Virus record (IMG/VR): IMGVR_UViG_3300045141_000365
Span: 1-54,567 of that record
DNA from: a virus
Reading direction: 5' to 3' (one strand)
Length of the DNA: 54,567 nt
Shown in pieces: positions 1 to 54,567 of this stretch. The notes beneath the pieces are model-generated. The model worked only from the letters and a program-made list of their open reading frames with translations, was not told where the DNA came from and made no database searches. Position 1 is the stretch's first letter. Every line of letters starts with the position of its first letter. The position numbers were made by a program, and so were the translations under genes.

Positions 1-127
1 TCGATTGTTCGGCCCCCAATACCGGCGCGGGCTCTCCCAAAAAGCTCACCCCCCAAATGCTCCAGCGCCGGTTCCAGCCGCTCATGCGCATTGGTTACGC
101 CGGCAAGAATCCATTCAAGGAAACAGC
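1..127. repeat. Terminal direct repeat, copy 1 (circular-assembly overlap)
   Basis: These 127 bases are identical to 54441-54567. The capsid reading frame runs uninterrupted across the join. An exact 127-base overlap equals a common maximum assembly k-mer, so this is read as a circularly closed assembly, not a biological terminal repeat. The unit genome is 54,440 bp. Confidence 0.95.
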
Positions 128-1109
128 ACCATGGATCGAGTTGGTCACCGACATCGATACTTGCTGGGAACTCGATCACCTCGGGGGACAGCAAGGCATT
201 GGCGGTGTGCCGTCTGTTTCGGGCAATTGGCGCTTCACTGAATGGGGCGCGGCCAATGAGTATTGGCGCTATGGGTTTTCGGGCTCCATTGGAAACTTCA
301 TGGTGCGCACCGATCCCAACGGCCTTCGCTTCAATTTCGTGCGCGACTTGGGCGCGGCTGCTGCCCCCAACCGTTTCCGTTACCAGGTGGTGCTGCCATA
401 CGTCAACCAGATAACCTCCGGTGCGGGAGGCGCTCCCGGCCTGGGTCGCGCCAGCAATCCAGCCTTCGACAATGCGCTCTATCGCATTTCCTACATCTGG
501 CACAAAAAGGGCATGGAAGCCCTGGTGGCTGATGCCACTCCGGTCAACAAGGAGATGCCATTTAGCTCCCGAAACTTCGGTGGCCGCTGGCAGTTCGTCA
601 TGGACAACCTGGGCGAAGACGCCAATGGCCGGGCCATTGAGAACTTCCTTCGCAACAAAGGCATGTTCGTGGCTGACTTCAAACTGGCCATCCGGCCCAT
701 GTACACGGAATTTGTGGAAGCCATCTTCCATAAGTCCGAGCCCCAGTGTGTTGTGGAAATCGATACCTGCTCCAGTGATCCTGGATACCCGACGCAGAGC
801 TACAACAGCGCGAACGAGAACTGCGGTGACACACCTGTCAACATGCTGTTCACGCCGATTCTAGCCACCCATGCTGATGGAACCTCTGGCACCTACGAGA
901 TCCTTGCGAACACAATCACGTGCGATGGTGATCCCATTTCGCACGCAGCCATCACGGGCAGCTCCTCGCTCCCGGTGCTTGTGGCCCAGCTTAACGCCGC
1001 CGTTCAGCTCGGAGCAGGCGCGGGAAGCTGGACAGTGCAAGGCAGCCAAGTGCAACTTCAAGCGACAAACTGTCAAAATGTTGTGCTTCCTTGGCTTGAG
1101 AACGTATAA
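3..1109 (+). CDS. Major capsid protein, C-terminal part (continues from the window's end)
   Basis: This is the 3' part of the gene that starts at 53879. Joining the two ends gives one open frame of 556 residues. No family motif is visible by eye, so the assignment rests on position: it directly follows the scaffold gene, has its own terminator/promoter spacer, and has the expected size. The last 130 or so residues are cysteine-containing and Thr/Ser/Gly-rich, like an added beta-rich surface domain after the capsid core. An internal ATG at 57 is not a credible start because the frame is open far upstream. An HNH gene on the other strand follows. Confidence 0.8.
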   Translation, partial: DCSAPNTGAGSPKKLTPQMLQRRFQPLMRIGYAGKNPFKETAPWIELVTDIDTCWELDHLGGQQGIGGVPSVSGNWRFTEWGAANEYWRYGFSGSIGNFMVRTDPNGLRFNFVRDLGAAAAPNRFRYQVVLPYVNQITSGAGGAPGLGRASNPAFDNALYRISYIWHKKGMEALVADATPVNKEMPFSSRNFGGRWQFVMDNLGEDANGRAIENFLRNKGMFVADFKLAIRPMYTEFVEAIFHKSEPQCVVEIDTCSSDPGYPTQSYNSANENCGDTPVNMLFTPILATHADGTSGTYEILANTITCDGDPISHAAITGSSSLPVLVAQLNAAVQLGAGAGSWTVQGSQVQLQATNCQNVVLPWLENV

Positions 1110-1122
1110 CCTTAGTACAGTA

Positions 1123-1155
1123 ATTGAGGGGGTTGATTATGTCAACCTCCTCAAT
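1123..1155. terminator. Strong stem-loop just 3' of the capsid gene
   Basis: Arms ATTGAGGGGGTTGA (1123-1136) and TCAACCTCCTCAAT (1142-1155) pair over 14 positions with one G-T wobble around the loop TTATG. It begins 13 bases after the capsid stop and overlaps the stop of the convergent HNH gene. There is no T-tract on either strand, so it may be a weak or factor-dependent terminator, an mRNA 3' stabiliser, or part of the HNH insertion. Confidence 0.6.
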
Positions 1156-1738
1156 GAAATACCTCGTTCATTGGCCAACCCTTGTTGAGTCGATAGCGGG
1201 TTCTGGCATAAGGAACACTGAAATGACGACACAACTCCGAAAGGCAGGCGGTAATTCCGTCCACCGTCAGGATGCGGGTGTCGGAGCGATTTCGGTTTTG
1301 CTCCGCTTTTGTGGCCCAGCGGCAGTTTTCCTTGTAGTAGCCCTTATCGTTATCGATGCGTTCAATGGATTTCCCAACAGGGCGTTCTCCCATATCGTCA
1401 AAAAAGCCAACAAAGGTCATCCATCTTTTACAGACAGTGATCCCTCTGGCTCCGTAATTTTTAAAGCAGTCCGATTTCGTGTTGACACATCTGTCGCGCA
1501 TTTTTGCCCAAGTTGTGTACGTGCCGGATCGTGCCATTCCATGCTTTTTTGGTCTGCATTTAATGCACGATCTACCGATTCCTTTCAGCAAGTTGTAATT
1601 GGAAGCGGTGAGCTGTCGGCCGCATTCACACAGGCAAATACTGCACGCGTTTCGGTTCGATTTGCTTCGTGGTCCTTCTTGGATCACAAGAAGCTTGCCG
1701 AATCGTTGTCCGATGATGGATTGTCTTTTTCGTGGCAT
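1151..1738 (-). CDS. HNH homing endonuclease (HEG 1)
   Basis: A free-standing homing-type nuclease of 195 residues. The N-terminal 60 residues form a cysteine-rich zinc-binding module (G-x-RFG then CxCxCG-like and C-x2-C). It is followed by the 'YTTWAKMRDRC ... NYGARGITVC..W' segment and the 'SIERIDNDKGYYKENCRWAT' core of the phage HNH/AP2-like family. The C-terminal 50 residues look like a DNA-specificity helix-turn-helix ('MNEVF' end). It lies antisense between capsid and the next head gene and is AT-richer than its neighbours. It is paralogous to the gene at 2537-2989, and the upstream flanks are also related. Confidence 0.9.
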   Translation of the reverse strand: MPRKRQSIIGQRFGKLLVIQEGPRSKSNRNACSICLCECGRQLTASNYNLLKGIGRSCIKCRPKKHGMARSGTYTTWAKMRDRCVNTKSDCFKNYGARGITVCKRWMTFVGFFDDMGERPVGKSIERIDNDKGYYKENCRWATKAEQNRNRSDTRILTVDGITACLSELCRHFSVPYARTRYRLNKGWPMNEVFH

Positions 1739-1808
1739 AACATTGCTGACTCATTGTTGTGTTTCCGTGGCGGGTCTGGGTGTCGATCCCTAGATCCGCT
1801 GCGCCTCC
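1736..1808. repeat. HEG 5' flank, diverged copy A
   Basis: The sequence upstream of HEG 1 aligns with that upstream of HEG 2 (2985-3057). They share blocks such as GCAT, ATTGCT, GTGGCGGG, ATCC and CGCTGCG in the same order and spacing. Both copies contain G-rich and C-rich segments able to fold into a small hairpin. This suggests the mobile unit includes noncoding 5' sequence. Confidence 0.6.
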
Positions 1809-1846
1809 AGTATGAACCTCTCGATTCAGTTTTTAAAGGTTAAAGT

Positions 1847-2146
1847 ATGGATGCACCGAGTTATTCAGATTCCGCCTCGCCATCAATGGCGCAGGACACC
1901 GGGGACGCCGACCCCAGTGAGGATCAGGAACACGAAACCTCAGCCCTACTGCCCAAGTCGATCCTGGCGGGCAAGGACTTCAAGGTGGGAGAGGAAGTGG
2001 TCCTCAAGATCGATGCCATCCACGATGATGAAATCGAGGTGTCGTACGCAACCGGCAAATCCAAGGAACCCGACGCTGACGAGTCCGCGATGGACACCGC
2101 CAAGGGTGGTCTTGACTCCTACGCAAAAACACCCGAACAGATGTAA
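1847..2146 (+). CDS. Small acidic head-region protein
   Basis: Ninety-nine residues. An acidic, low-complexity N-terminus (about 1-35) precedes 'LPKSILAGKDFKVGEEVVLKID', a beta-rich segment, and an acidic tail. An AAAGG sequence seven bases upstream supports the start. The stop overlaps the next start (TAATG), so the two are translationally coupled. Position just after the capsid suggests a capsid-associated or decoration role, but no family is recognised. Confidence 0.75.
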   Translation: MDAPSYSDSASPSMAQDTGDADPSEDQEHETSALLPKSILAGKDFKVGEEVVLKIDAIHDDEIEVSYATGKSKEPDADESAMDTAKGGLDSYAKTPEQM

Positions 2147-2547
2147 TGGCTATGAGTGTTGCCTGTGATTCAACCAGCTTGCTGAATAATGCGAAATGTA
2201 TTTTTGGCTGTGTGCCTCCAGGAATGGCCAAAGCGATTCAAATTGCTTTGCTCTGTAATATTGTAAATGGGACCGTTATGACTGACTGCTCTGCACAAAA
2301 CTTAGTAACCCAAGCCGCTTGCTTCCTGCCTTGCATAGCTGCTGGAGCAGCGGACTCCATAATTATTTACTTACTTTGCCAAATCGCCAGTGGCTCCAGT
2401 GGTGGTGGTGGTGGGAGTGGGAGTGTGCTTTGCGGTACGGTAGATCCTACTACTGGACCAACTGGTTCGTGCGGAATTTATTATCGCAGCGACACCGGAG
2501 GATTCTGGTACTGGAATGGATCAGCATGGATTCAATTTATTGTTTAA
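2146..2547 (+). CDS. Cysteine-motif repeat protein with Gly-rich linker
   Basis: One hundred and thirty-three residues. Two tandem copies of a motif of about 35 residues are visible, roughly 'LLxxAxCxxxCxxxGxAxxIxIxLLCxI' (near residues 11-42 and 51-82). A poly-Gly/Ser linker follows, then a short C-terminal domain rich in Y, W and G ('GIYYRSDTGGFWYWNGSAW') resembling small carbohydrate-binding or fibre-tip segments. The start overlaps the previous stop. A virion surface protein is plausible but unproven. Confidence 0.75.
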   Translation: MAMSVACDSTSLLNNAKCIFGCVPPGMAKAIQIALLCNIVNGTVMTDCSAQNLVTQAACFLPCIAAGAADSIIIYLLCQIASGSSGGGGGSGSVLCGTVDPTTGPTGSCGIYYRSDTGGFWYWNGSAWIQFIV

Positions 2548-2989
2548 ACTTTTTGGAACCTTGGCACCACGGCTCAAGAAAAGCTGATTCAGGTGGCCAG
2601 CCACGGTCCAAGCGTGTTCGTACTCGGCTGTAGGGGATTTTTAAATGAATACACAAATCAGTAATGCATGCGGTCATTCCGTTTATGGTAAAAACTCGGT
2701 TGGATCGTCTGTTTCTGGATTGGTCCTTGCGTGTCGCCCATCGCACATTTTCAGGACAATAGCCCAAGGAATTATCCTTCCGCTCAATGCTCATTCCAGG
2801 CAATGGCTCCCCAACATCTTCGACAAAATTTTTAAATTCCATCCATCGATCACAAACCGTAATCCCCCTGCCTCCGTAATCTTTAAACGCTTTATGGTTT
2901 GGGCGAGTGCATCGGCGAATCATGTTGAGCCAGACCGTATAAATTCGTGGCACAAACCCCCGCTTTGTGTAACCGTGCTTTTTAGGCAT
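2537..2989 (-). CDS. HNH homing endonuclease (HEG 2)
   Basis: One hundred and fifty residues, paralogous to HEG 1 but lacking its N-terminal zinc module; it begins at the equivalent of 'PKKHG'. The core 'MSIERKDNSLGYCPENVRWA' and the C-terminal 'TRLDRGWPPESAFLEP' specificity segment are both present. It overlaps the end of the convergent gene at 2146-2547 by 11 bases and occupies the junction before the anchored protein gene at 3064. Lower GC than its neighbours. Confidence 0.88.
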   Translation of the reverse strand: MPKKHGYTKRGFVPRIYTVWLNMIRRCTRPNHKAFKDYGGRGITVCDRWMEFKNFVEDVGEPLPGMSIERKDNSLGYCPENVRWATRKDQSRNRRSNRVFTINGMTACITDLCIHLKIPYSRVRTRLDRGWPPESAFLEPWCQGSKKFKQ

Positions 2990-3057
2990 TGCATTGCTTT
3001 CTCAATGTTTTGTCAGTGGCGGGATTCGGACTGCAATCCGTTCCCGCTGCGATTCTC
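2985..3057. repeat. HEG 5' flank, diverged copy B
   Basis: Counterpart of 1736-1808. The GTGGCGGG and CGCTGCG blocks and the intervening ATCC are conserved in order. It lies immediately upstream of HEG 2 on the minus strand and just before the ATG of the gene at 3064. Confidence 0.6.
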
Positions 3058-3063
3058 CGCATT

Positions 3064-4290
3064 ATGAGAACAAAAAACAACATCCTTTTCCTCGTTGCCA
3101 GCCTGTTCATTGGCGCTCTGCTGGCATTTCTGTTTATGGCGGCTGCTCCTCCCGCTCCGGTCTATCGCAATGCTTGGACCACTAACGCTGGCGTGGGGCC
3201 CGTGCAGGGGGCCAGCAATCTTCAGGTCACAAACGCCAACGACGTGATCTGGAATTTCTTTAGTGGTAGCACCAGCACAGTGGCCAGAATTGCTGATGTT
3301 AATGGAGCCACCAACACAGTCGTTACTAATTCACTGGAGCGCGGTTGGTTTGGGGACGGTTCCGATGGTCAGGCAATATTTGACGGCACGTCCACTGTGC
3401 TCGGCATGGCCCCAACCGCCAGCACCTACGTAATGACTAACAATCTATTCCTTTCCACTGCTGTTATCTCCAATGGTGCCACTTTGGTTACCACCGGATT
3501 CGTGGTGTGGTGCAGTGGAATATTAACCAATAATGGAACGATCCAGAACAATGGATCCCCAGGTGTAGCTGGTGCTTCGGCCACTACCGGGGGTGCTGCT
3601 GGTGCGGCCATTGCTCCCAAGGAATTAGGAGGTGGCCCTGCTGGAAGAACAGGTGGGACTGGCAATAATGGTGCAGGGAGCACGGGTGGCGCTCCTTCAG
3701 CAGCACAAGATGGTGCTGCTGGGGGCATTGGAGGAATAGGTGGATTCGGTGGATCGGCAGCAGGTGGAGCGGGAGGAACAGCTTCTGCGGTTCCTGCTTC
3801 TTTAAATAAGCGGCCAATAAGGTTTTTAACCCCAAGACTTATGGTGCAACTTTCGGGTGGTGGAGTCTTACAGCCACAAATTGTCCTTGGCGCTCAAAAT
3901 TCCGGCGGTCCCGGAGGTGGCGGCGCTGGGACTGGAGCCGCTCCAGGGGCTGGTGGTGGTGGGGCTGGTGGAGGAGCAGGAGCGCTTGCGATTTACGCCT
4001 TCGGTATCACAAATGTTGGAACCATTTCAACCACCGGAGGAAGAGGTGGTGACGGAGGAAGCGCTTCCAATGCCGGCGCTGCTGGTGGCGGAGGTGGTGG
4101 CGGAGGTGGTGGCGGATTGACTTATCTGGTATACGGATCACTTGCCAACTCGGGCACCATTGGTGCTGCTGGAGGTGCAGGTGGAAATGGAGGTTCAGGC
4201 AACGGCGCTGGAAATCCTGGCACAAATGGAAGCCCTGGTAACAATGGATTGGTGATAAAGTACAATTTAGCTACTCACAACTTTGAATGA
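3064..4290 (+). CDS. N-anchored glycine-rich surface/fibre protein
   Basis: The chosen ATG gives 408 residues opening with a positively charged end and one hydrophobic segment (about 7-28: 'ILFLVASLFIGALLAFLFM'), i.e. a signal or anchor. Next comes 'AAPPAPVYRNAWTTN', shared with the next gene product, then an N/T-rich region and two long Gly/Ala/Asn-rich stretches (about 155-240 and 275-395) typical of polyglycine fibre tips. A longer upstream frame would remove the leader and runs into the HEG flank. Sec-type leaders are unusual for ordinary virion fibres, so it may be a protein placed on the host surface. Exact function unknown. Confidence 0.8.
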   Translation: MRTKNNILFLVASLFIGALLAFLFMAAAPPAPVYRNAWTTNAGVGPVQGASNLQVTNANDVIWNFFSGSTSTVARIADVNGATNTVVTNSLERGWFGDGSDGQAIFDGTSTVLGMAPTASTYVMTNNLFLSTAVISNGATLVTTGFVVWCSGILTNNGTIQNNGSPGVAGASATTGGAAGAAIAPKELGGGPAGRTGGTGNNGAGSTGGAPSAAQDGAAGGIGGIGGFGGSAAGGAGGTASAVPASLNKRPIRFLTPRLMVQLSGGGVLQPQIVLGAQNSGGPGGGGAGTGAAPGAGGGGAGGGAGALAIYAFGITNVGTISTTGGRGGDGGSASNAGAAGGGGGGGGGGGLTYLVYGSLANSGTIGAAGGAGGNGGSGNGAGNPGTNGSPGNNGLVIKYNLATHNFE

Positions 4291-5117
4291 AGAAATTCCT
4301 TCCTGCTATATGTGGCGCTTTTCTTGCAATGTTCGTGATGTGGCTGGTGTTGGGCGCGGCAGCCCCAGCTCCGCTTTATCGCAACCAGTGGACCACTAAC
4401 GTCCCAGGCCAGCCCGTCATTGGGAGCTTCATCTACAGTAATTCCGTAGCAGGCGCGGAGACCAATTTCGTTATTGCCAATTCCCAAGGGTTCCTGGAGT
4501 TGAACGGTGGAGGGAGGCAGCTCTGGAAGCTTTATGGCTGGTTCGGCACGGATAAGGCATTCGATTGGAATGGTAGCCAGTCCAAGCTGATGACCAATGG
4601 TGGGGCAGTGCTGTCCTTGAGTGATCCGACCCAAGTTGGCTTGCTCGTTACCGGCGCAGCAGCGCAAGCGGGAGACCTATTTAACGGCAACAATTCCGCA
4701 GGTGGAACCGTGTTCGCTGTCCATCCCGCTGGCACTATTTACTCTTCGGTGCTCTCTTCCAACCTGGCCACCTACACTGACAGCAATACCAACTTGGCCA
4801 GCGCCTCAGTGGCTGCAATCACGTACGCCGCAAACACGAACACGGTTAATTTTGGCGCATCCACCATGCCGTACTTTACTACCGTGATCACCAACGACAC
4901 GGTGTTTACGAATCGGCTTCAGTCCGCTGGCAAATCAGTAGCCATAAGGCTTACCGGCAATATCACCAACAGTAATTTAAGCTTTCCGGCTGGCTGGATC
5001 TTTTTGGGTGGGGGCGCTCCCACGAGCATCGCTTCCAACAAAGTGGCAGTACTTTCGCTCACGGCTTTCGGCACAGACCCAACCAATATTACAGCGGTCT
5101 ATTCCGTTCAGCCATGA
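4287..5117 (+). CDS. Signal-anchored surface protein, paralogue of the upstream gene product
   Basis: Two hundred and seventy-six residues. It starts inside the previous stop (ATGA). A hydrophobic leader (about 5-24) precedes 'AAAPAPLYRNQWTTN', matching the 'AAPPAPVYRNAWTTN' of its neighbour, so the two share an N-terminal module with different bodies. The rest is Asn/Thr/Ser-rich beta-type sequence ending in 'FPAGWIFLGGGAPTSI', like carbohydrate-facing fibre domains. Overlaps on both sides place it in one transcript with the LamG-like gene. Confidence 0.75.
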   Translation: MKKFLPAICGAFLAMFVMWLVLGAAAPAPLYRNQWTTNVPGQPVIGSFIYSNSVAGAETNFVIANSQGFLELNGGGRQLWKLYGWFGTDKAFDWNGSQSKLMTNGGAVLSLSDPTQVGLLVTGAAAQAGDLFNGNNSAGGTVFAVHPAGTIYSSVLSSNLATYTDSNTNLASASVAAITYAANTNTVNFGASTMPYFTTVITNDTVFTNRLQSAGKSVAIRLTGNITNSNLSFPAGWIFLGGGAPTSIASNKVAVLSLTAFGTDPTNITAVYSVQP

Positions 5118-5920
5118 CAAGATCCCTGCTCCTCATCCTTCTGTTCTGCCTGGGCGCCCACGCTCAGGACTTGAGCTTCCTGAATCTCCCGCTCCTGGCG
5201 CAATCCCAGGCGGCGCAATTGCCCCTCACGGGGATGCTCGCATGGTTCAAGGCTGATTCCTTTCCCACCACTACCACGAACCTGACCCCAGTGGGAAACA
5301 CCACGAATAATACGCAATGGATCGATTCAGCGCCGGGCCACATTTACACGCTGATGCAGCGGACAGCGGCCGATCGGCCCCTCTACAATCTGACGAACAA
5401 TTTGCAGAACAACCTGTTTCAGGCCATGCCCTGCATTTTCTTCCAGGGCAACTGGCTCTCCAATACCACCACGCCCATTACGCTCTCCACCAACTTCACG
5501 ATCTTCGTGGTGCTGAAGCAGAATGCCACTGTGGACAATTGCATTTTGGGATCCAGCACGGCAAACCGACAGCTTCGGGCCAATCGTCTCAATGCCAATA
5601 CATGGAGCTTCTTTGACGGTGCCTCCGAAGTGGTCAGTTCGGCCTACACCTCCAGCCAAACCACGAACCGGCTTTCGACGTGCCGTCGAACAAGTGGCAA
5701 CGTGGAGTTTTTCGACGGCATCATAAACAAGGGGCCGAACACTGCTTCGGCCGCAACCACTGTGTTCGATCAGGTCTGCGCCTCCTCGGGTGGGAGCGGG
5801 GTAGCCAACTACAATGGAACAGTCCAGGAGATCGTCATTTACACCAATGCCCTGAATGATGTAACGATTGGCTCATTGTATACCAATTACTTCAAGCCCA
5901 GATGGACCATTGCACCTTAA
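5114..5920 (+). CDS. Secreted LamG/concanavalin-like lectin-fold protein
   Basis: Two hundred and sixty-eight residues. A clear Sec signal peptide (about 1-18, 'LLLILLFCLGAHAQ') is followed by 'GMLAWFKADSF ... WIDSAPG', 'FTIFVVLKQN' and 'GTVQEIVIYTNAL'. Those are hallmarks of laminin-G/concanavalin-like domains, which bind glycans or protein partners on cell surfaces. The start overlaps the previous stop. The domain type with Asn/Thr-rich linkers is frequent in Verrucomicrobiota. It may bind host surface sugar or be a receptor-blocking secreted protein; both are inferences. Confidence 0.75.
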   Translation: MTRSLLLILLFCLGAHAQDLSFLNLPLLAQSQAAQLPLTGMLAWFKADSFPTTTTNLTPVGNTTNNTQWIDSAPGHIYTLMQRTAADRPLYNLTNNLQNNLFQAMPCIFFQGNWLSNTTTPITLSTNFTIFVVLKQNATVDNCILGSSTANRQLRANRLNANTWSFFDGASEVVSSAYTSSQTTNRLSTCRRTSGNVEFFDGIINKGPNTASAATTVFDQVCASSGGSGVANYNGTVQEIVIYTNALNDVTIGSLYTNYFKPRWTIAP

Positions 5921-5927
5921 ACGAGCT

Positions 5928-6143
5928 ATGAGCGACATTGTTCTGGTGGCCATCATCGCCACTGTGCCAGGAGTGCTGACTGCTGCTGTAGGGTATTGCG
6001 CGGTCCACAAAAAGACCAATGACCTGAAGGTCCATATTAATTCCCGCATGGATCAGTTGCTGGCAGTCTCGAATGCCGCCAAATTCGCGGAAGGTAAAAT
6101 CGAAGGCCGATCGGAAGCCACCATCAAAGCGCCGGTATCATGA
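5928..6143 (+). CDS. Small membrane protein of the lysis region
   Basis: Seventy-one residues from the ATG at 5928. One N-terminal transmembrane segment (about 4-24) is followed by 'HKKTNDLKVHINSRMDQLL', a short coiled-coil tail. This topology fits a small holin accessory or inner-membrane spanin-type protein. It precedes two more membrane proteins and a lipoprotein, supporting a lysis role, but the family is not recognised with certainty. Confidence 0.7.
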   Translation: MSDIVLVAIIATVPGVLTAAVGYCAVHKKTNDLKVHINSRMDQLLAVSNAAKFAEGKIEGRSEATIKAPVS

Positions 6144-6146
6144 ACT

Positions 6147-6431
6147 ATGGCAAACGGAACACCACCCAAAAAAGGGTTGCGGTTTTCACCAGAAATAAAC
6201 GCGGGGCACATCCTGACGGCCGTTATGTTGCTGTTCGGAATTGTTGGTGGTTATGCCGCCTTTCACACCCGGCTTTCGGTGCTTGAATTCCGACAGGCGC
6301 AGACAGATCAGGTCGTCAATGAACTGAAGAACAATAATGTTAAACTGGCCCAATCCATCGAAGAATTGAAGACAATCAGCATCAGGCTGACTGTGTTTGT
6401 GGAGGAAAGCCGAAAATCGAAAAGGGAATGA
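6147..6431 (+). CDS. Membrane-anchored coiled-coil protein (spanin/holin-accessory type)
   Basis: Ninety-four residues. A short cytoplasmic end, one transmembrane helix (about 20-40, 'ILTAVMLLFGIVGGYAAF') and a heptad-rich tail ('LEFRQAQTDQVVNELKNNNVKLAQSIEELK') give the topology of an inner-membrane spanin or antiholin. It lies between two other membrane proteins, and the lipoprotein three genes on could be its outer-membrane partner. Confidence 0.72.
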   Translation: MANGTPPKKGLRFSPEINAGHILTAVMLLFGIVGGYAAFHTRLSVLEFRQAQTDQVVNELKNNNVKLAQSIEELKTISIRLTVFVEESRKSKRE

Positions 6432-6432
6432 T

Positions 6433-6819
6433 ATGCCGGACATGGATTACTTCTCCAAGGAGTTGACCCAGATCTTTCACTCGTCCCCGCCGATCTTCCT
6501 GTGTGTGGCCATCATCGCTCTCGGCTACGCGATTAAACTGATCCCGTCCATTCCGAACCGGATCATCCCGATGGTGACCTATAGCGTGGCCATCGTGGCA
6601 TACCCGATCATTTCTGTGCCCAACCCTGGGAGCCTGCCGCAGAATTACTCAACAGTGGCCGGCATCGTGCGGGACATGCTGGGTGGGGTTATTATTGCGT
6701 CCATTGCCTGGATTGCGCATCTTGTGGTCCTGAAAAAGCTGATCGACAAATACATGCCGGTAAACGATCGGGGAGATACCAAGTTTATGACCAAGCCACC
6801 AGAGGAGCCAAAACCATGA
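6433..6819 (+). CDS. Putative holin
   Basis: One hundred and twenty-eight residues with three hydrophobic helices (about 20-37, 42-60 and 78-100). The loop 'LIPSIPNRIIPMV' between helices 1 and 2 resembles the 'IP+xxIP' turn of phage holins of the phi29/A118-like groups, and the C-terminus is charged. It would form the inner-membrane lesion releasing the lytic enzyme. It overlaps the lipoprotein gene by four bases and the peptidase gene follows, so the cassette order supports the call. Confidence 0.65.
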   Translation: MPDMDYFSKELTQIFHSSPPIFLCVAIIALGYAIKLIPSIPNRIIPMVTYSVAIVAYPIISVPNPGSLPQNYSTVAGIVRDMLGGVIIASIAWIAHLVVLKKLIDKYMPVNDRGDTKFMTKPPEEPKP

Positions 6820-7148
6820 AGCGCCTGCTCTTTTTATTCCCACTGCTGCTCTGGGGATGCGCCCTGAACAACGGGGTTCCAGCCAACAAGATCAACATCG
6901 TCACACCTCAAGGGTCGTACAACATCTTCACCCCAAAGAACGTCACCATTGACGCATTTGTGGCCACGGTGGAAACCAACGGCATCGTCAAGGTGAGCTT
7001 CACCAAGTGGCAAAGCGCCAACGATCCACTGGTGATCGACAAGGCGGCTGCGGGCCAGGTGTCGATCATAAACGCCTGGAATAATCTGGTCAGTCAGGCT
7101 GTGTTTTCGGCTGCCAATGGCGCCGTGCAAGGAGCGGTAAAGCCATGA
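6816..7148 (+). CDS. Small lipoprotein (possible outer-membrane spanin)
   Basis: One hundred and ten residues. The N-terminus 'KRLLFLFPLLLWGC' is a lipoprotein signal with the lipobox cysteine at residue 15. The mature part is short and beta-rich. Its place between the holin-like gene and the peptidase, with a coiled-coil inner-membrane protein nearby, fits an o-spanin-like partner, although it is not nested in the i-spanin gene as classical examples are. ATGA overlaps lie at both ends. Confidence 0.7.
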   Translation: MKRLLFLFPLLLWGCALNNGVPANKINIVTPQGSYNIFTPKNVTIDAFVATVETNGIVKVSFTKWQSANDPLVIDKAAAGQVSIINAWNNLVSQAVFSAANGAVQGAVKP

Positions 7149-7900
7149 GAAGCATTCAACGTTACGGCTGGCGCCCTGATTTGGGTGATGTCCGGGATCT
7201 CATATTTCGGCCTACATTAGATGCCGCACAGCTTCCGCCCAAGGTGGATCTCCGTGCTTTATGTCCACCGGTCTATGACCAATGGCAATTAGGTTCCTGC
7301 ACTGGCAATGCTTCCGAAGCTCTCTTCCGCTTCCAGCACAAGAAACAGACTGGCACTGACTTTGAAGGTTCGCGCCTGTTCGCTTATTACGGGGGGCGGG
7401 AAGCTGAAGGCAGTACGGATACCGATTCCGGGGCTATGATCCGGGATGTGATCAAAGCCATACGCAAGGAAGGCATTTGTTCAGAGCAATGTTGGCCGTA
7501 CGATATTGCGCGGTTCGCTGATCGTGCTCCACAATCCTGTTACGACGAAGCCCTAAAGCACCAATCGCTCAAGTATCATCGCATCAATGGATTGCACAGC
7601 ATGAAGTCATGCTTGGCTCAAGGCTATCCATTTGTGTTTGGATTTTCAGTGTACGAAAGCTTTGAAAGCCCCGAGGTCGCTCGCACCGGGATGATGCCAA
7701 TGCCAGATCCAAGTGAAGCACTGCTTGGTGGTCATGCTGTGATGGCTGTGGGTTATGACGATACGCTCAAGATGATGATAGTCCGTAACTCATGGTCGGA
7801 TTCTTGGGGGGTCGGAGGATATTTTTGGATGCCACAGGATTATGTTTCAAATCCTGCACTGTCAGACGATGCATGGACAATTACGCTGGAAGAAATTTAA
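7145..7900 (+). CDS. Papain-like (C1A) cysteine peptidase in endolysin position
   Basis: Two hundred and fifty-one residues covering the papain fold. Visible catalytic set: oxyanion Gln46 and nucleophile Cys52 in 'YDQWQLGSCTGNA', His197 in 'GGHAVMAVGYDD', Asn215 in 'VRNSWSDSWGVGGYFWMP'. There is no signal peptide and no pro-domain longer than about 35 residues. It ends the cassette of membrane proteins, holin-like protein and lipoprotein, where an endolysin is expected; no lysozyme, amidase or transglycosylase was recognised elsewhere. It may cleave cell-wall peptide cross-links or surface proteins during lysis. Alternatively it processes virion proteins, though its distance from the head genes argues against that. 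Confidence 0.85.
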   Translation: MRSIQRYGWRPDLGDVRDLIFRPTLDAAQLPPKVDLRALCPPVYDQWQLGSCTGNASEALFRFQHKKQTGTDFEGSRLFAYYGGREAEGSTDTDSGAMIRDVIKAIRKEGICSEQCWPYDIARFADRAPQSCYDEALKHQSLKYHRINGLHSMKSCLAQGYPFVFGFSVYESFESPEVARTGMMPMPDPSEALLGGHAVMAVGYDDTLKMMIVRNSWSDSWGVGGYFWMPQDYVSNPALSDDAWTITLEEI

Positions 7901-7901
7901 C

Positions 7902-8432
7902 TTAAATATGCCTCCAAGTGTGTCTCGCCAAGATGGCCTTAATATTGGCTTCTGAAACTGAAAATGCGGTAGCAATTTCTTTTCTTGGCACTTTCCCCCT
8001 GAGTGATCGAATTGAGATCACCTCCTTTTCGGTCAACTTTGCCAATGCATGAGATTCTCCGCGTGGTCTGCATTCTGGCCGTCGCCTTGAACTATGCTCG
8101 CCCCCTCTTTGGATTTGCTCCGGATGCGTTGCGCTTCCGTGGCGTCCCTTTTTCACAGCATCTAAAATATTGTCGGAATTTGTTCCAGCGAACAAATGGT
8201 TGGGGTTAACACAGGAAGGATTGTCGCAATGGTGGCACACGTAAAGCCCAGATGGGATCACGCCATAATGCATTTCATAGCTGATACGATGGGCTGATAC
8301 AGACTTTCCTCTCCCCATTATAATCATTCCGTAACCAGACTTCGTTTTGGCTCCGATCCACAACCAGCAGGAATCGGTCTTTTTGACCTTATCCCAAAAC
8401 CTAGTATGTGCTGGAGTGACTTTTTTAGGCAT
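7902..8432 (-). CDS. HNH homing endonuclease (HEG 3, HNH_3 type)
   Basis: One hundred and seventy-six residues. An N-terminal 'CWLWIGAKTKSGYG ... AHRISYEMHYG' segment leads to 'VCHHCDNPSCVNPNHLFAGT', the zinc-binding HNH core. The C-terminal 'HALAKLTEKEVISIRSLRG' plus helix-turn-helix is a DNA-recognition module. It is antisense, one base past the peptidase stop. The sequence after the peptidase stop (TTTAACTT) resembles the sequence before the next gene (TTTAAGCTT), hinting at a duplicated junction. Confidence 0.9.
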   Translation of the reverse strand: MPKKVTPAHTRFWDKVKKTDSCWLWIGAKTKSGYGMIIMGRGKSVSAHRISYEMHYGVIPSGLYVCHHCDNPSCVNPNHLFAGTNSDNILDAVKKGRHGSATHPEQIQRGGEHSSRRRPECRPRGESHALAKLTEKEVISIRSLRGKVPRKEIATAFSVSEANIKAILARHTWRHI

Positions 8433-8456
8433 CTCATGGCTATCTTAATTAATTCT

Positions 8457-8485
8457 TTGACATATACCAAATAAAATTGTTTAAG
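8457..8485 (+). promoter_or_regulatory. Sigma70-like promoter
   Basis: TTGACA (8457-8462), a 17-base spacer and TTTAAG (8480-8485). The -35 is perfect and the -10 matches four of six. It lies in the short gap between the antisense HEG 3 and the small gene at 8493. Transcription would begin near 8492, almost at that ATG. Confidence 0.55.
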
Positions 8486-8492
8486 CTTGGCA

Positions 8493-8750
8493 ATGTGGGA
8501 ATACTGCAAGAACCTCGTCAGTGCGATACGTGAACACACGAAGGAACTAAAGAATATGTCACAAGCTCTCTCGAATCTGAATGCGGCCATCACAGACCTT
8601 AGCGCCACCGTGGACAAGGCCATTGCGGCTGGTATTGGTGGCTCCACGGGCGTACCCGAAGCTGAGGTGCAGGCTGCGGCTGACAACATTGCCACGCTCA
8701 ACAGCAAGCTCACAGCGGCTATCCCTGTGCCACCTCCCCCAACTCCCTAA
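8493..8750 (+). CDS. Small phage protein, helical with Pro-rich end
   Basis: Eighty-five residues from ATG 8493. An internal ATG at 8556 has a better ribosome-binding site (AAGGA ten bases before) and would give 64 residues. The 8493 start would be nearly leaderless from the promoter at 8457. The body 'LSNLNAAITDLSATVDKAI ... ADNIATLNSKL' is heptad-like, ending in 'PVPPPPTP'. Short Ala-rich coiled-coil proteins with such tails are common beside structural genes. No function assigned. Confidence 0.65.
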   Translation: MWEYCKNLVSAIREHTKELKNMSQALSNLNAAITDLSATVDKAIAAGIGGSTGVPEAEVQAAADNIATLNSKLTAAIPVPPPPTP

Positions 8751-9113
8751 GTGCAAGTCGTCGCTCAGATATACACGGTCAGCACCGTCTCCATTCCAGA
8801 GACGGTGATCTACACTGTCCCGGAGGATGGCCTTTACGAGCTGTCAGCGGTCCTGGAGTCCAGGACCCCTTACCCATCGATGGTGAGCGGGGACAGCGTG
8901 GTCTCGCTGCTGTTCCGGGCGGAGGGCTACATCGGCCGCAAGAAGTTCTCCCTGGTGCCGTCTCTGCATGTCGATCAGCCGCATGATGCTGCCGGGTTTA
9001 TAGTTCTGGCACTCAAGGGAGGGACCACCGTCACCTTCTCGGCCACGTTGTTCGCCTCCGGCGCCGAAGCCACCTTTGCTGTCATCGCCGCCCTGAAGCA
9101 GTTGACTCCTTAA
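8751..9113 (+). CDS. Conserved-looking beta-rich phage protein
   Basis: One hundred and twenty residues from a GTG directly after the previous stop. It is predicted beta-rich ('TVSIPETVIYTVPEDGLYELSAVLES', 'GGTTVTFSATLFASGAEATFAVIAAL'), resembling small jelly-roll-type virion decoration or fibre-associated proteins. It overlaps the convergent terminase gene by four bases. No motif fixes the function. Confidence 0.7.
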   Translation: MQVVAQIYTVSTVSIPETVIYTVPEDGLYELSAVLESRTPYPSMVSGDSVVSLLFRAEGYIGRKKFSLVPSLHVDQPHDAAGFIVLALKGGTTVTFSATLFASGAEATFAVIAALKQLTP

Positions 9114-10918
9114 GTCAGCACCCAATTCTCCCGGATCTTTGCGGCCCGGCGTTTCAGGTCGTCTTTCCAGCGGTCATCACGTTTGGGTGATTGCGTGGAA
9201 AGTTTGGAGATCGAGAACCCCAGGCGTCTGGCGCCTTCACAGGCAGTGGCCAGCCAATCCATCAAGTCAGGGCTGCGGTTGGTGCGCTTCCTGGTTTCCT
9301 CCTTTGGCTCGATTTCAATTTTGTCCCCACGAACCATGTACCACTCCCGGGAGCAGGCGTCATCAATCACTTCCATGGGCATGTTTCGCATTTGCCATGA
9401 CTCAATGATGTAGCGCACAGAGAACCAGATTTCCGTGACGAACTTGCTGAAATGTTCATCAGCTCTTTTGGGACGCATCTGGCCCGAGTCCTTGTCCCGA
9501 ATCATGAGATCAGCCACAGGCCGACCCGTAGGTGATCCCCCAAACTCCACAGGGTTGACCATTGGGCTCCACAGCCTGGCGAATGCAGTGCCCAAAGATC
9601 CCCGGCCGGTGGAGTCGTAAAACACATTTTCCGGAGGAATGCCCTGGCGTTCACAGTCCTCCTTGACGAACTGGGCGATTTGATCCTCCGGAACTTTGTC
9701 GCTGCGTGGGGAGATCGGGATGATCACTGGCTGGTTGACGTTCAGGATTGTTTCCTTTCCATCCACGCCCCGGCCAAATTCCACTACTCCACCCACGCAC
9801 CGATCCCCACCAATGCTACCGTAGGCGGCATCCACGGCGTAAACTTTGGTCTGCCTGGTATCGAACCAGACAGCTTTTTCCATGGCGTCAAATTGCTTGC
9901 ATAGTGTGAGGGTGATGACCCTCCTGGCGTAGAGCCCTGTTTTCCTGATCCCAAGAACCTGGGAGTAGTATTGCAGCGAATTCCTGCCGTAAAAGTTCTC
10001 CACCTTTTGGATCTCCTTTTGGTGGATCATGTACGGGTACTTTGGCTTTACGTCCTGGGGGAAATCGAAGTTCGGGCTGTCTGTGCCCACCAGATTAATG
10101 GAAGTGCCCCCGAATTTGTTTTCCCACGTGGTGGTCTTCTCTGGCTCGTTGATTGAATTCCACCCGTCCTTGGGCTCAGAGATCTTGTCCAGGGGATCAC
10201 CTTCCCCTAATGGGTTTCCCACAAAGACACCCTTGAAGTCTCCACTGTTCAGATTCGCCAAGCTGTCCAAAAAGGCCGGGCGCATGAATTGGCACTCATC
10301 ACTGAGCAGCCTCCGGCGTTTTTGCTTCAGTCCCACGTACTTCCCCAGCCCCACAAATTGGCCATTGGAGCTGATGCAGGGAATGCAAACAATGCCCTTG
10401 CGCATGTCCCGGACATCCTCCTCTTGCAAGTTGTCAGTGCAAATGGCGTGCTTGGAATCGATCAGGTGACCTCCCAGGAAATCCCATCTAGCCTTGGCTC
10501 GCTGGTAAAGTCCCTTGAGATCACCCCAGATCCTGTACTCCAGCCCGCGCATGTCCGTGGAGGAAATCAGGATCAATGTGGTGTGCGGAAAGCACCAGTA
10601 ATCCATCAGGCCAAACTTGGCCATGCAGTGAGTCTTCCCGCTATCCTTCGGGCCAAGGATCGGAGTGATCGGGCTTTCGAGGATTGTCTTCAGGCATAAT
10701 TGCCACCAGCGATGGTCGTCCTCTTCCGGCCAAAGCAGCTTGGCCAGCTCGGAATAATGGAAGTAAAGCCCCTCCCCAGCCATCTGCCCGTTGGCCTTTT
10801 TCCACTGGCCCCCTTTGCGAATAATGTCCATGTGAACATGGATGGGTGCTACCAGAGGAGAGAGCCAGACACCGTACCGATTCACCTTCTGATTGGGGTC
10901 TTGCTGTTCTTCCGGCAT
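9110..10918 (-). CDS. terL: Terminase large subunit
   Basis: Packaging motor ATPase and nuclease, 602 residues. Walker A is 'GPKDSGKTH' (89-97); the Walker B-like 'RRLLSDECQF' has Asp207/Glu208. The RNase H-type nuclease domain begins near residue 358 with 'VYAVDAAYGSIGGDRC' (first acidic residue Asp363), followed by 'VFYDSTGRGSLGTAF'. It is the only minus-strand virion gene in a long plus-strand late region and is divergent from the nozzle-like gene, with 21 bases between their starts. No small terminase subunit was recognised. The start has no obvious ribosome-binding site. Confidence 0.93.
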   Translation of the reverse strand: MPEEQQDPNQKVNRYGVWLSPLVAPIHVHMDIIRKGGQWKKANGQMAGEGLYFHYSELAKLLWPEEDDHRWWQLCLKTILESPITPILGPKDSGKTHCMAKFGLMDYWCFPHTTLILISSTDMRGLEYRIWGDLKGLYQRAKARWDFLGGHLIDSKHAICTDNLQEEDVRDMRKGIVCIPCISSNGQFVGLGKYVGLKQKRRRLLSDECQFMRPAFLDSLANLNSGDFKGVFVGNPLGEGDPLDKISEPKDGWNSINEPEKTTTWENKFGGTSINLVGTDSPNFDFPQDVKPKYPYMIHQKEIQKVENFYGRNSLQYYSQVLGIRKTGLYARRVITLTLCKQFDAMEKAVWFDTRQTKVYAVDAAYGSIGGDRCVGGVVEFGRGVDGKETILNVNQPVIIPISPRSDKVPEDQIAQFVKEDCERQGIPPENVFYDSTGRGSLGTAFARLWSPMVNPVEFGGSPTGRPVADLMIRDKDSGQMRPKRADEHFSKFVTEIWFSVRYIIESWQMRNMPMEVIDDACSREWYMVRGDKIEIEPKEETRKRTNRSPDLMDWLATACEGARRLGFSISKLSTQSPKRDDRWKDDLKRRAAKIRENWVLT

Positions 10919-10939
10919 GGATGCATTGTGCGGGACAGC

Positions 10940-12724
10940 ATGGCCAATAGCAATTCAGGCCCCATATGGGAAGTGGACGGTCAGACTGAATGGTCTGCCG
11001 GGGTCAACAGCGGCCAAACGCCCACCATTGCCTCAGACAACTTCCCCCATGGTCTTAAGCGCAATGCTTTGGCCTTTTTAGGCAACGGCACAGTGCGGGG
11101 AGGGCAGATCTCCCCACGGAATGGCTTTCAGCCTCTGGTTCAAGGTGTCAATTGGTCCGGCCTGTTTCAAGGCGCGTACATGTATGAGCCGGATGGTGGT
11201 GACCCCTATATCATGATGGGAGTCGGGGGCCGCACGTATCAGGTCAGAGTGGACCTGGACAATTCAGTCAAGGATGTCACCACGGCGGCCACGTTGCGAA
11301 GCTTGAGCCAGCCACAATGGTGGATGAAGCAGGGCGAACAGTTCCTGGTGATTCAGGATAATTTCGCTGAGCCCAATGTCTGGGATGGCAGCAAGCTTCA
11401 GAAAATCTCAGCGATGATCAACACGCTCGGGGTTCCAACGCTGCCCCGTGGAACCGCCATGGATTATTTCATGGGCCGTTTCTGGGTTTGCACTGGCACC
11501 CGGGAATACATAGGTGGGGACATCGTGCGTGGTCCCAGCGGGACAGCAGCCTACGGGTTCCGGGACTCGATTCTTTTCCAAAGCGAGAACACCTACCTGG
11601 CCGGTGGTGGCGCCTTTGTGGTGCCTACCAATGCCGGGATCATTCGCGCCATAGCGCATACCGCTGAACTGGACACTGCCTTGGGACAAGGAAGGCTTTA
11701 CGTTTTTACCCGCAATTCCATTTACGCCCTCAACGTTCCTGTGGATCGAACCACATGGGCTGCTGCCACGATCAACAAGCTCCCCCTGCAAACTGTTGCC
11801 CAGATAAAGTTCGGCGCGGTTGGGGACAGGAGCGTAGTTGCTGTCAATGGTGACTTATTCTACCAAACACTGGAACCAGGAATACGGTCCCTGACATTGG
11901 CTGTGCGTTACTTCACGCAATGGGGCAACGTGGGCATCAGCCGCAATGAGAACCGTGTGCTTCAGCTTAATGACCGGTCCCTATTGCGCCTTTCGTCTGG
12001 CATTGAATTCAACAATCGCCTGTTGCAAACCTGCCTGCCATTCCAGACTGCCGTAGGGGTGGCGCATCGGGGGATTATTCCACTCGACTTCGATATTATC
12101 AGCAGCCTGGACGAGAAGCTTCCGCCAGCCTGGGAAGGCATGATGGAGGGACTCCAGTTCCTGCAATTGGTGGAAGGGGATTTTGGCGGCCGGCAACGGG
12201 CATTTGCCATTGTGCTCGGGGAAGTCTCCGGACAGATCGAGGTGTGGGAAATAACCAGCACTGAGATCGGGGACAATGGGGACAATCGGATCACCTATTG
12301 GTTTGAGACCCCCGCTTACACTTGGGGTGATATGTTCCAATTGAAGAAGCTAGTCAGCGCCGAACTTTGGGCCGATCAGATCTTTGGCACTGTGGACTTC
12401 ACGGTGGAGTACCGCGTGGATCAGTCCCCTTGCTGGATCCTGTGGCACAAGTGGCAGGTCTGTGCGGCCCGGGATTGTCGCGAAGATCCTGACGTGCCCT
12501 GTGGTTACCCCATCCAGCCTTTCTGCCCTCAGAATCGTTCTTCAATGGCACTGCCAGTGCCCCCATCTCAATGTGATCCGAACAATATCCGGCCATCAGA
12601 CATCGGGTATCAGTTTCAATGCCGAATCACGATCAAAGGCACAGCGACGGTGAGAGGTTTTCTCATCTACGCTGAAAAACGTGTGAGGGAGCCATATGAA
12701 GGTATAGTCTGCGCGAAAGTATGA
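10940..12724 (+). CDS. Putative tail nozzle/stopper protein (T7 gp12-like)
   Basis: From ATG 10940 the product has 594 residues; an open extension further upstream runs antisense through terminase and is discounted. Segments such as 'QPQWWMKQGEQFLVIQDN ... NVWDGSKL' and 'LGQGRLYVFTRNSIYALNVP' with 'DRTTW' resemble the beta-propeller strands of podovirus nozzle proteins. The C-terminus is cysteine-rich. It is followed by spike and adaptor-like genes, as expected for a short-tail module. The assignment is by fold-style recognition only. Confidence 0.6.
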   Translation: MANSNSGPIWEVDGQTEWSAGVNSGQTPTIASDNFPHGLKRNALAFLGNGTVRGGQISPRNGFQPLVQGVNWSGLFQGAYMYEPDGGDPYIMMGVGGRTYQVRVDLDNSVKDVTTAATLRSLSQPQWWMKQGEQFLVIQDNFAEPNVWDGSKLQKISAMINTLGVPTLPRGTAMDYFMGRFWVCTGTREYIGGDIVRGPSGTAAYGFRDSILFQSENTYLAGGGAFVVPTNAGIIRAIAHTAELDTALGQGRLYVFTRNSIYALNVPVDRTTWAAATINKLPLQTVAQIKFGAVGDRSVVAVNGDLFYQTLEPGIRSLTLAVRYFTQWGNVGISRNENRVLQLNDRSLLRLSSGIEFNNRLLQTCLPFQTAVGVAHRGIIPLDFDIISSLDEKLPPAWEGMMEGLQFLQLVEGDFGGRQRAFAIVLGEVSGQIEVWEITSTEIGDNGDNRITYWFETPAYTWGDMFQLKKLVSAELWADQIFGTVDFTVEYRVDQSPCWILWHKWQVCAARDCREDPDVPCGYPIQPFCPQNRSSMALPVPPSQCDPNNIRPSDIGYQFQCRITIKGTATVRGFLIYAEKRVREPYEGIVCAKV

Positions 12725-14331
12725 ACAACCCATGTGATCGAGCATTGCTGTGTGATTGTTCCCCGACACCCTTCCGGAACTTCAGTTCGGAAGCCCCGGA
12801 CCCTGCTGAATTCTTTGCCATTTCGTTTTTCGCCGGCAGCCCCCCGCTGAACTCACCCCCATCCTTCTTCGGCTTTGGCGGCTCGCAGCTTGGCACCTGT
12901 GAGTCAGTGGTGTCCCAAGTGGACGCACAGGATTGCGCCACGCGGGGAGCGGAAAGCAAGGTCTGGGATACGTGGGTCGATGGAAGCCCCCCTGTTCCGG
13001 TTCGTCAATTTGGCAACACTGAGCAGGTCTGTGAGATCCCGTGCCCCAACGGTGAGGATCCATTCATTTACACGCTGGCGGCCGGCACGGTGATTGCACT
13101 ATCCCAGGCCGAAGCTGACGAACTGGCGGCAAGCATCTGCCTGTTCCGGGCTAGACTGGCCCAGGTCTGCGTACCGGTGAACCCAATAACGCCACCCAGC
13201 ATTACGCTGGTGCCGGATTTGGTCTTCCTGACCAATCTGGCCACCAACACTCCGAATTTAGTGGGCCAGGTTTTGTCCGGCGCGGCGGGGCTGTTTAATG
13301 GCTCGGCCACGATCCTGCCAGCAGGGGCAGGATTCGGGGTGGCCAATGCTGCCAACGATCTTGGACGGGTGGCTGGAAACTTCTTTGTCGCATTCAATCA
13401 GGATGGCTTTTGGTACGATGGAGTGAACCGGGATCTTGGTCCCGGCACGAGCGGGACCGTGGATATGTTGGGCATGTCTACTGACGGGTTTTCGATCTAC
13501 AGGGACCAGGATGTTGGCATCACCAGCAAGCTCTACAACCCAACGCTTGCCACATTGACCAGTCTTGGGTTTTTGCCCGGTGGCTCCTTTACTATTCCGG
13601 GGGCCTTTGGGCTCGGTAATGCTCCCACTACGATTATCACCACTCCAAGGAGAGTCATCAACACACTCCACCAGATGGCCGTTAGTGCTGACGATGGGGT
13701 CAATTTCTGGGCCTGCCGATATACTGGCGGGGTTTTGGTGCAGATTTCCCCACTCTTTGCGGACCTCCCGCCTTTTGGAAACAATGGCAATGGCTCCGTA
13801 GCAATTGACCAAGCTGGTGCCGTGCTTGGGGTTTGGAGGCAAGCGGCCCCCGTTCGGAACAGGGCATTTATCAATATGGCTGGTGGTCGGGCCGCTTCGT
13901 TTGATCTTGGCGGGGTTGGGGCAGGGCAAGTCACGCCAGTGGCTTTAAGTGATCACAACCAAATTGCCTGTGGCACCTGTGATGATGGGGGTGGTTTTGG
14001 AAACGACGCAGCATGGCGTTGGAATATCATGGAAGGCTTTAAGTTGATTCCACGGCTGACTGCCGGTGTTTCCATGATCACTGGAGATTGCAACAGCTTT
14101 GGAGACGTGGTGGGATACGATAACAACCTTGTCGCATGGATTTGCAGGAATGGCGTGACGTACAAAATTATCGACATCCTCAACGCCTGGGCTACTGATC
14201 CAGCCTGGACTTCGATCAGGACAGCCGAGCTGTGCAATGACCAGCGTCAGGTGGCCGGGTTTGGTATTCACTCCGGGGTGCAAAAGTGCTATCTCTTAAC
14301 TCTGCCGGCTGGTTCTGAACTTGGGCCATAA
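12721..14331 (+). CDS. Putative tail spike/receptor-binding protein
   Basis: Five hundred and thirty-six residues, overlapping the nozzle-like gene by ATGA. The first 150 residues are Cys/Pro-rich and may be the virion attachment part. The rest holds repeated 'NDLGRVAGNFF', 'NQIACGTCDDGG..AAWRW' and 'NDQRQVAGFGIHSG' units. These are extracellular beta-propeller repeats (HAF-like: 'IN..GqVvG....AF.W'). Such propellers suit a receptor-binding role. No enzymatic motif for glycan cleavage was seen. Confidence 0.6.
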   Translation: MNNPCDRALLCDCSPTPFRNFSSEAPDPAEFFAISFFAGSPPLNSPPSFFGFGGSQLGTCESVVSQVDAQDCATRGAESKVWDTWVDGSPPVPVRQFGNTEQVCEIPCPNGEDPFIYTLAAGTVIALSQAEADELAASICLFRARLAQVCVPVNPITPPSITLVPDLVFLTNLATNTPNLVGQVLSGAAGLFNGSATILPAGAGFGVANAANDLGRVAGNFFVAFNQDGFWYDGVNRDLGPGTSGTVDMLGMSTDGFSIYRDQDVGITSKLYNPTLATLTSLGFLPGGSFTIPGAFGLGNAPTTIITTPRRVINTLHQMAVSADDGVNFWACRYTGGVLVQISPLFADLPPFGNNGNGSVAIDQAGAVLGVWRQAAPVRNRAFINMAGGRAASFDLGGVGAGQVTPVALSDHNQIACGTCDDGGGFGNDAAWRWNIMEGFKLIPRLTAGVSMITGDCNSFGDVVGYDNNLVAWICRNGVTYKIIDILNAWATDPAWTSIRTAELCNDQRQVAGFGIHSGVQKCYLLTLPAGSELGP

Positions 14332-14336
14332 ATGCT

Positions 14337-15368
14337 ATGAAACTTTCTGTTCACGATGTTCAAATGTCCTCGCTGCCCAAGGCAGTGGGGCTCTGCGCTT
14401 CTGACCTGCCATCCATCCTGTCCGGGCTCAACGAAGTGATCCAGCGGTTGCTGGTGGCCCAGGAGATGGGTGACACCGGTTGGTACGGCACCAATCGTGA
14501 GGTGGTGTTTTCGGTCAATCCGCTCAACCCGTATGTGACCACTCCCCGGGAAGTGGCTCGCCTTAGCGACATCGATATTTGTGGCCAACCGATCAAGGTT
14601 CAGAATCAGTACTTTGAATACCTGCTGTTCGGGGATGGCCATCGTCCGCGTTGCCGCTCCTCCATCTGTCAGGCCACAGCCGCCTACGATCGGGGCACGG
14701 TCGTTACATGGGTCGATATTCCGCTGGGGAATACTGTGCGAGTCTACCCCACCAATGCGGCTGACAAAAACAAGCGGGTTTTCATCCAGGGGTCAGACAG
14801 TAACGGCAATCCGATCTACACGATCGACGATGGCGTTCAGGTCAATGGCTTCTTCATCTCGCTCGACACTCCGTTTGCTGATTCGCTTTACACGATGGCA
14901 GCAGGCGGGATCACCGGCATTGAGAAGGACACCACACTGGGGCCGGTCCTGATTTATGGCGTGGACCCTGTAACGTCAGTTCAAACCTTGCTGGTCACAC
15001 TGGCTCCCAATGAAAACGCTCCGGCTTTCCGTCGTTACTTTCTGGACAGGCTGCCCCGGCAATGCACTGACTGCCCTCCGCCATTGGCTCCCATCCAAAT
15101 GACGGCCATGGCTCAGTTGGAATTCGTGCCCCTGACCTGTGACACTGACATCCTGCTGATTGGCAATCTCCCAGCCATCAAGTCGGAATGGATGTCTCTT
15201 CGCTTTGAGGGGATGGATGAACCATCAGCCCAACAGCAAGCCGTCAAGCATCACAAGGATGCCATTCGCTATCTCCAGGGAGAGATCGTAAAATATACGG
15301 GAAAACAGCTTCCTGCCCTCGGATTTAAACCGTTTGGCAAGCATCCTGTATCATTGAATATGCGATGA
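14337..15368 (+). CDS. Structural protein, possibly head-tail adaptor
   Basis: Three hundred and forty-three residues. A helical start ('LPSILSGLNEVIQRLLVAQEMG') leads into a long beta-rich body. Position between spike and internal virion genes and size make an adaptor or neck role reasonable; no motif proves it. The C-terminus 'FGKHPVSLNMR' (codons 15333-15368) reappears as 'FSKHAVALNMR' at the end of the following HNH gene. The stop overlaps the HNH start (ATGA). Confidence 0.75.
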   Translation: MKLSVHDVQMSSLPKAVGLCASDLPSILSGLNEVIQRLLVAQEMGDTGWYGTNREVVFSVNPLNPYVTTPREVARLSDIDICGQPIKVQNQYFEYLLFGDGHRPRCRSSICQATAAYDRGTVVTWVDIPLGNTVRVYPTNAADKNKRVFIQGSDSNGNPIYTIDDGVQVNGFFISLDTPFADSLYTMAAGGITGIEKDTTLGPVLIYGVDPVTSVQTLLVTLAPNENAPAFRRYFLDRLPRQCTDCPPPLAPIQMTAMAQLEFVPLTCDTDILLIGNLPAIKSEWMSLRFEGMDEPSAQQQAVKHHKDAIRYLQGEIVKYTGKQLPALGFKPFGKHPVSLNMR

Positions 15369-16078
15369 CTATGACAGCCAAACAGATTTACATGAAGGCT
15401 TATTACGCCAAGCACGGTGTCAGGCTTCGCGAGATGGAGCGACAACGAAGGCTTGTGGATGTCGAACTCTCGCGATTGAAGGATCGTCAAAACTATCAAC
15501 GGAACAGGCTTCAAAAATTGAATTCAAAGAAGCTTTACCACATTAATAATCGACAGAAACGAAACGCTTATAGTCGCTCTTATTGGGCTTCAAATCGAAA
15601 CAAGTTAACCGCGAATTGCCGGAAGCGGTATTTGGCAAACCGAAAACAGGCTATTAAAAACTCCACGGATTACATTCGCGCAAACCCTGAAAAGCACAAA
15701 CTTTACAGGAATAGATGGCGAAAGCGAAACCCAGAGAAATGGCAGGCTGGCGAAGCCCGCAGGAGAGCGCTTGAGAAAGGTGTTGCTACCGATAAAAAAT
15801 CTGTCCAGTGGTTTTTTACCGCTATACGCAACCAGCATTCAGTCACCTGCTCGTATTGCCAAGCAAGCATTGATGCTCTGAAGGCCCACGTGGATCACAT
15901 CGTTCCAATTTCATGCGGTGGAGACGATCTGCCTGATAATTTTGCGGTTTCGTGTCCTAGTTGCAATCTCAGCAAGCACGACCATTTGTTGCACGAATGG
16001 AAGCGATGTCCGGAACGTATACGGCGGCTCTGGTTGGAATATTTCAGCAAACACGCAGTCGCTCTAAATATGAGGTAA
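15365..16078 (+). CDS. HNH homing endonuclease (HEG 4) with copied C-terminal tail
   Basis: Two hundred and thirty-seven residues. The N-terminal 125 or so form a very basic repeat array of 'Y..xNR' units, probably DNA-binding. The C-terminal HNH domain has 'CSYCQA', 'HVDHIVPISCGGDDLPDN' and 'CPSCNLSKHD'. The last 12 codons (16043-16078) encode 'FSKHAVALNMR' plus stop, matching the upstream gene's 'FGKHPVSLNMR' with many synonymous differences. It starts in the upstream stop and ends three bases before the next gene. AT-richer than its neighbours. Confidence 0.92.
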   Translation: MTMTAKQIYMKAYYAKHGVRLREMERQRRLVDVELSRLKDRQNYQRNRLQKLNSKKLYHINNRQKRNAYSRSYWASNRNKLTANCRKRYLANRKQAIKNSTDYIRANPEKHKLYRNRWRKRNPEKWQAGEARRRALEKGVATDKKSVQWFFTAIRNQHSVTCSYCQASIDALKAHVDHIVPISCGGDDLPDNFAVSCPSCNLSKHDHLLHEWKRCPERIRRLWLEYFSKHAVALNMR

Positions 16079-16081
16079 TCT

Positions 16082-16885
16082 ATGCTACCGCAATTCAGTC
16101 TTTATAATGATCCAGCCAATCCAGCCCCTGTAGCAGCCCCAGCAGTGCCCGCCTACACCGGGCCCAACCTGCCCGAGCAATTGGTGAACAATCTCTCTGG
16201 CGCACTTAAGGGTGAGCTGCCCGAGGACGTTAAGCAGATGTTGCAACAGAAGGCTGCTCAGGATGCAGTCAGTAGTGGAACCTCTGGCTCCCAGTTCGCC
16301 AATTACCAGGGCCTTCGCACGCTGGGATTAACCTCTTTGGACCGGATGCAGCACGCTGAAGATTCGTTGATCAATCCGCTGCTGAATTATCATCCTCCAT
16401 TTTTCCAGCCACAACGCCCCTACAGCCCGCCAGCCAGAGGGTACGAAGGTGGTGGTGGCGGATTTGAGAGCACCACGCCCCACTACAATGTGGGACCAAT
16501 TCAAGGTGGTGGCGGGCGTCCCACGTTGCCAACGTATCAGCAGCCAGGACCAACAGCTCCGTCAGTAGGAGCCACCGGCACCGGCAATATCCTGAATGAC
16601 TTGCTGTCAAAGTACGGGCCCATTGGGAATTCGGGATCTTCCCCCATGGGCAGTGGCACCACAGCAACAAACAGTGTCAGTCCTTGGGCAGGAATGAGTG
16701 GTGCCAACAATTGGAATAGTGGAGGGATTACTGACGAAGATAGAGCAATGGCACAGGAGCAGCAGAACCTGATTGATGTAGGACTTAACCCTGCGGATTT
16801 TGGATATGGGCAATCCTCGTTGGATCTTAGCTATTTTGACCAGCCTTCCCCTCAGGTTTTAGCCGAACAATCGATTTACGAATGA
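16082..16885 (+). CDS. Pro/Gly-rich structural protein
   Basis: Two hundred and sixty-seven residues. After 'LPEQLVNNLSGALKGELPEDVKQMLQQKAAQDAVSSG' (helical, about 29-65) the chain becomes low-complexity Pro/Gly/Ser/Asn. It is part of the run leading to the giant internal protein and probably enters the virion as an internal or ejected protein. No family recognised. The last codons overlap the small gene at 16882. Confidence 0.7.
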   Translation: MLPQFSLYNDPANPAPVAAPAVPAYTGPNLPEQLVNNLSGALKGELPEDVKQMLQQKAAQDAVSSGTSGSQFANYQGLRTLGLTSLDRMQHAEDSLINPLLNYHPPFFQPQRPYSPPARGYEGGGGGFESTTPHYNVGPIQGGGGRPTLPTYQQPGPTAPSVGATGTGNILNDLLSKYGPIGNSGSSPMGSGTTATNSVSPWAGMSGANNWNSGGITDEDRAMAQEQQNLIDVGLNPADFGYGQSSLDLSYFDQPSPQVLAEQSIYE

Positions 16886-17061
16886 CCTTCAAGGAACTGA
16901 TTGCCATTACACCTGAGGACCAGCGCTACGAGCTGGAAGAAAGGGCGGCGATCCACGAGTTTGACGGTGGCCTGTCTCGCACGGAAGCGGAGATCAGGAC
17001 TACAAAATCGCATCAAAAAAGCTTCTGGGACAGACTGCGCCATGAGGCGGACTTACTGTAG
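16882..17061 (+). CDS. Small charged helical protein (59 aa)
   Basis: It begins in the ATGA of the previous stop and ends six bases before the next ATG. The product contains 'YELEERAAIHEFDGGLSR', a helical motif recurring in small phage and plasmid proteins. Its charged helical character and tight coupling support it as real; function unknown. Confidence 0.75.
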   Translation: MTFKELIAITPEDQRYELEERAAIHEFDGGLSRTEAEIRTTKSHQKSFWDRLRHEADLL

Positions 17062-17067
17062 GAATTT

Positions 17068-17853
17068 ATGGACACTGGAATTGACCAACAAGCGCCTCCA
17101 ATTCCCAATCAGGGGAACACTGACATTTCGCAAGGGCCAACCTCTCTGCCGCTGCCAGCGCCTTATCAGCCGCCAAGTGACATTGTGCAACCAAGTGAAG
17201 GAGGAGCACTTCCGCCTGATTGGTGGATAGCGCGTCCCCCACAGCAAAAACCATGGAGCGCGTTGCCTTTTGCGCGAGCAGCCTTTTCCCAGCTTCCCCC
17301 CAACGTGGCAGGCCCGGCCATCACCCAAGCCTTGCGCCTGGAGGGACTGCTTGGGTTCGATGCAGACCGAAAGGCCGGCGTGCCGGTGGCTGAAGCGATG
17401 GCGAAATGGGCGAGCAAACTATATGCGGATCATCCCAGCGTGGCGGCAGCATTGAGCAAGAAGCCACCGACGCCATTCAGTCCCACTGAAACCCAGGTTG
17501 GTGGACAGTCATTGATCCAGATGTCCCCGAATCGCTTTTCGTTCAAGCCCAAGGCCACCGGAGAAGCAGCCTTGAAGCCCTCAGATGTTCTTCACGCCAC
17601 CACGGCGGAATTGGCCCAGCTTTCCAAGGCGATCGATCAGGCGGCCGAAGCCCGGGACCAGACTGCTGTTCGCGCTCTGCGCTTGCGCCACAATGAAGTC
17701 CTGAACCGGCTTCATGACATGACTGCCGGCGCTCCCGCTACCGCGAAGAAAAAAGCTCGACCCGCGAAAGGGTTTGTGGAGAGCGGCCATCGCTTCAAGG
17801 ATTTGTCCGGAGTGCCGGCCAACGATCCCAGCAATTGGGAACCTGTGGAGTAA
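17068..17853 (+). CDS. Putative internal virion protein
   Basis: Two hundred and sixty-one residues, preceded by AGGA five bases from the ATG. The first 60 residues are Pro/Gln-rich. The middle is Ala/Leu-rich helix ('FARAAFSQLPPNVAGPAITQALRLEG'), and residues 165-205 have coiled-coil character ('TTAELAQLSKAIDQAAEARD'). It lies directly before the polyvalent protein and is likely co-packaged or ejected with it. No enzymatic motif seen. Confidence 0.68.
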   Translation: MDTGIDQQAPPIPNQGNTDISQGPTSLPLPAPYQPPSDIVQPSEGGALPPDWWIARPPQQKPWSALPFARAAFSQLPPNVAGPAITQALRLEGLLGFDADRKAGVPVAEAMAKWASKLYADHPSVAAALSKKPPTPFSPTETQVGGQSLIQMSPNRFSFKPKATGEAALKPSDVLHATTAELAQLSKAIDQAAEARDQTAVRALRLRHNEVLNRLHDMTAGAPATAKKKARPAKGFVESGHRFKDLSGVPANDPSNWEPVE

Positions 17854-17855
17854 TT

Positions 17856-20800
17856 ATGGCGGAGGCTCCCTGGGAAAACTACGGTGACGATACGGCTGTG
17901 GCTGATGGCCCGTGGAGCAGCTACGAACCTGATGCGCCTCCATTAACCCCGCCATCGTTGTGGACCGATGAAGACCAGCAGTACGCCCGCAGTATTCTTC
18001 GACCACCTGAAGGAACCATCCGTGGAGACAACACGCCTTCATGGTGGCAACGGTTTCGAGCTGGAGATATTGGCCACAAGCTTTTTGGCCCAACTGACAT
18101 AGAGCGCGAAGCCGCTGGCCCTGATTCAACATTAATTCCTGGTGGTGGACCTGGGGTGGTTCCACTTGCCTCAACGATGCTGAAATTCACAAGCGTGCCT
18201 CCACCAATTGCCAGCGAGATCCGCACCGTCACTGATCCTTTTCTGGAAACCCCATTGATTGGCGATGTGGGGCAAGGCATTACCAAGGGCATTCGGGAAC
18301 TGGCCCTGACCACCCCAATTGCTCCACTGCCCGCTGCTGGCACTGCATTAGGGAAGGCCACACTGGGAGCATTTGCTGGAGAATTCGCCGCTAATCTGCC
18401 AGAAATAAAACGCGCCTACGATGAAGCTATAGCGCGTGGTGATACGGTGGAAGCTGCCAAGATTGCCGCTGAAACAGTTGGCGGAGGATTGCTTATCGGA
18501 GCAGGTGCGACTCATGCGTTACGCGGAAAACCATCAACCCCAAGGGAACCTATAGAAACCGAAGTGAGTCGTCAATCAACACTGACTGATCCAGAGTCCC
18601 AGTTGGTTAAAGCCGCTTCTGACTTCAATAAACAGTTGGGCTTGCTGTCTGATCACGAAGCTGTGGCGGAAACAGCAAAGGAAGGAGCCACTCCTGACAT
18701 TGCTTACGTGGAGGGTGGAAAGTTTAAGATCAATGTGCCGGAATTTCGTGACTGGTTGTCGCGCATTCCGGAAGATCGACGCGCCGAAGCTGTTAAATCA
18801 TTGTTTAACGAAGAGGGGCTGCACGCAAAAGTGCAGGAGACTCTTGGCGACTCACTGATGGAACAGCTTTGGGATGGCCTTTCCAAGCCGGAGCAGGCCC
18901 TTTTAAAACGCTCCTACTTTGGCAAGGAATGGCGGAGCGCGGAAGACTTGGGACCAGCCCGGCTGGGGCATGAGTACATGCGGCGGGTCTTGCAATGGGC
19001 GATGAAGGTCGATCCCCGGGAGCTTTCAGCCTCTCGCGGCCGCCTTCCGGAATTCCTGACCCAGAAAGCCATTGACCTGGGGCTCCGGGGTATTGCCAAG
19101 GTGCGCGAGGTTTTACCTGGAGAAACTGGCCGGACCCTAAAATGGATGCTGGACCGGGTTCAAAACAATCTGGCCACAGCTAAAGCTTCAGCGCCGGAGC
19201 GGTTGTCTGCCAAGGTGGAAGCCAAACCCGTGGAGCCAATGAAGCTGGAGGATTTCAAGGAGCCGATGCCGAACGCTCCCCATTACCCCATTCTGATCGA
19301 GCGTCCGGACGGAAGCCGTTATGAAGCCTACATGAATGGAATCTACGACATGCCTGGCACCAAGTTCCATGGGGCTCTTTCGATCGGGAAGGTGATGCCT
19401 TCCGGGAGTGAAGGGAAACCTGGGCTTTCCCATGGAATGCTTTTACCGCCTGAGAAAGTGGTGGCCGGAGATTACCCCAAGACAGCGACCGAATACGACG
19501 CAGCCAAGGCAGCGGGAGTAAAGCCACCCAGAACACTGGAAACCGAAAAGCTCTCCGCCAAGAACCCTGTCACCAAAGCCATTCAGGACGTGAACCGCAA
19601 ACGCAAGGCTTTCGGCACGTTGTTCCGGGCTGGCGGCAATCGCAAGGTCATGGACCAGACGTTCGATGCGGCAGAGAACATGGCCAATATTGCGGGAGAG
19701 CAGATGCGAAACAGGGTCAGCATCGGCACAAAGCCAATTGAGCGCGAGGCAGCCCTGGCTGTGATCGAAGCCAACGGTGATCCTGCCAAGCTGGCTGAAT
19801 TCGAGCGGCAAGCGGTGGCTGGCGGCAACAAGGACGCCCATAAGGCTGTGCAATACGCCCGGAACAACTGGCAGGGATTGCAGGACCTGGCCACCCGGAT
19901 GAAGGGCATCATGGATGCCCAGGTGGCTGACGAAAACGCCAACGGGATTAGCACTGAATACCATGAAGCTTATGTGCCACACATTTACGACAAGGATTTG
20001 TGGATGGGTGCTGGCAGGCCATTTGTCATTGGTGGCGGTGGTGGCGGGGGCGCAAGCACCGGATTCAAGAAGGGCCGCACGTTCCCGACGATCTTTGACG
20101 CCATCGAAGCCGGGTATGTCCCTGAGTCCCTTGATGTGGGAAAGCTGGCAGAGCATCGGGTTAAAAATGGGCAGAAGCTCATCAATCGAAAGCAGTGGGG
20201 CGAGAGCCTTGCTTCGGTCGCTGACCCGACAGACGGCAAACCGCTGGCCACGGCGATGGTCCGCAAAGCGCGGGGGCCGGGCCAGCCGGGCTACGAGGTG
20301 GCGCCGATAGGCTATACCCCCAGGGAGATCATTCCCGGGGTCAGGGTGGCCATCCATGAGGGGTATTCGGACCTGTTTGACGCCATGACCGGGACCAGTC
20401 GCATCTCTGGCAGCCCGGTGGGAAAGATGCTTCTGGAGACCGAAGGCGCTATCAAGCATGGGCTTCTGATGTTTGATACCTTCCATGCCTCCAGGATCAT
20501 GCAGAAGCAGGCGCTTCTCACGGGCGAACTGAATGCCGGTAAGCGTGGGCAAACCTTGCTCGAGTACGCCGATGCGGACTTGGGGCGGGCAGTTGCAGCC
20601 AAGCTGATCACCCCTGAAATGGCGGCGTGGGTGCGCCAGAACCGGCCCGTTGCCAATCTTCTGATCAGGAATGGCCTGAACGTAGGGCGCATCTCTGAGG
20701 CGCTCTACACGTCATTTGTGCGCGAATTGCCGGTGATTGGGACATTCAACAAATGGGTGTTCGAGAAGCTGACCCGGGGCGCCATGCTTCAGAGCGGTTT

Positions 20801-21971
20801 GATAGAGTTTGAGCGGATCAGCAAGGCCATGCCAAACCTGACCCCAGAGCAGGTGGCCCAAAAGGTGGCGCGGGATCTCAACATCTACTTCGGCAATCTT
20901 GGCCGGCAAGGATTGTTCAAGTCTGGCACCGCCCAGGATTTGGCCCGGTTGACCTTCCTGGCGCCTCAATGGGTCGAATCGATGGCCCGCACCGAGATCC
21001 AGGGAGCGGCGCAAGCTGCCAAGGGCCTGACGATCGATCCAATCATTCATAAAACGATCCTGACAGGCAGCATTGGCAAAGGAGTGGCCCAAGGGCTTCT
21101 GGCCTACTTCGTGGGCACCCAGCTCCTAAACCTGGTCACTCGCGGTCATCCCACATGGCAGAACCCGGAGGACAAACATAAGCTGGATGCCTGGATTCCC
21201 GACCTGTCAGGAAAAGGAGGACACGGGTTTTTCATCAGCCCGTTCTCAGTGGTGGCGGAATTGACCCATGACATGTTGCGCTACACCAAAAGCGAGGGGA
21301 CAGCCCTGAAAGCTGCGGCGAAGATCCTGGTGAACAAGCTCAGCCCTCCAGGCCGCGCACTCAAGGTGCTGCTAACGGGCAAAGACTTCGACAAGACCCA
21401 GATCGACAGCACGTGGGGCCGGGCGAAGGCAGCAGCAGTAGCTCTGGCTCCCGCACCCATTCCGCTCTCCCCCATCATCAAAGGCACCCAATATCCAGGG
21501 CAGACCCAGCGCCAGATTACTGCATCCCTTGGCTTTAAGACTGAGCCTGCTGAAAGCCCTACGCAGCAAATTGCTGACAAAGCTCGCGATTTCCTGACAA
21601 AACAAGGGAAAGGCCGGGCATTCAACTTTGAGCCCACTGAGGACCCTTCCTACGCCAAGCTTCGCGCCATCATGCGCCGTGGCGATGAAGCGGGAGCGGT
21701 GAAAATGCTCAATGAGCTGGAAGCCCAGCACACCGGTAAGCAGGTGCTCACTGCCATGCGCAACCATGTTCGGCACCCATTTACGGGATCAAAAGCCGCT
21801 GAACGCACCTTCCTAAACAGCTTGAGCGATAAAGATGCCGCGTTGTACGATAAAGCCAGGGAGGAACAGAAGGCCGAATATGACAATTTCCTAAAGCTCT
21901 GGTACTCAAGGGATGCTGCTTCCGCTCCGCCGGTCGCCCCGGCCGCTGGTAAGCCGTGGCTAAACTACTGA
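17856..21971 (+). CDS. Giant polyvalent internal virion protein (LPD-like)
   Basis: The largest gene product, 1371 residues from ATG 17856. The N-terminus has 'PWENY' and 'PWSSY' motifs typical of such proteins. Mid-protein, 'TEYHEAYVPHIYDKDLWM' and 'LMFDTFHASRIMQKQALLTGE' match the style of large polyvalent protein-associated domains (LPD38-like). A Gly run sits near residue 730. Hydrophobic segments ('IAPLPAAGTALGKATLGAFAG'; 'VAQGLLAYFVGTQLLNLV') could insert in membranes during DNA ejection. The C-terminus is charged. By position it is a T7 gp16-like ejection protein, though no lysozyme or transglycosylase signature was seen. Confidence 0.75.
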   Translation: MAEAPWENYGDDTAVADGPWSSYEPDAPPLTPPSLWTDEDQQYARSILRPPEGTIRGDNTPSWWQRFRAGDIGHKLFGPTDIEREAAGPDSTLIPGGGPGVVPLASTMLKFTSVPPPIASEIRTVTDPFLETPLIGDVGQGITKGIRELALTTPIAPLPAAGTALGKATLGAFAGEFAANLPEIKRAYDEAIARGDTVEAAKIAAETVGGGLLIGAGATHALRGKPSTPREPIETEVSRQSTLTDPESQLVKAASDFNKQLGLLSDHEAVAETAKEGATPDIAYVEGGKFKINVPEFRDWLSRIPEDRRAEAVKSLFNEEGLHAKVQETLGDSLMEQLWDGLSKPEQALLKRSYFGKEWRSAEDLGPARLGHEYMRRVLQWAMKVDPRELSASRGRLPEFLTQKAIDLGLRGIAKVREVLPGETGRTLKWMLDRVQNNLATAKASAPERLSAKVEAKPVEPMKLEDFKEPMPNAPHYPILIERPDGSRYEAYMNGIYDMPGTKFHGALSIGKVMPSGSEGKPGLSHGMLLPPEKVVAGDYPKTATEYDAAKAAGVKPPRTLETEKLSAKNPVTKAIQDVNRKRKAFGTLFRAGGNRKVMDQTFDAAENMANIAGEQMRNRVSIGTKPIEREAALAVIEANGDPAKLAEFERQAVAGGNKDAHKAVQYARNNWQGLQDLATRMKGIMDAQVADENANGISTEYHEAYVPHIYDKDLWMGAGRPFVIGGGGGGGASTGFKKGRTFPTIFDAIEAGYVPESLDVGKLAEHRVKNGQKLINRKQWGESLASVADPTDGKPLATAMVRKARGPGQPGYEVAPIGYTPREIIPGVRVAIHEGYSDLFDAMTGTSRISGSPVGKMLLETEGAIKHGLLMFDTFHASRIMQKQALLTGELNAGKRGQTLLEYADADLGRAVAAKLITPEMAAWVRQNRPVANLLIRNGLNVGRISEALYTSFVRELPVIGTFNKWVFEKLTRGAMLQSGLIEFERISKAMPNLTPEQVAQKVARDLNIYFGNLGRQGLFKSGTAQDLARLTFLAPQWVESMARTEIQGAAQAAKGLTIDPIIHKTILTGSIGKGVAQGLLAYFVGTQLLNLVTRGHPTWQNPEDKHKLDAWIPDLSGKGGHGFFISPFSVVAELTHDMLRYTKSEGTALKAAAKILVNKLSPPGRALKVLLTGKDFDKTQIDSTWGRAKAAAVALAPAPIPLSPIIKGTQYPGQTQRQITASLGFKTEPAESPTQQIADKARDFLTKQGKGRAFNFEPTEDPSYAKLRAIMRRGDEAGAVKMLNELEAQHTGKQVLTAMRNHVRHPFTGSKAAERTFLNSLSDKDAALYDKAREEQKAEYDNFLKLWYSRDAASAPPVAPAAGKPWLNY

Positions 21972-21988
21972 TCTTCGGTCCAAAACAA

Positions 21989-22035
21989 AGCCCGGTATGC
22001 CGAACAGCATGGTCCTGCTGCAAGGCTACCGGGCT
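21989..22035 (+). terminator. Structured hairpin at end of late operon
   Basis: AGCCCGGTA (21989-21997) and TACCGGGCT (22027-22035) form a perfect 9-bp stem. Nested pairs (GCC/GGC, CAGCA/TGCTG) lie inside and CTCTTT follows. It lies 18 bases after the stop of the giant gene and before the convergent PP-loop gene, so it probably terminates late transcription. The T-tract is weak. Confidence 0.6.
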
Positions 22036-22146
22036 CTCTTTGATCCCCCGACCAAAAGGAAGACACGGACTCCTGCCGTTAACGTTACGCCTGCCACGTA
22101 ATGGGCCCAAAGTCAAGTTGATCGATATGTGCCAACCATAGTGTTT

Positions 22147-23019
22147 TTATACTCCGCACATTCCTTCGCATTCATTGTTGAACAGATTTAGTGTTGGATC
22201 ATTGCTGCCAAATTGAGCTTCGGACAATGAGACCAAACTTGAGTGTAAATATGGCACTTTCTGTGATCCGCCGTCGCTGCATACCTTTTGGAACGCCAAT
22301 TCGTAATCCACAGCCCGCTTGAAGTCATTTGGCGATTTGAGCTTCATTTCCGACCACAGGGAGTCGTTGTGATACGGACAAAAGACGCAGGCACTCTTGG
22401 GTGGTTCAGGGTAGCCATGCTGGCGCATCCACTTAAGACACGATTGACGCGACATGCCGTGCTCAACAAGCGGGAATCTGTGGGCAATCCATGGTTCTCG
22501 ACTAGGTTTCATGCGGCTGGCCTCGTCGGTTGATATTCCAATCCATTGAATCACCAATGGCGGCGGCTTTTGTCCACTATCCGCAAGCTGTAAAATGACC
22601 TTCTTTGGATACTGTTTCCTCCACTGCTTCAGGCGGTCACCAGCAATCCGCCGGGCAGCTTTTACAAGTTCAAGCACCTTGAAGTCATAGGTGCATTTCC
22701 GGTGCAGCATCCCACGACCCGTGTCAGTTTTGACAAATGCCGGAATATAGGTTGAATAATAGGGTTTGCCGGTTGTCTGGTTTACCCTTTTTCGTAGCGA
22801 TTCAGCCATCAAATCGCCCTTACTAACGCGATGCACTGGGTATGGCAGTTGTTTTTCCAGCCAATCCAACCAAACGTAAACCTTTTCAGGCTCGGCTTTC
22901 GTGTCGGCAAAAACGCCGCATGTCGGGATCGGAGTTATCTCTCCATGAGATGCCATCAAGGCAAGCGTGGAGGATTGGACACCAGCACCGAGGCTCAAAA
23001 TATGTATTGGTTCGATCAT
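22147..23019 (-). CDS. PP-loop ATPase of the PAPS-reductase/DndC-like family
   Basis: Two hundred and ninety residues. The N-terminal PP-loop variant 'SLGAGVQSSTLALMAS' (9-24) is an ATP-pyrophosphatase motif. 'VFADTKAEPEKVYVWLDWLE' follows and 'ACVFCPYHNDSLWSEM' gives a C-x2-C pair near residue 225. Family members adenylate or reduce sulphur substrates or act in nucleic-acid modification (DndC-like). In phages the substrate is usually unknown, and no other dnd, queuosine or thiolation gene is seen. It is the last gene of the minus-strand early operon. Confidence 0.85.
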   Translation of the reverse strand: MIEPIHILSLGAGVQSSTLALMASHGEITPIPTCGVFADTKAEPEKVYVWLDWLEKQLPYPVHRVSKGDLMAESLRKRVNQTTGKPYYSTYIPAFVKTDTGRGMLHRKCTYDFKVLELVKAARRIAGDRLKQWRKQYPKKVILQLADSGQKPPPLVIQWIGISTDEASRMKPSREPWIAHRFPLVEHGMSRQSCLKWMRQHGYPEPPKSACVFCPYHNDSLWSEMKLKSPNDFKRAVDYELAFQKVCSDGGSQKVPYLHSSLVSLSEAQFGSNDPTLNLFNNECEGMCGV

Positions 23020-23048
23020 TTTAGTAGTGTTTTAACGAAAGCAGACTG

Positions 23049-23435
23049 TCATTGGTATCGGACATCCAGCATCACGCGGAAGAAGAGGGACCCTTCTGAC
23101 CCGCCATTGGTGATGGAATGGCTTGCGATATTTGTCCATCCACCCACCACGGTTGTTGAGCATTGGAGCTTGTAGCCCACCACTACGGGCTGCGGGTAGA
23201 CCATCTCAGCGCTGAAGTCTGCTTCCATGCCGTTGGTGTCGTAGGGGGCGATCACCGCGTAGAAGGGCCTGGGTGAAGCAGGGAGGGGGATGGAGAACAC
23301 CATGCCAGCATCGATGAAGTTGGTATAGGTAAGCGGTACGGACCCGTAATAGGCTTTGTAGCCAGCCACAGGACCGGAGTTGGGCGGCCATACCAGGGAA
23401 AGCCCTGCCGCCATGAGGCATAGGAGTGACTTCAT
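23049..23435 (-). CDS. Secreted fibronectin-III-like protein
   Basis: One hundred and twenty-eight residues. A Sec leader (about 1-16) is followed by 'SGPVAGYKAYYG ... FYAVIAPYDTNGMEADFS', the strand pattern of a fibronectin type III domain. The ending 'LQCSTTVVGGWTNIA ... LFFRVML' matches the C-terminal module repeated in Verrucomicrobiota exported proteins. It probably acts outside the cytoplasm at the host surface. Lying in an early-type operon, it may be a host-derived surface modifier or superinfection factor; that is inference. Confidence 0.72.
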   Translation of the reverse strand: MKSLLCLMAAGLSLVWPPNSGPVAGYKAYYGSVPLTYTNFIDAGMVFSIPLPASPRPFYAVIAPYDTNGMEADFSAEMVYPQPVVVGYKLQCSTTVVGGWTNIASHSITNGGSEGSLFFRVMLDVRYQ

Positions 23436-23469
23436 ACGCGAAACCTGTCCAAGTGGTGCCAGTCTTTTC

Positions 23470-23724
23470 TCATGCGCTCAAGGCTCGTACTTCGGGGTCA
23501 TGAATTTCAAAGAGAGCTTTGGGCAGGTAGCCGGGACGGCGGGGGTCGCCGATGCGTTTAACGAACAGGCCGGTGAGCATCTGCTTTTGGCCACAAGCAC
23601 CACAGACGTAAGAAAAGCCCTCCAGCTCCCCCATGGCTTCGTATTCGGTGCCAATGGTCACAGTGTCATTGCAGACCGGGAAGCCACAAGGGCAACAGCT
23701 CAGATGGGCGACGGTGGCTTTCAC
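23470..23724 (-). CDS. Small zinc-ribbon-like protein
   Basis: Eighty-four residues with 'CCPCGFPVCND' and 'VCGACGQKQM', two cysteine pairs spaced for a zinc ribbon. The start overlaps the preceding gene's stop by four bases. Common as small nucleic-acid- or protein-binding factors in phage early regions; function unknown. Confidence 0.7.
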   Translation of the reverse strand: MKATVAHLSCCPCGFPVCNDTVTIGTEYEAMGELEGFSYVCGACGQKQMLTGLFVKRIGDPRRPGYLPKALFEIHDPEVRALSA

Positions 23725-23963
23725 TGCTTATTGCCTTTGGCCAAGTGGTAAATGTTGTCTGCGTCAGTGTAGCTAATGCAGGGCTTTCGCCGGTTTCGAC
23801 AGCATTCAATGATCTCCGCAATTTTGGCCAACCGTTCACCCTGGTTGGCAGTGCGTTCCTGTAGCCGCCCAAGCTCTATCTGATCCTTCGCTTCACGCCG
23901 TAGGGACTTGAGCGCTGCCCTAGCGGCCTTGGGGTCGTTCTTCTTTTGGGGTTTACGTTTCAC
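23721..23963 (-). CDS. Small basic helical protein
   Basis: Eighty residues, strongly basic at the N-terminus ('MKRKPQKKNDPKAARAALKSLRRE'), then helical, with a Cys pair near residue 54. ATGA-type overlaps with both neighbours place it in one translationally coupled chain. No family recognised. Confidence 0.68.
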   Translation of the reverse strand: MKRKPQKKNDPKAARAALKSLRREAKDQIELGRLQERTANQGERLAKIAEIIECCRNRRKPCISYTDADNIYHLAKGNKQ

Positions 23964-24367
23964 TGTGCTGCCTCCCGTAGTTTCTTAACCAGCTCCAGGT
24001 CTGCGGCCGATCGGGCTTCGGAGCTGGGGATCTGGTCACTGCGCCCGGTTTGGCGGAGCACCGAGGAGCGGTTTGGGTCCATGACCTTGACCCGGCCTAG
24101 TGCTTGGAGGTGGTGGAACTCATCAATGACGTAGGCGGCATCTTCGCCAAAAATGTGTTGGATGTGGGTGCCCTTGACGAATCGGCCTTCACGTTTGCCG
24201 CGCTTCCTGGAGGCTATAACAGCAAAGATCATGTCTGGGGTGAGACCCATCTGCATTGCTTCGTACACGAGACGCTCGTAAAGGCAATTCATTGGCAACA
24301 AGGGCAAATTGTTCGCATCCCGATAGGCTTGGAACAGGTTGGTTATGTCAGAATTCGCGGATTCCAT
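23960..24367 (-). CDS. Hypothetical protein downstream of the replication gene
   Basis: One hundred and thirty-five residues with mixed helical content, including 'EDAAYVIDEFHHLQALG' and a basic 'ASRKRGKREGRFVKG' segment that could contact nucleic acid. It starts two bases after the winged-helix gene's stop, so a replication-accessory role (loader or primosome helper) is possible. No Walker motif is visible. Confidence 0.68.
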   Translation of the reverse strand: MESANSDITNLFQAYRDANNLPLLPMNCLYERLVYEAMQMGLTPDMIFAVIASRKRGKREGRFVKGTHIQHIFGEDAAYVIDEFHHLQALGRVKVMDPNRSSVLRQTGRSDQIPSSEARSAADLELVKKLREAAQ

Positions 24368-24369
24368 GG

Positions 24370-25143
24370 TTACTCGATAGCCTTTCGCATCTGACTGATC
24401 CCAGCCTTGAATTCTGCAACAGGTGGAAGGTTGACTCGCTCCTGAGTGATGCGTTGCTGGACGGTCTTCACATAAGACACTTGCCGATGAAACTTGGCCA
24501 ACTCCTCATCGAACTTGGACAAGTCACCAATCAATTTGGAGATGTCGAGGCTCTTGGGGCAATCTGGGCGTTTACTGTTCCATGCCTTTTTGGCCGAAAC
24601 CACGTCACGAACATTTTGCGCGGAATATCCGGCCTGATCAAAAACTCTCCAAAGCTTTAAATGAAGATCATAACGGACCTGATGCCCAGTGGCCTTAACG
24701 TAAGCCTCATGGCATTCTCGTTGCCTTTTTTCCCCTTCGGCTTGCGAAGCATTTGAGAGAGATTTCCTTCTCTCTTTCTTAAGTGATGGTTCCTTATGAT
24801 GATTCGGGTCAACCGCGTTGACCCTCCCCCCTACACCCGGTTGACCCTCCCCCTCCACGCCGTTGACCCTCCCCACATGCAGGTGCAACCGGTAAAAATT
24901 GCTGGTTTGTCTGCCTTCTTTGGTGAATCGGTGCTCAAGGGTGAGCAGGCCAAGTTCTTCAAGGCGATCGATCTGATCCCGGACCCCCTGGGGCGATAGG
25001 TTACACTTTTTGGCTATGGTGCCGATGGCAGGCCAACAGCCGCTTTCGTCATTGGCATTATCCGCCAAGGCCAGAAGGACCAGTTTTTGGGTGTGGGTTT
25101 CCGTCTGCAAATCCCAGACGGTGGACATTAACTTAACACTCAT
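24370..25143 (-). CDS. Winged-helix replication-initiator-like protein
   Basis: From ATG 25143 (GAGG eight bases upstream) the product has 257 residues. Residues 1-85 form a winged helix: 'THTQKLVLLALADNANDESGCWPAIGTIAKKCNLSP' style, then 'LEELGLLTLEHRF', as in DnaD/lambda-O-like N-terminal domains. A Gly/Asn linker (about 95-115) is encoded by the repeated GTTGACCC elements. A helical C-terminal half with basic stretches follows. DNA repeats in the linker of an initiator gene recall lambda O. It is preceded by a noncoding hairpin region and paired DnaA-like boxes. It could instead be a transcription regulator. Confidence 0.7.
   Translation of the reverse strand: MSVKLMSTVWDLQTETHTQKLVLLALADNANDESGCWPAIGTIAKKCNLSPQGVRDQIDRLEELGLLTLEHRFTKEGRQTSNFYRLHLHVGRVNGVEGEGQPGVGGRVNAVDPNHHKEPSLKKERRKSLSNASQAEGEKRQRECHEAYVKATGHQVRYDLHLKLWRVFDQAGYSAQNVRDVVSAKKAWNSKRPDCPKSLDISKLIGDLSKFDEELAKFHRQVSYVKTVQQRITQERVNLPPVAEFKAGISQMRKAIE
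24806..24874. repeat. Iteron-like GTTGACCC repeats inside the winged-helix gene
   Basis: GTTGACCCTCCCC occurs exactly at 24817-24829, 24840-24852 and 24862-24874, with 23- and 22-base spacing (about two helical turns). An inverted half GGGTCAAC at 24806-24813 makes a perfect palindrome with the first copy around CGC. The middle copy is read in a different codon frame, so the conservation is at DNA level and not an amino-acid repeat. Confidence 0.8.
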
Positions 25144-25161
25144 CCATGAAGCCTCAGAAGT

Positions 25162-25240
25162 CCCAAGTCTCTCTCGGCTCTCGTAGGCCGCGCAATTCGT
25201 GGGGCGAACCACTGGAAAGGCCAACCGAGAGAGACTTGGG
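25162..25240. promoter_or_regulatory. Long inverted repeat / leader hairpin upstream of the winged-helix gene
   Basis: CCCAAGTCTCTCTCGG (25162-25177) and its perfect complement CCGAGAGAGACTTGGG (25225-25240) enclose nested GGCC/GGCC and GTGG/CCAC pairs. In the transcript the three-tier hairpin ends 18 bases before the start codon. It could be a translational control element, a priming structure for replication, or both. Confidence 0.7.
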
Positions 25241-25321
25241 TATTCTGCGGATTCATTGTCTGCGCTATTTACGAGATGCGCAAATACATGGGGGAAAGAC
25301 CCCACGGTGTCAACCCCTCTT

Positions 25322-25341
25322 TTGTTCACAGGTTATTCACA
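25322..25341. promoter_or_regulatory. Paired DnaA-box-like sequences
   Basis: TTGTTCACA (25322-25330) and TTATTCACA (25333-25341) lie one helical turn apart in the same orientation. The second matches the TTATNCACA consensus fully, the first with one mismatch. The second overlaps the stop of the 41-codon gene. Together with the iterons and the long inverted repeat they mark a candidate origin. Confidence 0.45.
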
Positions 25342-25458
25342 GGCTGCCCCCATGGAAATGGCCATCAGAATATCGCATGTCAGGTCATCCAGCTCCGCTT
25401 GGGTGAGGTGGGGGCAGCGCACTGCCAGCAGGGCTTTGATGCGGTCGAAGTCGTTCAT
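25333..25458 (-). CDS. 41-residue helical protein
   Basis: It starts within the stop of the preceding gene (ATGA at 25455-25458). The product is helical, with 'FDRIKALLAVRCPHLTQAEL' and 'LTCDILMAISMG'. Coupling and amino-acid composition support it as a real gene, the last before the noncoding hairpin region. Function unknown. Confidence 0.65.
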   Translation of the reverse strand: MNDFDRIKALLAVRCPHLTQAELDDLTCDILMAISMGAACE

Positions 25459-25634
25459 TGGTGGTGATTGAAACAATAGAAAATAGCCCAAGCAGCCCAG
25501 AGAATCCAAAGCTCAGCAAACAAGACCCACGCAATCATGGTGACGCACACAGGCAGGAAGATACGGAAAGGGGTGCGGTGGCGTTTCCGAGGGGCCATGC
25601 GCCGGTAATCGAGTTGGATGGGGTCAAGGCTCAT
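25455..25634 (-). CDS. Small membrane protein
   Basis: Fifty-nine residues from the ATG overlapping the nuclease gene's stop; a longer upstream frame is discounted. A basic N-terminal segment ('RRMAPRKRHRTPFR') is followed by a long hydrophobic stretch ('LPVCVTMIAWVLFAELWILWAAWAIFY' region), giving an N-in single- or hairpin-pass protein. Role unknown; possibly early membrane targeting. Confidence 0.65.
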   Translation of the reverse strand: MSLDPIQLDYRRMAPRKRHRTPFRIFLPVCVTMIAWVLFAELWILWAAWAIFYCFNHHQ

Positions 25635-26389
25635 ATGCTCTGATTCCATTGTTGGCAGACCCCAGCCCGGCCGGGTCCGCAATATTGTTCACATCGGATG
25701 GATATGGCTCCCCGAAGCCAGCGCTCCTCGTCAGAGCACTCCAGGAGCCCGGTGTCCGGGGCTTGGATGTATTCCTTAATCAGGGCAAGGCGTTGCACAA
25801 TCCAGTCCTGAGCCCTCTCCAGCTCCCAGACCGGTATGTCCACCACCTCACAAGGCCGGAGCCCTTCCCGGGGGGATTTGGTGGCGCTGTAGTCCCGGAG
25901 GAGAAGCACGATTTGCAGCTTCTTGGCCAGGGTCCCGGTTTCCTTCCAGAACAGCCAGCGTAGGAGGTTGGTCTGGATTTCCCAGTCCTCTTTGTCCCCA
26001 GCCTTGGCCCGCTTGGCCGCATAGGAGCCCACGAATTTGTAATCGCTCAGGGTTTCCTCCTGTCGGTCGTACAGGTCAAAAGCGCCAGACACCAGCCAGC
26101 CCTCCACTATGGCTTTGCTTCGGATCTCCACTTGGTAACGGGCAGCCAGCTCCGGGGAAGCCTTCACCACGCGCTCCAGGAGGGTGGACATCAATTGTCC
26201 ATAGGTCGCCCAGAGCCGTTCTGAGCAGTCCTCTGCGTTGTCCACTGCTTCCTTGTGCCGGCTTTCCAAGATCCACATTTGAATCGGCTTCAAGAGTGAA
26301 GTGACACTGATGTCAGCGCCCCCGTTGTGGTAAGGGTCTGCGGCCACAGCAGTGAAGAGTGGTAACGGTAAGTTGTAAATGTTCTTCAT
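25631..26389 (-). CDS. PD-(D/E)XK exonuclease, RecB/Cas4-like
   Basis: From ATG 26389 (GGAGAG upstream) the product has 252 residues. The core motifs 'IVEGWLVSGAFDLYDRQ' and 'LSDYKFVGSY' give G-x-x-D and D-x-K of the RecB-type nuclease. A helical region follows ('QTNLLRWLFWKETG'). The end has four cysteines, 'CSDEERWLRG...RCEQYC...GVC', as in Cas4/AddB-like Fe-S nucleases. It probably makes 3' overhangs for phage recombination or replication repair. The SSB-like gene is two real genes upstream; no separate annealase (Erf, RecT, Red-beta) was recognised. Confidence 0.8.
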   Translation of the reverse strand: MKNIYNLPLPLFTAVAADPYHNGGADISVTSLLKPIQMWILESRHKEAVDNAEDCSERLWATYGQLMSTLLERVVKASPELAARYQVEIRSKAIVEGWLVSGAFDLYDRQEETLSDYKFVGSYAAKRAKAGDKEDWEIQTNLLRWLFWKETGTLAKKLQIVLLLRDYSATKSPREGLRPCEVVDIPVWELERAQDWIVQRLALIKEYIQAPDTGLLECSDEERWLRGAISIRCEQYCGPGRAGVCQQWNQSI

Positions 26390-26453
26390 TTGTTTTTCTG
26401 TCTCTCCAGTGCCACGCATTGTTTGGGTCCGCGTTCACCACTGCCCCGAGGGG

Positions 26454-26720
26454 CTAATTCTTTTCTGGCTTCTCCGGCCCCATTAGCACGTAGCCCTGAT
26501 CAGTCAGCCACGCTTCTGCATCGCGCAAGTTTGTCTTCAAGCCCTGCCCTCCAATCCCGTGGGCGCCTTCATCGTGCCCCAGACACCAGCAAAGCGCATC
26601 CAATGTGGCAATGCACAGCTTGGCTGTTTCGGGCTCCGGCCCGAAGGGATTAGGCACGTCTCCCAACACAATGGCCGCAAAGGTGTCATGGGCTCGCTGG
26701 ATCTCGTCTTGGGGTTTCAT
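26454..26720 (-). CDS. Hypothetical early protein
   Basis: Eighty-eight residues from ATG 26720 (AAGGA eight bases upstream). It contains 'IATLDALCWCLGHDEGAHGIGG' and ends in 'QGYVLMGPEKPEKN'. It lies between SSB-like and nuclease genes, so a recombination accessory is possible. Not recognised. Confidence 0.68.
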   Translation of the reverse strand: MKPQDEIQRAHDTFAAIVLGDVPNPFGPEPETAKLCIATLDALCWCLGHDEGAHGIGGQGLKTNLRDAEAWLTDQGYVLMGPEKPEKN

Positions 26721-26770
26721 TTTGGTTTTTCCTTCTGGCACTTTCTGCAAAATGCAAAATCCTTATCCAT
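26717..26770 (-). CDS. 17-residue minigene with a Cys pair
   Basis: It begins eight bases after the SSB-like stop and its stop overlaps the next ATG (ATGA). The product MDKDFAFCRKCQKEKPK has the C-x2-C knuckle seen at the start of many HNH and zinc-ribbon proteins. It may be a translational coupler or the remnant of a lost gene. Confidence 0.4.
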   Translation of the reverse strand: MDKDFAFCRKCQKEKPK

Positions 26771-26778
26771 GGGGGGTT

Positions 26779-27369
26779 TTAAAATGGAATATCTGGGTCT
26801 TCCGGGCTTGAATCACTGGGGCTTGTTGGCGGGGTTTCTTCAATCCTTGTCGTATCCCACTCAATGCAAGCATCGCAAAGCTTGCGTAGCCATTCGGGCA
26901 GATTCTTGTAGATTTGGTTCTTTCCATCATGGATGGAGTATTCAACAAGTGGATTGGTGATCCCAGGGACTTGGGTCCCTTTCATTAAAGCCACGATGCC
27001 GTCAACCTTGGATTTGCCGTGTTCGGTTACAACTACAGACACTTGACAGGCTTTGCCCAATATGTTTTTAAGCTCAAAGCCTTCGAGTTCTTCTTTCGTA
27101 AATTCCCTGCCGCGCCAAGCCACCAAATCCTTTCTGAGATTGGCTTTTTTGCTCAATGACTTGCCGTAAAAACTGCTGATGGCTAAAGGCTTTTCAACAC
27201 CGTCGAATGTGGCTCGTTCGGTCGGAAGCTCGAACATTATAATGATCTTCTGCTTCTCCCCGAAGCCGGTGTCCGGCTGGGTTCCGATGTCAACAATGGC
27301 GTAGCAGATCGCAAGGTATGTTCCTGCTGCCACCTGTGGGGCGCTGTTTTCTTTAATTAAAATTCCCAT
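26779..27369 (-). CDS. Single-stranded-DNA-binding-like protein with DIPF tail
   Basis: One hundred and ninety-six residues from ATG 27369. Beta-rich N-terminal two thirds ('GTYLAICYAIVDIG', 'KQKIIIMFELP', 'ISSFYGKSLSKKANLRKDLVAW') resemble phage OB-fold DNA-binding proteins. An acidic, Ser/Pro-rich tail ends in 'PEDPDIPF', the same DIPF tip that SSB proteins use to recruit partner enzymes. It would coat ssDNA during replication and recombination and may recruit host SSB partners. The first two thirds match no SSB motif exactly, so the tip carries most of the weight. Confidence 0.75.
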   Translation of the reverse strand: MGILIKENSAPQVAAGTYLAICYAIVDIGTQPDTGFGEKQKIIIMFELPTERATFDGVEKPLAISSFYGKSLSKKANLRKDLVAWRGREFTKEELEGFELKNILGKACQVSVVVTEHGKSKVDGIVALMKGTQVPGITNPLVEYSIHDGKNQIYKNLPEWLRKLCDACIEWDTTRIEETPPTSPSDSSPEDPDIPF

Positions 27370-27371
27370 AA

Positions 27372-27566
27372 TCAATAAGGGTTGCTTACTGCGCTTTTGG
27401 CTGGGTTGTCAGCCACTGGCACAGTTTTGGTTTTGGTGGTTCGGGGTTTGCGTTCTTTGGTGCCCGCCTTCTTGCCCAATTGGTAGATGGGCGCTTCCAA
27501 GCCGGGTTCAATTAACGTGGCACGGTGGACACTGCCGTCAGGCAGCACCAGGATCGTATCTTTCAT
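27372..27566 (-). CDS. Small protein, possible paralogue of the 27609 product
   Basis: Sixty-four residues. 'ILVLPDGSVHRATLIEPG.EAPIYQLG' parallels 'ILVQQPNGTKAKAVLLQWPV.GLPVYAV' in the next gene upstream, suggesting an old duplication. The C-terminus is Lys/Thr-rich. Function unknown. Confidence 0.65.
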   Translation of the reverse strand: MKDTILVLPDGSVHRATLIEPGLEAPIYQLGKKAGTKERKPRTTKTKTVPVADNPAKSAVSNPY

Positions 27567-27608
27567 GGTTTTGTGGGGGATTGCTGTTTTTTCACTCTTG
27601 GTATGGCT

Positions 27609-27869
27609 CTAGGAGCGATTTTGTTTAGGGGGCCTTGGTGGTTTGGTGGTCCCGGTCGTCGGACGCGTTAAAAGGGCGTACTGGCTGGCAAGAATGGTAA
27701 GGCGGTCCTTGGAGGCTTGCATGCACCCTGCCGCAAAGGTCTGATAGGGTGTCCGCTCCACCGCATACACTGGCAGGCCATTGACCGGCCATTGGAGCAG
27801 CACAGCCTTGGCTTTGGTGCCGTTAGGTTGTTGCACTAAAATCTCTGGAGGTAAGGGCTCGCTGTTCAT
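27609..27869 (-). CDS. Small protein, possible paralogue of the 27372 product
   Basis: Eighty-six residues with the shared 'ILVxxPxGxxxxAxLxxW' segment and a basic Pro/Thr-rich end. The start sequence ATGAACAGCGA also occurs near the 3' end of the gene at 28324 (28353 downwards). ATGA overlap with the upstream gene's stop. Confidence 0.65.
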   Translation of the reverse strand: MNSEPLPPEILVQQPNGTKAKAVLLQWPVNGLPVYAVERTPYQTFAAGCMQASKDRLTILASQYALLTRPTTGTTKPPRPPKQNRS

Positions 27870-28318
27870 GTGGTCAAATGTTCCCGAACATTTTCCGTGA
27901 CGTGCCGCCGCTTGATTTTACGTCCACGACCAGTTTCGGCATGATTCCGTGGTGTAGTGCTGTAGCCTAATCGGTCATGGACCGTAGGAGCATTGAGTTT
28001 ATAAAATCCCTCCTCGAATCCTGCTTTACGATCAAAAGAGACGATCTCACGGCTTACGGACGGAGGCACTTTGTAGCGAATCGCTTGGTTTCCTTTAATT
28101 AAGTAAGCGGTGGCAATGGAGATAATGACTCCATCCACATCCTTTTTGCGTTCACATGCGACAGCCAAGGCGCACTTTTTATGGTTTTTGACCGCAGAGT
28201 TTTGGTTGTCACGTTTGGTGACTTCAATATTCAACGGTTCAGTGGCATCCACAACACTCTCAATGTTGGGATAGAATTTACGCACTACGGCGAGTGCATG
28301 GGTAGGTATATGTTTCAT
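27866..28318 (-). CDS. Hypothetical early protein, basic C-terminus
   Basis: One hundred and fifty residues, mixed alpha/beta ('KKCALAVACERKKDVDGVIISIATAYL'), ending in a basic stretch ('GRGRKIKRRHVTENVREHL'). It could bind nucleic acid. Not recognised. Confidence 0.68.
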   Translation of the reverse strand: MKHIPTHALAVVRKFYPNIESVVDATEPLNIEVTKRDNQNSAVKNHKKCALAVACERKKDVDGVIISIATAYLIKGNQAIRYKVPPSVSREIVSFDRKAGFEEGFYKLNAPTVHDRLGYSTTPRNHAETGRGRKIKRRHVTENVREHLTT

Positions 28319-28323
28319 TGTGT

Positions 28324-28596
28324 TTATTGCTCCAATAGGGGTTCGCTGTTCATATTGGTGGCTCCATCCTCGAAATATCTTCGATACTCTGCGGCAATTC
28401 TGTTAGTGACGTTGCGCTTTCCGGCTTCCACATCGGACAGGTAAGGCGCTGAATACTTAAGGCGTTTAGCCATTTGCCGAAGGCTCACCCCGTAGAGCTG
28501 GCGCATTTTGCGAAGCTCATTACCATCAAAAAACTCCTTGATCCCGCTGCCTCCACAATAGGGACACGGCTTGGATTTAAGTTTAAGGGGTTTCAT
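28324..28596 (-). CDS. Zinc-ribbon plus XRE-type helix-turn-helix regulator
   Basis: Ninety residues from ATG 28596. 'KPCPYCGGSG' (C-x2-C) precedes a Cro/C1-type HTH, 'LRKMRQLYGVSLRQMAKRLKYSAPYLSDVEAGKR'. This small architecture is common in phage early operons and may regulate transcription. The last codons (MNSEPL) repeat the start of the gene at 27869, suggesting a recombination joint. Confidence 0.78.
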   Translation of the reverse strand: MKPLKLKSKPCPYCGGSGIKEFFDGNELRKMRQLYGVSLRQMAKRLKYSAPYLSDVEAGKRNVTNRIAAEYRRYFEDGATNMNSEPLLEQ

Positions 28597-28598
28597 GA

Positions 28599-28619
28599 CA
28601 ATCGTTCGGAGATCTTTGG
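28599..28619. repeat. 21-bp gene-boundary repeat, copy 1
   Basis: The 21 bases are identical to 28925-28945. Each copy lies just upstream of an early gene's start (28596 and 28916). In copy 2 it also encodes the end of the preceding gene. This suggests duplication or recombination at gene borders. Confidence 0.85.
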
Positions 28620-28625
28620 AGTGGT

Positions 28626-28916
28626 TTAAGTTGCTGTTGGGAAAGCCTCGCGGAGCAGTTGACTCATTCCGTCGGCCAGATCTTTGCGGCGTTTCAAGTG
28701 AGCTTCCCATGAAAGCACGTTGCCGGTCCTTTTGCCCAACTGGTAGCCATGGAGTGCTGCTATTATGTCTTCGAGATCCTGTTTTGAAAACAGTGCGGCC
28801 ACCGTGTTATTGTCTTCCAGTGCGGTCAGTAACTTATTTTCAATTACACTGCGCCGCGTTCGTTCGACCACACAGGGCGCTGGTTTTGGGGTGGTTTTCA
28901 TGGATTGGCTTTTCAT
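28626..28916 (-). CDS. Hypothetical helical early protein
   Basis: Ninety-six residues, GGAGG upstream of ATG 28916. Helical sequence ('LFSKQDLEDIIAALHGYQLGK', 'HLKRRKDLADGMSQLLREAF'). Its first 20 nucleotides closely match the start of the 54-codon gene at 30733. Not recognised. Confidence 0.68.
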   Translation of the reverse strand: MKSQSMKTTPKPAPCVVERTRRSVIENKLLTALEDNNTVAALFSKQDLEDIIAALHGYQLGKRTGNVLSWEAHLKRRKDLADGMSQLLREAFPTAT

Positions 28917-29251
28917 GGTTCCTCCAATCGTTCGGAGATCTTTGGGCTGGGGGTTAGTCCCATGATGTGCTCCACGTCCACCACATCCCCGTCCTTGAGG
29001 GTGTCAAAGTGCTGCTCAATGTGGGCGTGGGCCACCTGCATAGTGCGGCAGCCAGCAGGCCACTGGTATGGGTCATACTCAGCGCCACCTGTGGCCAGCT
29101 TGATCACGTAAATGCACTCAGGGCTACGGAAGCCTGCCCGGCGTAGGAGCCAAGCTCCAGCTTCTGATTGTGCCATGTGTGGATCAGCCCGGAAGGCGGC
29201 TACCGGGATAAAGGTGGCAGTGTCACGCACCTCCAAGCACTTCAAGGTCAT
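28913..29251 (-). CDS. Conserved-looking phage protein of unknown function
   Basis: From ATG 29251 the product has 112 residues: 'TLKCLEVRDTATFIPVAAFR ... AGAWLLRRAGF ... CIYVIKLATGG...YDPYQW' then 'RTMQVAHAHIEQHFDTLKDGDVVDVEHI'. This layout is familiar from uncharacterised proteins of many tailed phages. The stop overlaps the next gene. Confidence 0.75.
   Translation of the reverse strand: MTLKCLEVRDTATFIPVAAFRADPHMAQSEAGAWLLRRAGFRSPECIYVIKLATGGAEYDPYQWPAGCRTMQVAHAHIEQHFDTLKDGDVVDVEHIMGLTPSPKISERLEEP
28925..28945. repeat. 21-bp gene-boundary repeat, copy 2
   Basis: Identical to 28599-28619; see that entry. Here it encodes the 'KISERL' near the end of the upstream protein and lies just before the GGAGG of the next gene. 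Confidence 0.85.
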
Positions 29252-29259
29252 TGGCTCGC

Positions 29260-29742
29260 TCACTCCACACCCCCGGGGCAGACCAATCGCCGCACCGTTT
29301 CCCACCGCTCAGGCACCCACCGCTCAGGCACCAGCACCTTTTCCTCAACGATCTGGCAGGAGGGGGGCGCTTCACCGGCCCAGCACCGGACAGTGACGCC
29401 GTCAAAGTGGCCGATGTAGTTAACAGTTTCACCCATTGATTCTTTGAGCCAGTGGCCACAAGGAAAGGCCAATATCACTTGAACCACTTCGGTGTGTTTA
29501 AGTGAGTCATAATCGCAAAACCCATTCCAAAACCTTGGGGCAAATGGAAGACTGTCCAGCTTGGCCGCATTGCGCCGAACCCAATCTAAAACTTTCCGCC
29601 GCTGAGCCATCTCGGCTTCCATGTCCAGAATGGTGTTCTCGCTGGTGGTCAACGGTGGGGCGCTCTCTGTCATTTGCTCTGGTTCTTCGTTCATGGTTTT
29701 GCGTTCAGGTTTAACCGTCATTTGCTCTGGTTCTTCGTTCAT
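29260..29742 (-). CDS. Hypothetical protein with internal tandem duplications
   Basis: From the ATG overlapping the upstream stop (29742) the product has 160 residues. A perfect 48-bp duplication spanning the gene junction repeats 'MNEEPEQMT', so a second identical start lies at 29694. Near the C-terminus a 15-bp tandem duplication gives 'VPERWVPERW'. The central part ('VVQVILAFPCGHWLKESMG') is mixed alpha/beta. Function unknown. Confidence 0.7.
   Translation of the reverse strand: MNEEPEQMTVKPERKTMNEEPEQMTESAPPLTTSENTILDMEAEMAQRRKVLDWVRRNAAKLDSLPFAPRFWNGFCDYDSLKHTEVVQVILAFPCGHWLKESMGETVNYIGHFDGVTVRCWAGEAPPSCQIVEEKVLVPERWVPERWETVRRLVCPGGVE
29301..29330. repeat. 15-bp perfect tandem duplication
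   Basis: CCCACCGCTCAGGCA occurs twice in a row, encoding VPERW twice near the end of the gene at 29260-29742. In frame and identical, so recent. Confidence 0.9.
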
Positions 29743-29764
29743 GGTTTTGCGTTCAGGTTTAACC
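29669..29764. repeat. 48-bp perfect tandem duplication across a gene junction
   Basis: 29669-29716 and 29717-29764 are identical. Each copy carries a start codon for the 29260 gene; the outer copy also carries the stop of the 29739 gene. The duplication lengthened the downstream gene's possible N-terminus by 16 codons. Confidence 0.92.
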
Positions 29765-30074
29765 AGCAATGCTGTCCAATTGTGTAGAACTTGCCGCCTA
29801 TCAGAACTTGACCATGGATCTCAGTCAGCACTTCTATCGGAGTTCCATTGTAATCCCTTTTTACACAACTGAGTTTTACACAACTGAGCATTACCTCTTC
29901 GTGTTGAACATCTGCCATTTCATGTCGTTGGTTGTATTCAGCGCAAAGCCCTTGCGCTTCTTCCAATGTTGGTGGCCATGCAACCTCCTCATTGCCTACC
30001 AGAACGTTAAATGCCATAGACCCGTCGCTCAACGTTTCCGCTGCGACCCGTGCTTTTAATTTGGTGGTGTTCAT
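29739..30074 (-). CDS. Hypothetical protein with duplicated LSCVK
   Basis: One hundred and eleven residues. The N-terminal part resembles small 'AETLSDGSMAFNVLVGNEEVAWPPTLEEA' style domains with a helix 'EEAQGLCAEYN'. A 15-bp tandem duplication (29859-29888) encodes LSCVKLSCVK. It is the first gene after the hairpin at 30085. Function unknown. Confidence 0.7.
   Translation of the reverse strand: MNTTKLKARVAAETLSDGSMAFNVLVGNEEVAWPPTLEEAQGLCAEYNQRHEMADVQHEEVMLSCVKLSCVKRDYNGTPIEVLTEIHGQVLIGGKFYTIGQHCWLNLNAKP
29859..29888. repeat. 15-bp perfect tandem duplication
   Basis: TTTTACACAACTGAG is present twice back to back, encoding LSCVK twice. It is one of three recent in-frame tandem duplications within 600 bases. 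Confidence 0.9.
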
Positions 30075-30084
30075 AATCTGAAAA

Positions 30085-30148
30085 CACCCAGCCAGGAAGC
30101 AGGGGACTTAATCCTGTCCAACCCGGGAGGGATGGAGCTGGCTGGGTG
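30085..30148 (-). promoter_or_regulatory. Long hairpin in the leader of the 29739 gene
   Basis: CACCCAGCCAG (30085-30095) pairs perfectly with CTGGCTGGGTG (30138-30148). The 42-base loop holds a further GGAC/GTCC pair. On the minus strand it ends ten bases before the ATG and is followed by TTTT, so it could act as an attenuator, internal terminator or translation-control structure. Confidence 0.6.
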
Positions 30149-30155
30149 CAAAGGT

Positions 30156-30572
30156 TCATTGTTTGCGTGCATCCCATTCGTGATCACAGTTCGCGCACCA
30201 CAGGTCCGGTGTGTGGAGGTCACTTACTTCACTGCTGCCGCACTTCGGGCAGGTGTGCTCCGAAGGCGGGCCGTCAGTGTCTTGTGTGGTGGCACCAGGG
30301 GGCAGGTGTGAATCGCCGGGCAAATCGCGATGGTCACTCATGGCTTGTGTCTTCCCAACGATAAGCTCTCCGGCCTCTACTGGTTTGGCTTTCTTTGGAA
30401 TGGCGGCAAATTGGTTGCAGCCGAAATCCTCACGGGTGCGTAGCCAGCCATGGACAAACTGCATCCCGGCCCATTCGCGAGGCATAAGGCAATCAGCCCA
30501 CCGCTCCGGGCCTTGAAGCTTAATGTCCCATTGTGTCCGCTTCCAGAACTTGCACGCCTTGCAGTGTCTCAT
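30156..30572 (-). CDS. Zinc-ribbon protein
   Basis: One hundred and thirty-eight residues. N-terminal 'HCKACKFWKRTQ ... CLMPREW' and C-terminal 'HTCPKCGSSEVSDL' with 'WCANCDHEW' are two metal-binding cysteine clusters, joined by a low-complexity linker. Such proteins often bind nucleic acid or polymerases. ATGA overlap with the 54-codon gene upstream. Confidence 0.72.
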   Translation of the reverse strand: MRHCKACKFWKRTQWDIKLQGPERWADCLMPREWAGMQFVHGWLRTREDFGCNQFAAIPKKAKPVEAGELIVGKTQAMSDHRDLPGDSHLPPGATTQDTDGPPSEHTCPKCGSSEVSDLHTPDLWCANCDHEWDARKQ

Positions 30573-30733
30573 GGCTTTTCCTCCACTCCGGCCGCCTCCA
30601 ATAATTCCGTATCGCCCGGTTCAATGTGTGGGGCCAGGGCTTGCAGTTCGTGAAGCTCCTCGTAGCTAATCCGCTCAGCCCTCAGCTCCCCGCGCAGGTA
30701 TTCCAGGCGCTCTTTGATGGTTTGGCTTTTCAT
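30569..30733 (-). CDS. 54-residue helical protein
   Basis: Overlaps both neighbours by ATGA. The product opens MKSQTIKERLEYLRGELR and continues as charged helix, typical of a small coiled-coil protein that may bind a partner. The start region is a near copy of that of the gene at 28916. Function unknown. Confidence 0.72.
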   Translation of the reverse strand: MKSQTIKERLEYLRGELRAERISYEELHELQALAPHIEPGDTELLEAAGVEEKP

Positions 30734-31092
30734 GGCTTGGGCCTCACACTGATCTCCATAGCATCGGCTTGGGCCTGAAAGACTACCGCCAGCGTTTCCG
30801 GGGTGTCGTCTACGGCGTTTTGTTTCAGCGCGTCCAGCAGCTTTTGCAGAGCGCTTTGCAAGTCCTCCACCATGGCCTCCAAGGCTCCGATCTGTTCCTC
30901 CATGGTGTCCAATTCCTTGGTGGGAAGCTTCAGGTCAATATCCAAATCGCGATTGATAGACAGGCTTAGCTCCATGTCGGTGGTACTCGGCTCGTTTCCG
31001 GTCCGCTCTTTCCCGCTATTCAGCAGGTAAACGGTCACCTCTCCGCTCGGGTCTCGCCCCTTCAACTGCTCCATTAATTCCCAGACTCTCAT
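30730..31092 (-). CDS. Coiled-coil protein
   Basis: From ATG 31092 (overlapping the upstream stop) the product has 120 residues. 'MRVWELMEQLKGRDPSGEVTVYL' precedes a heptad-rich segment ('ELDTMEEQIGALEAMVEDLQ ... ALQKLLDALKQ'). Role unknown. Confidence 0.7.
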   Translation of the reverse strand: MRVWELMEQLKGRDPSGEVTVYLLNSGKERTGNEPSTTDMELSLSINRDLDIDLKLPTKELDTMEEQIGALEAMVEDLQSALQKLLDALKQNAVDDTPETLAVVFQAQADAMEISVRPKP

Positions 31093-31346
31093 TCGCACCC
31101 CGCTTTGGTAATGGCCACCTCCCAAGCAACCCCCAATGGGGCATGGGACACAATCCCGATGCGCACGATGGAAAGCGGAGTGGCTTTGCCTTCGGCCAGA
31201 AAGCCTTCAAAGGATTTCAGGTTGTAATACGAGCCATAGTTTCGGCCTTGTTCGTCTATCACCGAAACGTTTCCGTTGCCATCCTTGAAGGCGAGAAAGG
31301 ACACTCCATTGCGTTTGAATGCGTGAAACAATTGGTCCGGGTTCAC
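31089..31346 (-). CDS. Hypothetical early protein
   Basis: Eighty-five residues, mostly beta ('VSFLAFKDGNGNVSVIDEQG', 'TPLSIVRIGIVSHAPLGVAW'). Coupled to both neighbours. Not recognised. Confidence 0.68.
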   Translation of the reverse strand: MNPDQLFHAFKRNGVSFLAFKDGNGNVSVIDEQGRNYGSYYNLKSFEGFLAEGKATPLSIVRIGIVSHAPLGVAWEVAITKAGCE

Positions 31347-31579
31347 TTGGCACCCCCTTGCGCTTTCAGGATGGCTGCCGCTTTGCAGCGATACATTTGG
31401 CAGGTATCGGGATGCAACTCCGGTGTTTCAAAATCCAGCAAAGCGTAAGCGTGACTTTGCAAATAATGATCGGCATTGTTGATGCGATCAGAGCCAAAGC
31501 GGTAGAGTGTGGATGCATTTTGCAACACCCTGACAAATTCTTCGTGAACTCCAGCGTATTGGTGAGTCGTTTGCTTCAT
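31343..31579 (-). CDS. First gene of the minus-strand early operon
   Basis: From ATG 31579 the product has 78 residues with a helical centre ('GVHEEFVRVLQNASTLYRFG') and 'PDTCQMYRCKAAAI'. Not recognised. It lies about 35 bases after the predicted start of transcription from the promoter at 31621-31649. Confidence 0.65.
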   Translation of the reverse strand: MKQTTHQYAGVHEEFVRVLQNASTLYRFGSDRINNADHYLQSHAYALLDFETPELHPDTCQMYRCKAAAILKAQGGAK

Positions 31580-31620
31580 AGGCTTTGTGTTTGCATAGTC
31601 TTTTGCTTCATTGTGTCCCC

Positions 31621-31649
31621 AGTAGAACACAAGGCCGGGAAGGAGTCAA
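31621..31649 (-). promoter_or_regulatory. Promoter for the minus-strand early operon
   Basis: On the minus strand, TTGACT (31649-31644), a 17-base spacer and TCTACT (31626-31621). The -35 matches five of six and the -10 four of six. Directly upstream lies the 17-bp motif shared with 36337-36353. Confidence 0.55.
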
Positions 31650-31660
31650 CACAAAAACGT

Positions 31661-31677
31661 CTAGTAGTTTTTGCTTG
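31661..31677. promoter_or_regulatory. 17-bp intergenic motif, copy 1
   Basis: CTAGTAGTTTTTGCTTG lies between divergent genes (31579 minus, 31729 plus). The exact reverse complement lies at 36337-36353, also between divergent genes. A shared operator or activator site is likely. Confidence 0.7.
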
Positions 31678-31728
31678 CAATGGGAAGCGGGTTGTGCGAC
31701 AGTGGAGGGACAAAGAAGAAACAGACTT

Positions 31729-32121
31729 ATGAAAAAAGAACATACTGCGAGCACTGAAACCAAACACACGCCTGGACCGTGGTCGGCCATGCCGTTTTGG
31801 GGGGATTCCATAACGGGTAACAAGGGGATTGTGATTTATGGCCCGATTGGGAACGACAAGCGAATTGCGGAGATTCAATTCACAGGTTTTCGTGGTGAGT
31901 TGGAACATGAAGCCAACGCGGCCTTAATCGTGGAAGCGGTCAACGCCTACGCCACGCTCAAGGCGCACAACGCGGCGTTGCTGGCAGCACTTGAGGCTTT
32001 AATTGACTCAGCATCATGGACCCCAACGGACAATTGGAGAATTGGTCCGATGGATAGCAGCAAAGGCGGAAAGATGGACATGGCCCGCGCCGCCATCGCT
32101 CAAGCCAAGGGGGCCAAGTGA
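31729..32121 (+). CDS. Small phage protein (PGPWSA type)
   Basis: One hundred and thirty residues from ATG 31729. 'ETKHTPGPWSAMPFWGDS', 'IVIYGPIGNDKRIAEIQF' and 'EHEANAALIVEAVNAYATLKAHNAALLAALEALI' form a layout often seen in uncharacterised phage and prophage proteins. Single-gene transcript: divergent promoter region before, terminator at 32198 after. Confidence 0.78.
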   Translation: MKKEHTASTETKHTPGPWSAMPFWGDSITGNKGIVIYGPIGNDKRIAEIQFTGFRGELEHEANAALIVEAVNAYATLKAHNAALLAALEALIDSASWTPTDNWRIGPMDSSKGGKMDMARAAIAQAKGAK

Positions 32122-32197
32122 AGACACCAAGCGGAATGCAGATACTCAAGGGCAGGACCAAGAAGCCCAGCTAAAGCTTCCCCAGCTATTCTCCACC

Positions 32198-32230
32198 AAG
32201 GGTCAATCTCGCAAGGGATTGGCCCTTTTG
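32198..32230 (+). terminator. Rho-independent terminator
   Basis: AAGGGTCAATC (32198-32208) pairs with GATTGGCCCTT (32217-32227) over 11 positions with one T-G wobble, then TT. It follows the gene ending at 32121. Confidence 0.7.
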
Positions 32231-32373
32231 CCTTGTCCCACGCAATCCCCCACCACATGACCAAGGGCAGGCAATCAAAACGCCGTACAGGTCAAATGTG
32301 GAGGAAGAATTAAGCAACAAATGGCCAAAAGGGGCTTTACCAATGGGAAATGGGGGCTTAGGGTCAAAAGACC
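32231..32373. other. Noncoding or minigene-bearing gap
   Basis: No recognised gene. An 18-codon frame at 32257-32313 would encode the basic peptide MTKGRQSKRRTGQMWRKN. Another short frame opens at 32321 and overlaps the next gene. Neither has a convincing ribosome-binding site. Confidence 0.4.
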
Positions 32374-32673
32374 ATGTCAGGTCACGTTACGTCCGCAGAT
32401 ACCCCTTGCACCATCCGACCCGAACAAATGCGCCCAGGGCGTCACAGGGCACTAGCTCAAGCGCTTAGAATGCAGGAGGTTCTTTACTTGACGGTGCTGA
32501 GCGATGAGGCGAGTGGACAAGAGAAGGCTCAAGCAGCAAGGGCTTGGGAAGCATTGGAAGAACGCAAGCGCATCCTGCGTGGTAGACCCCTCCCAGGGAG
32601 CAAACGTCCAGCTCCTGATAAGCCTAAGCCCCACAAGGCCGCTGCCGTACCCTCATTCACAGAGGAGCCTTAA
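32374..32673 (+). CDS. Small basic helical protein
   Basis: Ninety-nine residues; an internal ATG at 32428 would give a more typical 81-residue product. The core 'RHRALAQALRMQEVLYLTVLSDEA ... AARAWEALEERKRILRG' is helical and basic, with a Pro/Lys tail. It could bind DNA. It lies just before the parS-bearing noncoding region. Confidence 0.65.
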   Translation: MSGHVTSADTPCTIRPEQMRPGRHRALAQALRMQEVLYLTVLSDEASGQEKAQAARAWEALEERKRILRGRPLPGSKRPAPDKPKPHKAAAVPSFTEEP

Positions 32674-32903
32674 GCCCACGTACCATCTACGCAGCTACAC
32701 GGGAAGGCTAAGGAATCTCTTGGTACAGGGCAACCGTCCCCACAGGCCCAGGGGGTGAGGGCGCGGGCGTGTTGGTGTTGGAGATGGGAGGACCCCGCCC
32801 CTTGTGTTTAAACGCTGATCCCTGCCGTCCCTTGTGTTTAAGGACCGATGCCTGAATCCTTGCGCCCTTCTGCGCTTAGCTTTTTGTGCACTTGGATCTT
32901 GTG
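32674..32903. other. Noncoding region upstream of parS
   Basis: No gene supported. It contains two 30-bp-spaced imperfect direct repeats (CCCTTGTGTTTAA at 32799-32811 and 32829-32841, each followed at the same distance by GAT-N-CCTG) and GC-rich stretches. Repeats plus a nearby palindrome resemble a partition, origin or control locus. Confidence 0.6.
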
Positions 32904-32919
32904 TGTTCCACGTGGAACA
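32904..32919. promoter_or_regulatory. Perfect parS-like palindrome
   Basis: TGTTCCACGTGGAACA is a perfect 16-bp palindrome fitting the bacterial chromosomal parS consensus TGTTNCACGTGNAACA bound by ParB. No ParA or ParB gene is seen in the genome, so host ParB is the likely ligand. Confidence 0.8.
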
Positions 32920-32980
32920 TTGGGCGCCGGAATGACGAAACCCCCCGTACCCCCTATCTGTATCTGTATCTGTATGCGAT

Positions 32981-33037
32981 TGTCTTGCATTTTGTCTGGA
33001 CATTTTGACAATGGTCCAAGACAGTATTGGACATGTC
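32981..33037. promoter_or_regulatory. Operator-like inverted half-sites before the 33033 gene
   Basis: TGTCTTG (32981-32987), TGTCTGGAC (32993-33001) and GTCCAAGACA (33014-33023) are related half-sites; the last two form an imperfect palindrome. GACATGTC at 33030-33037 covers the start codon. Probably the operator of the short regulatory operon. A hexamer repeat (TATCTG three times) lies just before it. Confidence 0.5.
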
Positions 33038-33218
33038 GGAAACCACTGATCGGTTGATGGAGAAGCTTGAGAAAGGGATGGATCATTACGCGGGTCTTTG
33101 CATGACTGCGTGTGGTCATGAAGAGAACCTGGTTAAGGTGGATAAGTTCAAGTTTAAGTTTTTATCCGGGATGGCCAGGGAACTTGACGAACTTGTGCGG
33201 AAAGCAGGTTTGCCATGA
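33033..33218 (+). CDS. Small helical protein
   Basis: Sixty-one residues ('ETTDRLMEKLEKGMDHYAGL', 'FKFKFLSGMARELDELVRKAG'). The stop overlaps the next start (ATGA), so it is coupled to the winged-helix gene. Not recognised. Confidence 0.68.
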   Translation: MSETTDRLMEKLEKGMDHYAGLCMTACGHEENLVKVDKFKFKFLSGMARELDELVRKAGLP

Positions 33219-33676
33219 GTGGGTTTTCATTGCTTTGGAGCAAGATCCTGGACTCCAGTTTGTGGGTTACGGGCAGCAAGGAGGACCGGCTGGTTTTTAT
33301 CACCTTGCTGGCGATGAAGGATTCCAACGGGATCATTCAGGCTTCGGTGGTGGGATTGGCCGATCGGGCCAAAGTGACACCGGCTGAATGCCGCATCGCC
33401 TTGAAGTTTCTGCTTTCTCCGGACCCTGATGACAGCAGCAAGGTGGAGGAGGGCAAACGAATACGGGTGGTTCCCGGGGGGTGGCAGATCGTGAACCATG
33501 ATCTCTACCGGTTTTCGACCGAAGCTAAACGGGAGTTCTGGAGACAGACCAAGGCAGATCAGCGGGAGAAGGAAAAGCTGGGTTTGGCCAGAAAGCACCG
33601 CTTGAAACAGCGTGGTGGCCCCACCCGGGCGGAGCGAAGTTTTGTGAGCAGGGTGGAAAACGAACCAGAACACTAA
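33215..33676 (+). CDS. Winged-helix DNA-binding protein
   Basis: One hundred and fifty-three residues. 'LWSKILDSSLWVTGSKEDRL' then 'FITLLAMKDSNGIIQASVVG' and 'LADRAKVTPAECRIALKFLL' match the N-terminal winged helix of phage replisome-organiser-like proteins. 'SPDPDDSSKVEEGKRIRVVP' and 'GGWQIVNHDLYR' complete the familiar pattern. A basic C-terminus follows. It could regulate transcription or replication; the neighbouring operator-like repeats and parS make both possible. Confidence 0.75.
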   Translation: MSGFSLLWSKILDSSLWVTGSKEDRLVFITLLAMKDSNGIIQASVVGLADRAKVTPAECRIALKFLLSPDPDDSSKVEEGKRIRVVPGGWQIVNHDLYRFSTEAKREFWRQTKADQREKEKLGLARKHRLKQRGGPTRAERSFVSRVENEPEH

Positions 33677-33682
33677 AGCTCT

Positions 33683-33997
33683 ATGCCTGTTCGGGATTGG
33701 GATAAGTTTCGTCGGCAACTTCGGGCCAAAGCGCCGGAATGGCATCCCACTAAACGGCCCAAGCGTCTCAAGCTGGTTCGGCAGGAAAAGCTTGGGACTC
33801 ATCAACGGTTGCTTAAGGTGACCCGGCCTGATGGCTTCTCAGCTACAGCGATTTGGTCTTATTGCAACCACCAGTGGATCTGCACCTCCTGTGACCCGGC
33901 ACTGAACTGGATGAAGCCCCTGTCTGCTGCCATGGCTGGAACCATTCTGAAGGAACGGATTTTTGATTACCGGTGGTTCAAGGCGACCCGTTCATAA
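33683..33997 (+). CDS. Basic protein with Cys pair
   Basis: One hundred and four residues, strongly basic at the start ('FRRQLRAKAPEWHPTKRPKR'), with 'CNHQWICTSCDP' in the middle. A nucleic-acid-binding role is plausible. Last gene of this short plus-strand unit; the next gene is convergent. Confidence 0.68.
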   Translation: MPVRDWDKFRRQLRAKAPEWHPTKRPKRLKLVRQEKLGTHQRLLKVTRPDGFSATAIWSYCNHQWICTSCDPALNWMKPLSAAMAGTILKERIFDYRWFKATRS

Positions 33998-34047
33998 CCG
34001 GCTCAAACCTCCCCGCCCAATAGCCCGCTCATTCCTTCTTCTCTTCG

Positions 34048-34251
34048 TTAAAAAACGCAATCGCATCCGTCAGCCTCTGGCGTAGTGTCACCAGCGCTAC
34101 CTCCCGGGGCATCCCCTCCGCCACCAAGGGCAGCCACCGAGACGCGCAGAAGTGTGGCCGCAGTGTGCCGGGCCGAAAGCTTGCCCTGGGCCACCAGATC
34201 CACCACTGACTTCTCCAGCGCCCTGACCAGCTTAAGTTCTGTCTTGCTCAT
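34048..34251 (-). CDS. Small helical protein
   Basis: Sixty-seven residues: 'SKTELKLVRALEKSVVDLVA' and 'LSARHTAATLLRVSVAALGG', then a Gly/Asp-rich tail. It overlaps the upstream stop by ATGA. Not recognised. Confidence 0.65.
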   Translation of the reverse strand: MSKTELKLVRALEKSVVDLVAQGKLSARHTAATLLRVSVAALGGGGDAPGGSAGDTTPEADGCDCVF

Positions 34252-34766
34252 TCAATCGTGGCTCTGTCAGCGCGAGCCAGCCAACCTGAGCGACTGTCGC
34301 CAAGACGAAGATCCATCTCTTTCTCGGATTCAGGGCGAAGGTGCAGGTCATTCACTAAACGCTCATACACACTTCGCCACCACAGGCTGATACGGGGATC
34401 GGGGTGCTTGTAACCCAGGATCTCAACTGCGTGCATGAAGTGCATTTGAAAATGATGGGGGATGGCGTCCGATTCGCGGAGGTACTGGTCAACGTGCTCG
34501 TTCATATACATCTCCCATGTTTCCATTTCCTTTGGCCTGCCAATAGATGGTCCTGTAAATGATCCACCGTTGTTCTCCCATGGATCAGTGAGAGCCCTGC
34601 CATCCATGGCGGATAAGAGTACGCACCGCCGATACCAGCGGAGCAGCATCTTGACAGCTCCATACTTCGGCACTCCGTCCGGTCCACGAATCGCCGTGAG
34701 CAAAACAGTTTGCTGCATCATGGGCAGGGCAAAGATCCATTCCTGAAGAACTGATTTAGGTGTCAT
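34248..34766 (-). CDS. Conserved phage protein of unknown function
   Basis: One hundred and seventy-two residues. 'LQEWIFALPMMQQTVLLTAI', 'RGPDGVPKYGAVKMLLRWYR' and 'HHFQMHFMHAVEILGYKHPD' with a terminal 'RLGDSRSGWLARADRATIE' form a pattern familiar from many Caudoviricetes genomes. No function is established. Coupled to both neighbours. Confidence 0.8.
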   Translation of the reverse strand: MTPKSVLQEWIFALPMMQQTVLLTAIRGPDGVPKYGAVKMLLRWYRRCVLLSAMDGRALTDPWENNGGSFTGPSIGRPKEMETWEMYMNEHVDQYLRESDAIPHHFQMHFMHAVEILGYKHPDPRISLWWRSVYERLVNDLHLRPESEKEMDLRLGDSRSGWLARADRATIE

Positions 34767-34939
34767 ATTTCGTAATCCAACACAGGTGGCTGCTCGTTAA
34801 AGAAACTCTCCTCCACTGTGTCACCTGTGGTGATCCGGTGAATGAAAGCAAACAGGATGGCCTGCACTAAACCGATGGGAAGCTTGTCCCAGCACTTCAC
34901 TTCTTCGCTGGCCACTCGGAATAAATGCTTGCGGCTCAT
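34763..34939 (-). CDS. Small hypothetical protein
   Basis: Fifty-eight residues from the ATG overlapping the stop of the membrane-protein gene. 'LPIGLVQAILFAFIHRITTGD' is amphipathic or hydrophobic. Function unknown; a longer upstream frame is discounted because the coupled start fits better. Confidence 0.62.
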   Translation of the reverse strand: MSRKHLFRVASEEVKCWDKLPIGLVQAILFAFIHRITTGDTVEESFFNEQPPVLDYEI

Positions 34940-35097
34940 TTTTTCAAACAATTGTAAATCAATACCGAATACGTAAATCCAACTGCTATGGTCCAACCCA
35001 ACCCAAACCAAAGCAGTCTTTCGTTTTTAACAATTAATCCAAATAGCAATAGGAGGATTGCTACCGGCATAGCCAACAGGTCAAATAATCGTTCCAT
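34936..35097 (-). CDS. 53-residue two-helix membrane protein
   Basis: ATG at 35097, with the stop overlapping the next ATG. Two hydrophobic helices ('LLAMPVAILLLLFGLIV' and 'WFGLGWTIAVGFTYSVLIY') are separated by 'KNERLL', with a basic end. Holin/antiholin-like size and topology, but far from the lysis cassette. Confidence 0.6.
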   Translation of the reverse strand: MERLFDLLAMPVAILLLLFGLIVKNERLLWFGLGWTIAVGFTYSVLIYNCLKK

Positions 35098-35241
35098 AAA
35101 TTAAATACGTGGAGGACCTGGCGCGGTCCTTCGTTAATCCCAGGCTGTTCGTGCACTATCGACTGCCGGACGTTTCCATCCCACTCCACGTAAATCTACA
35201 GGGGCCATCCGTGGCACCCTGGGCGCAGTACGCGCCAAAAT

Positions 35242-35442
35242 TCATTCAGAACACCTGGGCTTAATGACAACATGGATGTGGTCCCGGCCTGCTTCCAACT
35301 TCTTGCGGCATGACTCGCACATGTCGAATTCGCGCAAGTGCTGCGCTACACCATCTTTGTACATAAGGTAATCAACTTTTAAGATCTCTACTCTGACTGG
35401 AGGGATTTCCTCGCCACATAAATCACAGTGAATTGTCACCAT
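35242..35442 (-). CDS. Small zinc-finger protein
   Basis: Sixty-six residues with 'HCDLCGEEIPP' and 'FDMCESCRKKLE', two C-x2-C knuckles. AGGAG about ten bases before the ATG. Such proteins are common phage regulators; target unknown. Confidence 0.72.
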   Translation of the reverse strand: MVTIHCDLCGEEIPPVRVEILKVDYLMYKDGVAQHLREFDMCESCRKKLEAGRDHIHVVIKPRCSE

Positions 35443-35445
35443 GGT

Positions 35446-35697
35446 TTATTTCTCCTGGAGCGAGTGGGGCAGATCCTTCCGCACCTGCTCCACCATCTTC
35501 CAGAACTTTCCCACCTGCTCCCCTGTCAGCAGCACTGTTTCGTATCTGATGGTGGCTTCAATCGCCGTGGTGCCCGGGACTCGGCGCAAGACCAAAGGCA
35601 AGGGTGGTGACGGGATAAATCTGGTGAAGGGAATATCCTGGTATCCCGCACAGACATGAGGCTTTTCGTTAAATGATTTCTTGTTGTCGTTGCTCAT
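35446..35697 (-). CDS. Hypothetical protein
   Basis: Eighty-three residues. The C-terminal half is helical ('LLTGEQVGKFWKMVEQVRKDL'). The start overlaps the stop of the coiled-coil gene. Not recognised. Confidence 0.65.
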   Translation of the reverse strand: MSNDNKKSFNEKPHVCAGYQDIPFTRFIPSPPLPLVLRRVPGTTAIEATIRYETVLLTGEQVGKFWKMVEQVRKDLPHSLQEK

Positions 35698-36020
35698 TTC
35701 ACCACGCTCCGATCTGTCATAAAGGGCATCACTTCAGTACGCATCTGGGCCAGCTTCACCCTAAGCTTGGGCAGTCTCTTGGCCGTTAAGTTCTCAGCCT
35801 GTCGGCCCAGCGTGTCAGCTTTTTCCAGCGCTGACTTGCCATTGGAGCGCAGCAGCTCCGCTGAGCCCGGGTCCATGGCAGGATCGGCGGCCGCCTTGAT
35901 CCAGGCATTGCCTTCCTGCTTCAGCCGCTCCGCTTCCCAGATCTTGGCCTTGATCAATTCGCGCACATTGTCGATGTGCTTCAGGATCTGGGCCTCGCAG
36001 GAATAACGCTGCTGCTTCAC
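35694..36020 (-). CDS. Coiled-coil protein
   Basis: From the GTG overlapping the upstream stop (GTGA) the product has 108 residues: 'ILKHIDNVRELIKAKIWEAE' and 'ALEKADTLGRQAENLTAKRL' are long charged helices. The much longer open frame upstream is antisense to the double-HTH gene and is discounted. Function unknown. Confidence 0.68.
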   Translation of the reverse strand: MKQQRYSCEAQILKHIDNVRELIKAKIWEAERLKQEGNAWIKAAADPAMDPGSAELLRSNGKSALEKADTLGRQAENLTAKRLPKLRVKLAQMRTEVMPFMTDRSVVK

Positions 36021-36322
36021 GCTGCCTTTTTTCCTTGTGGTAAAAGCCCCAGGCGTTTTGCCTTGTTTCGGAAGCAGGCAATGGACATACCGTAAAGCGT
36101 GGCGCTCCTGGTGATATTTCCATGGGTGAGGCTGAGCAATTCCGCCATGCGGCTCTTTTCCCGGGCCAGCCATGGCCAGAGGCCGAATTCCATGGCCTTC
36201 TTTTTTACTTGCTCCCGGGAAACGCCCAGGGTTCGCGCTGTCTTCAGGATGTTGCCACGATTGGCCGCCAGCACTGACTCCAGTTTCTCTTTGGTTAAAC
36301 TCACAACCCCACTCTGCCACAT
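36017..36322 (-). CDS. Double Fis-type helix-turn-helix protein
   Basis: From ATG 36322 the product has 101 residues; a GTG at 36304 is an alternative. Two repeats, 'RGNILKTARTLGVSREQVKK' and 'HGNITRSATLYGMSIACFRN', are Fis/HTH_8-like units in tandem, so it probably binds DNA. It is read away from the 17-bp motif shared with 31661 and may be regulated through it or bind it. Confidence 0.72.
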   Translation of the reverse strand: MWQSGVVSLTKEKLESVLAANRGNILKTARTLGVSREQVKKKAMEFGLWPWLAREKSRMAELLSLTHGNITRSATLYGMSIACFRNKAKRLGLLPQGKKAA

Positions 36323-36328
36323 TGAGTC

Positions 36329-36356
36329 TTGACTTACAAGCAAAAACTACTAGTCT
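36329..36356 (+). promoter_or_regulatory. Promoter-like sequence covering the shared motif
   Basis: TTGACT (36329-36334), 16 bases, TAGTCT (36351-36356). The -35 is good, the -10 weak. It overlaps the 17-bp motif. Transcription would begin close to the GTG at 36364. Confidence 0.35.
36337..36353. promoter_or_regulatory. 17-bp intergenic motif, copy 2
   Basis: CAAGCAAAAACTACTAG is the exact reverse complement of 31661-31677 and again lies between divergent genes. It is next to a TTGACT hexamer; at 31661 the same order of motif then TTGACT is seen on the minus strand. Confidence 0.7.
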
Positions 36357-36363
36357 GGATTGC

Positions 36364-36648
36364 GTGCCCCGGACCATTGAACAACAGTCGCGCTTCCAAA
36401 AAGATCTCAAGGCGTTGCTCAACCGCTATTCCATGGAGAACGAGAGCGACACCCCGGACTACATACTGGCCACTTACCTTGCTCAATGCCTGGAAGCCTT
36501 TGAGTTTGCGGTGCGAACCCGGGAGGTTTGGTATGGGCGGCCCAAGCCCAGAAGAAAAGACAAGTGGAACCTCGCGCCACCAACGGAAATCGGTGATCCG
36601 TACAAAGTTCCGGATTCACCATCGCAACGAAAGGAAAGCAGCACATGA
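36364..36648 (+). CDS. Conserved phage protein of unknown function
   Basis: From GTG 36364 the product has 94 residues; ATG 36433 is an alternative. 'SDTPDYILATYLAQCLEAFE' followed by 'REVWYGR' is a pattern familiar from many tailed phages. No function is established. The stop overlaps the next start. Confidence 0.72.
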   Translation: MPRTIEQQSRFQKDLKALLNRYSMENESDTPDYILATYLAQCLEAFEFAVRTREVWYGRPKPRRKDKWNLAPPTEIGDPYKVPDSPSQRKESST

Positions 36649-37577
36649 AGAAATCGATTCAGGAATTCTGCAATTGGGTGAAGGCCCACCCTTACACCGC
36701 CTGCCTGTTCTCCGCCCTCACAGCCGCCCTGGCTGCTTGGGACGGAACCAGACCGTACTTGGTGGTTTCTGATTTATGGGCCTGGGCCATCCTGCTGGCG
36801 GGGGTGGCGCTTGTCATTTACATCGACACCTCGCGGCTGTTTCGCCTGCTCATGGTCTCGCTCACCATTGGCTCTCTTCTCTTCCAGCCCAAAGCTCGCG
36901 CCGTAGAACGTCAGCCCGCCGCAGCCGGAGCCATCGTGGCGATCGTGGTGGTGGTGGTGGGTGGCATCATTGTGTTCCGGGTCATTCGCTTTTGTGATCG
37001 TGTCTTTCCCCGTACTCCGCCAGCTCAGAACACGAACAACCCCCCTGAGTTTGCCTTTGGTCCCGCGCATAGCTACGCCATGGCCACCACCTGCACAACA
37101 TTCGGTTCCTGCTACACAGCCCCGAGCCTGTTGGCCGAAAACAATGATCCAACAGTGGTGGAGCTGTCTGGAGCCATTGAGGAAACGAGCCAGGGGACGC
37201 TCGCCTTCCGGATGCAGACAACGACAAAGCTCAATTCCACCAACGATACGGTGAGCCTGTCTGAATTCGAGCGGGGCATGGCTGAGTGGGGAGTGCGCTT
37301 TGGTTCCGCTGGTGAAGTGTTCTACGGTCTTGACGGCCAACCCAGCAGCCCGGATCTAGTACCCATCACGGCGCAACTCAATGGGTTCAACAGTGCCGTG
37401 AATGCCTGTGACCCAGCGTGGGAGCATCTACCAGTTGTGTTTGAGCGATCAGCGGACCTGCTGCATTGGGAGCCCATTCTGACGGTCACGGTCAACGTGG
37501 GGCAGCAGATCAGCTTCTCGGACGCCACCTACGAGGGGCAGATGTTCTACCGGGGGAGAACAGTGGTGGGGGATTGA
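36645..37577 (+). CDS. Multi-span membrane protein with exported domain
   Basis: Three hundred and ten residues. Hydrophobic segments lie near 18-35, 45-62, 66-83 and 92-112. The rest would be extracytoplasmic, ending in 'FERSADLLHWEPILTVTV' and 'YEGQMFYRGRTV'. That is a variant of the 'S.DL..W....FyR' module found at the end of many Verrucomicrobiota exported proteins. It may alter the host envelope. Coupled to the conserved small gene before it. Confidence 0.7.
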   Translation: MKKSIQEFCNWVKAHPYTACLFSALTAALAAWDGTRPYLVVSDLWAWAILLAGVALVIYIDTSRLFRLLMVSLTIGSLLFQPKARAVERQPAAAGAIVAIVVVVVGGIIVFRVIRFCDRVFPRTPPAQNTNNPPEFAFGPAHSYAMATTCTTFGSCYTAPSLLAENNDPTVVELSGAIEETSQGTLAFRMQTTTKLNSTNDTVSLSEFERGMAEWGVRFGSAGEVFYGLDGQPSSPDLVPITAQLNGFNSAVNACDPAWEHLPVVFERSADLLHWEPILTVTVNVGQQISFSDATYEGQMFYRGRTVVGD

Positions 37578-37578
37578 C

Positions 37579-37983
37579 TTGAAGCCGTCTGACTTTGAAC
37601 TCATCGCCCGAAAGCTCCCCATCAGTGAAGCCACCAGAAGGCGCAATCAGGCTGGTCCTGTGGGGCCACCTGCCACCGACGCGCAATCGCCTCAAAGGAG
37701 CGCACTGGAGCGTGTTCACCAGGGAGAAAAGGAGAGTGGCGATGGCAATGTCCAAAGCGATCAACCTTGTCGTTATAGAGTCGTCATTACGGTCTACTCA
37801 GTCAGGCCAGCCGATTGGGACGGATGGCACTGCAAGGAGATTCTCGATTGCGTCTGCAAAGCTGGTTTCATGGATGACGACGATTGGCGTATTTGCCCAA
37901 CAGGGACAGTCACCTCCCGTAAGGTTTGCACGAAAGAAGAGGAAAGGACTGTCGTAGAGGTGATTCCGATATGGGAACCTTGA
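37579..37983 (+). pseudogene. RusA-like Holliday-junction resolvase split between two frames
   Basis: The conserved N-terminal half ('LVLWGHLPPTRNRLKGAHWS', 'REKRRVAMAMSKAIN') is read in the 37595 frame. The C-terminal half ('RYRVVITVYSVRPADWDGWH', 'EILDCVCKAGFMDDDDW') is read in the 37579 frame. The switch needs a -1 shift near 37765-37790. The catalytic acids of RusA (Asp70/72 in DLDN and Asp91) correspond to 'DWD' and 'MDDDD', so the domain looks intact apart from the frame. No canonical slippery heptamer is seen. It is a mutation, an assembly error or an unusual frameshift. It ends inside the start of HEG 5. Confidence 0.7.
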
Positions 37984-38639
37984 TTAATTTAACTGGGAAA
38001 AGATTCGGCAGATGGGAGGTGCTGGGGCGCGGCACATTTGTTGGTGCGATTCTTTGGAATTGCAAATGTGATTGTGGAGTTGAGGCGCTTGTTCCTGGAC
38101 CTTCATTGAGAGATGGGGAAAGCAGATCGTGCGGGTGCCTTCAGCGAGAGCTAACCTCCAAGAGAAGCAAACTTCAAAAACCTCGGCCGGTATCGCGCAG
38201 AGCCTCGGAGTTTTGGAGCAAGGTGTCCAAGAAGTACGTTGGCGGAAATTGCTGGATATGGACGGGGCTTAAAAACAACATGGGCTACGGTCGGTTTCAT
38301 TACAATACCAAGGCAATACTGGCTCATCGCTTTTCGTGGTTTCTCCATACTGGCAAAATGCCATCTAAATTCGTGCTTCATAAATGTGATACGCCGCTTT
38401 GTGTGAACCCGTGTCATTTATTTGAAGGCACAGCCATGGACAACACTCATGACAAAATGGCTAAGGGGAGACAGCCTAAAACTTTACCCGGGGCCTGCAA
38501 GACCAATGACAACATGGTGCGCTTGCTTCGCAGGCTGTGGGTGCCTTATAAAGTGTCCATGGCAACACTTGCTCAACAGTTCAACCTCAATGTCTCAACA
38601 GTGGAAAGCGCTATCTATAAGCGAAAGGGAGTGATTTAA
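37971..38639 (+). CDS. HNH homing endonuclease (HEG 5)
   Basis: From ATG 37971 the product has 222 residues. The N-terminal zinc module ('LTGKRFGRWEVLGRG ... CKCDCG ... SCGCLQRE') matches that of HEG 1. The HNH domain ('CWIWTGLKNNMGYGRF', 'VLHKCDTPLCVNPCHLFEGT') matches HEG 3. A helix-turn-helix end follows. It therefore looks like a domain recombinant of the other two types. It overlaps the end of the RusA-like gene by 13 bases. Confidence 0.9.
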   Translation: MGTLINLTGKRFGRWEVLGRGTFVGAILWNCKCDCGVEALVPGPSLRDGESRSCGCLQRELTSKRSKLQKPRPVSRRASEFWSKVSKKYVGGNCWIWTGLKNNMGYGRFHYNTKAILAHRFSWFLHTGKMPSKFVLHKCDTPLCVNPCHLFEGTAMDNTHDKMAKGRQPKTLPGACKTNDNMVRLLRRLWVPYKVSMATLAQQFNLNVSTVESAIYKRKGVI

Positions 38640-38640
38640 A

Positions 38641-39333
38641 GTGAGAATGAAATCTCGCACTGATTTTCCGCCCGGCCAGTGGTGCTACCTCCAGCCACAA
38701 ACTGGATGGAATGCTATTCCAGGATCATTTGATGCCGTGGTGCGTCAAGTCATCGGGCACCGGGCCGGAAATCGCGCCATTACCAAACAATACAATTTGC
38801 CCACTGATTACGAAGCAGTTGGAAATGAAGTAGACGAGTTTAACGCCTTGCGATGTGTAGCCGCTGGCTGGAACAACTTTGTGATCGAGGCTCCCCCACC
38901 GTCTTTTCGAGCGCCCACACCGTTCAAGCGCCTGTCAAACGCTGTTGTGGGAGGTAGCCGCAGAATTGTGGCAGGAGTCAAGGCAATCGCGCTTTGGCTG
39001 GGAGACGGACTGAAACCGGTGTCACAGGAGCTGGCAGAGCGGAGGGCTGCTGTTTGCGCCGTGTGCCCAGCCAATGTAGATCCGAACTTCGTAGAAAAAC
39101 TTTCAGCAGTGGGTGCGGCGGAAGTCAAAACCATGATGGCCATCAAGCATGATCTTACCTTGAAAACGCCTCACGATGACAAACTTTACAGTTGCCGTGC
39201 GTGCGGGTGCTGGAACCCATTGTCTGTGTGGTGCAAGCTCGACCATATCACTGCTACGATGTCACCAGAGGTTCGATCCAAGTTGGACCCAAGTTGCTGG
39301 AAAACCGCTGAGCTTAGACCGCAAGACGAATGA
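38641..39333 (+). CDS. Conserved cysteine-motif protein of the glycan region
   Basis: Two hundred and thirty residues from GTG 38641 (ATG 38647 possible). 'RRAAVCAVCPANVDPNF' and 'YSCRACGCWNPLSVWCKLDH ... LDPSCW' carry eight or so metal-type cysteines. This protein class is often found beside glycosyltransferase genes in phages, as it is here, but its function is unknown. The C-terminal codons (AELRPQDE) resemble those ending the following HNH gene (AKLKAQTQ). Confidence 0.75.
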   Translation: MRMKSRTDFPPGQWCYLQPQTGWNAIPGSFDAVVRQVIGHRAGNRAITKQYNLPTDYEAVGNEVDEFNALRCVAAGWNNFVIEAPPPSFRAPTPFKRLSNAVVGGSRRIVAGVKAIALWLGDGLKPVSQELAERRAAVCAVCPANVDPNFVEKLSAVGAAEVKTMMAIKHDLTLKTPHDDKLYSCRACGCWNPLSVWCKLDHITATMSPEVRSKLDPSCWKTAELRPQDE

Positions 39334-40073
39334 AGACGCACGGGTTTTACGGAACTCCAACGTATAATTCATGGCGGTCTATGCATGATCGTTGTGAGCG
39401 TCCGGAAACAAACGGTTATCACAATTACGGAGGCCGTGGCATTTCGGTGTGTCCAGAATGGAAAACATTCACGGCATTCCTGAAGGACATGGGGAAGCGG
39501 CCAGAAGGAATGGTGATCGACAGGATTGACAACAATGGGAATTACTCTGCTTCCAATTGCAGGTGGGTAACACGTTCCCAAAGCTCACGCAATCGAAGGT
39601 GTGTTCGGATTATTTATGTTCCCGGTGAGACGGGAGGGCAACGTAAAAATCGGGTCCATAAGGATTGGATTTTCAGAAACAGGGAGCGCCGAAATGCCTA
39701 CATGAAGGCATACATACAGAAAAATCATGCGCATCACACGATAACGCATCGAGCATGGAGGCTTAAAAATTTAGACCGTCGCAATGCCAGTGCCAGAAAA
39801 TACCGTGCTTCCCATAAGGAGTTAATAGCACAGCGATGTAGGGACTGGTATAGAAAAAACCGGAAGCGGGTTATTAAAAAAGCCAAGGAATACCGACTCA
39901 AAAACGCAGACCACGTTAAGGCCAGAATGCGTGAGTACCACAAGAATGTATACTACCCTAAAAACAGAAGCAGGCTTCTGGCCCAAACCAAGGCATACGC
40001 TCTTTCTCATCCAGAAATCCGACTCAAATGCCGACTCAATCGAGAAGCTAAACTTAAGGCCCAAACTCAATGA
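39330..40073 (+). CDS. HNH homing endonuclease (HEG 6), hybrid type
   Basis: Two hundred and forty-seven residues. The first 90 carry the HEG 1/2-type core ('NYGGRGISVCPEWKTF', 'MVIDRIDNNGNYSASNCRWV'). The remainder is a long basic 'Y..xNR' repeat array like those of HEGs 4 and 7, but the C-terminal C-x2-C HNH domain seen there is absent. The tail codons (40047-40073) mirror the end of the preceding gene. ATGA overlaps lie at both ends; AT-rich. Confidence 0.88.
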   Translation: MKTHGFYGTPTYNSWRSMHDRCERPETNGYHNYGGRGISVCPEWKTFTAFLKDMGKRPEGMVIDRIDNNGNYSASNCRWVTRSQSSRNRRCVRIIYVPGETGGQRKNRVHKDWIFRNRERRNAYMKAYIQKNHAHHTITHRAWRLKNLDRRNASARKYRASHKELIAQRCRDWYRKNRKRVIKKAKEYRLKNADHVKARMREYHKNVYYPKNRSRLLAQTKAYALSHPEIRLKCRLNREAKLKAQTQ

Positions 40074-40450
40074 AACTCAACCTGCCGTTCTTTAAGAAAC
40101 AACTCCCGGAGCAACCCCGCATGATGACTCAGATCGAAGTGGAGCAAGTCCATGCAATGCTGGTGGCCATCGTGACGGGCCAGACTCCCATCAAGTTTTC
40201 CAAGCTCAAGGCTGGGGAGCCGAATCCCCTCCAAATGATGGCGGAAGTGTTTGCGTACATATTGCGCCATCCCCACGGCAAGCAGGTGGCCGCTGTGATT
40301 GAGGATCTGCGTTCCAAGCTGGACCAATGGGCCAAAGAGAACGCGCATGATGAAGCCCAGGAGAAGATCATCGACATGATCCAGCAGAATTACGCCACGC
40401 CTCCTTCGGACATAATTCCGCCACCCACCAACCGGCATGGGGCCGCGTGA
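40070..40450 (+). CDS. Hypothetical helical protein
   Basis: One hundred and twenty-six residues ('QIEVEQVHAMLVAIVTGQTP', 'PLQMMAEVFAYILRHPHGKQ'), ending Pro-rich. It overlaps the HEG before it and the double glycosyltransferase after it. Not recognised. Confidence 0.68.
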   Translation: MKLNLPFFKKQLPEQPRMMTQIEVEQVHAMLVAIVTGQTPIKFSKLKAGEPNPLQMMAEVFAYILRHPHGKQVAAVIEDLRSKLDQWAKENAHDEAQEKIIDMIQQNYATPPSDIIPPPTNRHGAA

Positions 40451-41973
40451 GTCTAATTTGCGTCCTGGCCTTCTTTGACGGGGATGTGGGGCTCGCCAAA
40501 GAGCTTCTGACGTGGTGTGAGGAATTAGGCAGGTGCCACAACCATGATGCTCTGCTGGTCGTGGACGATGCTACCCAATGGGATCAGGCGTCTGAAGCTA
40601 TCACTCTTGCTGGAAAAGTATTTCGCTCCGTCACCACGATCTTTGTGCCTTCCGTGCAGGGCTGGATACCTGGATCGGTGGCGCTCTGGTCTGCGGCCGC
40701 GCAGTGGTGCGAGAAGAAAGGCCAGCCATGGTTCTTCCTCGAACCGGACGCCGTGCCCCTGGAGTCGGGTTGGCTCGACAAGATCGACGAGGTTTACAAG
40801 CTGGTCGGAAAGCCATTCATGGGTGCCATCATTAAAGGCACCGATCCACGGCATCCACCTTGGTTCCTCGAAGGTGTGTGCTGTTATCCCGCCGATGCGT
40901 GGAGCCGCATGAAGGATTGCGTTACTTCAAAAGAATCATGGGTGACATCGTGCGCGGCCATTGTTGCACCACAGGCGGCCAATACGCCCCTCATTCATCA
41001 GTTCTGGGGCTCCGAAGGCATCCCCCCTCGTTTCGTCGCTGTGCGAACCGCCAGCTCAGCGCCACAAGACTGGACCCTGGATTATCTACGCAAAGGCGCT
41101 GTGATCTTTCACCGGGAAAAAACTGGAGAATTGATTTGGCTTCTGCGCCGAAGGCTTAATCCTGACGCCTTGGATTACACTCGGCCACCTGCTTTCGTTC
41201 AGATGGGGCGCATCGGTGACCTGATCCTCCTGATGCCGGCATGGCAGGCGTGGGCGGAGCGCAGTGGCCGCAAGACTGTGGTGGTTACCAGCAAGGAATT
41301 CGGACAGGTGCTGGAGGGTGGAAGCTACATCCAGCCGATCCTCCTGCCATTCTCATGGTATGAGGCCGGCAAGGCCCGGCAATGGGCCCAGGTGCGTTAC
41401 GGCAGCGTGATTGTGACTCAGCTTCATGGCACCGGCCTTCACACCCCTCCGGACGATCTGCCCAGCTTCAGCCTGACCATGTGGCGAAGGACGGGGCTCG
41501 CGGAGGAGTATCACAACCTGCCACTGGTGTTCGATCAGCGTAACCCAAACCGGGAGGCGAACCTGATTGCTCGAACGTTGACGAATGCGAAGCCGTTTGT
41601 GCTGATAAAAACTGATGGTTGGACCTCCCCATTTGACCACGCCAACGAAGTCAGAGCCATTATGCGGGATGTGTTCCGGGACGAGGTGCAGGTCATCAAT
41701 CTGGACAAGATTGTGGCGCACCGTGTCTTTGATCTGTTGGGCCTTTTTGACAAAGCTGTGGGAGTCGTCACAACCGACACGATGACCCTTCACCTAGCTT
41801 CTGCGTCCCCCACTGAGTACGTGGCCTTCACTCGCGACGATGGCCAGTCTGGGTCCATCCCTAAAGGGAATTGCTGTCTGCAAATTGGCTACTCGCAATG
41901 GCACCACCAGCAGTACGCGTTTGAGCTTCAAATGAAGCTGTGGCTGGCCAAGGCGTATCGAACAGCAGGCTAA
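40447..41973 (+). CDS. Two-domain glycosyltransferase (GT2-like plus GT9-like)
   Basis: Five hundred and eight residues from a GTG overlapping the previous stop. Residues 1-230 resemble a GT-A transferase ('WFFLEPDAVPLESGWLDKID' carries the acidic site). Residues 255-505 resemble a GT9/heptosyltransferase GT-B domain ('MGRIGDLILLMPAWQAW', 'GVVTTDTMTLHLASASPTEY'). A fusion of the two would add two sugars in sequence. The acceptor could be host surface glycan or virion protein. It is convergent with the minus-strand glycan genes. Confidence 0.8.
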   Translation: MSLICVLAFFDGDVGLAKELLTWCEELGRCHNHDALLVVDDATQWDQASEAITLAGKVFRSVTTIFVPSVQGWIPGSVALWSAAAQWCEKKGQPWFFLEPDAVPLESGWLDKIDEVYKLVGKPFMGAIIKGTDPRHPPWFLEGVCCYPADAWSRMKDCVTSKESWVTSCAAIVAPQAANTPLIHQFWGSEGIPPRFVAVRTASSAPQDWTLDYLRKGAVIFHREKTGELIWLLRRRLNPDALDYTRPPAFVQMGRIGDLILLMPAWQAWAERSGRKTVVVTSKEFGQVLEGGSYIQPILLPFSWYEAGKARQWAQVRYGSVIVTQLHGTGLHTPPDDLPSFSLTMWRRTGLAEEYHNLPLVFDQRNPNREANLIARTLTNAKPFVLIKTDGWTSPFDHANEVRAIMRDVFRDEVQVINLDKIVAHRVFDLLGLFDKAVGVVTTDTMTLHLASASPTEYVAFTRDDGQSGSIPKGNCCLQIGYSQWHHQQYAFELQMKLWLAKAYRTAG

Positions 41974-43163
41974 AGAAGCTTGGCGATGGCTGACGCTTCA
42001 GCCTCGAAGGAAACGGTTTCACAAAATCTTTGGTGCAAGGTCTGGGCCATGCGCTGGTTGTTCTCGACCTCCATCGCCCAGCGAAGATTGGCTCTGTCGG
42101 TGTCTTCGTGGCCACTCACGAACAGGCAGGTTTCCCGGTGTTGCAGGAACTTATAGGCTGACAGCTTTTCGTAGGCGGTTTGCTCCACGATCGGTGGCCG
42201 TCCCATGGCCGCCAAGCAGTGAACCACAAATCCGTATCCTTCTGGTGGGGAGCGCTTGATGTGAACCGCCATGTTGCAAAGGCGCATCAGCTCGGCAATT
42301 TGCTTATGTGACCCCGGCTCGCCTTGGTTCCATCGCAAATCAGGCCACTTGCTCCGGTCCTTTAGTTCTGGTCGCCCCATGCGGTCAAAGCAGGTGTCCA
42401 GGATTACGTCCATTTCCACATGCACGTCTGGCGGAGGAGTCCCCAAGCCATGGCAGAGAGCGATGTAACCAAACCCGTTACAATAGCCATGGTATCGGTT
42501 CCACGTTTCCCACGGGCTCCCGCGCTCCCTGTGGTGATGGATAAAGTTCAAGAAGGTTCGCAGCACGGCCTTGGTGCCACAGATGTTTCCCATTTGTCCG
42601 GGCCACCACGTTAATGGTTCACTGTACTTGTAAAGCTCTAGGTCGAATTCAGGATGAAAAAGGATACAGGGCTTTGAGTCTTTGAACTGATCGTAGTAAA
42701 CCTGCGTGGCCATGAGCCCAATGTCCCAGTTGGCGGGATCGGTACATTCTAGCCCATTTCCAATGTAGCGAATGATCTTGGCCTTGGGACAAACATCGCG
42801 TCTCAGGCTGGCGAATCGCTGTTCGTTTCGGTCGGTTGTGCAAACCAGGTAATCCACCTCGTTCACACGATCGAAGGGCAGCCAGCGAAACTTGAGATTG
42901 TCCTGATCGAAGTAGGAGAGTCCCGCGTCACTCTTCTGCCAGGAAAATTCATGGGGCACCTGGGCCGCCAGATCTGTTTCGATGTCCGGACCCTTGCAGA
43001 GGTTGCCTAGCGCTTCAGCCTCAATGGGATGGTAGTAGTAGCCACGATCGTACCATTCCCGGCCTTCCGGCCTGTAGAGGTTGATCCCCAATCGTCGCTC
43101 GAAAAGGTAAACCAGAGCCTGGGATAACTGTGAATGATGTGGATCGTGAAGGGCTTTCAGCAT
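41970..43163 (-). CDS. Glycosyltransferase, GT-B type
   Basis: From the ATG coupled to the upstream stop (TAATG) the product has 397 residues; a GTG at 43178 is an alternative. 'MAVHIKRSPPEGYGFVVHCLAAMGRPPIVEQTAYE' resembles the nucleotide-sugar site of GT4-like enzymes (E-G-x-G/A-x-x...E). The N-terminal half looks like an acceptor domain. It belongs to the five-gene minus-strand glycan operon. Confidence 0.75.
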   Translation of the reverse strand: MLKALHDPHHSQLSQALVYLFERRLGINLYRPEGREWYDRGYYYHPIEAEALGNLCKGPDIETDLAAQVPHEFSWQKSDAGLSYFDQDNLKFRWLPFDRVNEVDYLVCTTDRNEQRFASLRRDVCPKAKIIRYIGNGLECTDPANWDIGLMATQVYYDQFKDSKPCILFHPEFDLELYKYSEPLTWWPGQMGNICGTKAVLRTFLNFIHHHRERGSPWETWNRYHGYCNGFGYIALCHGLGTPPPDVHVEMDVILDTCFDRMGRPELKDRSKWPDLRWNQGEPGSHKQIAELMRLCNMAVHIKRSPPEGYGFVVHCLAAMGRPPIVEQTAYEKLSAYKFLQHRETCLFVSGHEDTDRANLRWAMEVENNQRMAQTLHQRFCETVSFEAEASAIAKLL

Positions 43164-43825
43164 TAGATCTTCATCCACGAACAGACGGCCACGGTTTGCT
43201 GCTCAATGGCGGGGTCAAGGGGGACTTGGGCTGCTTCCTCCCGGGAGATGGCCTTCCATGGTTTGCCCTGCTGGGGGTGATCGTTGTAATAAAAGTCTAA
43301 GGCCAGACAACGAAAGTCCAAGGAGTCAGCCAGCCGATTAAATTCATACAGATCAGCGCCAGTGATATTGGCGTACTGGTTTTCCACCAACCCACCCAGT
43401 CCGAATGGAAACGTAAGGAACACAAACTGGGTGGCCCGGCAGAACATCTGCCTGGCTATGAAGTATCGTTCCTCCCGATAGTTCGGAGCCTTGTAGGTGG
43501 AGATCCCACAGTGTTCCAGTGCTGATATGGAGAAAACCAGATCGTACCCGGGAAGCAGGATTCTACGGAAATTACCGACATGGTATTCATCCAGAAGCAA
43601 AGCCGTGTCGGGGTCCTCCAGCACATCAATGCCCTCGTATCTGCCGGGAAAAATAGCCTTGGCCTGCCGGGCGTAGTGGGCATGGCTGTGATGTGCCCCC
43701 ACGTCCAGCATGGAACTGGATTTATCAAAGCGGCTGGAGAACATGCGCAGAAAGTCACACAGCGCCACATCCTCCACGTCGTGTGCGTTTTTTTTCTTCA
43801 GTTCGATGGCGGAAAGATCGATCAC
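43163..43825 (-). CDS. SAM-dependent methyltransferase
   Basis: Two hundred and twenty residues. Motif I 'MLDVGAHHSHAHYARQAK', 'YEGIDVLEDPD', and 'YDLVFSISALEHCG' as motif IV give a class I Rossmann methyltransferase. It is followed by 'VFLTFPFGLGGLVEN'. Probably methylates a sugar or other glycan component, given its neighbours. Confidence 0.82.
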   Translation of the reverse strand: MIDLSAIELKKKNAHDVEDVALCDFLRMFSSRFDKSSSMLDVGAHHSHAHYARQAKAIFPGRYEGIDVLEDPDTALLLDEYHVGNFRRILLPGYDLVFSISALEHCGISTYKAPNYREERYFIARQMFCRATQFVFLTFPFGLGGLVENQYANITGADLYEFNRLADSLDFRCLALDFYYNDHPQQGKPWKAISREEAAQVPLDPAIEQQTVAVCSWMKI

Positions 43826-44508
43826 AAAACCCTAAACGGAAGCGGATTCTCGAAGCAAAAGTAACCTTGCGGTGATGGGTGTTCATTGAAGATAATTCTC
43901 AGGACATTTCGGATCGGTTCAATGCCTCGGTGGTGTTCGCCTATGATCCACTTGATGCTTCGCAACAGCTCCGGGTCTGATTCTTCAAACATCGGATACT
44001 CATTGTTTTCGCCGTCTGACTTTAAGCACCACACCTTGGGGACGCCTTCCATAACGTCTTTGAGGCTCATACTTCTGGCCACCACATGCTGGGTGTGGCT
44101 TTGTGGCATTCCGGTCACATTTCCGATCCACCGATGTATTCGACCGGATTCAGTGGACTCGTCCCCGTACGGAATAACAACTGTTGGTTCGGATTTTTTC
44201 CACACAGCTCCGCGTAGCAATGTGACACGATCCTGAAGCCCGTTCAGCTCGACATTCTTCATGAACTGAACTTGATTTTCTGGGATAGGTTCAACCGCAA
44301 TGACACGGCATTGGTGGTATTTCTGTAGTGCCCACAAACTGAAGCCTCCGATATGGCTCCCGATGTCCAGCACGAAGCTTCCCGGCTCGTAGCCATCCAT
44401 GTTGGGCAGCATGTATTCAGTGCGACAGGAGCGCACTACATCCGAGTCGTTGGTGGAATCCCTGACGAAGAACTTCTGTCCTTCGATTTCCAGAAGTGAT
44501 TCGGTCAT
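43822..44508 (-). CDS. FkbM-family methyltransferase
   Basis: Two hundred and twenty-eight residues. 'FVLDIGSHIGGFSLWALQKY' (motif I), 'VIAVEPIPENQVQFMKNVEL' (acidic strand 2) and 'KSDGENNEYPMFE' fit FkbM O-methyltransferases, which methylate sugars in polysaccharide and antibiotic pathways. Overlaps neighbours by ATGA. Confidence 0.88.
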   Translation of the reverse strand: MTESLLEIEGQKFFVRDSTNDSDVVRSCRTEYMLPNMDGYEPGSFVLDIGSHIGGFSLWALQKYHQCRVIAVEPIPENQVQFMKNVELNGLQDRVTLLRGAVWKKSEPTVVIPYGDESTESGRIHRWIGNVTGMPQSHTQHVVARSMSLKDVMEGVPKVWCLKSDGENNEYPMFEESDPELLRSIKWIIGEHHRGIEPIRNVLRIIFNEHPSPQGYFCFENPLPFRVL

Positions 44509-44834
44509 GCTGCCACCGCCGTTGGCGCTTTAGGCCATGCTTTCTTCGCACGCAACCAGGCTTCCGCGTGATCCCGGGGTGTGGCGCCCAGCAGGGTGCC
44601 TCCCAGCTTGGTCAGGAAGCTTCGGTAGGCATCCAGTTCGTGCTGGCTGAAGCCCTGCCGCGCTTCATACGTGGCGTTTAAGTCCTTGTGGAATTTGGGC
44701 ACAATCAGCGCCATGGAGCCGCTCATGACGGTGCCATGCTTGTCCGGGGGCCGGCTCCAAATATTATTCGGGGTCACTTTGTAACCAAGCGCCAAAGCGA
44801 TGCGCTTGTCGATTTCAGGACCAGTCATTTCCAT
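44505..44834 (-). CDS. Hypothetical protein of the glycan operon
   Basis: From ATG 44834 the product has 109 residues: 'EIDKRIALALGYKVTPNNIW' and 'HELDAYRSFLTKLGGTLLGATP'. It overlaps the dehydratase gene by 20 bases. Not recognised. Confidence 0.65.
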   Translation of the reverse strand: MEMTGPEIDKRIALALGYKVTPNNIWSRPPDKHGTVMSGSMALIVPKFHKDLNATYEARQGFSQHELDAYRSFLTKLGGTLLGATPRDHAEAWLRAKKAWPKAPTAVAA

Positions 44835-45816
44835 AAGCCAACTGTGCGTTGCGGACCATTTCTTTGACAAGATTATTGAAGTCCTGCTGGGTTGGATCGT
44901 ACCCCAGGTCCTGCTTGGCCTTCGAGGGGTCTGCCAGCAGCATGTTGACTTCGGCGGGCCGGACAAATTCGGCGGAAGTCTTTACGTAATCCTTGTAGTC
45001 ATCGATCCCTACCGCTGCAAAAGCCAGGGTCAAAAAATCAGAGATGCTATGGGCCACCCCGGAGCCAATCACGTAGTCCTCTGGCTTTTCCCGGGCCAGG
45101 ATCTTCGGGAGCATTGTGACAGAATAGCGGGCATCGTTCCAGTCCCGCTTGGCCTGAAGGTTCCCCAGCACCAAAGGCTCCGGCGTTAATCCTTTCTTCA
45201 AGTCGCGAGCAATGCGGGCCACACCCTGGGCGATCTTTTGCGTGACAAAGGCTGAGCCACGGCGCGGGGATTCCATGTTGAAGAGAATCGCGTTGCAGCA
45301 AAAAAGATCGTAGGACTCCCGGTAGTTGATGGTCATCCAATACCCGAACAACTTTGAGACACCGTACGGGGATCGTGGGTAGAACGGGGTGGCTTCATTC
45401 TGGGGGGTCTCCCGGACCATACCGAATAATTCAGAACTGGAGAACTGAAGGAATTTGCAATAAGGCACCACCTTCCGAATGATTTCCAGGCAATGGAGCA
45501 CCCCTTTGGCGGTTGCGTCCACGGTGGCGATGGGGTATTCCCACGATTCCCCAACGTGGCTTTGAGCGGCCGCGTTATACAACTCGTCTGGATGGATTTC
45601 ATTGGCCAATCGCTCCAATGAATAAGGGTCCGTGACATCACCCTTGACCAAGTGAAAATTGGGATGGGTGAGGCATCTCTTGAGCAATGACTTTTCCGGG
45701 GTGAAGCAGGTGTTACGGCGAACCATGGCGTAAACCTGATATCCCAAATCCAACAGGTGTTCGGAAAGATAGCTTCCGCATTGCCCAGTGGCTCCTGTGA
45801 TCAGTGCGCGTTTCAT
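44815..45816 (-). CDS. gmd: GDP-mannose 4,6-dehydratase-like enzyme (SDR)
   Basis: Three hundred and thirty-three residues. 'ALITGATGQCGSYLSEHLLD' is the NAD(P)-binding G-x2-G-x2-G. 'SSSELFGMVRETPQNEATPF' and 'YPRSPYGVSKLFGYW' give the catalytic Ser/Glu and Y-x3-K. 'FNMESPRRGSAFV' and 'RDWNDARYSVTML' are substrate-loop motifs of GMD. It would make a GDP-4-keto-6-deoxymannose precursor for fucose-, rhamnose- or perosamine-type sugars. No partner reductase or epimerase is encoded, so the host must finish the sugar. Confidence 0.88.
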   Translation of the reverse strand: MKRALITGATGQCGSYLSEHLLDLGYQVYAMVRRNTCFTPEKSLLKRCLTHPNFHLVKGDVTDPYSLERLANEIHPDELYNAAAQSHVGESWEYPIATVDATAKGVLHCLEIIRKVVPYCKFLQFSSSELFGMVRETPQNEATPFYPRSPYGVSKLFGYWMTINYRESYDLFCCNAILFNMESPRRGSAFVTQKIAQGVARIARDLKKGLTPEPLVLGNLQAKRDWNDARYSVTMLPKILAREKPEDYVIGSGVAHSISDFLTLAFAAVGIDDYKDYVKTSAEFVRPAEVNMLLADPSKAKQDLGYDPTQQDFNNLVKEMVRNAQLAYGNDWS

Positions 45817-46859
45817 ACCCAGTATTTGCTCATCTCGTCAAATAGCTCCACCCATTGCCCAATGTTGCGGTTGAAGTCGTAAAACTCACAGGCCCGAGCG
45901 TGACAGAGCCTCGACTGATCTTCACGAAATGATTTGTCGCTCAAGGCTCGCTGGCAGTAGCTCCTCAAGCCTTCCGGGTTGCTGGACAGACAGCCTACGC
46001 CATTATCAAATAATCCCTCTTCAGCCGCTCCACGCTGGTTGTCGTAGAAAGCCGTGGGAGCCCCGGACATCATGGCTTCCATCACATTCATAACCAGGGG
46101 GGCAGGCCATGCCGGGAATGTAATGTACGCCGAACACAGCCGAAACAAGCGCCTCAATTCATCGAAGCTGATCCGGCCCATGCCGGCCACAGCTTCAGTT
46201 TCATGGCCACTCAGGAGATGGGGAAACTTGGTCCGGAGATCCTTGAGGATTGGCCAGCCGCATTGATCCCCACGGTTCTGGATGGAGTTGGATGAAGTGT
46301 AAACGAACGGCAGGCGGTACTCGGCCGGAATTTGTTCGTAGTGCTCCAGGCGCTTGGCGAAGCGAATGTAATACAAGTGGTGTTTGACCTGACTGTAAAG
46401 CCGGGCAGCCAGGTAATCATGCTCCCGCTTCCCGTACGTTACGGTGAAGATGTTGGGATTCACCTTGCGGTCAATCTGGTTGTTCATCTTGCCCGCGTAC
46501 TCGTCCAATTGCAGATCGGTGTGTTGCCCGAACAGGTAAAGGATCACCGGCCTGAAGGTGGCGTAATAAGCAATGCGGTGCTGAAAGTCCGCAGTGTTCA
46601 TGGCGAAGATGAAATTGCAGCCGTCGAAATCTTCAGGCCGGCACGTCATCGACATCAGGCGCCCTCGGATCTCCTCCCCGAAGTCCATGTCGTTGTAGCC
46701 AGGAATGCAGGGCCGCTCAATGTGGGACCGGTCGTTATTGGCTTTGATGACCTTCAAGCCCAAGGTGCGAAAGATGTCTGCCAGATCATGCTCTAGGCTC
46801 GCGTGACAGGAATGGAAGAACATGCGGCCTTGAGGGAATTGCTTAATGGTGGCGCTCAT
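45813..46859 (-). CDS. Glycosyltransferase, GT4-like
   Basis: Three hundred and forty-eight residues. 'YITFPAWPAPLVMNVMEAMMSGAPTAFYDNQ' is the C-terminal nucleotide-sugar region of GT-B/GT4 enzymes, with 'GVGCLSSNPEGL' after it. The N-terminal half ('MFFHSCHASLEHDLADIFRT') is the acceptor side. First gene of the glycan operon, divergent from HEG 7 and portal. Confidence 0.78.
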   Translation of the reverse strand: MSATIKQFPQGRMFFHSCHASLEHDLADIFRTLGLKVIKANNDRSHIERPCIPGYNDMDFGEEIRGRLMSMTCRPEDFDGCNFIFAMNTADFQHRIAYYATFRPVILYLFGQHTDLQLDEYAGKMNNQIDRKVNPNIFTVTYGKREHDYLAARLYSQVKHHLYYIRFAKRLEHYEQIPAEYRLPFVYTSSNSIQNRGDQCGWPILKDLRTKFPHLLSGHETEAVAGMGRISFDELRRLFRLCSAYITFPAWPAPLVMNVMEAMMSGAPTAFYDNQRGAAEEGLFDNGVGCLSSNPEGLRSYCQRALSDKSFREDQSRLCHARACEFYDFNRNIGQWVELFDEMSKYWV

Positions 46860-46946
46860 CTGGCGGTTGAGGGTGGGGTATGCAGGGCTAACAAATCAAG
46901 AGGGGAAAAGCTTTTTGTGGCAATTTCTTGGTGATTGTGGTGCAAT

Positions 46947-47558
46947 ATGGATGGAATGCCCAAGACCGTGCTTAAATCCAAAACCCCGGAGTATCGGAAG
47001 CAACTTCGACTGAATAGGACGCCAGAACAAAGGGAGCATTACCGAAAGTATACAAATCGATGGCACGCAAAAAATGCCACTCGCCTTTGCCAAAAAAGAC
47101 TAAGATTACGTGAACATTTCAACGATCTTCAGCGGATAAATTACCACAAAAGCAGAGCCTCCAGACTTCTAACCAGAAGAGCCTACGAGGACCAAAGGCG
47201 AGAGAAAATCAACAGTCAACGTCGAATTCATTACGCGAAAAATAAACACAAAAATCGTGCTCAAATAGCAGCAGCGAGCGCAAGGCGGCGCGCTCTCAAG
47301 AAGGGCTGCAAACTGGATTTAAGATGTATCAAAAAGTGGATGGTAGATATTAAATCCCGTGTTGCTTTTCGGTGTTATTATTGTCAACGGATGTTTTCAA
47401 CGATGGACGTTTGCTTTGATCATGTTTTTCCGCTCTCAAAAGGGTACCCGCATCGCATTGAAAACCTTTGCGCATCGTGCGAACCGTGTAATTCAAGAAA
47501 ACACGATAAACTTATTTCCGAATGGAGAACACAAGGGCAATTGCTTTTTGAATTATGA
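46947..47558 (+). CDS. HNH homing endonuclease (HEG 7)
   Basis: Two hundred and three residues from ATG 46947; 46956 is possible. A very basic helical N-terminus ('YRKYTNRWHAKNATRL', 'RREKINSQRRIHYAKNKHKN') precedes an HNH domain with 'CYYCQR', 'CFDHVFPLSKGYPHRIENL' and 'CASCEPCNSRKHDK', closely related to HEG 4. It overlaps the portal start by ATGA and sits in the divergent gap after the glycan operon. AT-rich. Confidence 0.9.
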   Translation: MDGMPKTVLKSKTPEYRKQLRLNRTPEQREHYRKYTNRWHAKNATRLCQKRLRLREHFNDLQRINYHKSRASRLLTRRAYEDQRREKINSQRRIHYAKNKHKNRAQIAAASARRRALKKGCKLDLRCIKKWMVDIKSRVAFRCYYCQRMFSTMDVCFDHVFPLSKGYPHRIENLCASCEPCNSRKHDKLISEWRTQGQLLFEL

Positions 47559-49873
47559 GTCTTTTTGAAACCGCAGCAGAGGTCGAAGAGATCACGTGGC
47601 AGCTTAGACTAGCCGACTTTCCGCGCAGTAGAAATAGGGCCAAAATTAACGACCTGTTCAATGGAGGCGCGCCTTATAGCCAGCAACAGGCTGACGAGAT
47701 GAATTTGAGTTGTAATTACAATGACCTTTCGGCCCCCCGCATGGGCCACGATGCCCGGCGCCAGTTTACCTCCGCCTTCCAGAAGCCAGCCAATTTCTTC
47801 AAGGTCCAGATCGATAGTGGTCCGGTTCACAAGCGGGAGGCACGCTCCACCATCATCACCAAGGAGCTGAACAAACGGCTCAAGAAGTCGCTGCCTTACT
47901 TTGAGACCCTCCGTAGCACATTCGCCAACGTGGTTCTGCACGGCATCGGGCCTTCTGTCTGGCATGATCCAGAGCGGTGGTACCCCAAAGCCAAGGGGGT
48001 TGAGGACATCATGGTTCCCGGTAACGCCACCCTGGATCTGGACAACCTTTCAATGTTCGCTGTGTTCGAGCCCTACACAGCCATGCAGATGCGCAAACTG
48101 ACCCAGGGGCCGAACCGTGACAAAGCGTGGAACATGGAACTGGTGGACAAGCTCATTGCCCAGGCGAACAAGGAAGTCTTGGATTTCGGCATTCCTAATG
48201 CTGAAGTCATGTCACCGGAAAAGCAGGCGGAGCGGTTCCAGCGGGACAGCGGGATCTTCGCGGCGGATTCATTGACCACGATCGACACGTGGAGCTTTTA
48301 CTTCTGGGATGACGAGGGCAAGGAGGCTGGATGGCGCAAACGGGTTATTCTGGATGCCGATTGGGCTATGGGCTCCGGGGGTGTGCCCACCATGCCGAAG
48401 GACACCAAAAACTTGAAGACACGAACCGGGGATCGTGGTGCCTTCCTGTTTAATCCCGGCAATCGAGTCTATGCCCAAAAGATCAGCGAGCTGATTCACT
48501 TCCAATTCGGAGACCTTTCCGCTGTAGCGCCATTCCACTACCACTCCATTCGATCCCTTGGGTGGTTGCTCTACGCTGTGTGCCACCTCCAGAACCGACT
48601 TCGTTGCAAGTTCATGGACTCAGTGTTTGAGCAGCTCATGCAGTATTTCCGGGTCAAATCCCAGGAAGAGGCGGAGCGGGCATTGAAGATAAACCTGATC
48701 GACAAGGGGTACATTGACGAATCGGTTCAGTTCATCCCCCCAAACGAGCGCTGGCAGATCAATCAGGCCCTGGCGGAGATGGCCCTGCAACAGAATGATT
48801 CGCTCATTGGCCAGAATGCCGCTATTTATCGCTCAGAGACTGACTACGGTGGCGGAAAAGAAAAAACGGCTACACAGGTCATGGCTGAAGTCAACGCCTC
48901 CACGGCCCTTGTAGGCGCAGCATTGCAGCAAGCCTACCAGTATCAGGAATTTCAGTATCAGGAAATCGCCCGCCGCTTCACCATCAAGAACTCCAAAGAC
49001 ATCGATGTCAGAAGCTTTCGAGCCTCCTGCCTTAAGCGGGGAGTGCCGGAGAGCGTCCTGAACGACATCGAAGCATGGGAAGTGACTTCCGAGCGGGTCA
49101 TGGGAGGCGGGAACAAGACCCAGGAAATGGCTCTGGCCAACCAATTGATGCAGTGGCGGCCCATGTTCGATCCCCAGCCGCAACGCGAGATTCTTTACAG
49201 TGCCGTCCTGGCCTACACCGATGATGCCGATATGGCCCAGCGGTTGGTTCCGGATGACCCCAACAAGGTCAGTAATTCCAAGCACGATGCCCAGCTTACG
49301 GCCGGCGCTCTGCTTCAGGGTCTGCATGTGGATCTTCAGACTGGCCAGAACCATATCGAGATCGTGGAAGCGCTCCTGCACGAATTTACGCTGGTGGTGC
49401 AAAAGATCGAGCAGTCAGGCGGGATGGCCACCAAGGATCAAATTGTGGGCTTCGGCAACATGGCCCAATACATCGGGCAGCAGATTCAGATCATTGCCCA
49501 GAACCCAGAGGAGAAAGGCCGGGTGAAAGAGTATGGGGATGACCTTGGGAAGCTGATGAATCTGGTCAAGGCTTACGCGCAACGACTCGCTGAACAGCAG
49601 AAGAAGGCGGCTCAGGCCAATGGCCAGCAGGTCGATCCGAAGGACATCGCCAAGCTTAAGGGCATGGAATTGATCAATCAGGCCAAAGCGGCGAACACCC
49701 GTGAAAGCCATGCGCAGCGCAGTGCTCAGCGCCAAACTCAATTCGAGTTGAAGGCGCAACAGGAAACCCAGAAGCACGCTCAGGATCTGGCGTTTGAGGC
49801 CGACAAGGCCAGGTTGGATATTGTGAAGGATGCCGTGAAGCATCGGAACAAAATGAAGTCGCTCAAGGAATGA
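47555..49873 (+). CDS. Portal protein
   Basis: Seven hundred and seventy-two residues, the large size of podovirus portals. An N-terminal helical stretch, 'RSTFANVVLHGIGPSVWHDP' and 'QVMAEVNASTALVGAALQQA' are portal-like. A long Gln/Lys/Ala coiled-coil C-terminus (about 680-772) would form the internal barrel. It heads the head module: portal, minigene, ATP-grasp, small genes, scaffold, capsid. The stop overlaps the next start (TGATG). Confidence 0.85.
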   Translation: MSLFETAAEVEEITWQLRLADFPRSRNRAKINDLFNGGAPYSQQQADEMNLSCNYNDLSAPRMGHDARRQFTSAFQKPANFFKVQIDSGPVHKREARSTIITKELNKRLKKSLPYFETLRSTFANVVLHGIGPSVWHDPERWYPKAKGVEDIMVPGNATLDLDNLSMFAVFEPYTAMQMRKLTQGPNRDKAWNMELVDKLIAQANKEVLDFGIPNAEVMSPEKQAERFQRDSGIFAADSLTTIDTWSFYFWDDEGKEAGWRKRVILDADWAMGSGGVPTMPKDTKNLKTRTGDRGAFLFNPGNRVYAQKISELIHFQFGDLSAVAPFHYHSIRSLGWLLYAVCHLQNRLRCKFMDSVFEQLMQYFRVKSQEEAERALKINLIDKGYIDESVQFIPPNERWQINQALAEMALQQNDSLIGQNAAIYRSETDYGGGKEKTATQVMAEVNASTALVGAALQQAYQYQEFQYQEIARRFTIKNSKDIDVRSFRASCLKRGVPESVLNDIEAWEVTSERVMGGGNKTQEMALANQLMQWRPMFDPQPQREILYSAVLAYTDDADMAQRLVPDDPNKVSNSKHDAQLTAGALLQGLHVDLQTGQNHIEIVEALLHEFTLVVQKIEQSGGMATKDQIVGFGNMAQYIGQQIQIIAQNPEEKGRVKEYGDDLGKLMNLVKAYAQRLAEQQKKAAQANGQQVDPKDIAKLKGMELINQAKAANTRESHAQRSAQRQTQFELKAQQETQKHAQDLAFEADKARLDIVKDAVKHRNKMKSLKE

Positions 49874-49989
49874 TGCCCGAGGGCCACGTAGACACTGATG
49901 AGGGGGACGGATTGCCCGAGGACCAATCGGACGCCCATTTTGCCACCGACGAAGGATCAGCACAGGAGGATCACGATGAAAGAGACTAG
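49873..49989 (+). CDS. 38-residue very acidic minigene
   Basis: It starts in the portal stop (TGATG) and overlaps the start of the ATP-grasp gene by 14 bases. Fifteen of 38 residues are Asp or Glu, spread along the chain ('HVDTDEGDGLPEDQSD' and 'TDEGSAQEDHDERD'). The coupling makes translation likely. It could be a peptide substrate of the ATP-grasp enzyme, a small acidic head protein, or only a coupler. Confidence 0.55.
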   Translation: MPEGHVDTDEGDGLPEDQSDAHFATDEGSAQEDHDERD

Positions 49990-51262
49990 CCAGATCAGCG
50001 CTCTCGTTTTGGACAATGGTTTGTTCTTGCCTCTTGCCCTCAAGCTTGGGCCATCCTTTAAACGTGTGCTTTACTTCACTCCATCGGAGCGAGCCTTCAG
50101 CGTGATCAATGATGCCGCGCTCGGGGATGGCTTTGACGACTGGAACGTGGAGCGGTGCGACGATTTTTGGGAGGAACTCAAAGACATCGATCTGGTGATT
50201 GTTCCGGACATTGGCAATTCCGGGATTCAGCAGCACCTGGAATCCATTGGCAAACTGGTGTGGGGCTCAAGGATGGGTGACAACCTGGAACTCAAACGCG
50301 GTCTGCTCAAGAAAGTCCAAAAAGAAGTCGGGCTCCCGGTGCCTGAACACAAATCCATTATCGGCCTGGATGACCTCCGCGATTTCCTGAAAGGGGAGCA
50401 GGAGGTTTACGTGAAGGTCTCCCGGTTCCGGGGAACGACTGAGACATTTCACCACATCGATTATGCGCACTCCCTACCGTTGCTTGATCACCTTGCGGTA
50501 CTCCTGGGACCACTCCAGAACGATTTCCCATTTATGGTCGAATGGCCGATCGAAACGAAAGTTGAGCTGGGGTATGACGGCTACTGCATTGACGGGAAGT
50601 ACCCCAAGCTCGGCATTCAGGGCATCGAATGCAAGGACCGTGGCCTGATAGCGTCAGTCCAGAGTTACGATGAATTGCCCAAGGAGGTGACGGAGATCAA
50701 TGACGCCATGGCGCCGGTCTTCGCGAAGTACAAATACCGCAACTTCCTTTCCACTGAGATCCGGGAAGGCACCATGATCGACATTACTTGTCGCGCCGGG
50801 GTGCCAAGCATTGAAAGCCAAATGGAGCTGTGGAGCAACCTGCCTGAGATTATCATGGCGGGGGCTGCCGGTGAAGTGGTGGACCCGATTCCAGCCGCTA
50901 AATTCGCGGTCGAATGCATCATCCATCACAGCGATGACGAAGCCCGCTGGCGGGTGATGGAGGTGCCTGAAGAGGCTCGGGATGCGGTCAAGCCGTACTT
51001 CGCCTGCTACCATGACGGGCTCTACTGCTTCCCCCCTTTCCCGCACTCGTCGGAAATTGTTGCGTCCATCGTGGTAATTGGTGATGATCTGGCTGAAGCC
51101 ATTGGCGATTTGAAGGAAATGGCGGGGCTCCTCGACGATCAGCCAGTGACTGTAAAGATCGATGCAATCAGCGACATGCTCAAAACCATCCATGAATCCG
51201 AGAAGGAAGGTGTTGAGTTTTCCCCCGACGAAGTTCCACAACCAGAGGAGGTCATCACATGA
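49976..51262 (+). CDS. ATP-grasp-fold protein in the head module
   Basis: From ATG 49976 (AGGAGG six bases before) the product has 428 residues. Residues 1-100 form a Rossmann-like pre-grasp domain ('VLYFTPSERAF', 'DLVIVPDIGNSG'). 'EVYVKVSRFRG' holds a likely ATP-binding Lys147; 'FMVEWPIETKVELGYDGYCI' and 'FLSTEIREGT.IDITCRAGVPS' (259-277) supply the acidic/Arg metal and nucleotide site. ATP-grasp enzymes join a carboxylate to an amine or alcohol. Related-looking proteins occur near portal genes of other phages, without known function. Two tiny coupled genes flank it. Confidence 0.8.
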   Translation: MKETSQISALVLDNGLFLPLALKLGPSFKRVLYFTPSERAFSVINDAALGDGFDDWNVERCDDFWEELKDIDLVIVPDIGNSGIQQHLESIGKLVWGSRMGDNLELKRGLLKKVQKEVGLPVPEHKSIIGLDDLRDFLKGEQEVYVKVSRFRGTTETFHHIDYAHSLPLLDHLAVLLGPLQNDFPFMVEWPIETKVELGYDGYCIDGKYPKLGIQGIECKDRGLIASVQSYDELPKEVTEINDAMAPVFAKYKYRNFLSTEIREGTMIDITCRAGVPSIESQMELWSNLPEIIMAGAAGEVVDPIPAAKFAVECIIHHSDDEARWRVMEVPEEARDAVKPYFACYHDGLYCFPPFPHSSEIVASIVVIGDDLAEAIGDLKEMAGLLDDQPVTVKIDAISDMLKTIHESEKEGVEFSPDEVPQPEEVIT

Positions 51263-51306
51263 AACGCAAAGGCAAAAAGAAAACTAAAATGAAAAAGGGC
51301 TACTGA
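51259..51306 (+). CDS. 15-residue lysine-rich minigene
   Basis: It starts in the ATP-grasp stop (ATGA) and ends in TGATG of the next gene. The product MKRKGKKKTKMKKGY has nine basic residues of 15 and ends Gly-Tyr. Overlaps at both ends argue that it is translated. It may bind DNA or the capsid interior, or be a modification substrate. Confidence 0.6.
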   Translation: MKRKGKKKTKMKKGY

Positions 51307-51590
51307 TGACCAGGAGCCCCAAGGCGCGGTTTCAGGATAATCCTGCCGCCGTCTCCAAACACGCGGAACTCATGGCTGATCCCGGGTTCCTTCATGCAGT
51401 TGACATGGCTATGTGCCAAATGATTCACACCCAGCCCATGGTGAAGGATGCGCATGGTTCCATGGCGATGGCGCACCGGATCGAGGGAGCCAACAGCTTC
51501 ATTGAGGTACTGAAATCGCTGTCAGAGAAAGGGGAGGTTGTGTCCCGTAAATCAATCGGAAACTTGGAAGGGAGTGTCAGCCCAAAATGA
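51306..51590 (+). CDS. Small head-module protein
   Basis: Ninety-four residues, helical ('AAVSKHAELMADPGFLHAVD', 'SFIEVLKSLSEKGE'), with many Met and His. Coupled by TGATG and ATGA. A virion or assembly role is likely from position, but no family is recognised. Confidence 0.7.
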   Translation: MTRSPKARFQDNPAAVSKHAELMADPGFLHAVDMAMCQMIHTQPMVKDAHGSMAMAHRIEGANSFIEVLKSLSEKGEVVSRKSIGNLEGSVSPK

Positions 51591-51961
51591 ATAAGCGCAA
51601 TTTCTTCAAAGGATTGGTGGCACTGCTGGCGATGCCGTCAACCATTTACGCCAGGATTGTCAGTAAGCCCAAGCCAGCGCCGTTTCATTACTTCTTCAAA
51701 AGGGAAGAGGGCTTTGTGGTGCAGGTCGATGTCCGAAGCCCGCAAGACGTTCGGGAGGGGATGCTGGTGGAGTACGGGAGCCAGTTGCTGAAGATCGTCA
51801 AAAAGGCTCCTGCATCGTTTTTATACAAGGGTCAAGTGGCTGAAAATCTTAGGCAGGACAAGTTTTTCGTTAAGAATCTATACGCGCAACGGGATCAGTT
51901 GCTTGTGCTGTTTGGGGTTGTTTTCCCCAATGATGCGATAAAGTTCTATGTCCGCGCTTGA
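51587..51961 (+). CDS. Small protein with hydrophobic N-terminus
   Basis: One hundred and twenty-four residues. 'KRNFFKGLVALLAMPSTIYA' looks like a weak signal or Tat-like leader but lacks twin arginine. The remainder is beta-rich. In the head module, so possibly capsid-associated; the leader is unexpected there. Confidence 0.68.
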   Translation: MNKRNFFKGLVALLAMPSTIYARIVSKPKPAPFHYFFKREEGFVVQVDVRSPQDVREGMLVEYGSQLLKIVKKAPASFLYKGQVAENLRQDKFFVKNLYAQRDQLLVLFGVVFPNDAIKFYVRA

Positions 51962-52157
51962 GTTTAGCAGCCCCCACGCCACCCTGCATGTCATCGGTCC
52001 CAACGGTGAGCCCAGCAGCTACGATCAGACGAAGGGGCATACCGCGATGGACACAAAGCTGTCGCGTAAGATTATGAAGCTGGCCCTGCAAAATTCCAAA
52101 TTCAAGCATCCATTCAAGACCCGAGTCCGAAAAGTTCGAGCCCCGAAATATTACTGA
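51948..52157 (+). CDS. Small basic head-module protein
   Basis: Sixty-nine residues, overlapping the previous gene by 14 bases. A basic C-terminal half ('KLSRKIMKLALQNSKFKHPF', 'RVRKVRAPKYY') suggests DNA or capsid binding. Not recognised. Confidence 0.68.
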   Translation: MSALEFSSPHATLHVIGPNGEPSSYDQTKGHTAMDTKLSRKIMKLALQNSKFKHPFKTRVRKVRAPKYY

Positions 52158-52158
52158 T

Positions 52159-53496
52159 ATGCCAGAAGCCCCAGTAGCCCCCGGTCCTCCGCCACCTTCC
52201 GCCCCTGTAGCGCCGGCTGCTCCGCCACCCCCAGGGACACTGGATTCCGCCAAGAGCGGGCTGGACCGGTTTGCCCGGGAGCCCTCAACCGATGGGGGTA
52301 TACGACCGGATCACCCCGCAGAGATTGCACGCAAAAAGAACGAAGCCAGCAAGGCGCCACCTAAAGCGCCGGCCAAGGAACCAGATGCCAAACCAACTGA
52401 CCGGACCGATAGCGACACTGACGAAGTGCCTGGAGATAGCGAAGAGGCTGGCAGCACTAAAGCAGCAGGTGCTAAAGATGCGCCAAAACCTGGCGAACCA
52501 CAAAGACCCAAAAAGCCGTCTGATTTTCTTCGCGAAGAACTCGCCAAGCAGAAAGCGAGAGTGGAGGCTTACGAAAAAGAACTTACGGCGCTCAAGGCCC
52601 CAAAGGAAGACCCGGAAAAGCTCCAGTTGACCGAGAAGCTCACGGCGGCCGAGAAACGCGCCCAGGAGCGCGAGGACGAGCTGCGCTTTGCGAATTACGA
52701 ACGGAGCGAGGAGTACCAGCAGAAGTATTTCAAGCCTTACGTCGATGCGTTTAACGTGGCCCGGAACAAGATCACTTCCCTAGATGTGGTGGAACGCAAG
52801 CAGGTGGACCCGGCAACAGGCGAGGAGCGTATCACCCAAAAGGGCAGACAGGCCACCCCGGAGGACTTTGACCAAATCGCTCTGATGCCTTCCGATCGGG
52901 AGGCGCGATTGCTGGCTAAGCAGCTTTTTGGTGAGGATTACGCTGTCGCCATTCAGCACCGGGAAAAGGTCCATGAACTCAACATGGCCCGGACCAATGC
53001 CCTGAACGAGCAGCGGACCAAGGGCGCGGAGCGCGAGAAGCTGCAAGCCGAACAGCGGACCAAGGCTCAGGTCGAAACGCAGAAGCGAAATGCTGAACTT
53101 TGGACGGCAGCCAACAAGGAGTTTGCCGAAAAGCATCCGGACTGGTTTGCCGATGTGGAGGGCGATGAAGAGGCCAATGCGATGCTGAAAAAGGACATCA
53201 CCACCACCGATGCCTTGTTCGGCGATGTCAGCCAGTTGCCACCGGAGAAGGTGGTGAAGCTTCACAGTGAGATGCGCAACCGGGCAGCGGCAGCCGGGCG
53301 CTTGTCGCATCTGCTCACCAAGGCCAGGGCTGAACTCGCTGAAGTGAAGAAGAAGCTTCAGGGCTACGAGGGATCTGAGCCTAAGGACGGGAACGGAGTC
53401 GCTGAAAAGCCCAGTGGTGATGCTCCGCCAGACACAATGGCTGGGGTCATGGCTTCTCTCGACAAATACGGGAAAGAGAAGACAATGTTTTACTAA
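52159..53496 (+). CDS. Scaffolding protein
   Basis: Four hundred and forty-five residues. Pro/Ala-rich and acidic N-terminus (1-110), then charged coiled coils ('LAKQKARVEAYEKELTALKA' near 130-150; 290-330), and a helical C-terminus. Immediately before the capsid gene, as scaffold genes usually are. A single long open frame without a protease domain, so no fused maturation protease is seen. Confidence 0.82.
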   Translation: MPEAPVAPGPPPPSAPVAPAAPPPPGTLDSAKSGLDRFAREPSTDGGIRPDHPAEIARKKNEASKAPPKAPAKEPDAKPTDRTDSDTDEVPGDSEEAGSTKAAGAKDAPKPGEPQRPKKPSDFLREELAKQKARVEAYEKELTALKAPKEDPEKLQLTEKLTAAEKRAQEREDELRFANYERSEEYQQKYFKPYVDAFNVARNKITSLDVVERKQVDPATGEERITQKGRQATPEDFDQIALMPSDREARLLAKQLFGEDYAVAIQHREKVHELNMARTNALNEQRTKGAEREKLQAEQRTKAQVETQKRNAELWTAANKEFAEKHPDWFADVEGDEEANAMLKKDITTTDALFGDVSQLPPEKVVKLHSEMRNRAAAAGRLSHLLTKARAELAEVKKKLQGYEGSEPKDGNGVAEKPSGDAPPDTMAGVMASLDKYGKEKTMFY

Positions 53497-53519
53497 GGGG
53501 GAGATTACTGTGGTGTGAC

Positions 53520-53552
53520 AAAGCCCCTGACCCGCGATGGCAGGGGCTTTTT
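53520..53552 (+). terminator. Rho-independent terminator between scaffold and capsid
   Basis: AAAGCCCCTG (53520-53529) pairs perfectly with CAGGGGCTTT (53541-53550), followed by TT. It separates capsid transcription from the portal-scaffold unit. Confidence 0.88.
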
Positions 53553-53554
53553 AG

Positions 53555-53583
53555 TTGACTTTCAAAGGGGTTTCTGGTGTAAT
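53555..53583 (+). promoter_or_regulatory. Capsid-gene promoter
   Basis: TTGACT (53555-53560), 17 bases, TGTAAT (53578-53583); five of six matches in each hexamer. It lies directly after the terminator and about 295 bases before the capsid ATG. Confidence 0.75.
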
Positions 53584-53878
53584 CGGACCTGAGCATTGAG
53601 CTGCTTAACGTAACCCAATTTGCTCCATCCGGTGTCAGTGTCCTCCCCGGTCGCTGAGCTCACGCCGGGTGGAGCATTCACCGTGATTAAAATTTAAGTT
53701 GACGATCTGTTTTTTGTAGCATAGTCCTCACGGTAGGTTGTGTGTAGTCGCCGCCTCAACCCGGCCTCCGAGCGTCCTTCGATCCGCTCGCTAAATCTTC
53801 TTCGATGAAATTCCAACGTCCGTAAACCCGAGCGCCATGCCTTGAGCAAAGAGCGCACAAGAAAGAAAGAATTTCATT
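53584..53878 (+). other. Capsid mRNA leader
   Basis: About 290 bases with no supported gene. A further TTGACG at 53699-53704 has only a poor -10. The capsid start has only a purine-rich AGAAAGAA before it, no strong Shine-Dalgarno. The long leader may hold regulatory structure. Confidence 0.5.
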
Positions 53879-54567
53879 ATGAGTTGTCCTGCAGCGACTG
53901 TGATTCGAGGATGTGACTTCGTCCAAAATTTGGTCGACCAGCAGCCCGTGTATGATAAGCTGATCCTCCAAGACATTACCCCTGTCGATGGTTGGATTGG
54001 CAATATGACCATGGGGTCATTTGAAGCATACTCCGGCGTGGAACACACCCTGGACCGCTTTACCGATGTCTGGCCTGACACTACCAAGACCTGGTCCCGG
54101 GTCCAGTCCGGATCGTGCCTGGGTGCTCCCTGTGATCAGACACGGTACACCCTTGGATGGGGTGCCAAGCGCCTTTCGTATTTCCTGGAGCAGCAATCAT
54201 GGAAGACTCCGCTGCTCTGCTACGACCAGGAGATGCACATCACCCATGCCAAAGAGCACTTGGGCCAGATCATCTCCGACATCCTGAAGCCCGCCACTTC
54301 GGCCATTATGTCCGAATTCATGCGCAAACGGGCGCTGTTCCATGCCAGCAAGAAGTGGGTGGCGGCAACCAATCAGCCGGATTTCACCTTCGTATTCTCC
54401 CTGGGAACGGCTGCGGGACAAACAGACGCGGAAATCTTCTTCGATTGTTCGGCCCCCAATACCGGCGCGGGCTCTCCCAAAAAGCTCACCCCCCAAATGC
54501 TCCAGCGCCGGTTCCAGCCGCTCATGCGCATTGGTTACGCCGGCAAGAATCCATTCAAGGAAACAGC
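53879..54567 (+). CDS. Major capsid protein, N-terminal part (continues at the window's start)
   Basis: Start ATG 53879; the frame continues through the join at 54441/1 to the stop at 1109 for a total of 556 residues. The N-terminus lacks an HK97-type delta domain. It follows the scaffold gene, a terminator and a strong promoter, consistent with the high expression of a capsid gene. Confidence 0.8.
   Translation, partial: MSCPAATVIRGCDFVQNLVDQQPVYDKLILQDITPVDGWIGNMTMGSFEAYSGVEHTLDRFTDVWPDTTKTWSRVQSGSCLGAPCDQTRYTLGWGAKRLSYFLEQQSWKTPLLCYDQEMHITHAKEHLGQIISDILKPATSAIMSEFMRKRALFHASKKWVAATNQPDFTFVFSLGTAAGQTDAEIFFDCSAPNTGAGSPKKLTPQMLQRRFQPLMRIGYAGKNPFKET
54441..54567. repeat. Terminal direct repeat, copy 2
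   Basis: Identical to 1-127; see that entry. Confidence 0.95.

Follow-up and report, generated by a model that had tools for sequence, protein, structure and literature searches.

The window, by which we mean the whole 54,567-nt stretch analysed (IMGVR_UViG_3300045141_000365), is a complete phage genome with a 127-bp terminal repeat. Its head region contains the following features:

47555..49873, + strand: portal protein, 772 aa (relatives at ~45% identity; role assigned from position)
49873..49989, + strand: 38-aa acidic peptide, MPEG...DGLPED... (relatives keep the motif; pattern of codon-position identity)
49964..49969, + strand: AGGAGG, the ribosome-binding site for the ATP-grasp gene, lying within the acidic frame (from sequence)
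49976..51262, + strand: predicted PurD-like ATP-grasp ligase, 428 aa (AlphaFold2 model, PDB fold matches, invariant residues)
51246..51251, + strand: AGGAGG, the ribosome-binding site for the lysine-rich minigene, lying within the ATP-grasp gene (from sequence)
51259..51306, + strand: lysine-rich minigene, 15 aa, MKRKGKKKTKMKKGY (relatives have 38-80 aa basic proteins in this slot)
51306..51590, + strand: 94-aa protein, right border of the cassette (family directly 3' of the portal in enzyme-less relatives)
51948..52157, + strand: 69-aa member of basic family B2, ..LSRKIMKLAL...VRKVRAPKYY (E=1.7e-7 to an HMM built from 11 sequences, the window copy among them)
52159..53496, + strand: scaffold-like protein, 445 aa, ending ..KTMFY (function assigned from position and composition)
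53879..54567, + strand: start of the major capsid protein, N-terminal arm QNLVDQQPVYDK (role assigned from position and conservation)

The genes between the portal and the 94-aa protein overlap one another. The portal TGA (49871-49873) overlaps the ATG at 49873 that opens the 38-aa acidic frame, and the stop of that frame at 49989 lies 14 nt into the enzyme gene (ATG 49976). The enzyme stop overlaps the ATG at 51259 (ATGA) of the 15-aa lysine-rich frame, whose own stop overlaps the start of the following gene at 51306 (TGATG). A first-pass annotation had described both small frames, one opened by the portal stop, carrying 15 Asp/Glu residues and overlapping the enzyme start, the other running from the enzyme stop into the next gene, and both were confirmed exactly where it had placed them. 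Further downstream, the major capsid protein gene runs on at 3-1109, across the terminal repeat, and homologues of the scaffold-like protein in relatives are placed between the cassette and the major capsid protein gene.

The portal protein had no match in PHROG or Pfam, and no isolate of this portal-family phage group was present in the collection searched. Because single-sequence searches with the enzyme returned nothing from IMG/VR (patterns), INPHARED, or GTDB contigs, relatives were reached through the portal, first as seven records in IMG/VR at ~45% identity and later as 80 loci; 90 portal relatives were compared, with the enzyme present in 34 and absent in 56.

The acidic peptide of the window (MPEGHVDTDEGDGLPEDQSDAHFATDEGSAQEDHDERD) has 15 Asp/Glu among its 38 residues and a net charge of -14. 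No other ATG frame of 15-60 aa in the 54.6-kb genome reaches 38% Asp/Glu, and none of 12-40 aa other than the lysine-rich frame reaches 55% Lys/Arg; 20 shuffles of the 8.5-kb region gave zero frames meeting the acidic (at least 38% Asp/Glu) or basic (at least 55% Lys/Arg) criterion. The acidic peptides of relatives are 19-47 aa long, start with MPE[G/E], and usually contain GLPED. Of 21 acidic peptides, 19 terminate in Asp or Glu, 16 have no Lys, and four (L021, L038, L068, and L082) have no Ser, Thr, or Lys at all. Their C-terminal half varies in length and sequence, charge aside. Identity by codon position was 0.905, 0.944, and 0.399 (positions 1, 2, and 3), and the acidic protein is therefore under selection. 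When DNA was scanned for the motif only, ignoring the enzyme, all bona fide copies (9/9) lay upstream of an enzyme gene.

The sequence of the enzyme matched nothing in Pfam, PHROG, or PDB, and PF01071 (GARS) does not match it; because sequence searches cannot give the assignment, it comes from the model and structural matches. The AlphaFold2 model (pLDDT 91.1, pTM 0.90) retrieved GAR synthetases as nearly all of its top matches in a PDB fold search (2yw2, E=1.9e-18, TM 0.73), and the 50 matches listed were GAR synthetase, biotin, pyruvate, and propionyl-CoA carboxylases, and carbamoyl phosphate synthetase, with no graspetide-type (MdnC/RimK-like) ligase among them. In a 17-sequence alignment, where relatives are 33-40% identical to the window copy, K147, E197, E218, K220, E261, R263, D269, and R273 are invariant. 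The predicted fold and the conserved nucleotide- and metal-site residues support an ATP-grasp enzyme, as the first-pass annotation had proposed; K147, K220, E261, D269, and R273 of these sites are all invariant.

By hhalign the enzyme is colinear with Escherichia coli PurD (19% over 300 columns), D269 and R273 facing the E-F-N-C-R of PurD. The enzyme motif is D-x-[TSAC]-x-R, in which the second metal ligand, Asn in typical ATP-grasps, is Thr, Cys, Ala, or Ser. The enzyme of L040 carries an intein-like insert exactly within this motif (D-x-T-C-R); inteins usually insert at essential active sites. A role as a purine biosynthesis gene is disfavoured by the head-module position, the distance from PurD, and the altered metal-site residue.

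The distribution of the acidic peptide followed that of the enzyme: it was found in 20/34 enzyme-bearing and 0/56 enzyme-less portal relatives, an association that held after 80% dereplication (Fisher p=9e-7). On the portal tree the enzyme changed state at least 10 times and the peptide never changed in the opposite sense (sign test p ~0.03). L104 differs from L058, L065, and L097, at 78-84% nucleotide identity in the portal region, by one ~2-kb insert that holds all three genes (enzyme, acidic peptide, and basic protein) and reaches from the portal to the next gene. The 94-aa family marks the same border: the L104 homologue is 31% identical to the window protein (E=1e-9), and the offset of the family from the portal stop is ~0 in most enzyme-less loci and 1.4-3.6 kb in nearly all enzyme-bearing ones. 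No enzyme copy was present elsewhere in 17 near-genome-length enzyme-less records, which rules out relocation of the gene in those records. The gene set is a mobile accessory head cassette, located 3' of the portal gene and 5' of the following head gene, and it is dispensable for the head.

In relatives the slot 3' of the enzyme is filled by longer basic proteins, which fall into two families, both often with aromatic C-terminal residues. One family, B1 (57 aa in L021), copies the major capsid protein's N-terminal arm and occurs in 20/34 enzyme-bearing against 0/56 enzyme-less portal relatives; B2 occurs in 12/34 against 0/56. The capsid-arm motif was present in 17/1790 small frames with the enzyme and 0/2307 without it. 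The window genome itself has no B1 protein. Of the two minigenes, the acidic frame persists in 20/34 enzyme-bearing relatives with its motif, charge, and coupling. Downstream of the enzyme most relatives have some small basic gene, but the exact 15-codon lysine-rich frame is special to the window genome.

The acidic partner is not obligatory either. In 12 enzyme-bearing relatives its place is taken by HEL, a 120-aa HExxE protein with a DDSEPGDxPxAPY loop that was never found together with the acidic peptide, and the two have been swapped at least 5-6 times; the acidic peptide is therefore not an obligate substrate of the enzyme family. HEL had no match in PHROG or in the phage search and no significant match in a structure search (best 8sln PprI, E=0.2). 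In distant phages the enzyme adjoins HEL and an AdoMet-decarboxylase-like gene (PF02675, E=5e-15 in L033 and 7e-5 in L037), with no acidic peptide, an arrangement that a small-molecule substrate fits equally well. Additionally, a 6.3-kb GTDB contig from an archaeon bin (L133) encodes a HAD-fused enzyme and then HEL, with no acidic frame seen.

The joint gain and loss of these genes points to a previously undescribed chemical modification of the virus head. We tentatively favour, at somewhat less than even confidence, a mobile cassette in which a PurD-like ligase, an acidic partner, and basic proteins make putative amide or isopeptide bonds in the head. The ligase would activate a carboxylate as an acyl-phosphate and couple it to an amine, with a disordered acidic peptide (MPE[G/E] N-terminus, usually GLPED) as its partner. 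The cassette would add one or two small polycationic proteins, of which B1 would dock on the capsid. Most likely, carboxylates of the acidic peptide would be joined to lysines of the basic protein or the capsid during head assembly, and the resulting bonds would tag, cross-link, or re-charge the inner head surface. We infer the acidic peptide to be donor or docking partner, the basic proteins or capsid to be acceptors, and the head to be the site, where the enzyme may place bonds on head peptides or on the capsid itself. A stronger version, which we consider doubtful, is that this is the first virus-encoded peptide conjugation on a virion, with an acidic mini-peptide putatively ligated to the lysines of a capsid-arm mimic as a charged tag inside the capsid.

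A possible, if rather unlikely, alternative is that the cassette manages charge and ligates no peptide. The basic proteins would line the inner capsid, where they neutralise DNA; before packaging they would be masked or chaperoned by the acidic peptide or HEL, and the enzyme would make or attach a small amine or amino acid, such as a polyamine conjugate. Both sorts of minigene are indeed strongly and oppositely charged and co-occur, the decarboxylase-like neighbours in L033 and L037 are consistent with such a product, and swapping the acidic peptide for HEL poses less difficulty if the peptide is a chaperone than if it is a covalent substrate. However, the conservation of MPE[G/E] and GLPED is more specific than bulk charge requires, the portal-family loci that were read showed no AdoMet decarboxylase beside the enzyme, and a pure chaperone leaves the tracking of peptide and enzyme genes unexplained.

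We regard it as distinctly unlikely that the acidic peptide, and elsewhere HEL, binds non-covalently, as an activating or docking subunit, to an enzyme that adds a free amino acid to a head protein. Its gene lies immediately upstream of the enzyme, is translationally coupled to it, and tracks it, and one enzyme clade alternates between acidic peptide and HEL; the variable C-terminal half and the retention of the enzyme gene with neither partner in L024 argue against this role. Still less probable is that these genes are unrelated passengers of an insertion hot spot between the portal and p92, co-occurring because the slot accepts DNA. That slot also holds an HNH-type ORF (L104), a SET domain (L018), and HEL, yet the acidic peptide, B1, and B2 were in no enzyme-less genome, though many could hold one. 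B1 tracks the enzyme even in the several genomes where it lies at another place in the head region, at offsets of up to 3.5 kb, and in L025 the acidic peptide and enzyme are kept together 2 kb from the portal.

The graspetide analogy drawn in the first-pass annotation began from an ATP-grasp gene adjoining a short Asp/Glu-rich frame and does not hold up; we consider a RiPP of this type, in which the acidic peptide would be a precursor with rings closed between its side chains, highly improbable. The scarcity of Lys, and the four peptides with no Ser, Thr, or Lys, mean that lactone or lactam rings within the peptide are no general product. The enzyme fold is PurD-like, no leader, protease, or exporter was recognised among the neighbours read, and the genes sit in the virion module. 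Finally, the notion that the acidic frame is a mere by-product of ribosome-binding or coupling sequence, suggested by the AGGAGG within it, is refuted by its co-occurrence with the enzyme and by its codon pattern (third positions vary freely, first and second do not), its conserved residues lying 40-100 nt upstream of the AGGAGG and the peptide persisting in L104 and L053 without touching the enzyme start.

Many phages encode ATP-grasp enzymes; their targets are guesses, and none has a linked substrate. This cassette ties one such enzyme to a conserved acidic peptide (or HEL) and to basic mimics of the capsid arm, across at least 10 gains or losses, and supplies small, concrete substrate candidates for a head-module enzyme. 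If ligation is true, it would be a new route of capsid modification, and 20-residue peptide substrates could be usable in enzymatic protein labelling.

No paper in the literature collection searched links ATP-grasp enzymes to phage capsid modification. In LUZ24-like phages, an ATP-grasp protein of 291 aa is encoded near amidoligase and glutamine amidotransferase genes, with early, replication-side genes and a GGCT-like neighbour (PMC3890496); a phage ATP-grasp is shared with our system, but charged minigenes are not reported for those phages (PMC3890496). The R2K (CDC123-like) ATP-grasp peptide ligases that phages and large DNA viruses encode are predicted protein modifiers (PMC4431377, PMC7824862), for which host-protein targets were proposed and no linked target genes reported (PMC4431377). 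They too are ATP-grasps of caudate phages, but are not among the listed structural matches of our enzyme. Known graspetide precursors are divided into a leader and a core, and GG-type cleavage sites are often present (PMC8939145). The microviridin and plesiocin clusters resemble the cassette in setting an ATP-grasp gene beside a short Asp/Glu-rich peptide gene, but the phage peptides often lack a Ser, Thr, or Lys acceptor and the phage enzyme is nearest PurD. Pup-PafA is alike in idea, a small, acidic, disordered peptide linked via a carboxylate to lysines. Pup is ~64 aa and ends in GGQ or GGE, and PafA is glutamine-synthetase-like, not an ATP-grasp; the phage peptides, in contrast, are shorter and have no GGQ/GGE end, and the fold of their enzyme is not glutamine-synthetase-like. 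With GAR synthetase (PurD) the enzyme shares overall fold, domain order, colinear sequence, and the Lys and acidic/Arg active-site positions, but it differs in escaping the PF01071 model, in the change from E-F-N-C-R to D-x-[TSAC]-x-R, and in its location in a head module together with charged minigenes.

The window record is probably a complete genome, given an exact 127-bp terminal direct repeat (1-127 and 54441-54567), and its capsid gene spans the record ends. Its portal gene is followed by overlapping genes that lead into a 94-aa member of the p92 family, the gene after the portal in relatives lacking the ATP-grasp enzyme:

ATG at 49873: acidic minigene in the head module, 38 aa, overlapping the portal stop as TGATG and extending 14 nt inside the 428-aa gene
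ATG at 49976: enzyme gene, 428 aa
opened by the enzyme-gene ATGA: lysine-rich minigene, 15 aa
51306: 94-aa gene, starting in the TGATG that closes the lysine-rich frame
51948-52157: protein of B2, one of two basic families (B1 and B2)

AGGAGG stands 6-7 nt 5' of both the enzyme gene and the lysine-rich frame, each minigene is the sole frame of its kind genome-wide, and shuffled sequence yields neither type. The minigene and enzyme arrangement described in the first-pass annotation is present as stated, and the interval it named, 49873-51306, is that of the window cassette as delimited by comparison with relatives.

We found that the enzyme, the acidic peptide, and the basic head-region proteins are inherited jointly. 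A portal search returned 7 relatives at first, and enzyme and portal profiles widened the set to about 130 loci; after removal of repeated contigs, 90 bore a portal, 34 with the enzyme and 56 without. The enzyme gene was absent throughout 17 enzyme-less records of 44-60 kb each. The enzyme-bearing locus L104 shares 78-84% nucleotide identity in the portal region, and colinear flanks on both sides, with enzyme-less L058, L065, and L097, differing by a single ~2 kb insert between the portal and p92 genes that brings in an acidic peptide, an HNH-type ORF, the enzyme, and a B2 protein. They also differ in the final ~29 residues of the portal. In most enzyme-less genomes the portal stop coincides with, or lies close to, the start of the p92-family gene, which in enzyme-bearing ones is 1.4-3.6 kb away (one outlier, 6.7 kb). 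Mapped onto a 48-portal tree, the enzyme state changes at least 10 times, and the acidic peptide moves with the enzyme in about 6 of 8 independent pairs and against it in 0 (sign test, p about 0.03); the basic proteins reach about 5 of 8 by this test (p about 0.06). With the loci dereplicated at 80%, Fisher tests, uncorrected for phylogeny, gave p=9e-7 for the acidic peptide, 3e-6 for B1, 3e-4 for B2, and 0.05 for HEL, a ~120-aa HExxE protein. A SET-domain protein (PF00856, E=3e-9) lies between the portal and enzyme gene of L018 (7576-7986).

The acidic frame singled out in the first-pass annotation persists across relatives, where it begins MPE[G/E], spans 19-47 aa, of which 9-18 are D/E, and occurs 3' of the portal and/or 5' of the enzyme in 20/34 enzyme-bearing and 0/56 enzyme-less loci. 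The motif [GA][LM]PED is found in 13 of 21 known copies, with APED, PPED, or similar elsewhere; across these 13, identity at codon positions 1, 2, and 3 is 0.905, 0.944, and 0.399, and on this pattern the acidic minigene is a real gene. An enzyme-independent scan of the collection for DNA encoding MPEG..GLPED returned 19 stretches, 9 of them bona fide copies (ATG or GTG start), all nine with the enzyme gene directly 3' (for L051, a truncated segment of contig L022, the enzyme was read from L022); the other 10 were CTG-start or unrelated frames. The acidic frame is kept in L029 despite a portal identity of only about 21%, and in L025 it still adjoins the enzyme gene with the portal 2 kb off. 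The ~2-kb insertion responsible for that separation (L025, 5966-7880) has a C-rich, repetitive-looking start and apparent minus-strand genes.

The lysine-rich minigene was upheld as a position: the 15-aa frame itself is peculiar to the window, and basic proteins of B1 and B2 fill the post-enzyme slot in relatives, often with an ATGA overlap too. B1 proteins carry Q-x-[ML]-V-[DN]-Q-x-P-x-[YF]-D and then a K/R-rich tail, their start reproducing the N-terminal arm of the capsid protein (in L079, QAMVDRNPKYD vs QAMVDQTPRFD in the capsid). Such capsid-arm-copying small basic proteins are encoded in the following loci:

L021, 9264-9437
L022, L068, L071, L072, L079, L082, L088, L093, and L098

B2 proteins combine an amphipathic segment, K-P-L-L-K-L-I-G-K-M, with an aromatic C-terminus. 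Of the 34 enzyme-bearing loci, 20 had B1 and 12 had B2, against 0/56 enzyme-less loci for each; because the profiles were derived from enzyme-bearing genomes, the positive counts are not independent, though the zeros are still informative. A capsid-arm regular expression matched 17/1790 small frames in enzyme-bearing loci vs 0/2307 in enzyme-less loci, despite the presence of the capsid arm itself in most enzyme-less genomes. Aromatic ends (MFY, QYF, NYF, KFY, KWY, RWY) are seen on scaffold-like proteins (window, L002, L003) as well as on B1 and B2, and are perhaps a common capsid-docking tail.

The enzyme sequence has no match in Pfam, PHROG, or PDB. An AlphaFold2 model built on an alignment of 17 relatives (pLDDT 91.1, pTM 0.90) has GAR synthetases as its best 13 PDB structural matches (2yw2, E=1.9e-18, TM 0.73), with biotin carboxylases next and carbamoyl phosphate synthetase further down. 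With hhalign, E. coli PurD is colinear at 19% over 300 columns, a weak match (E=0.019) that places D269-x-T-x-R273 opposite E-F-N-C-R of PurD; K147, E197, E218, K220, E261, R263, D269, and R273 are invariant in the alignment, and in L040 (2247-4623) an intein-like element splits the gene exactly within the catalytic D-x-T-C-R motif. Fold, colinearity, invariant residues, and this insert together make an active, PurD-branch ATP-grasp ligase very probable; the ATP-grasp identity first read from the DNA rests on predicted fold rather than sequence. By eye, a HAD-like domain (no Pfam match) is fused N-terminally to the enzyme in L017 (7581-9218) and L133 (2956-4617). In L034 and L035, the enzyme C-terminus shares a short C-terminal motif, KRGxISPKAxxxxG, with several small basic head-region proteins encoded downstream; a similar stretch, KSGIIRPDK, is seen in B1.

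HEL, with motifs HExxE and EPGDxPxAPY, stands in for the acidic peptide in 12 enzyme-bearing loci with no co-occurrence, and the two have been exchanged at least 5 times on the portal tree and at least 6 on the enzyme tree. In distant phages HEL adjoins the enzyme with an AdoMet-decarboxylase-like gene alongside, hinting at polyamine chemistry. Across all phages compared, HEL and the AdoMet-decarboxylase-like gene were noted in these loci:

L098, 10322-10714; L133, 4621-4998: HEL (also L067, L030, L013, L031, L033, L037)
L033, 7254-7625; L037, 6034-6387: AdoMet-decarboxylase-like gene beside HEL and the enzyme gene (also L013, L031)

In L133, a contig of an archaeal bin, HEL and the enzyme are likewise adjacent. 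A fold search with HEL gave no significant match (best PprI, E=0.2), and its DDSEPGD loop bears a loose likeness to DDDGLPED.

ATP-grasp enzymes join a carboxylate and an amine into an amide, and on this chemistry the most economical interpretation is that carboxylates of the acidic peptide would be coupled by the enzyme to lysines, either in the basic capsid-arm-like proteins or in the capsid. In the serious alternative, acidic and basic proteins would associate non-covalently and the enzyme would make or attach a small amine; the AdoMet-decarboxylase neighbours and the exchange of HEL with the acidic peptide favour this. The graspetide analogy raised at first pass fails because several acidic peptides have no acceptor side chain.

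INPHARED contained no member of this phage group by enzyme, portal, or capsid protein, HEL was found neither in PHROGs nor in isolated phages, and the literature searched gave no description of such a cassette. The enzyme chemistry is of a known kind; the composition of the cassette and its tie to capsid-arm mimics are new.
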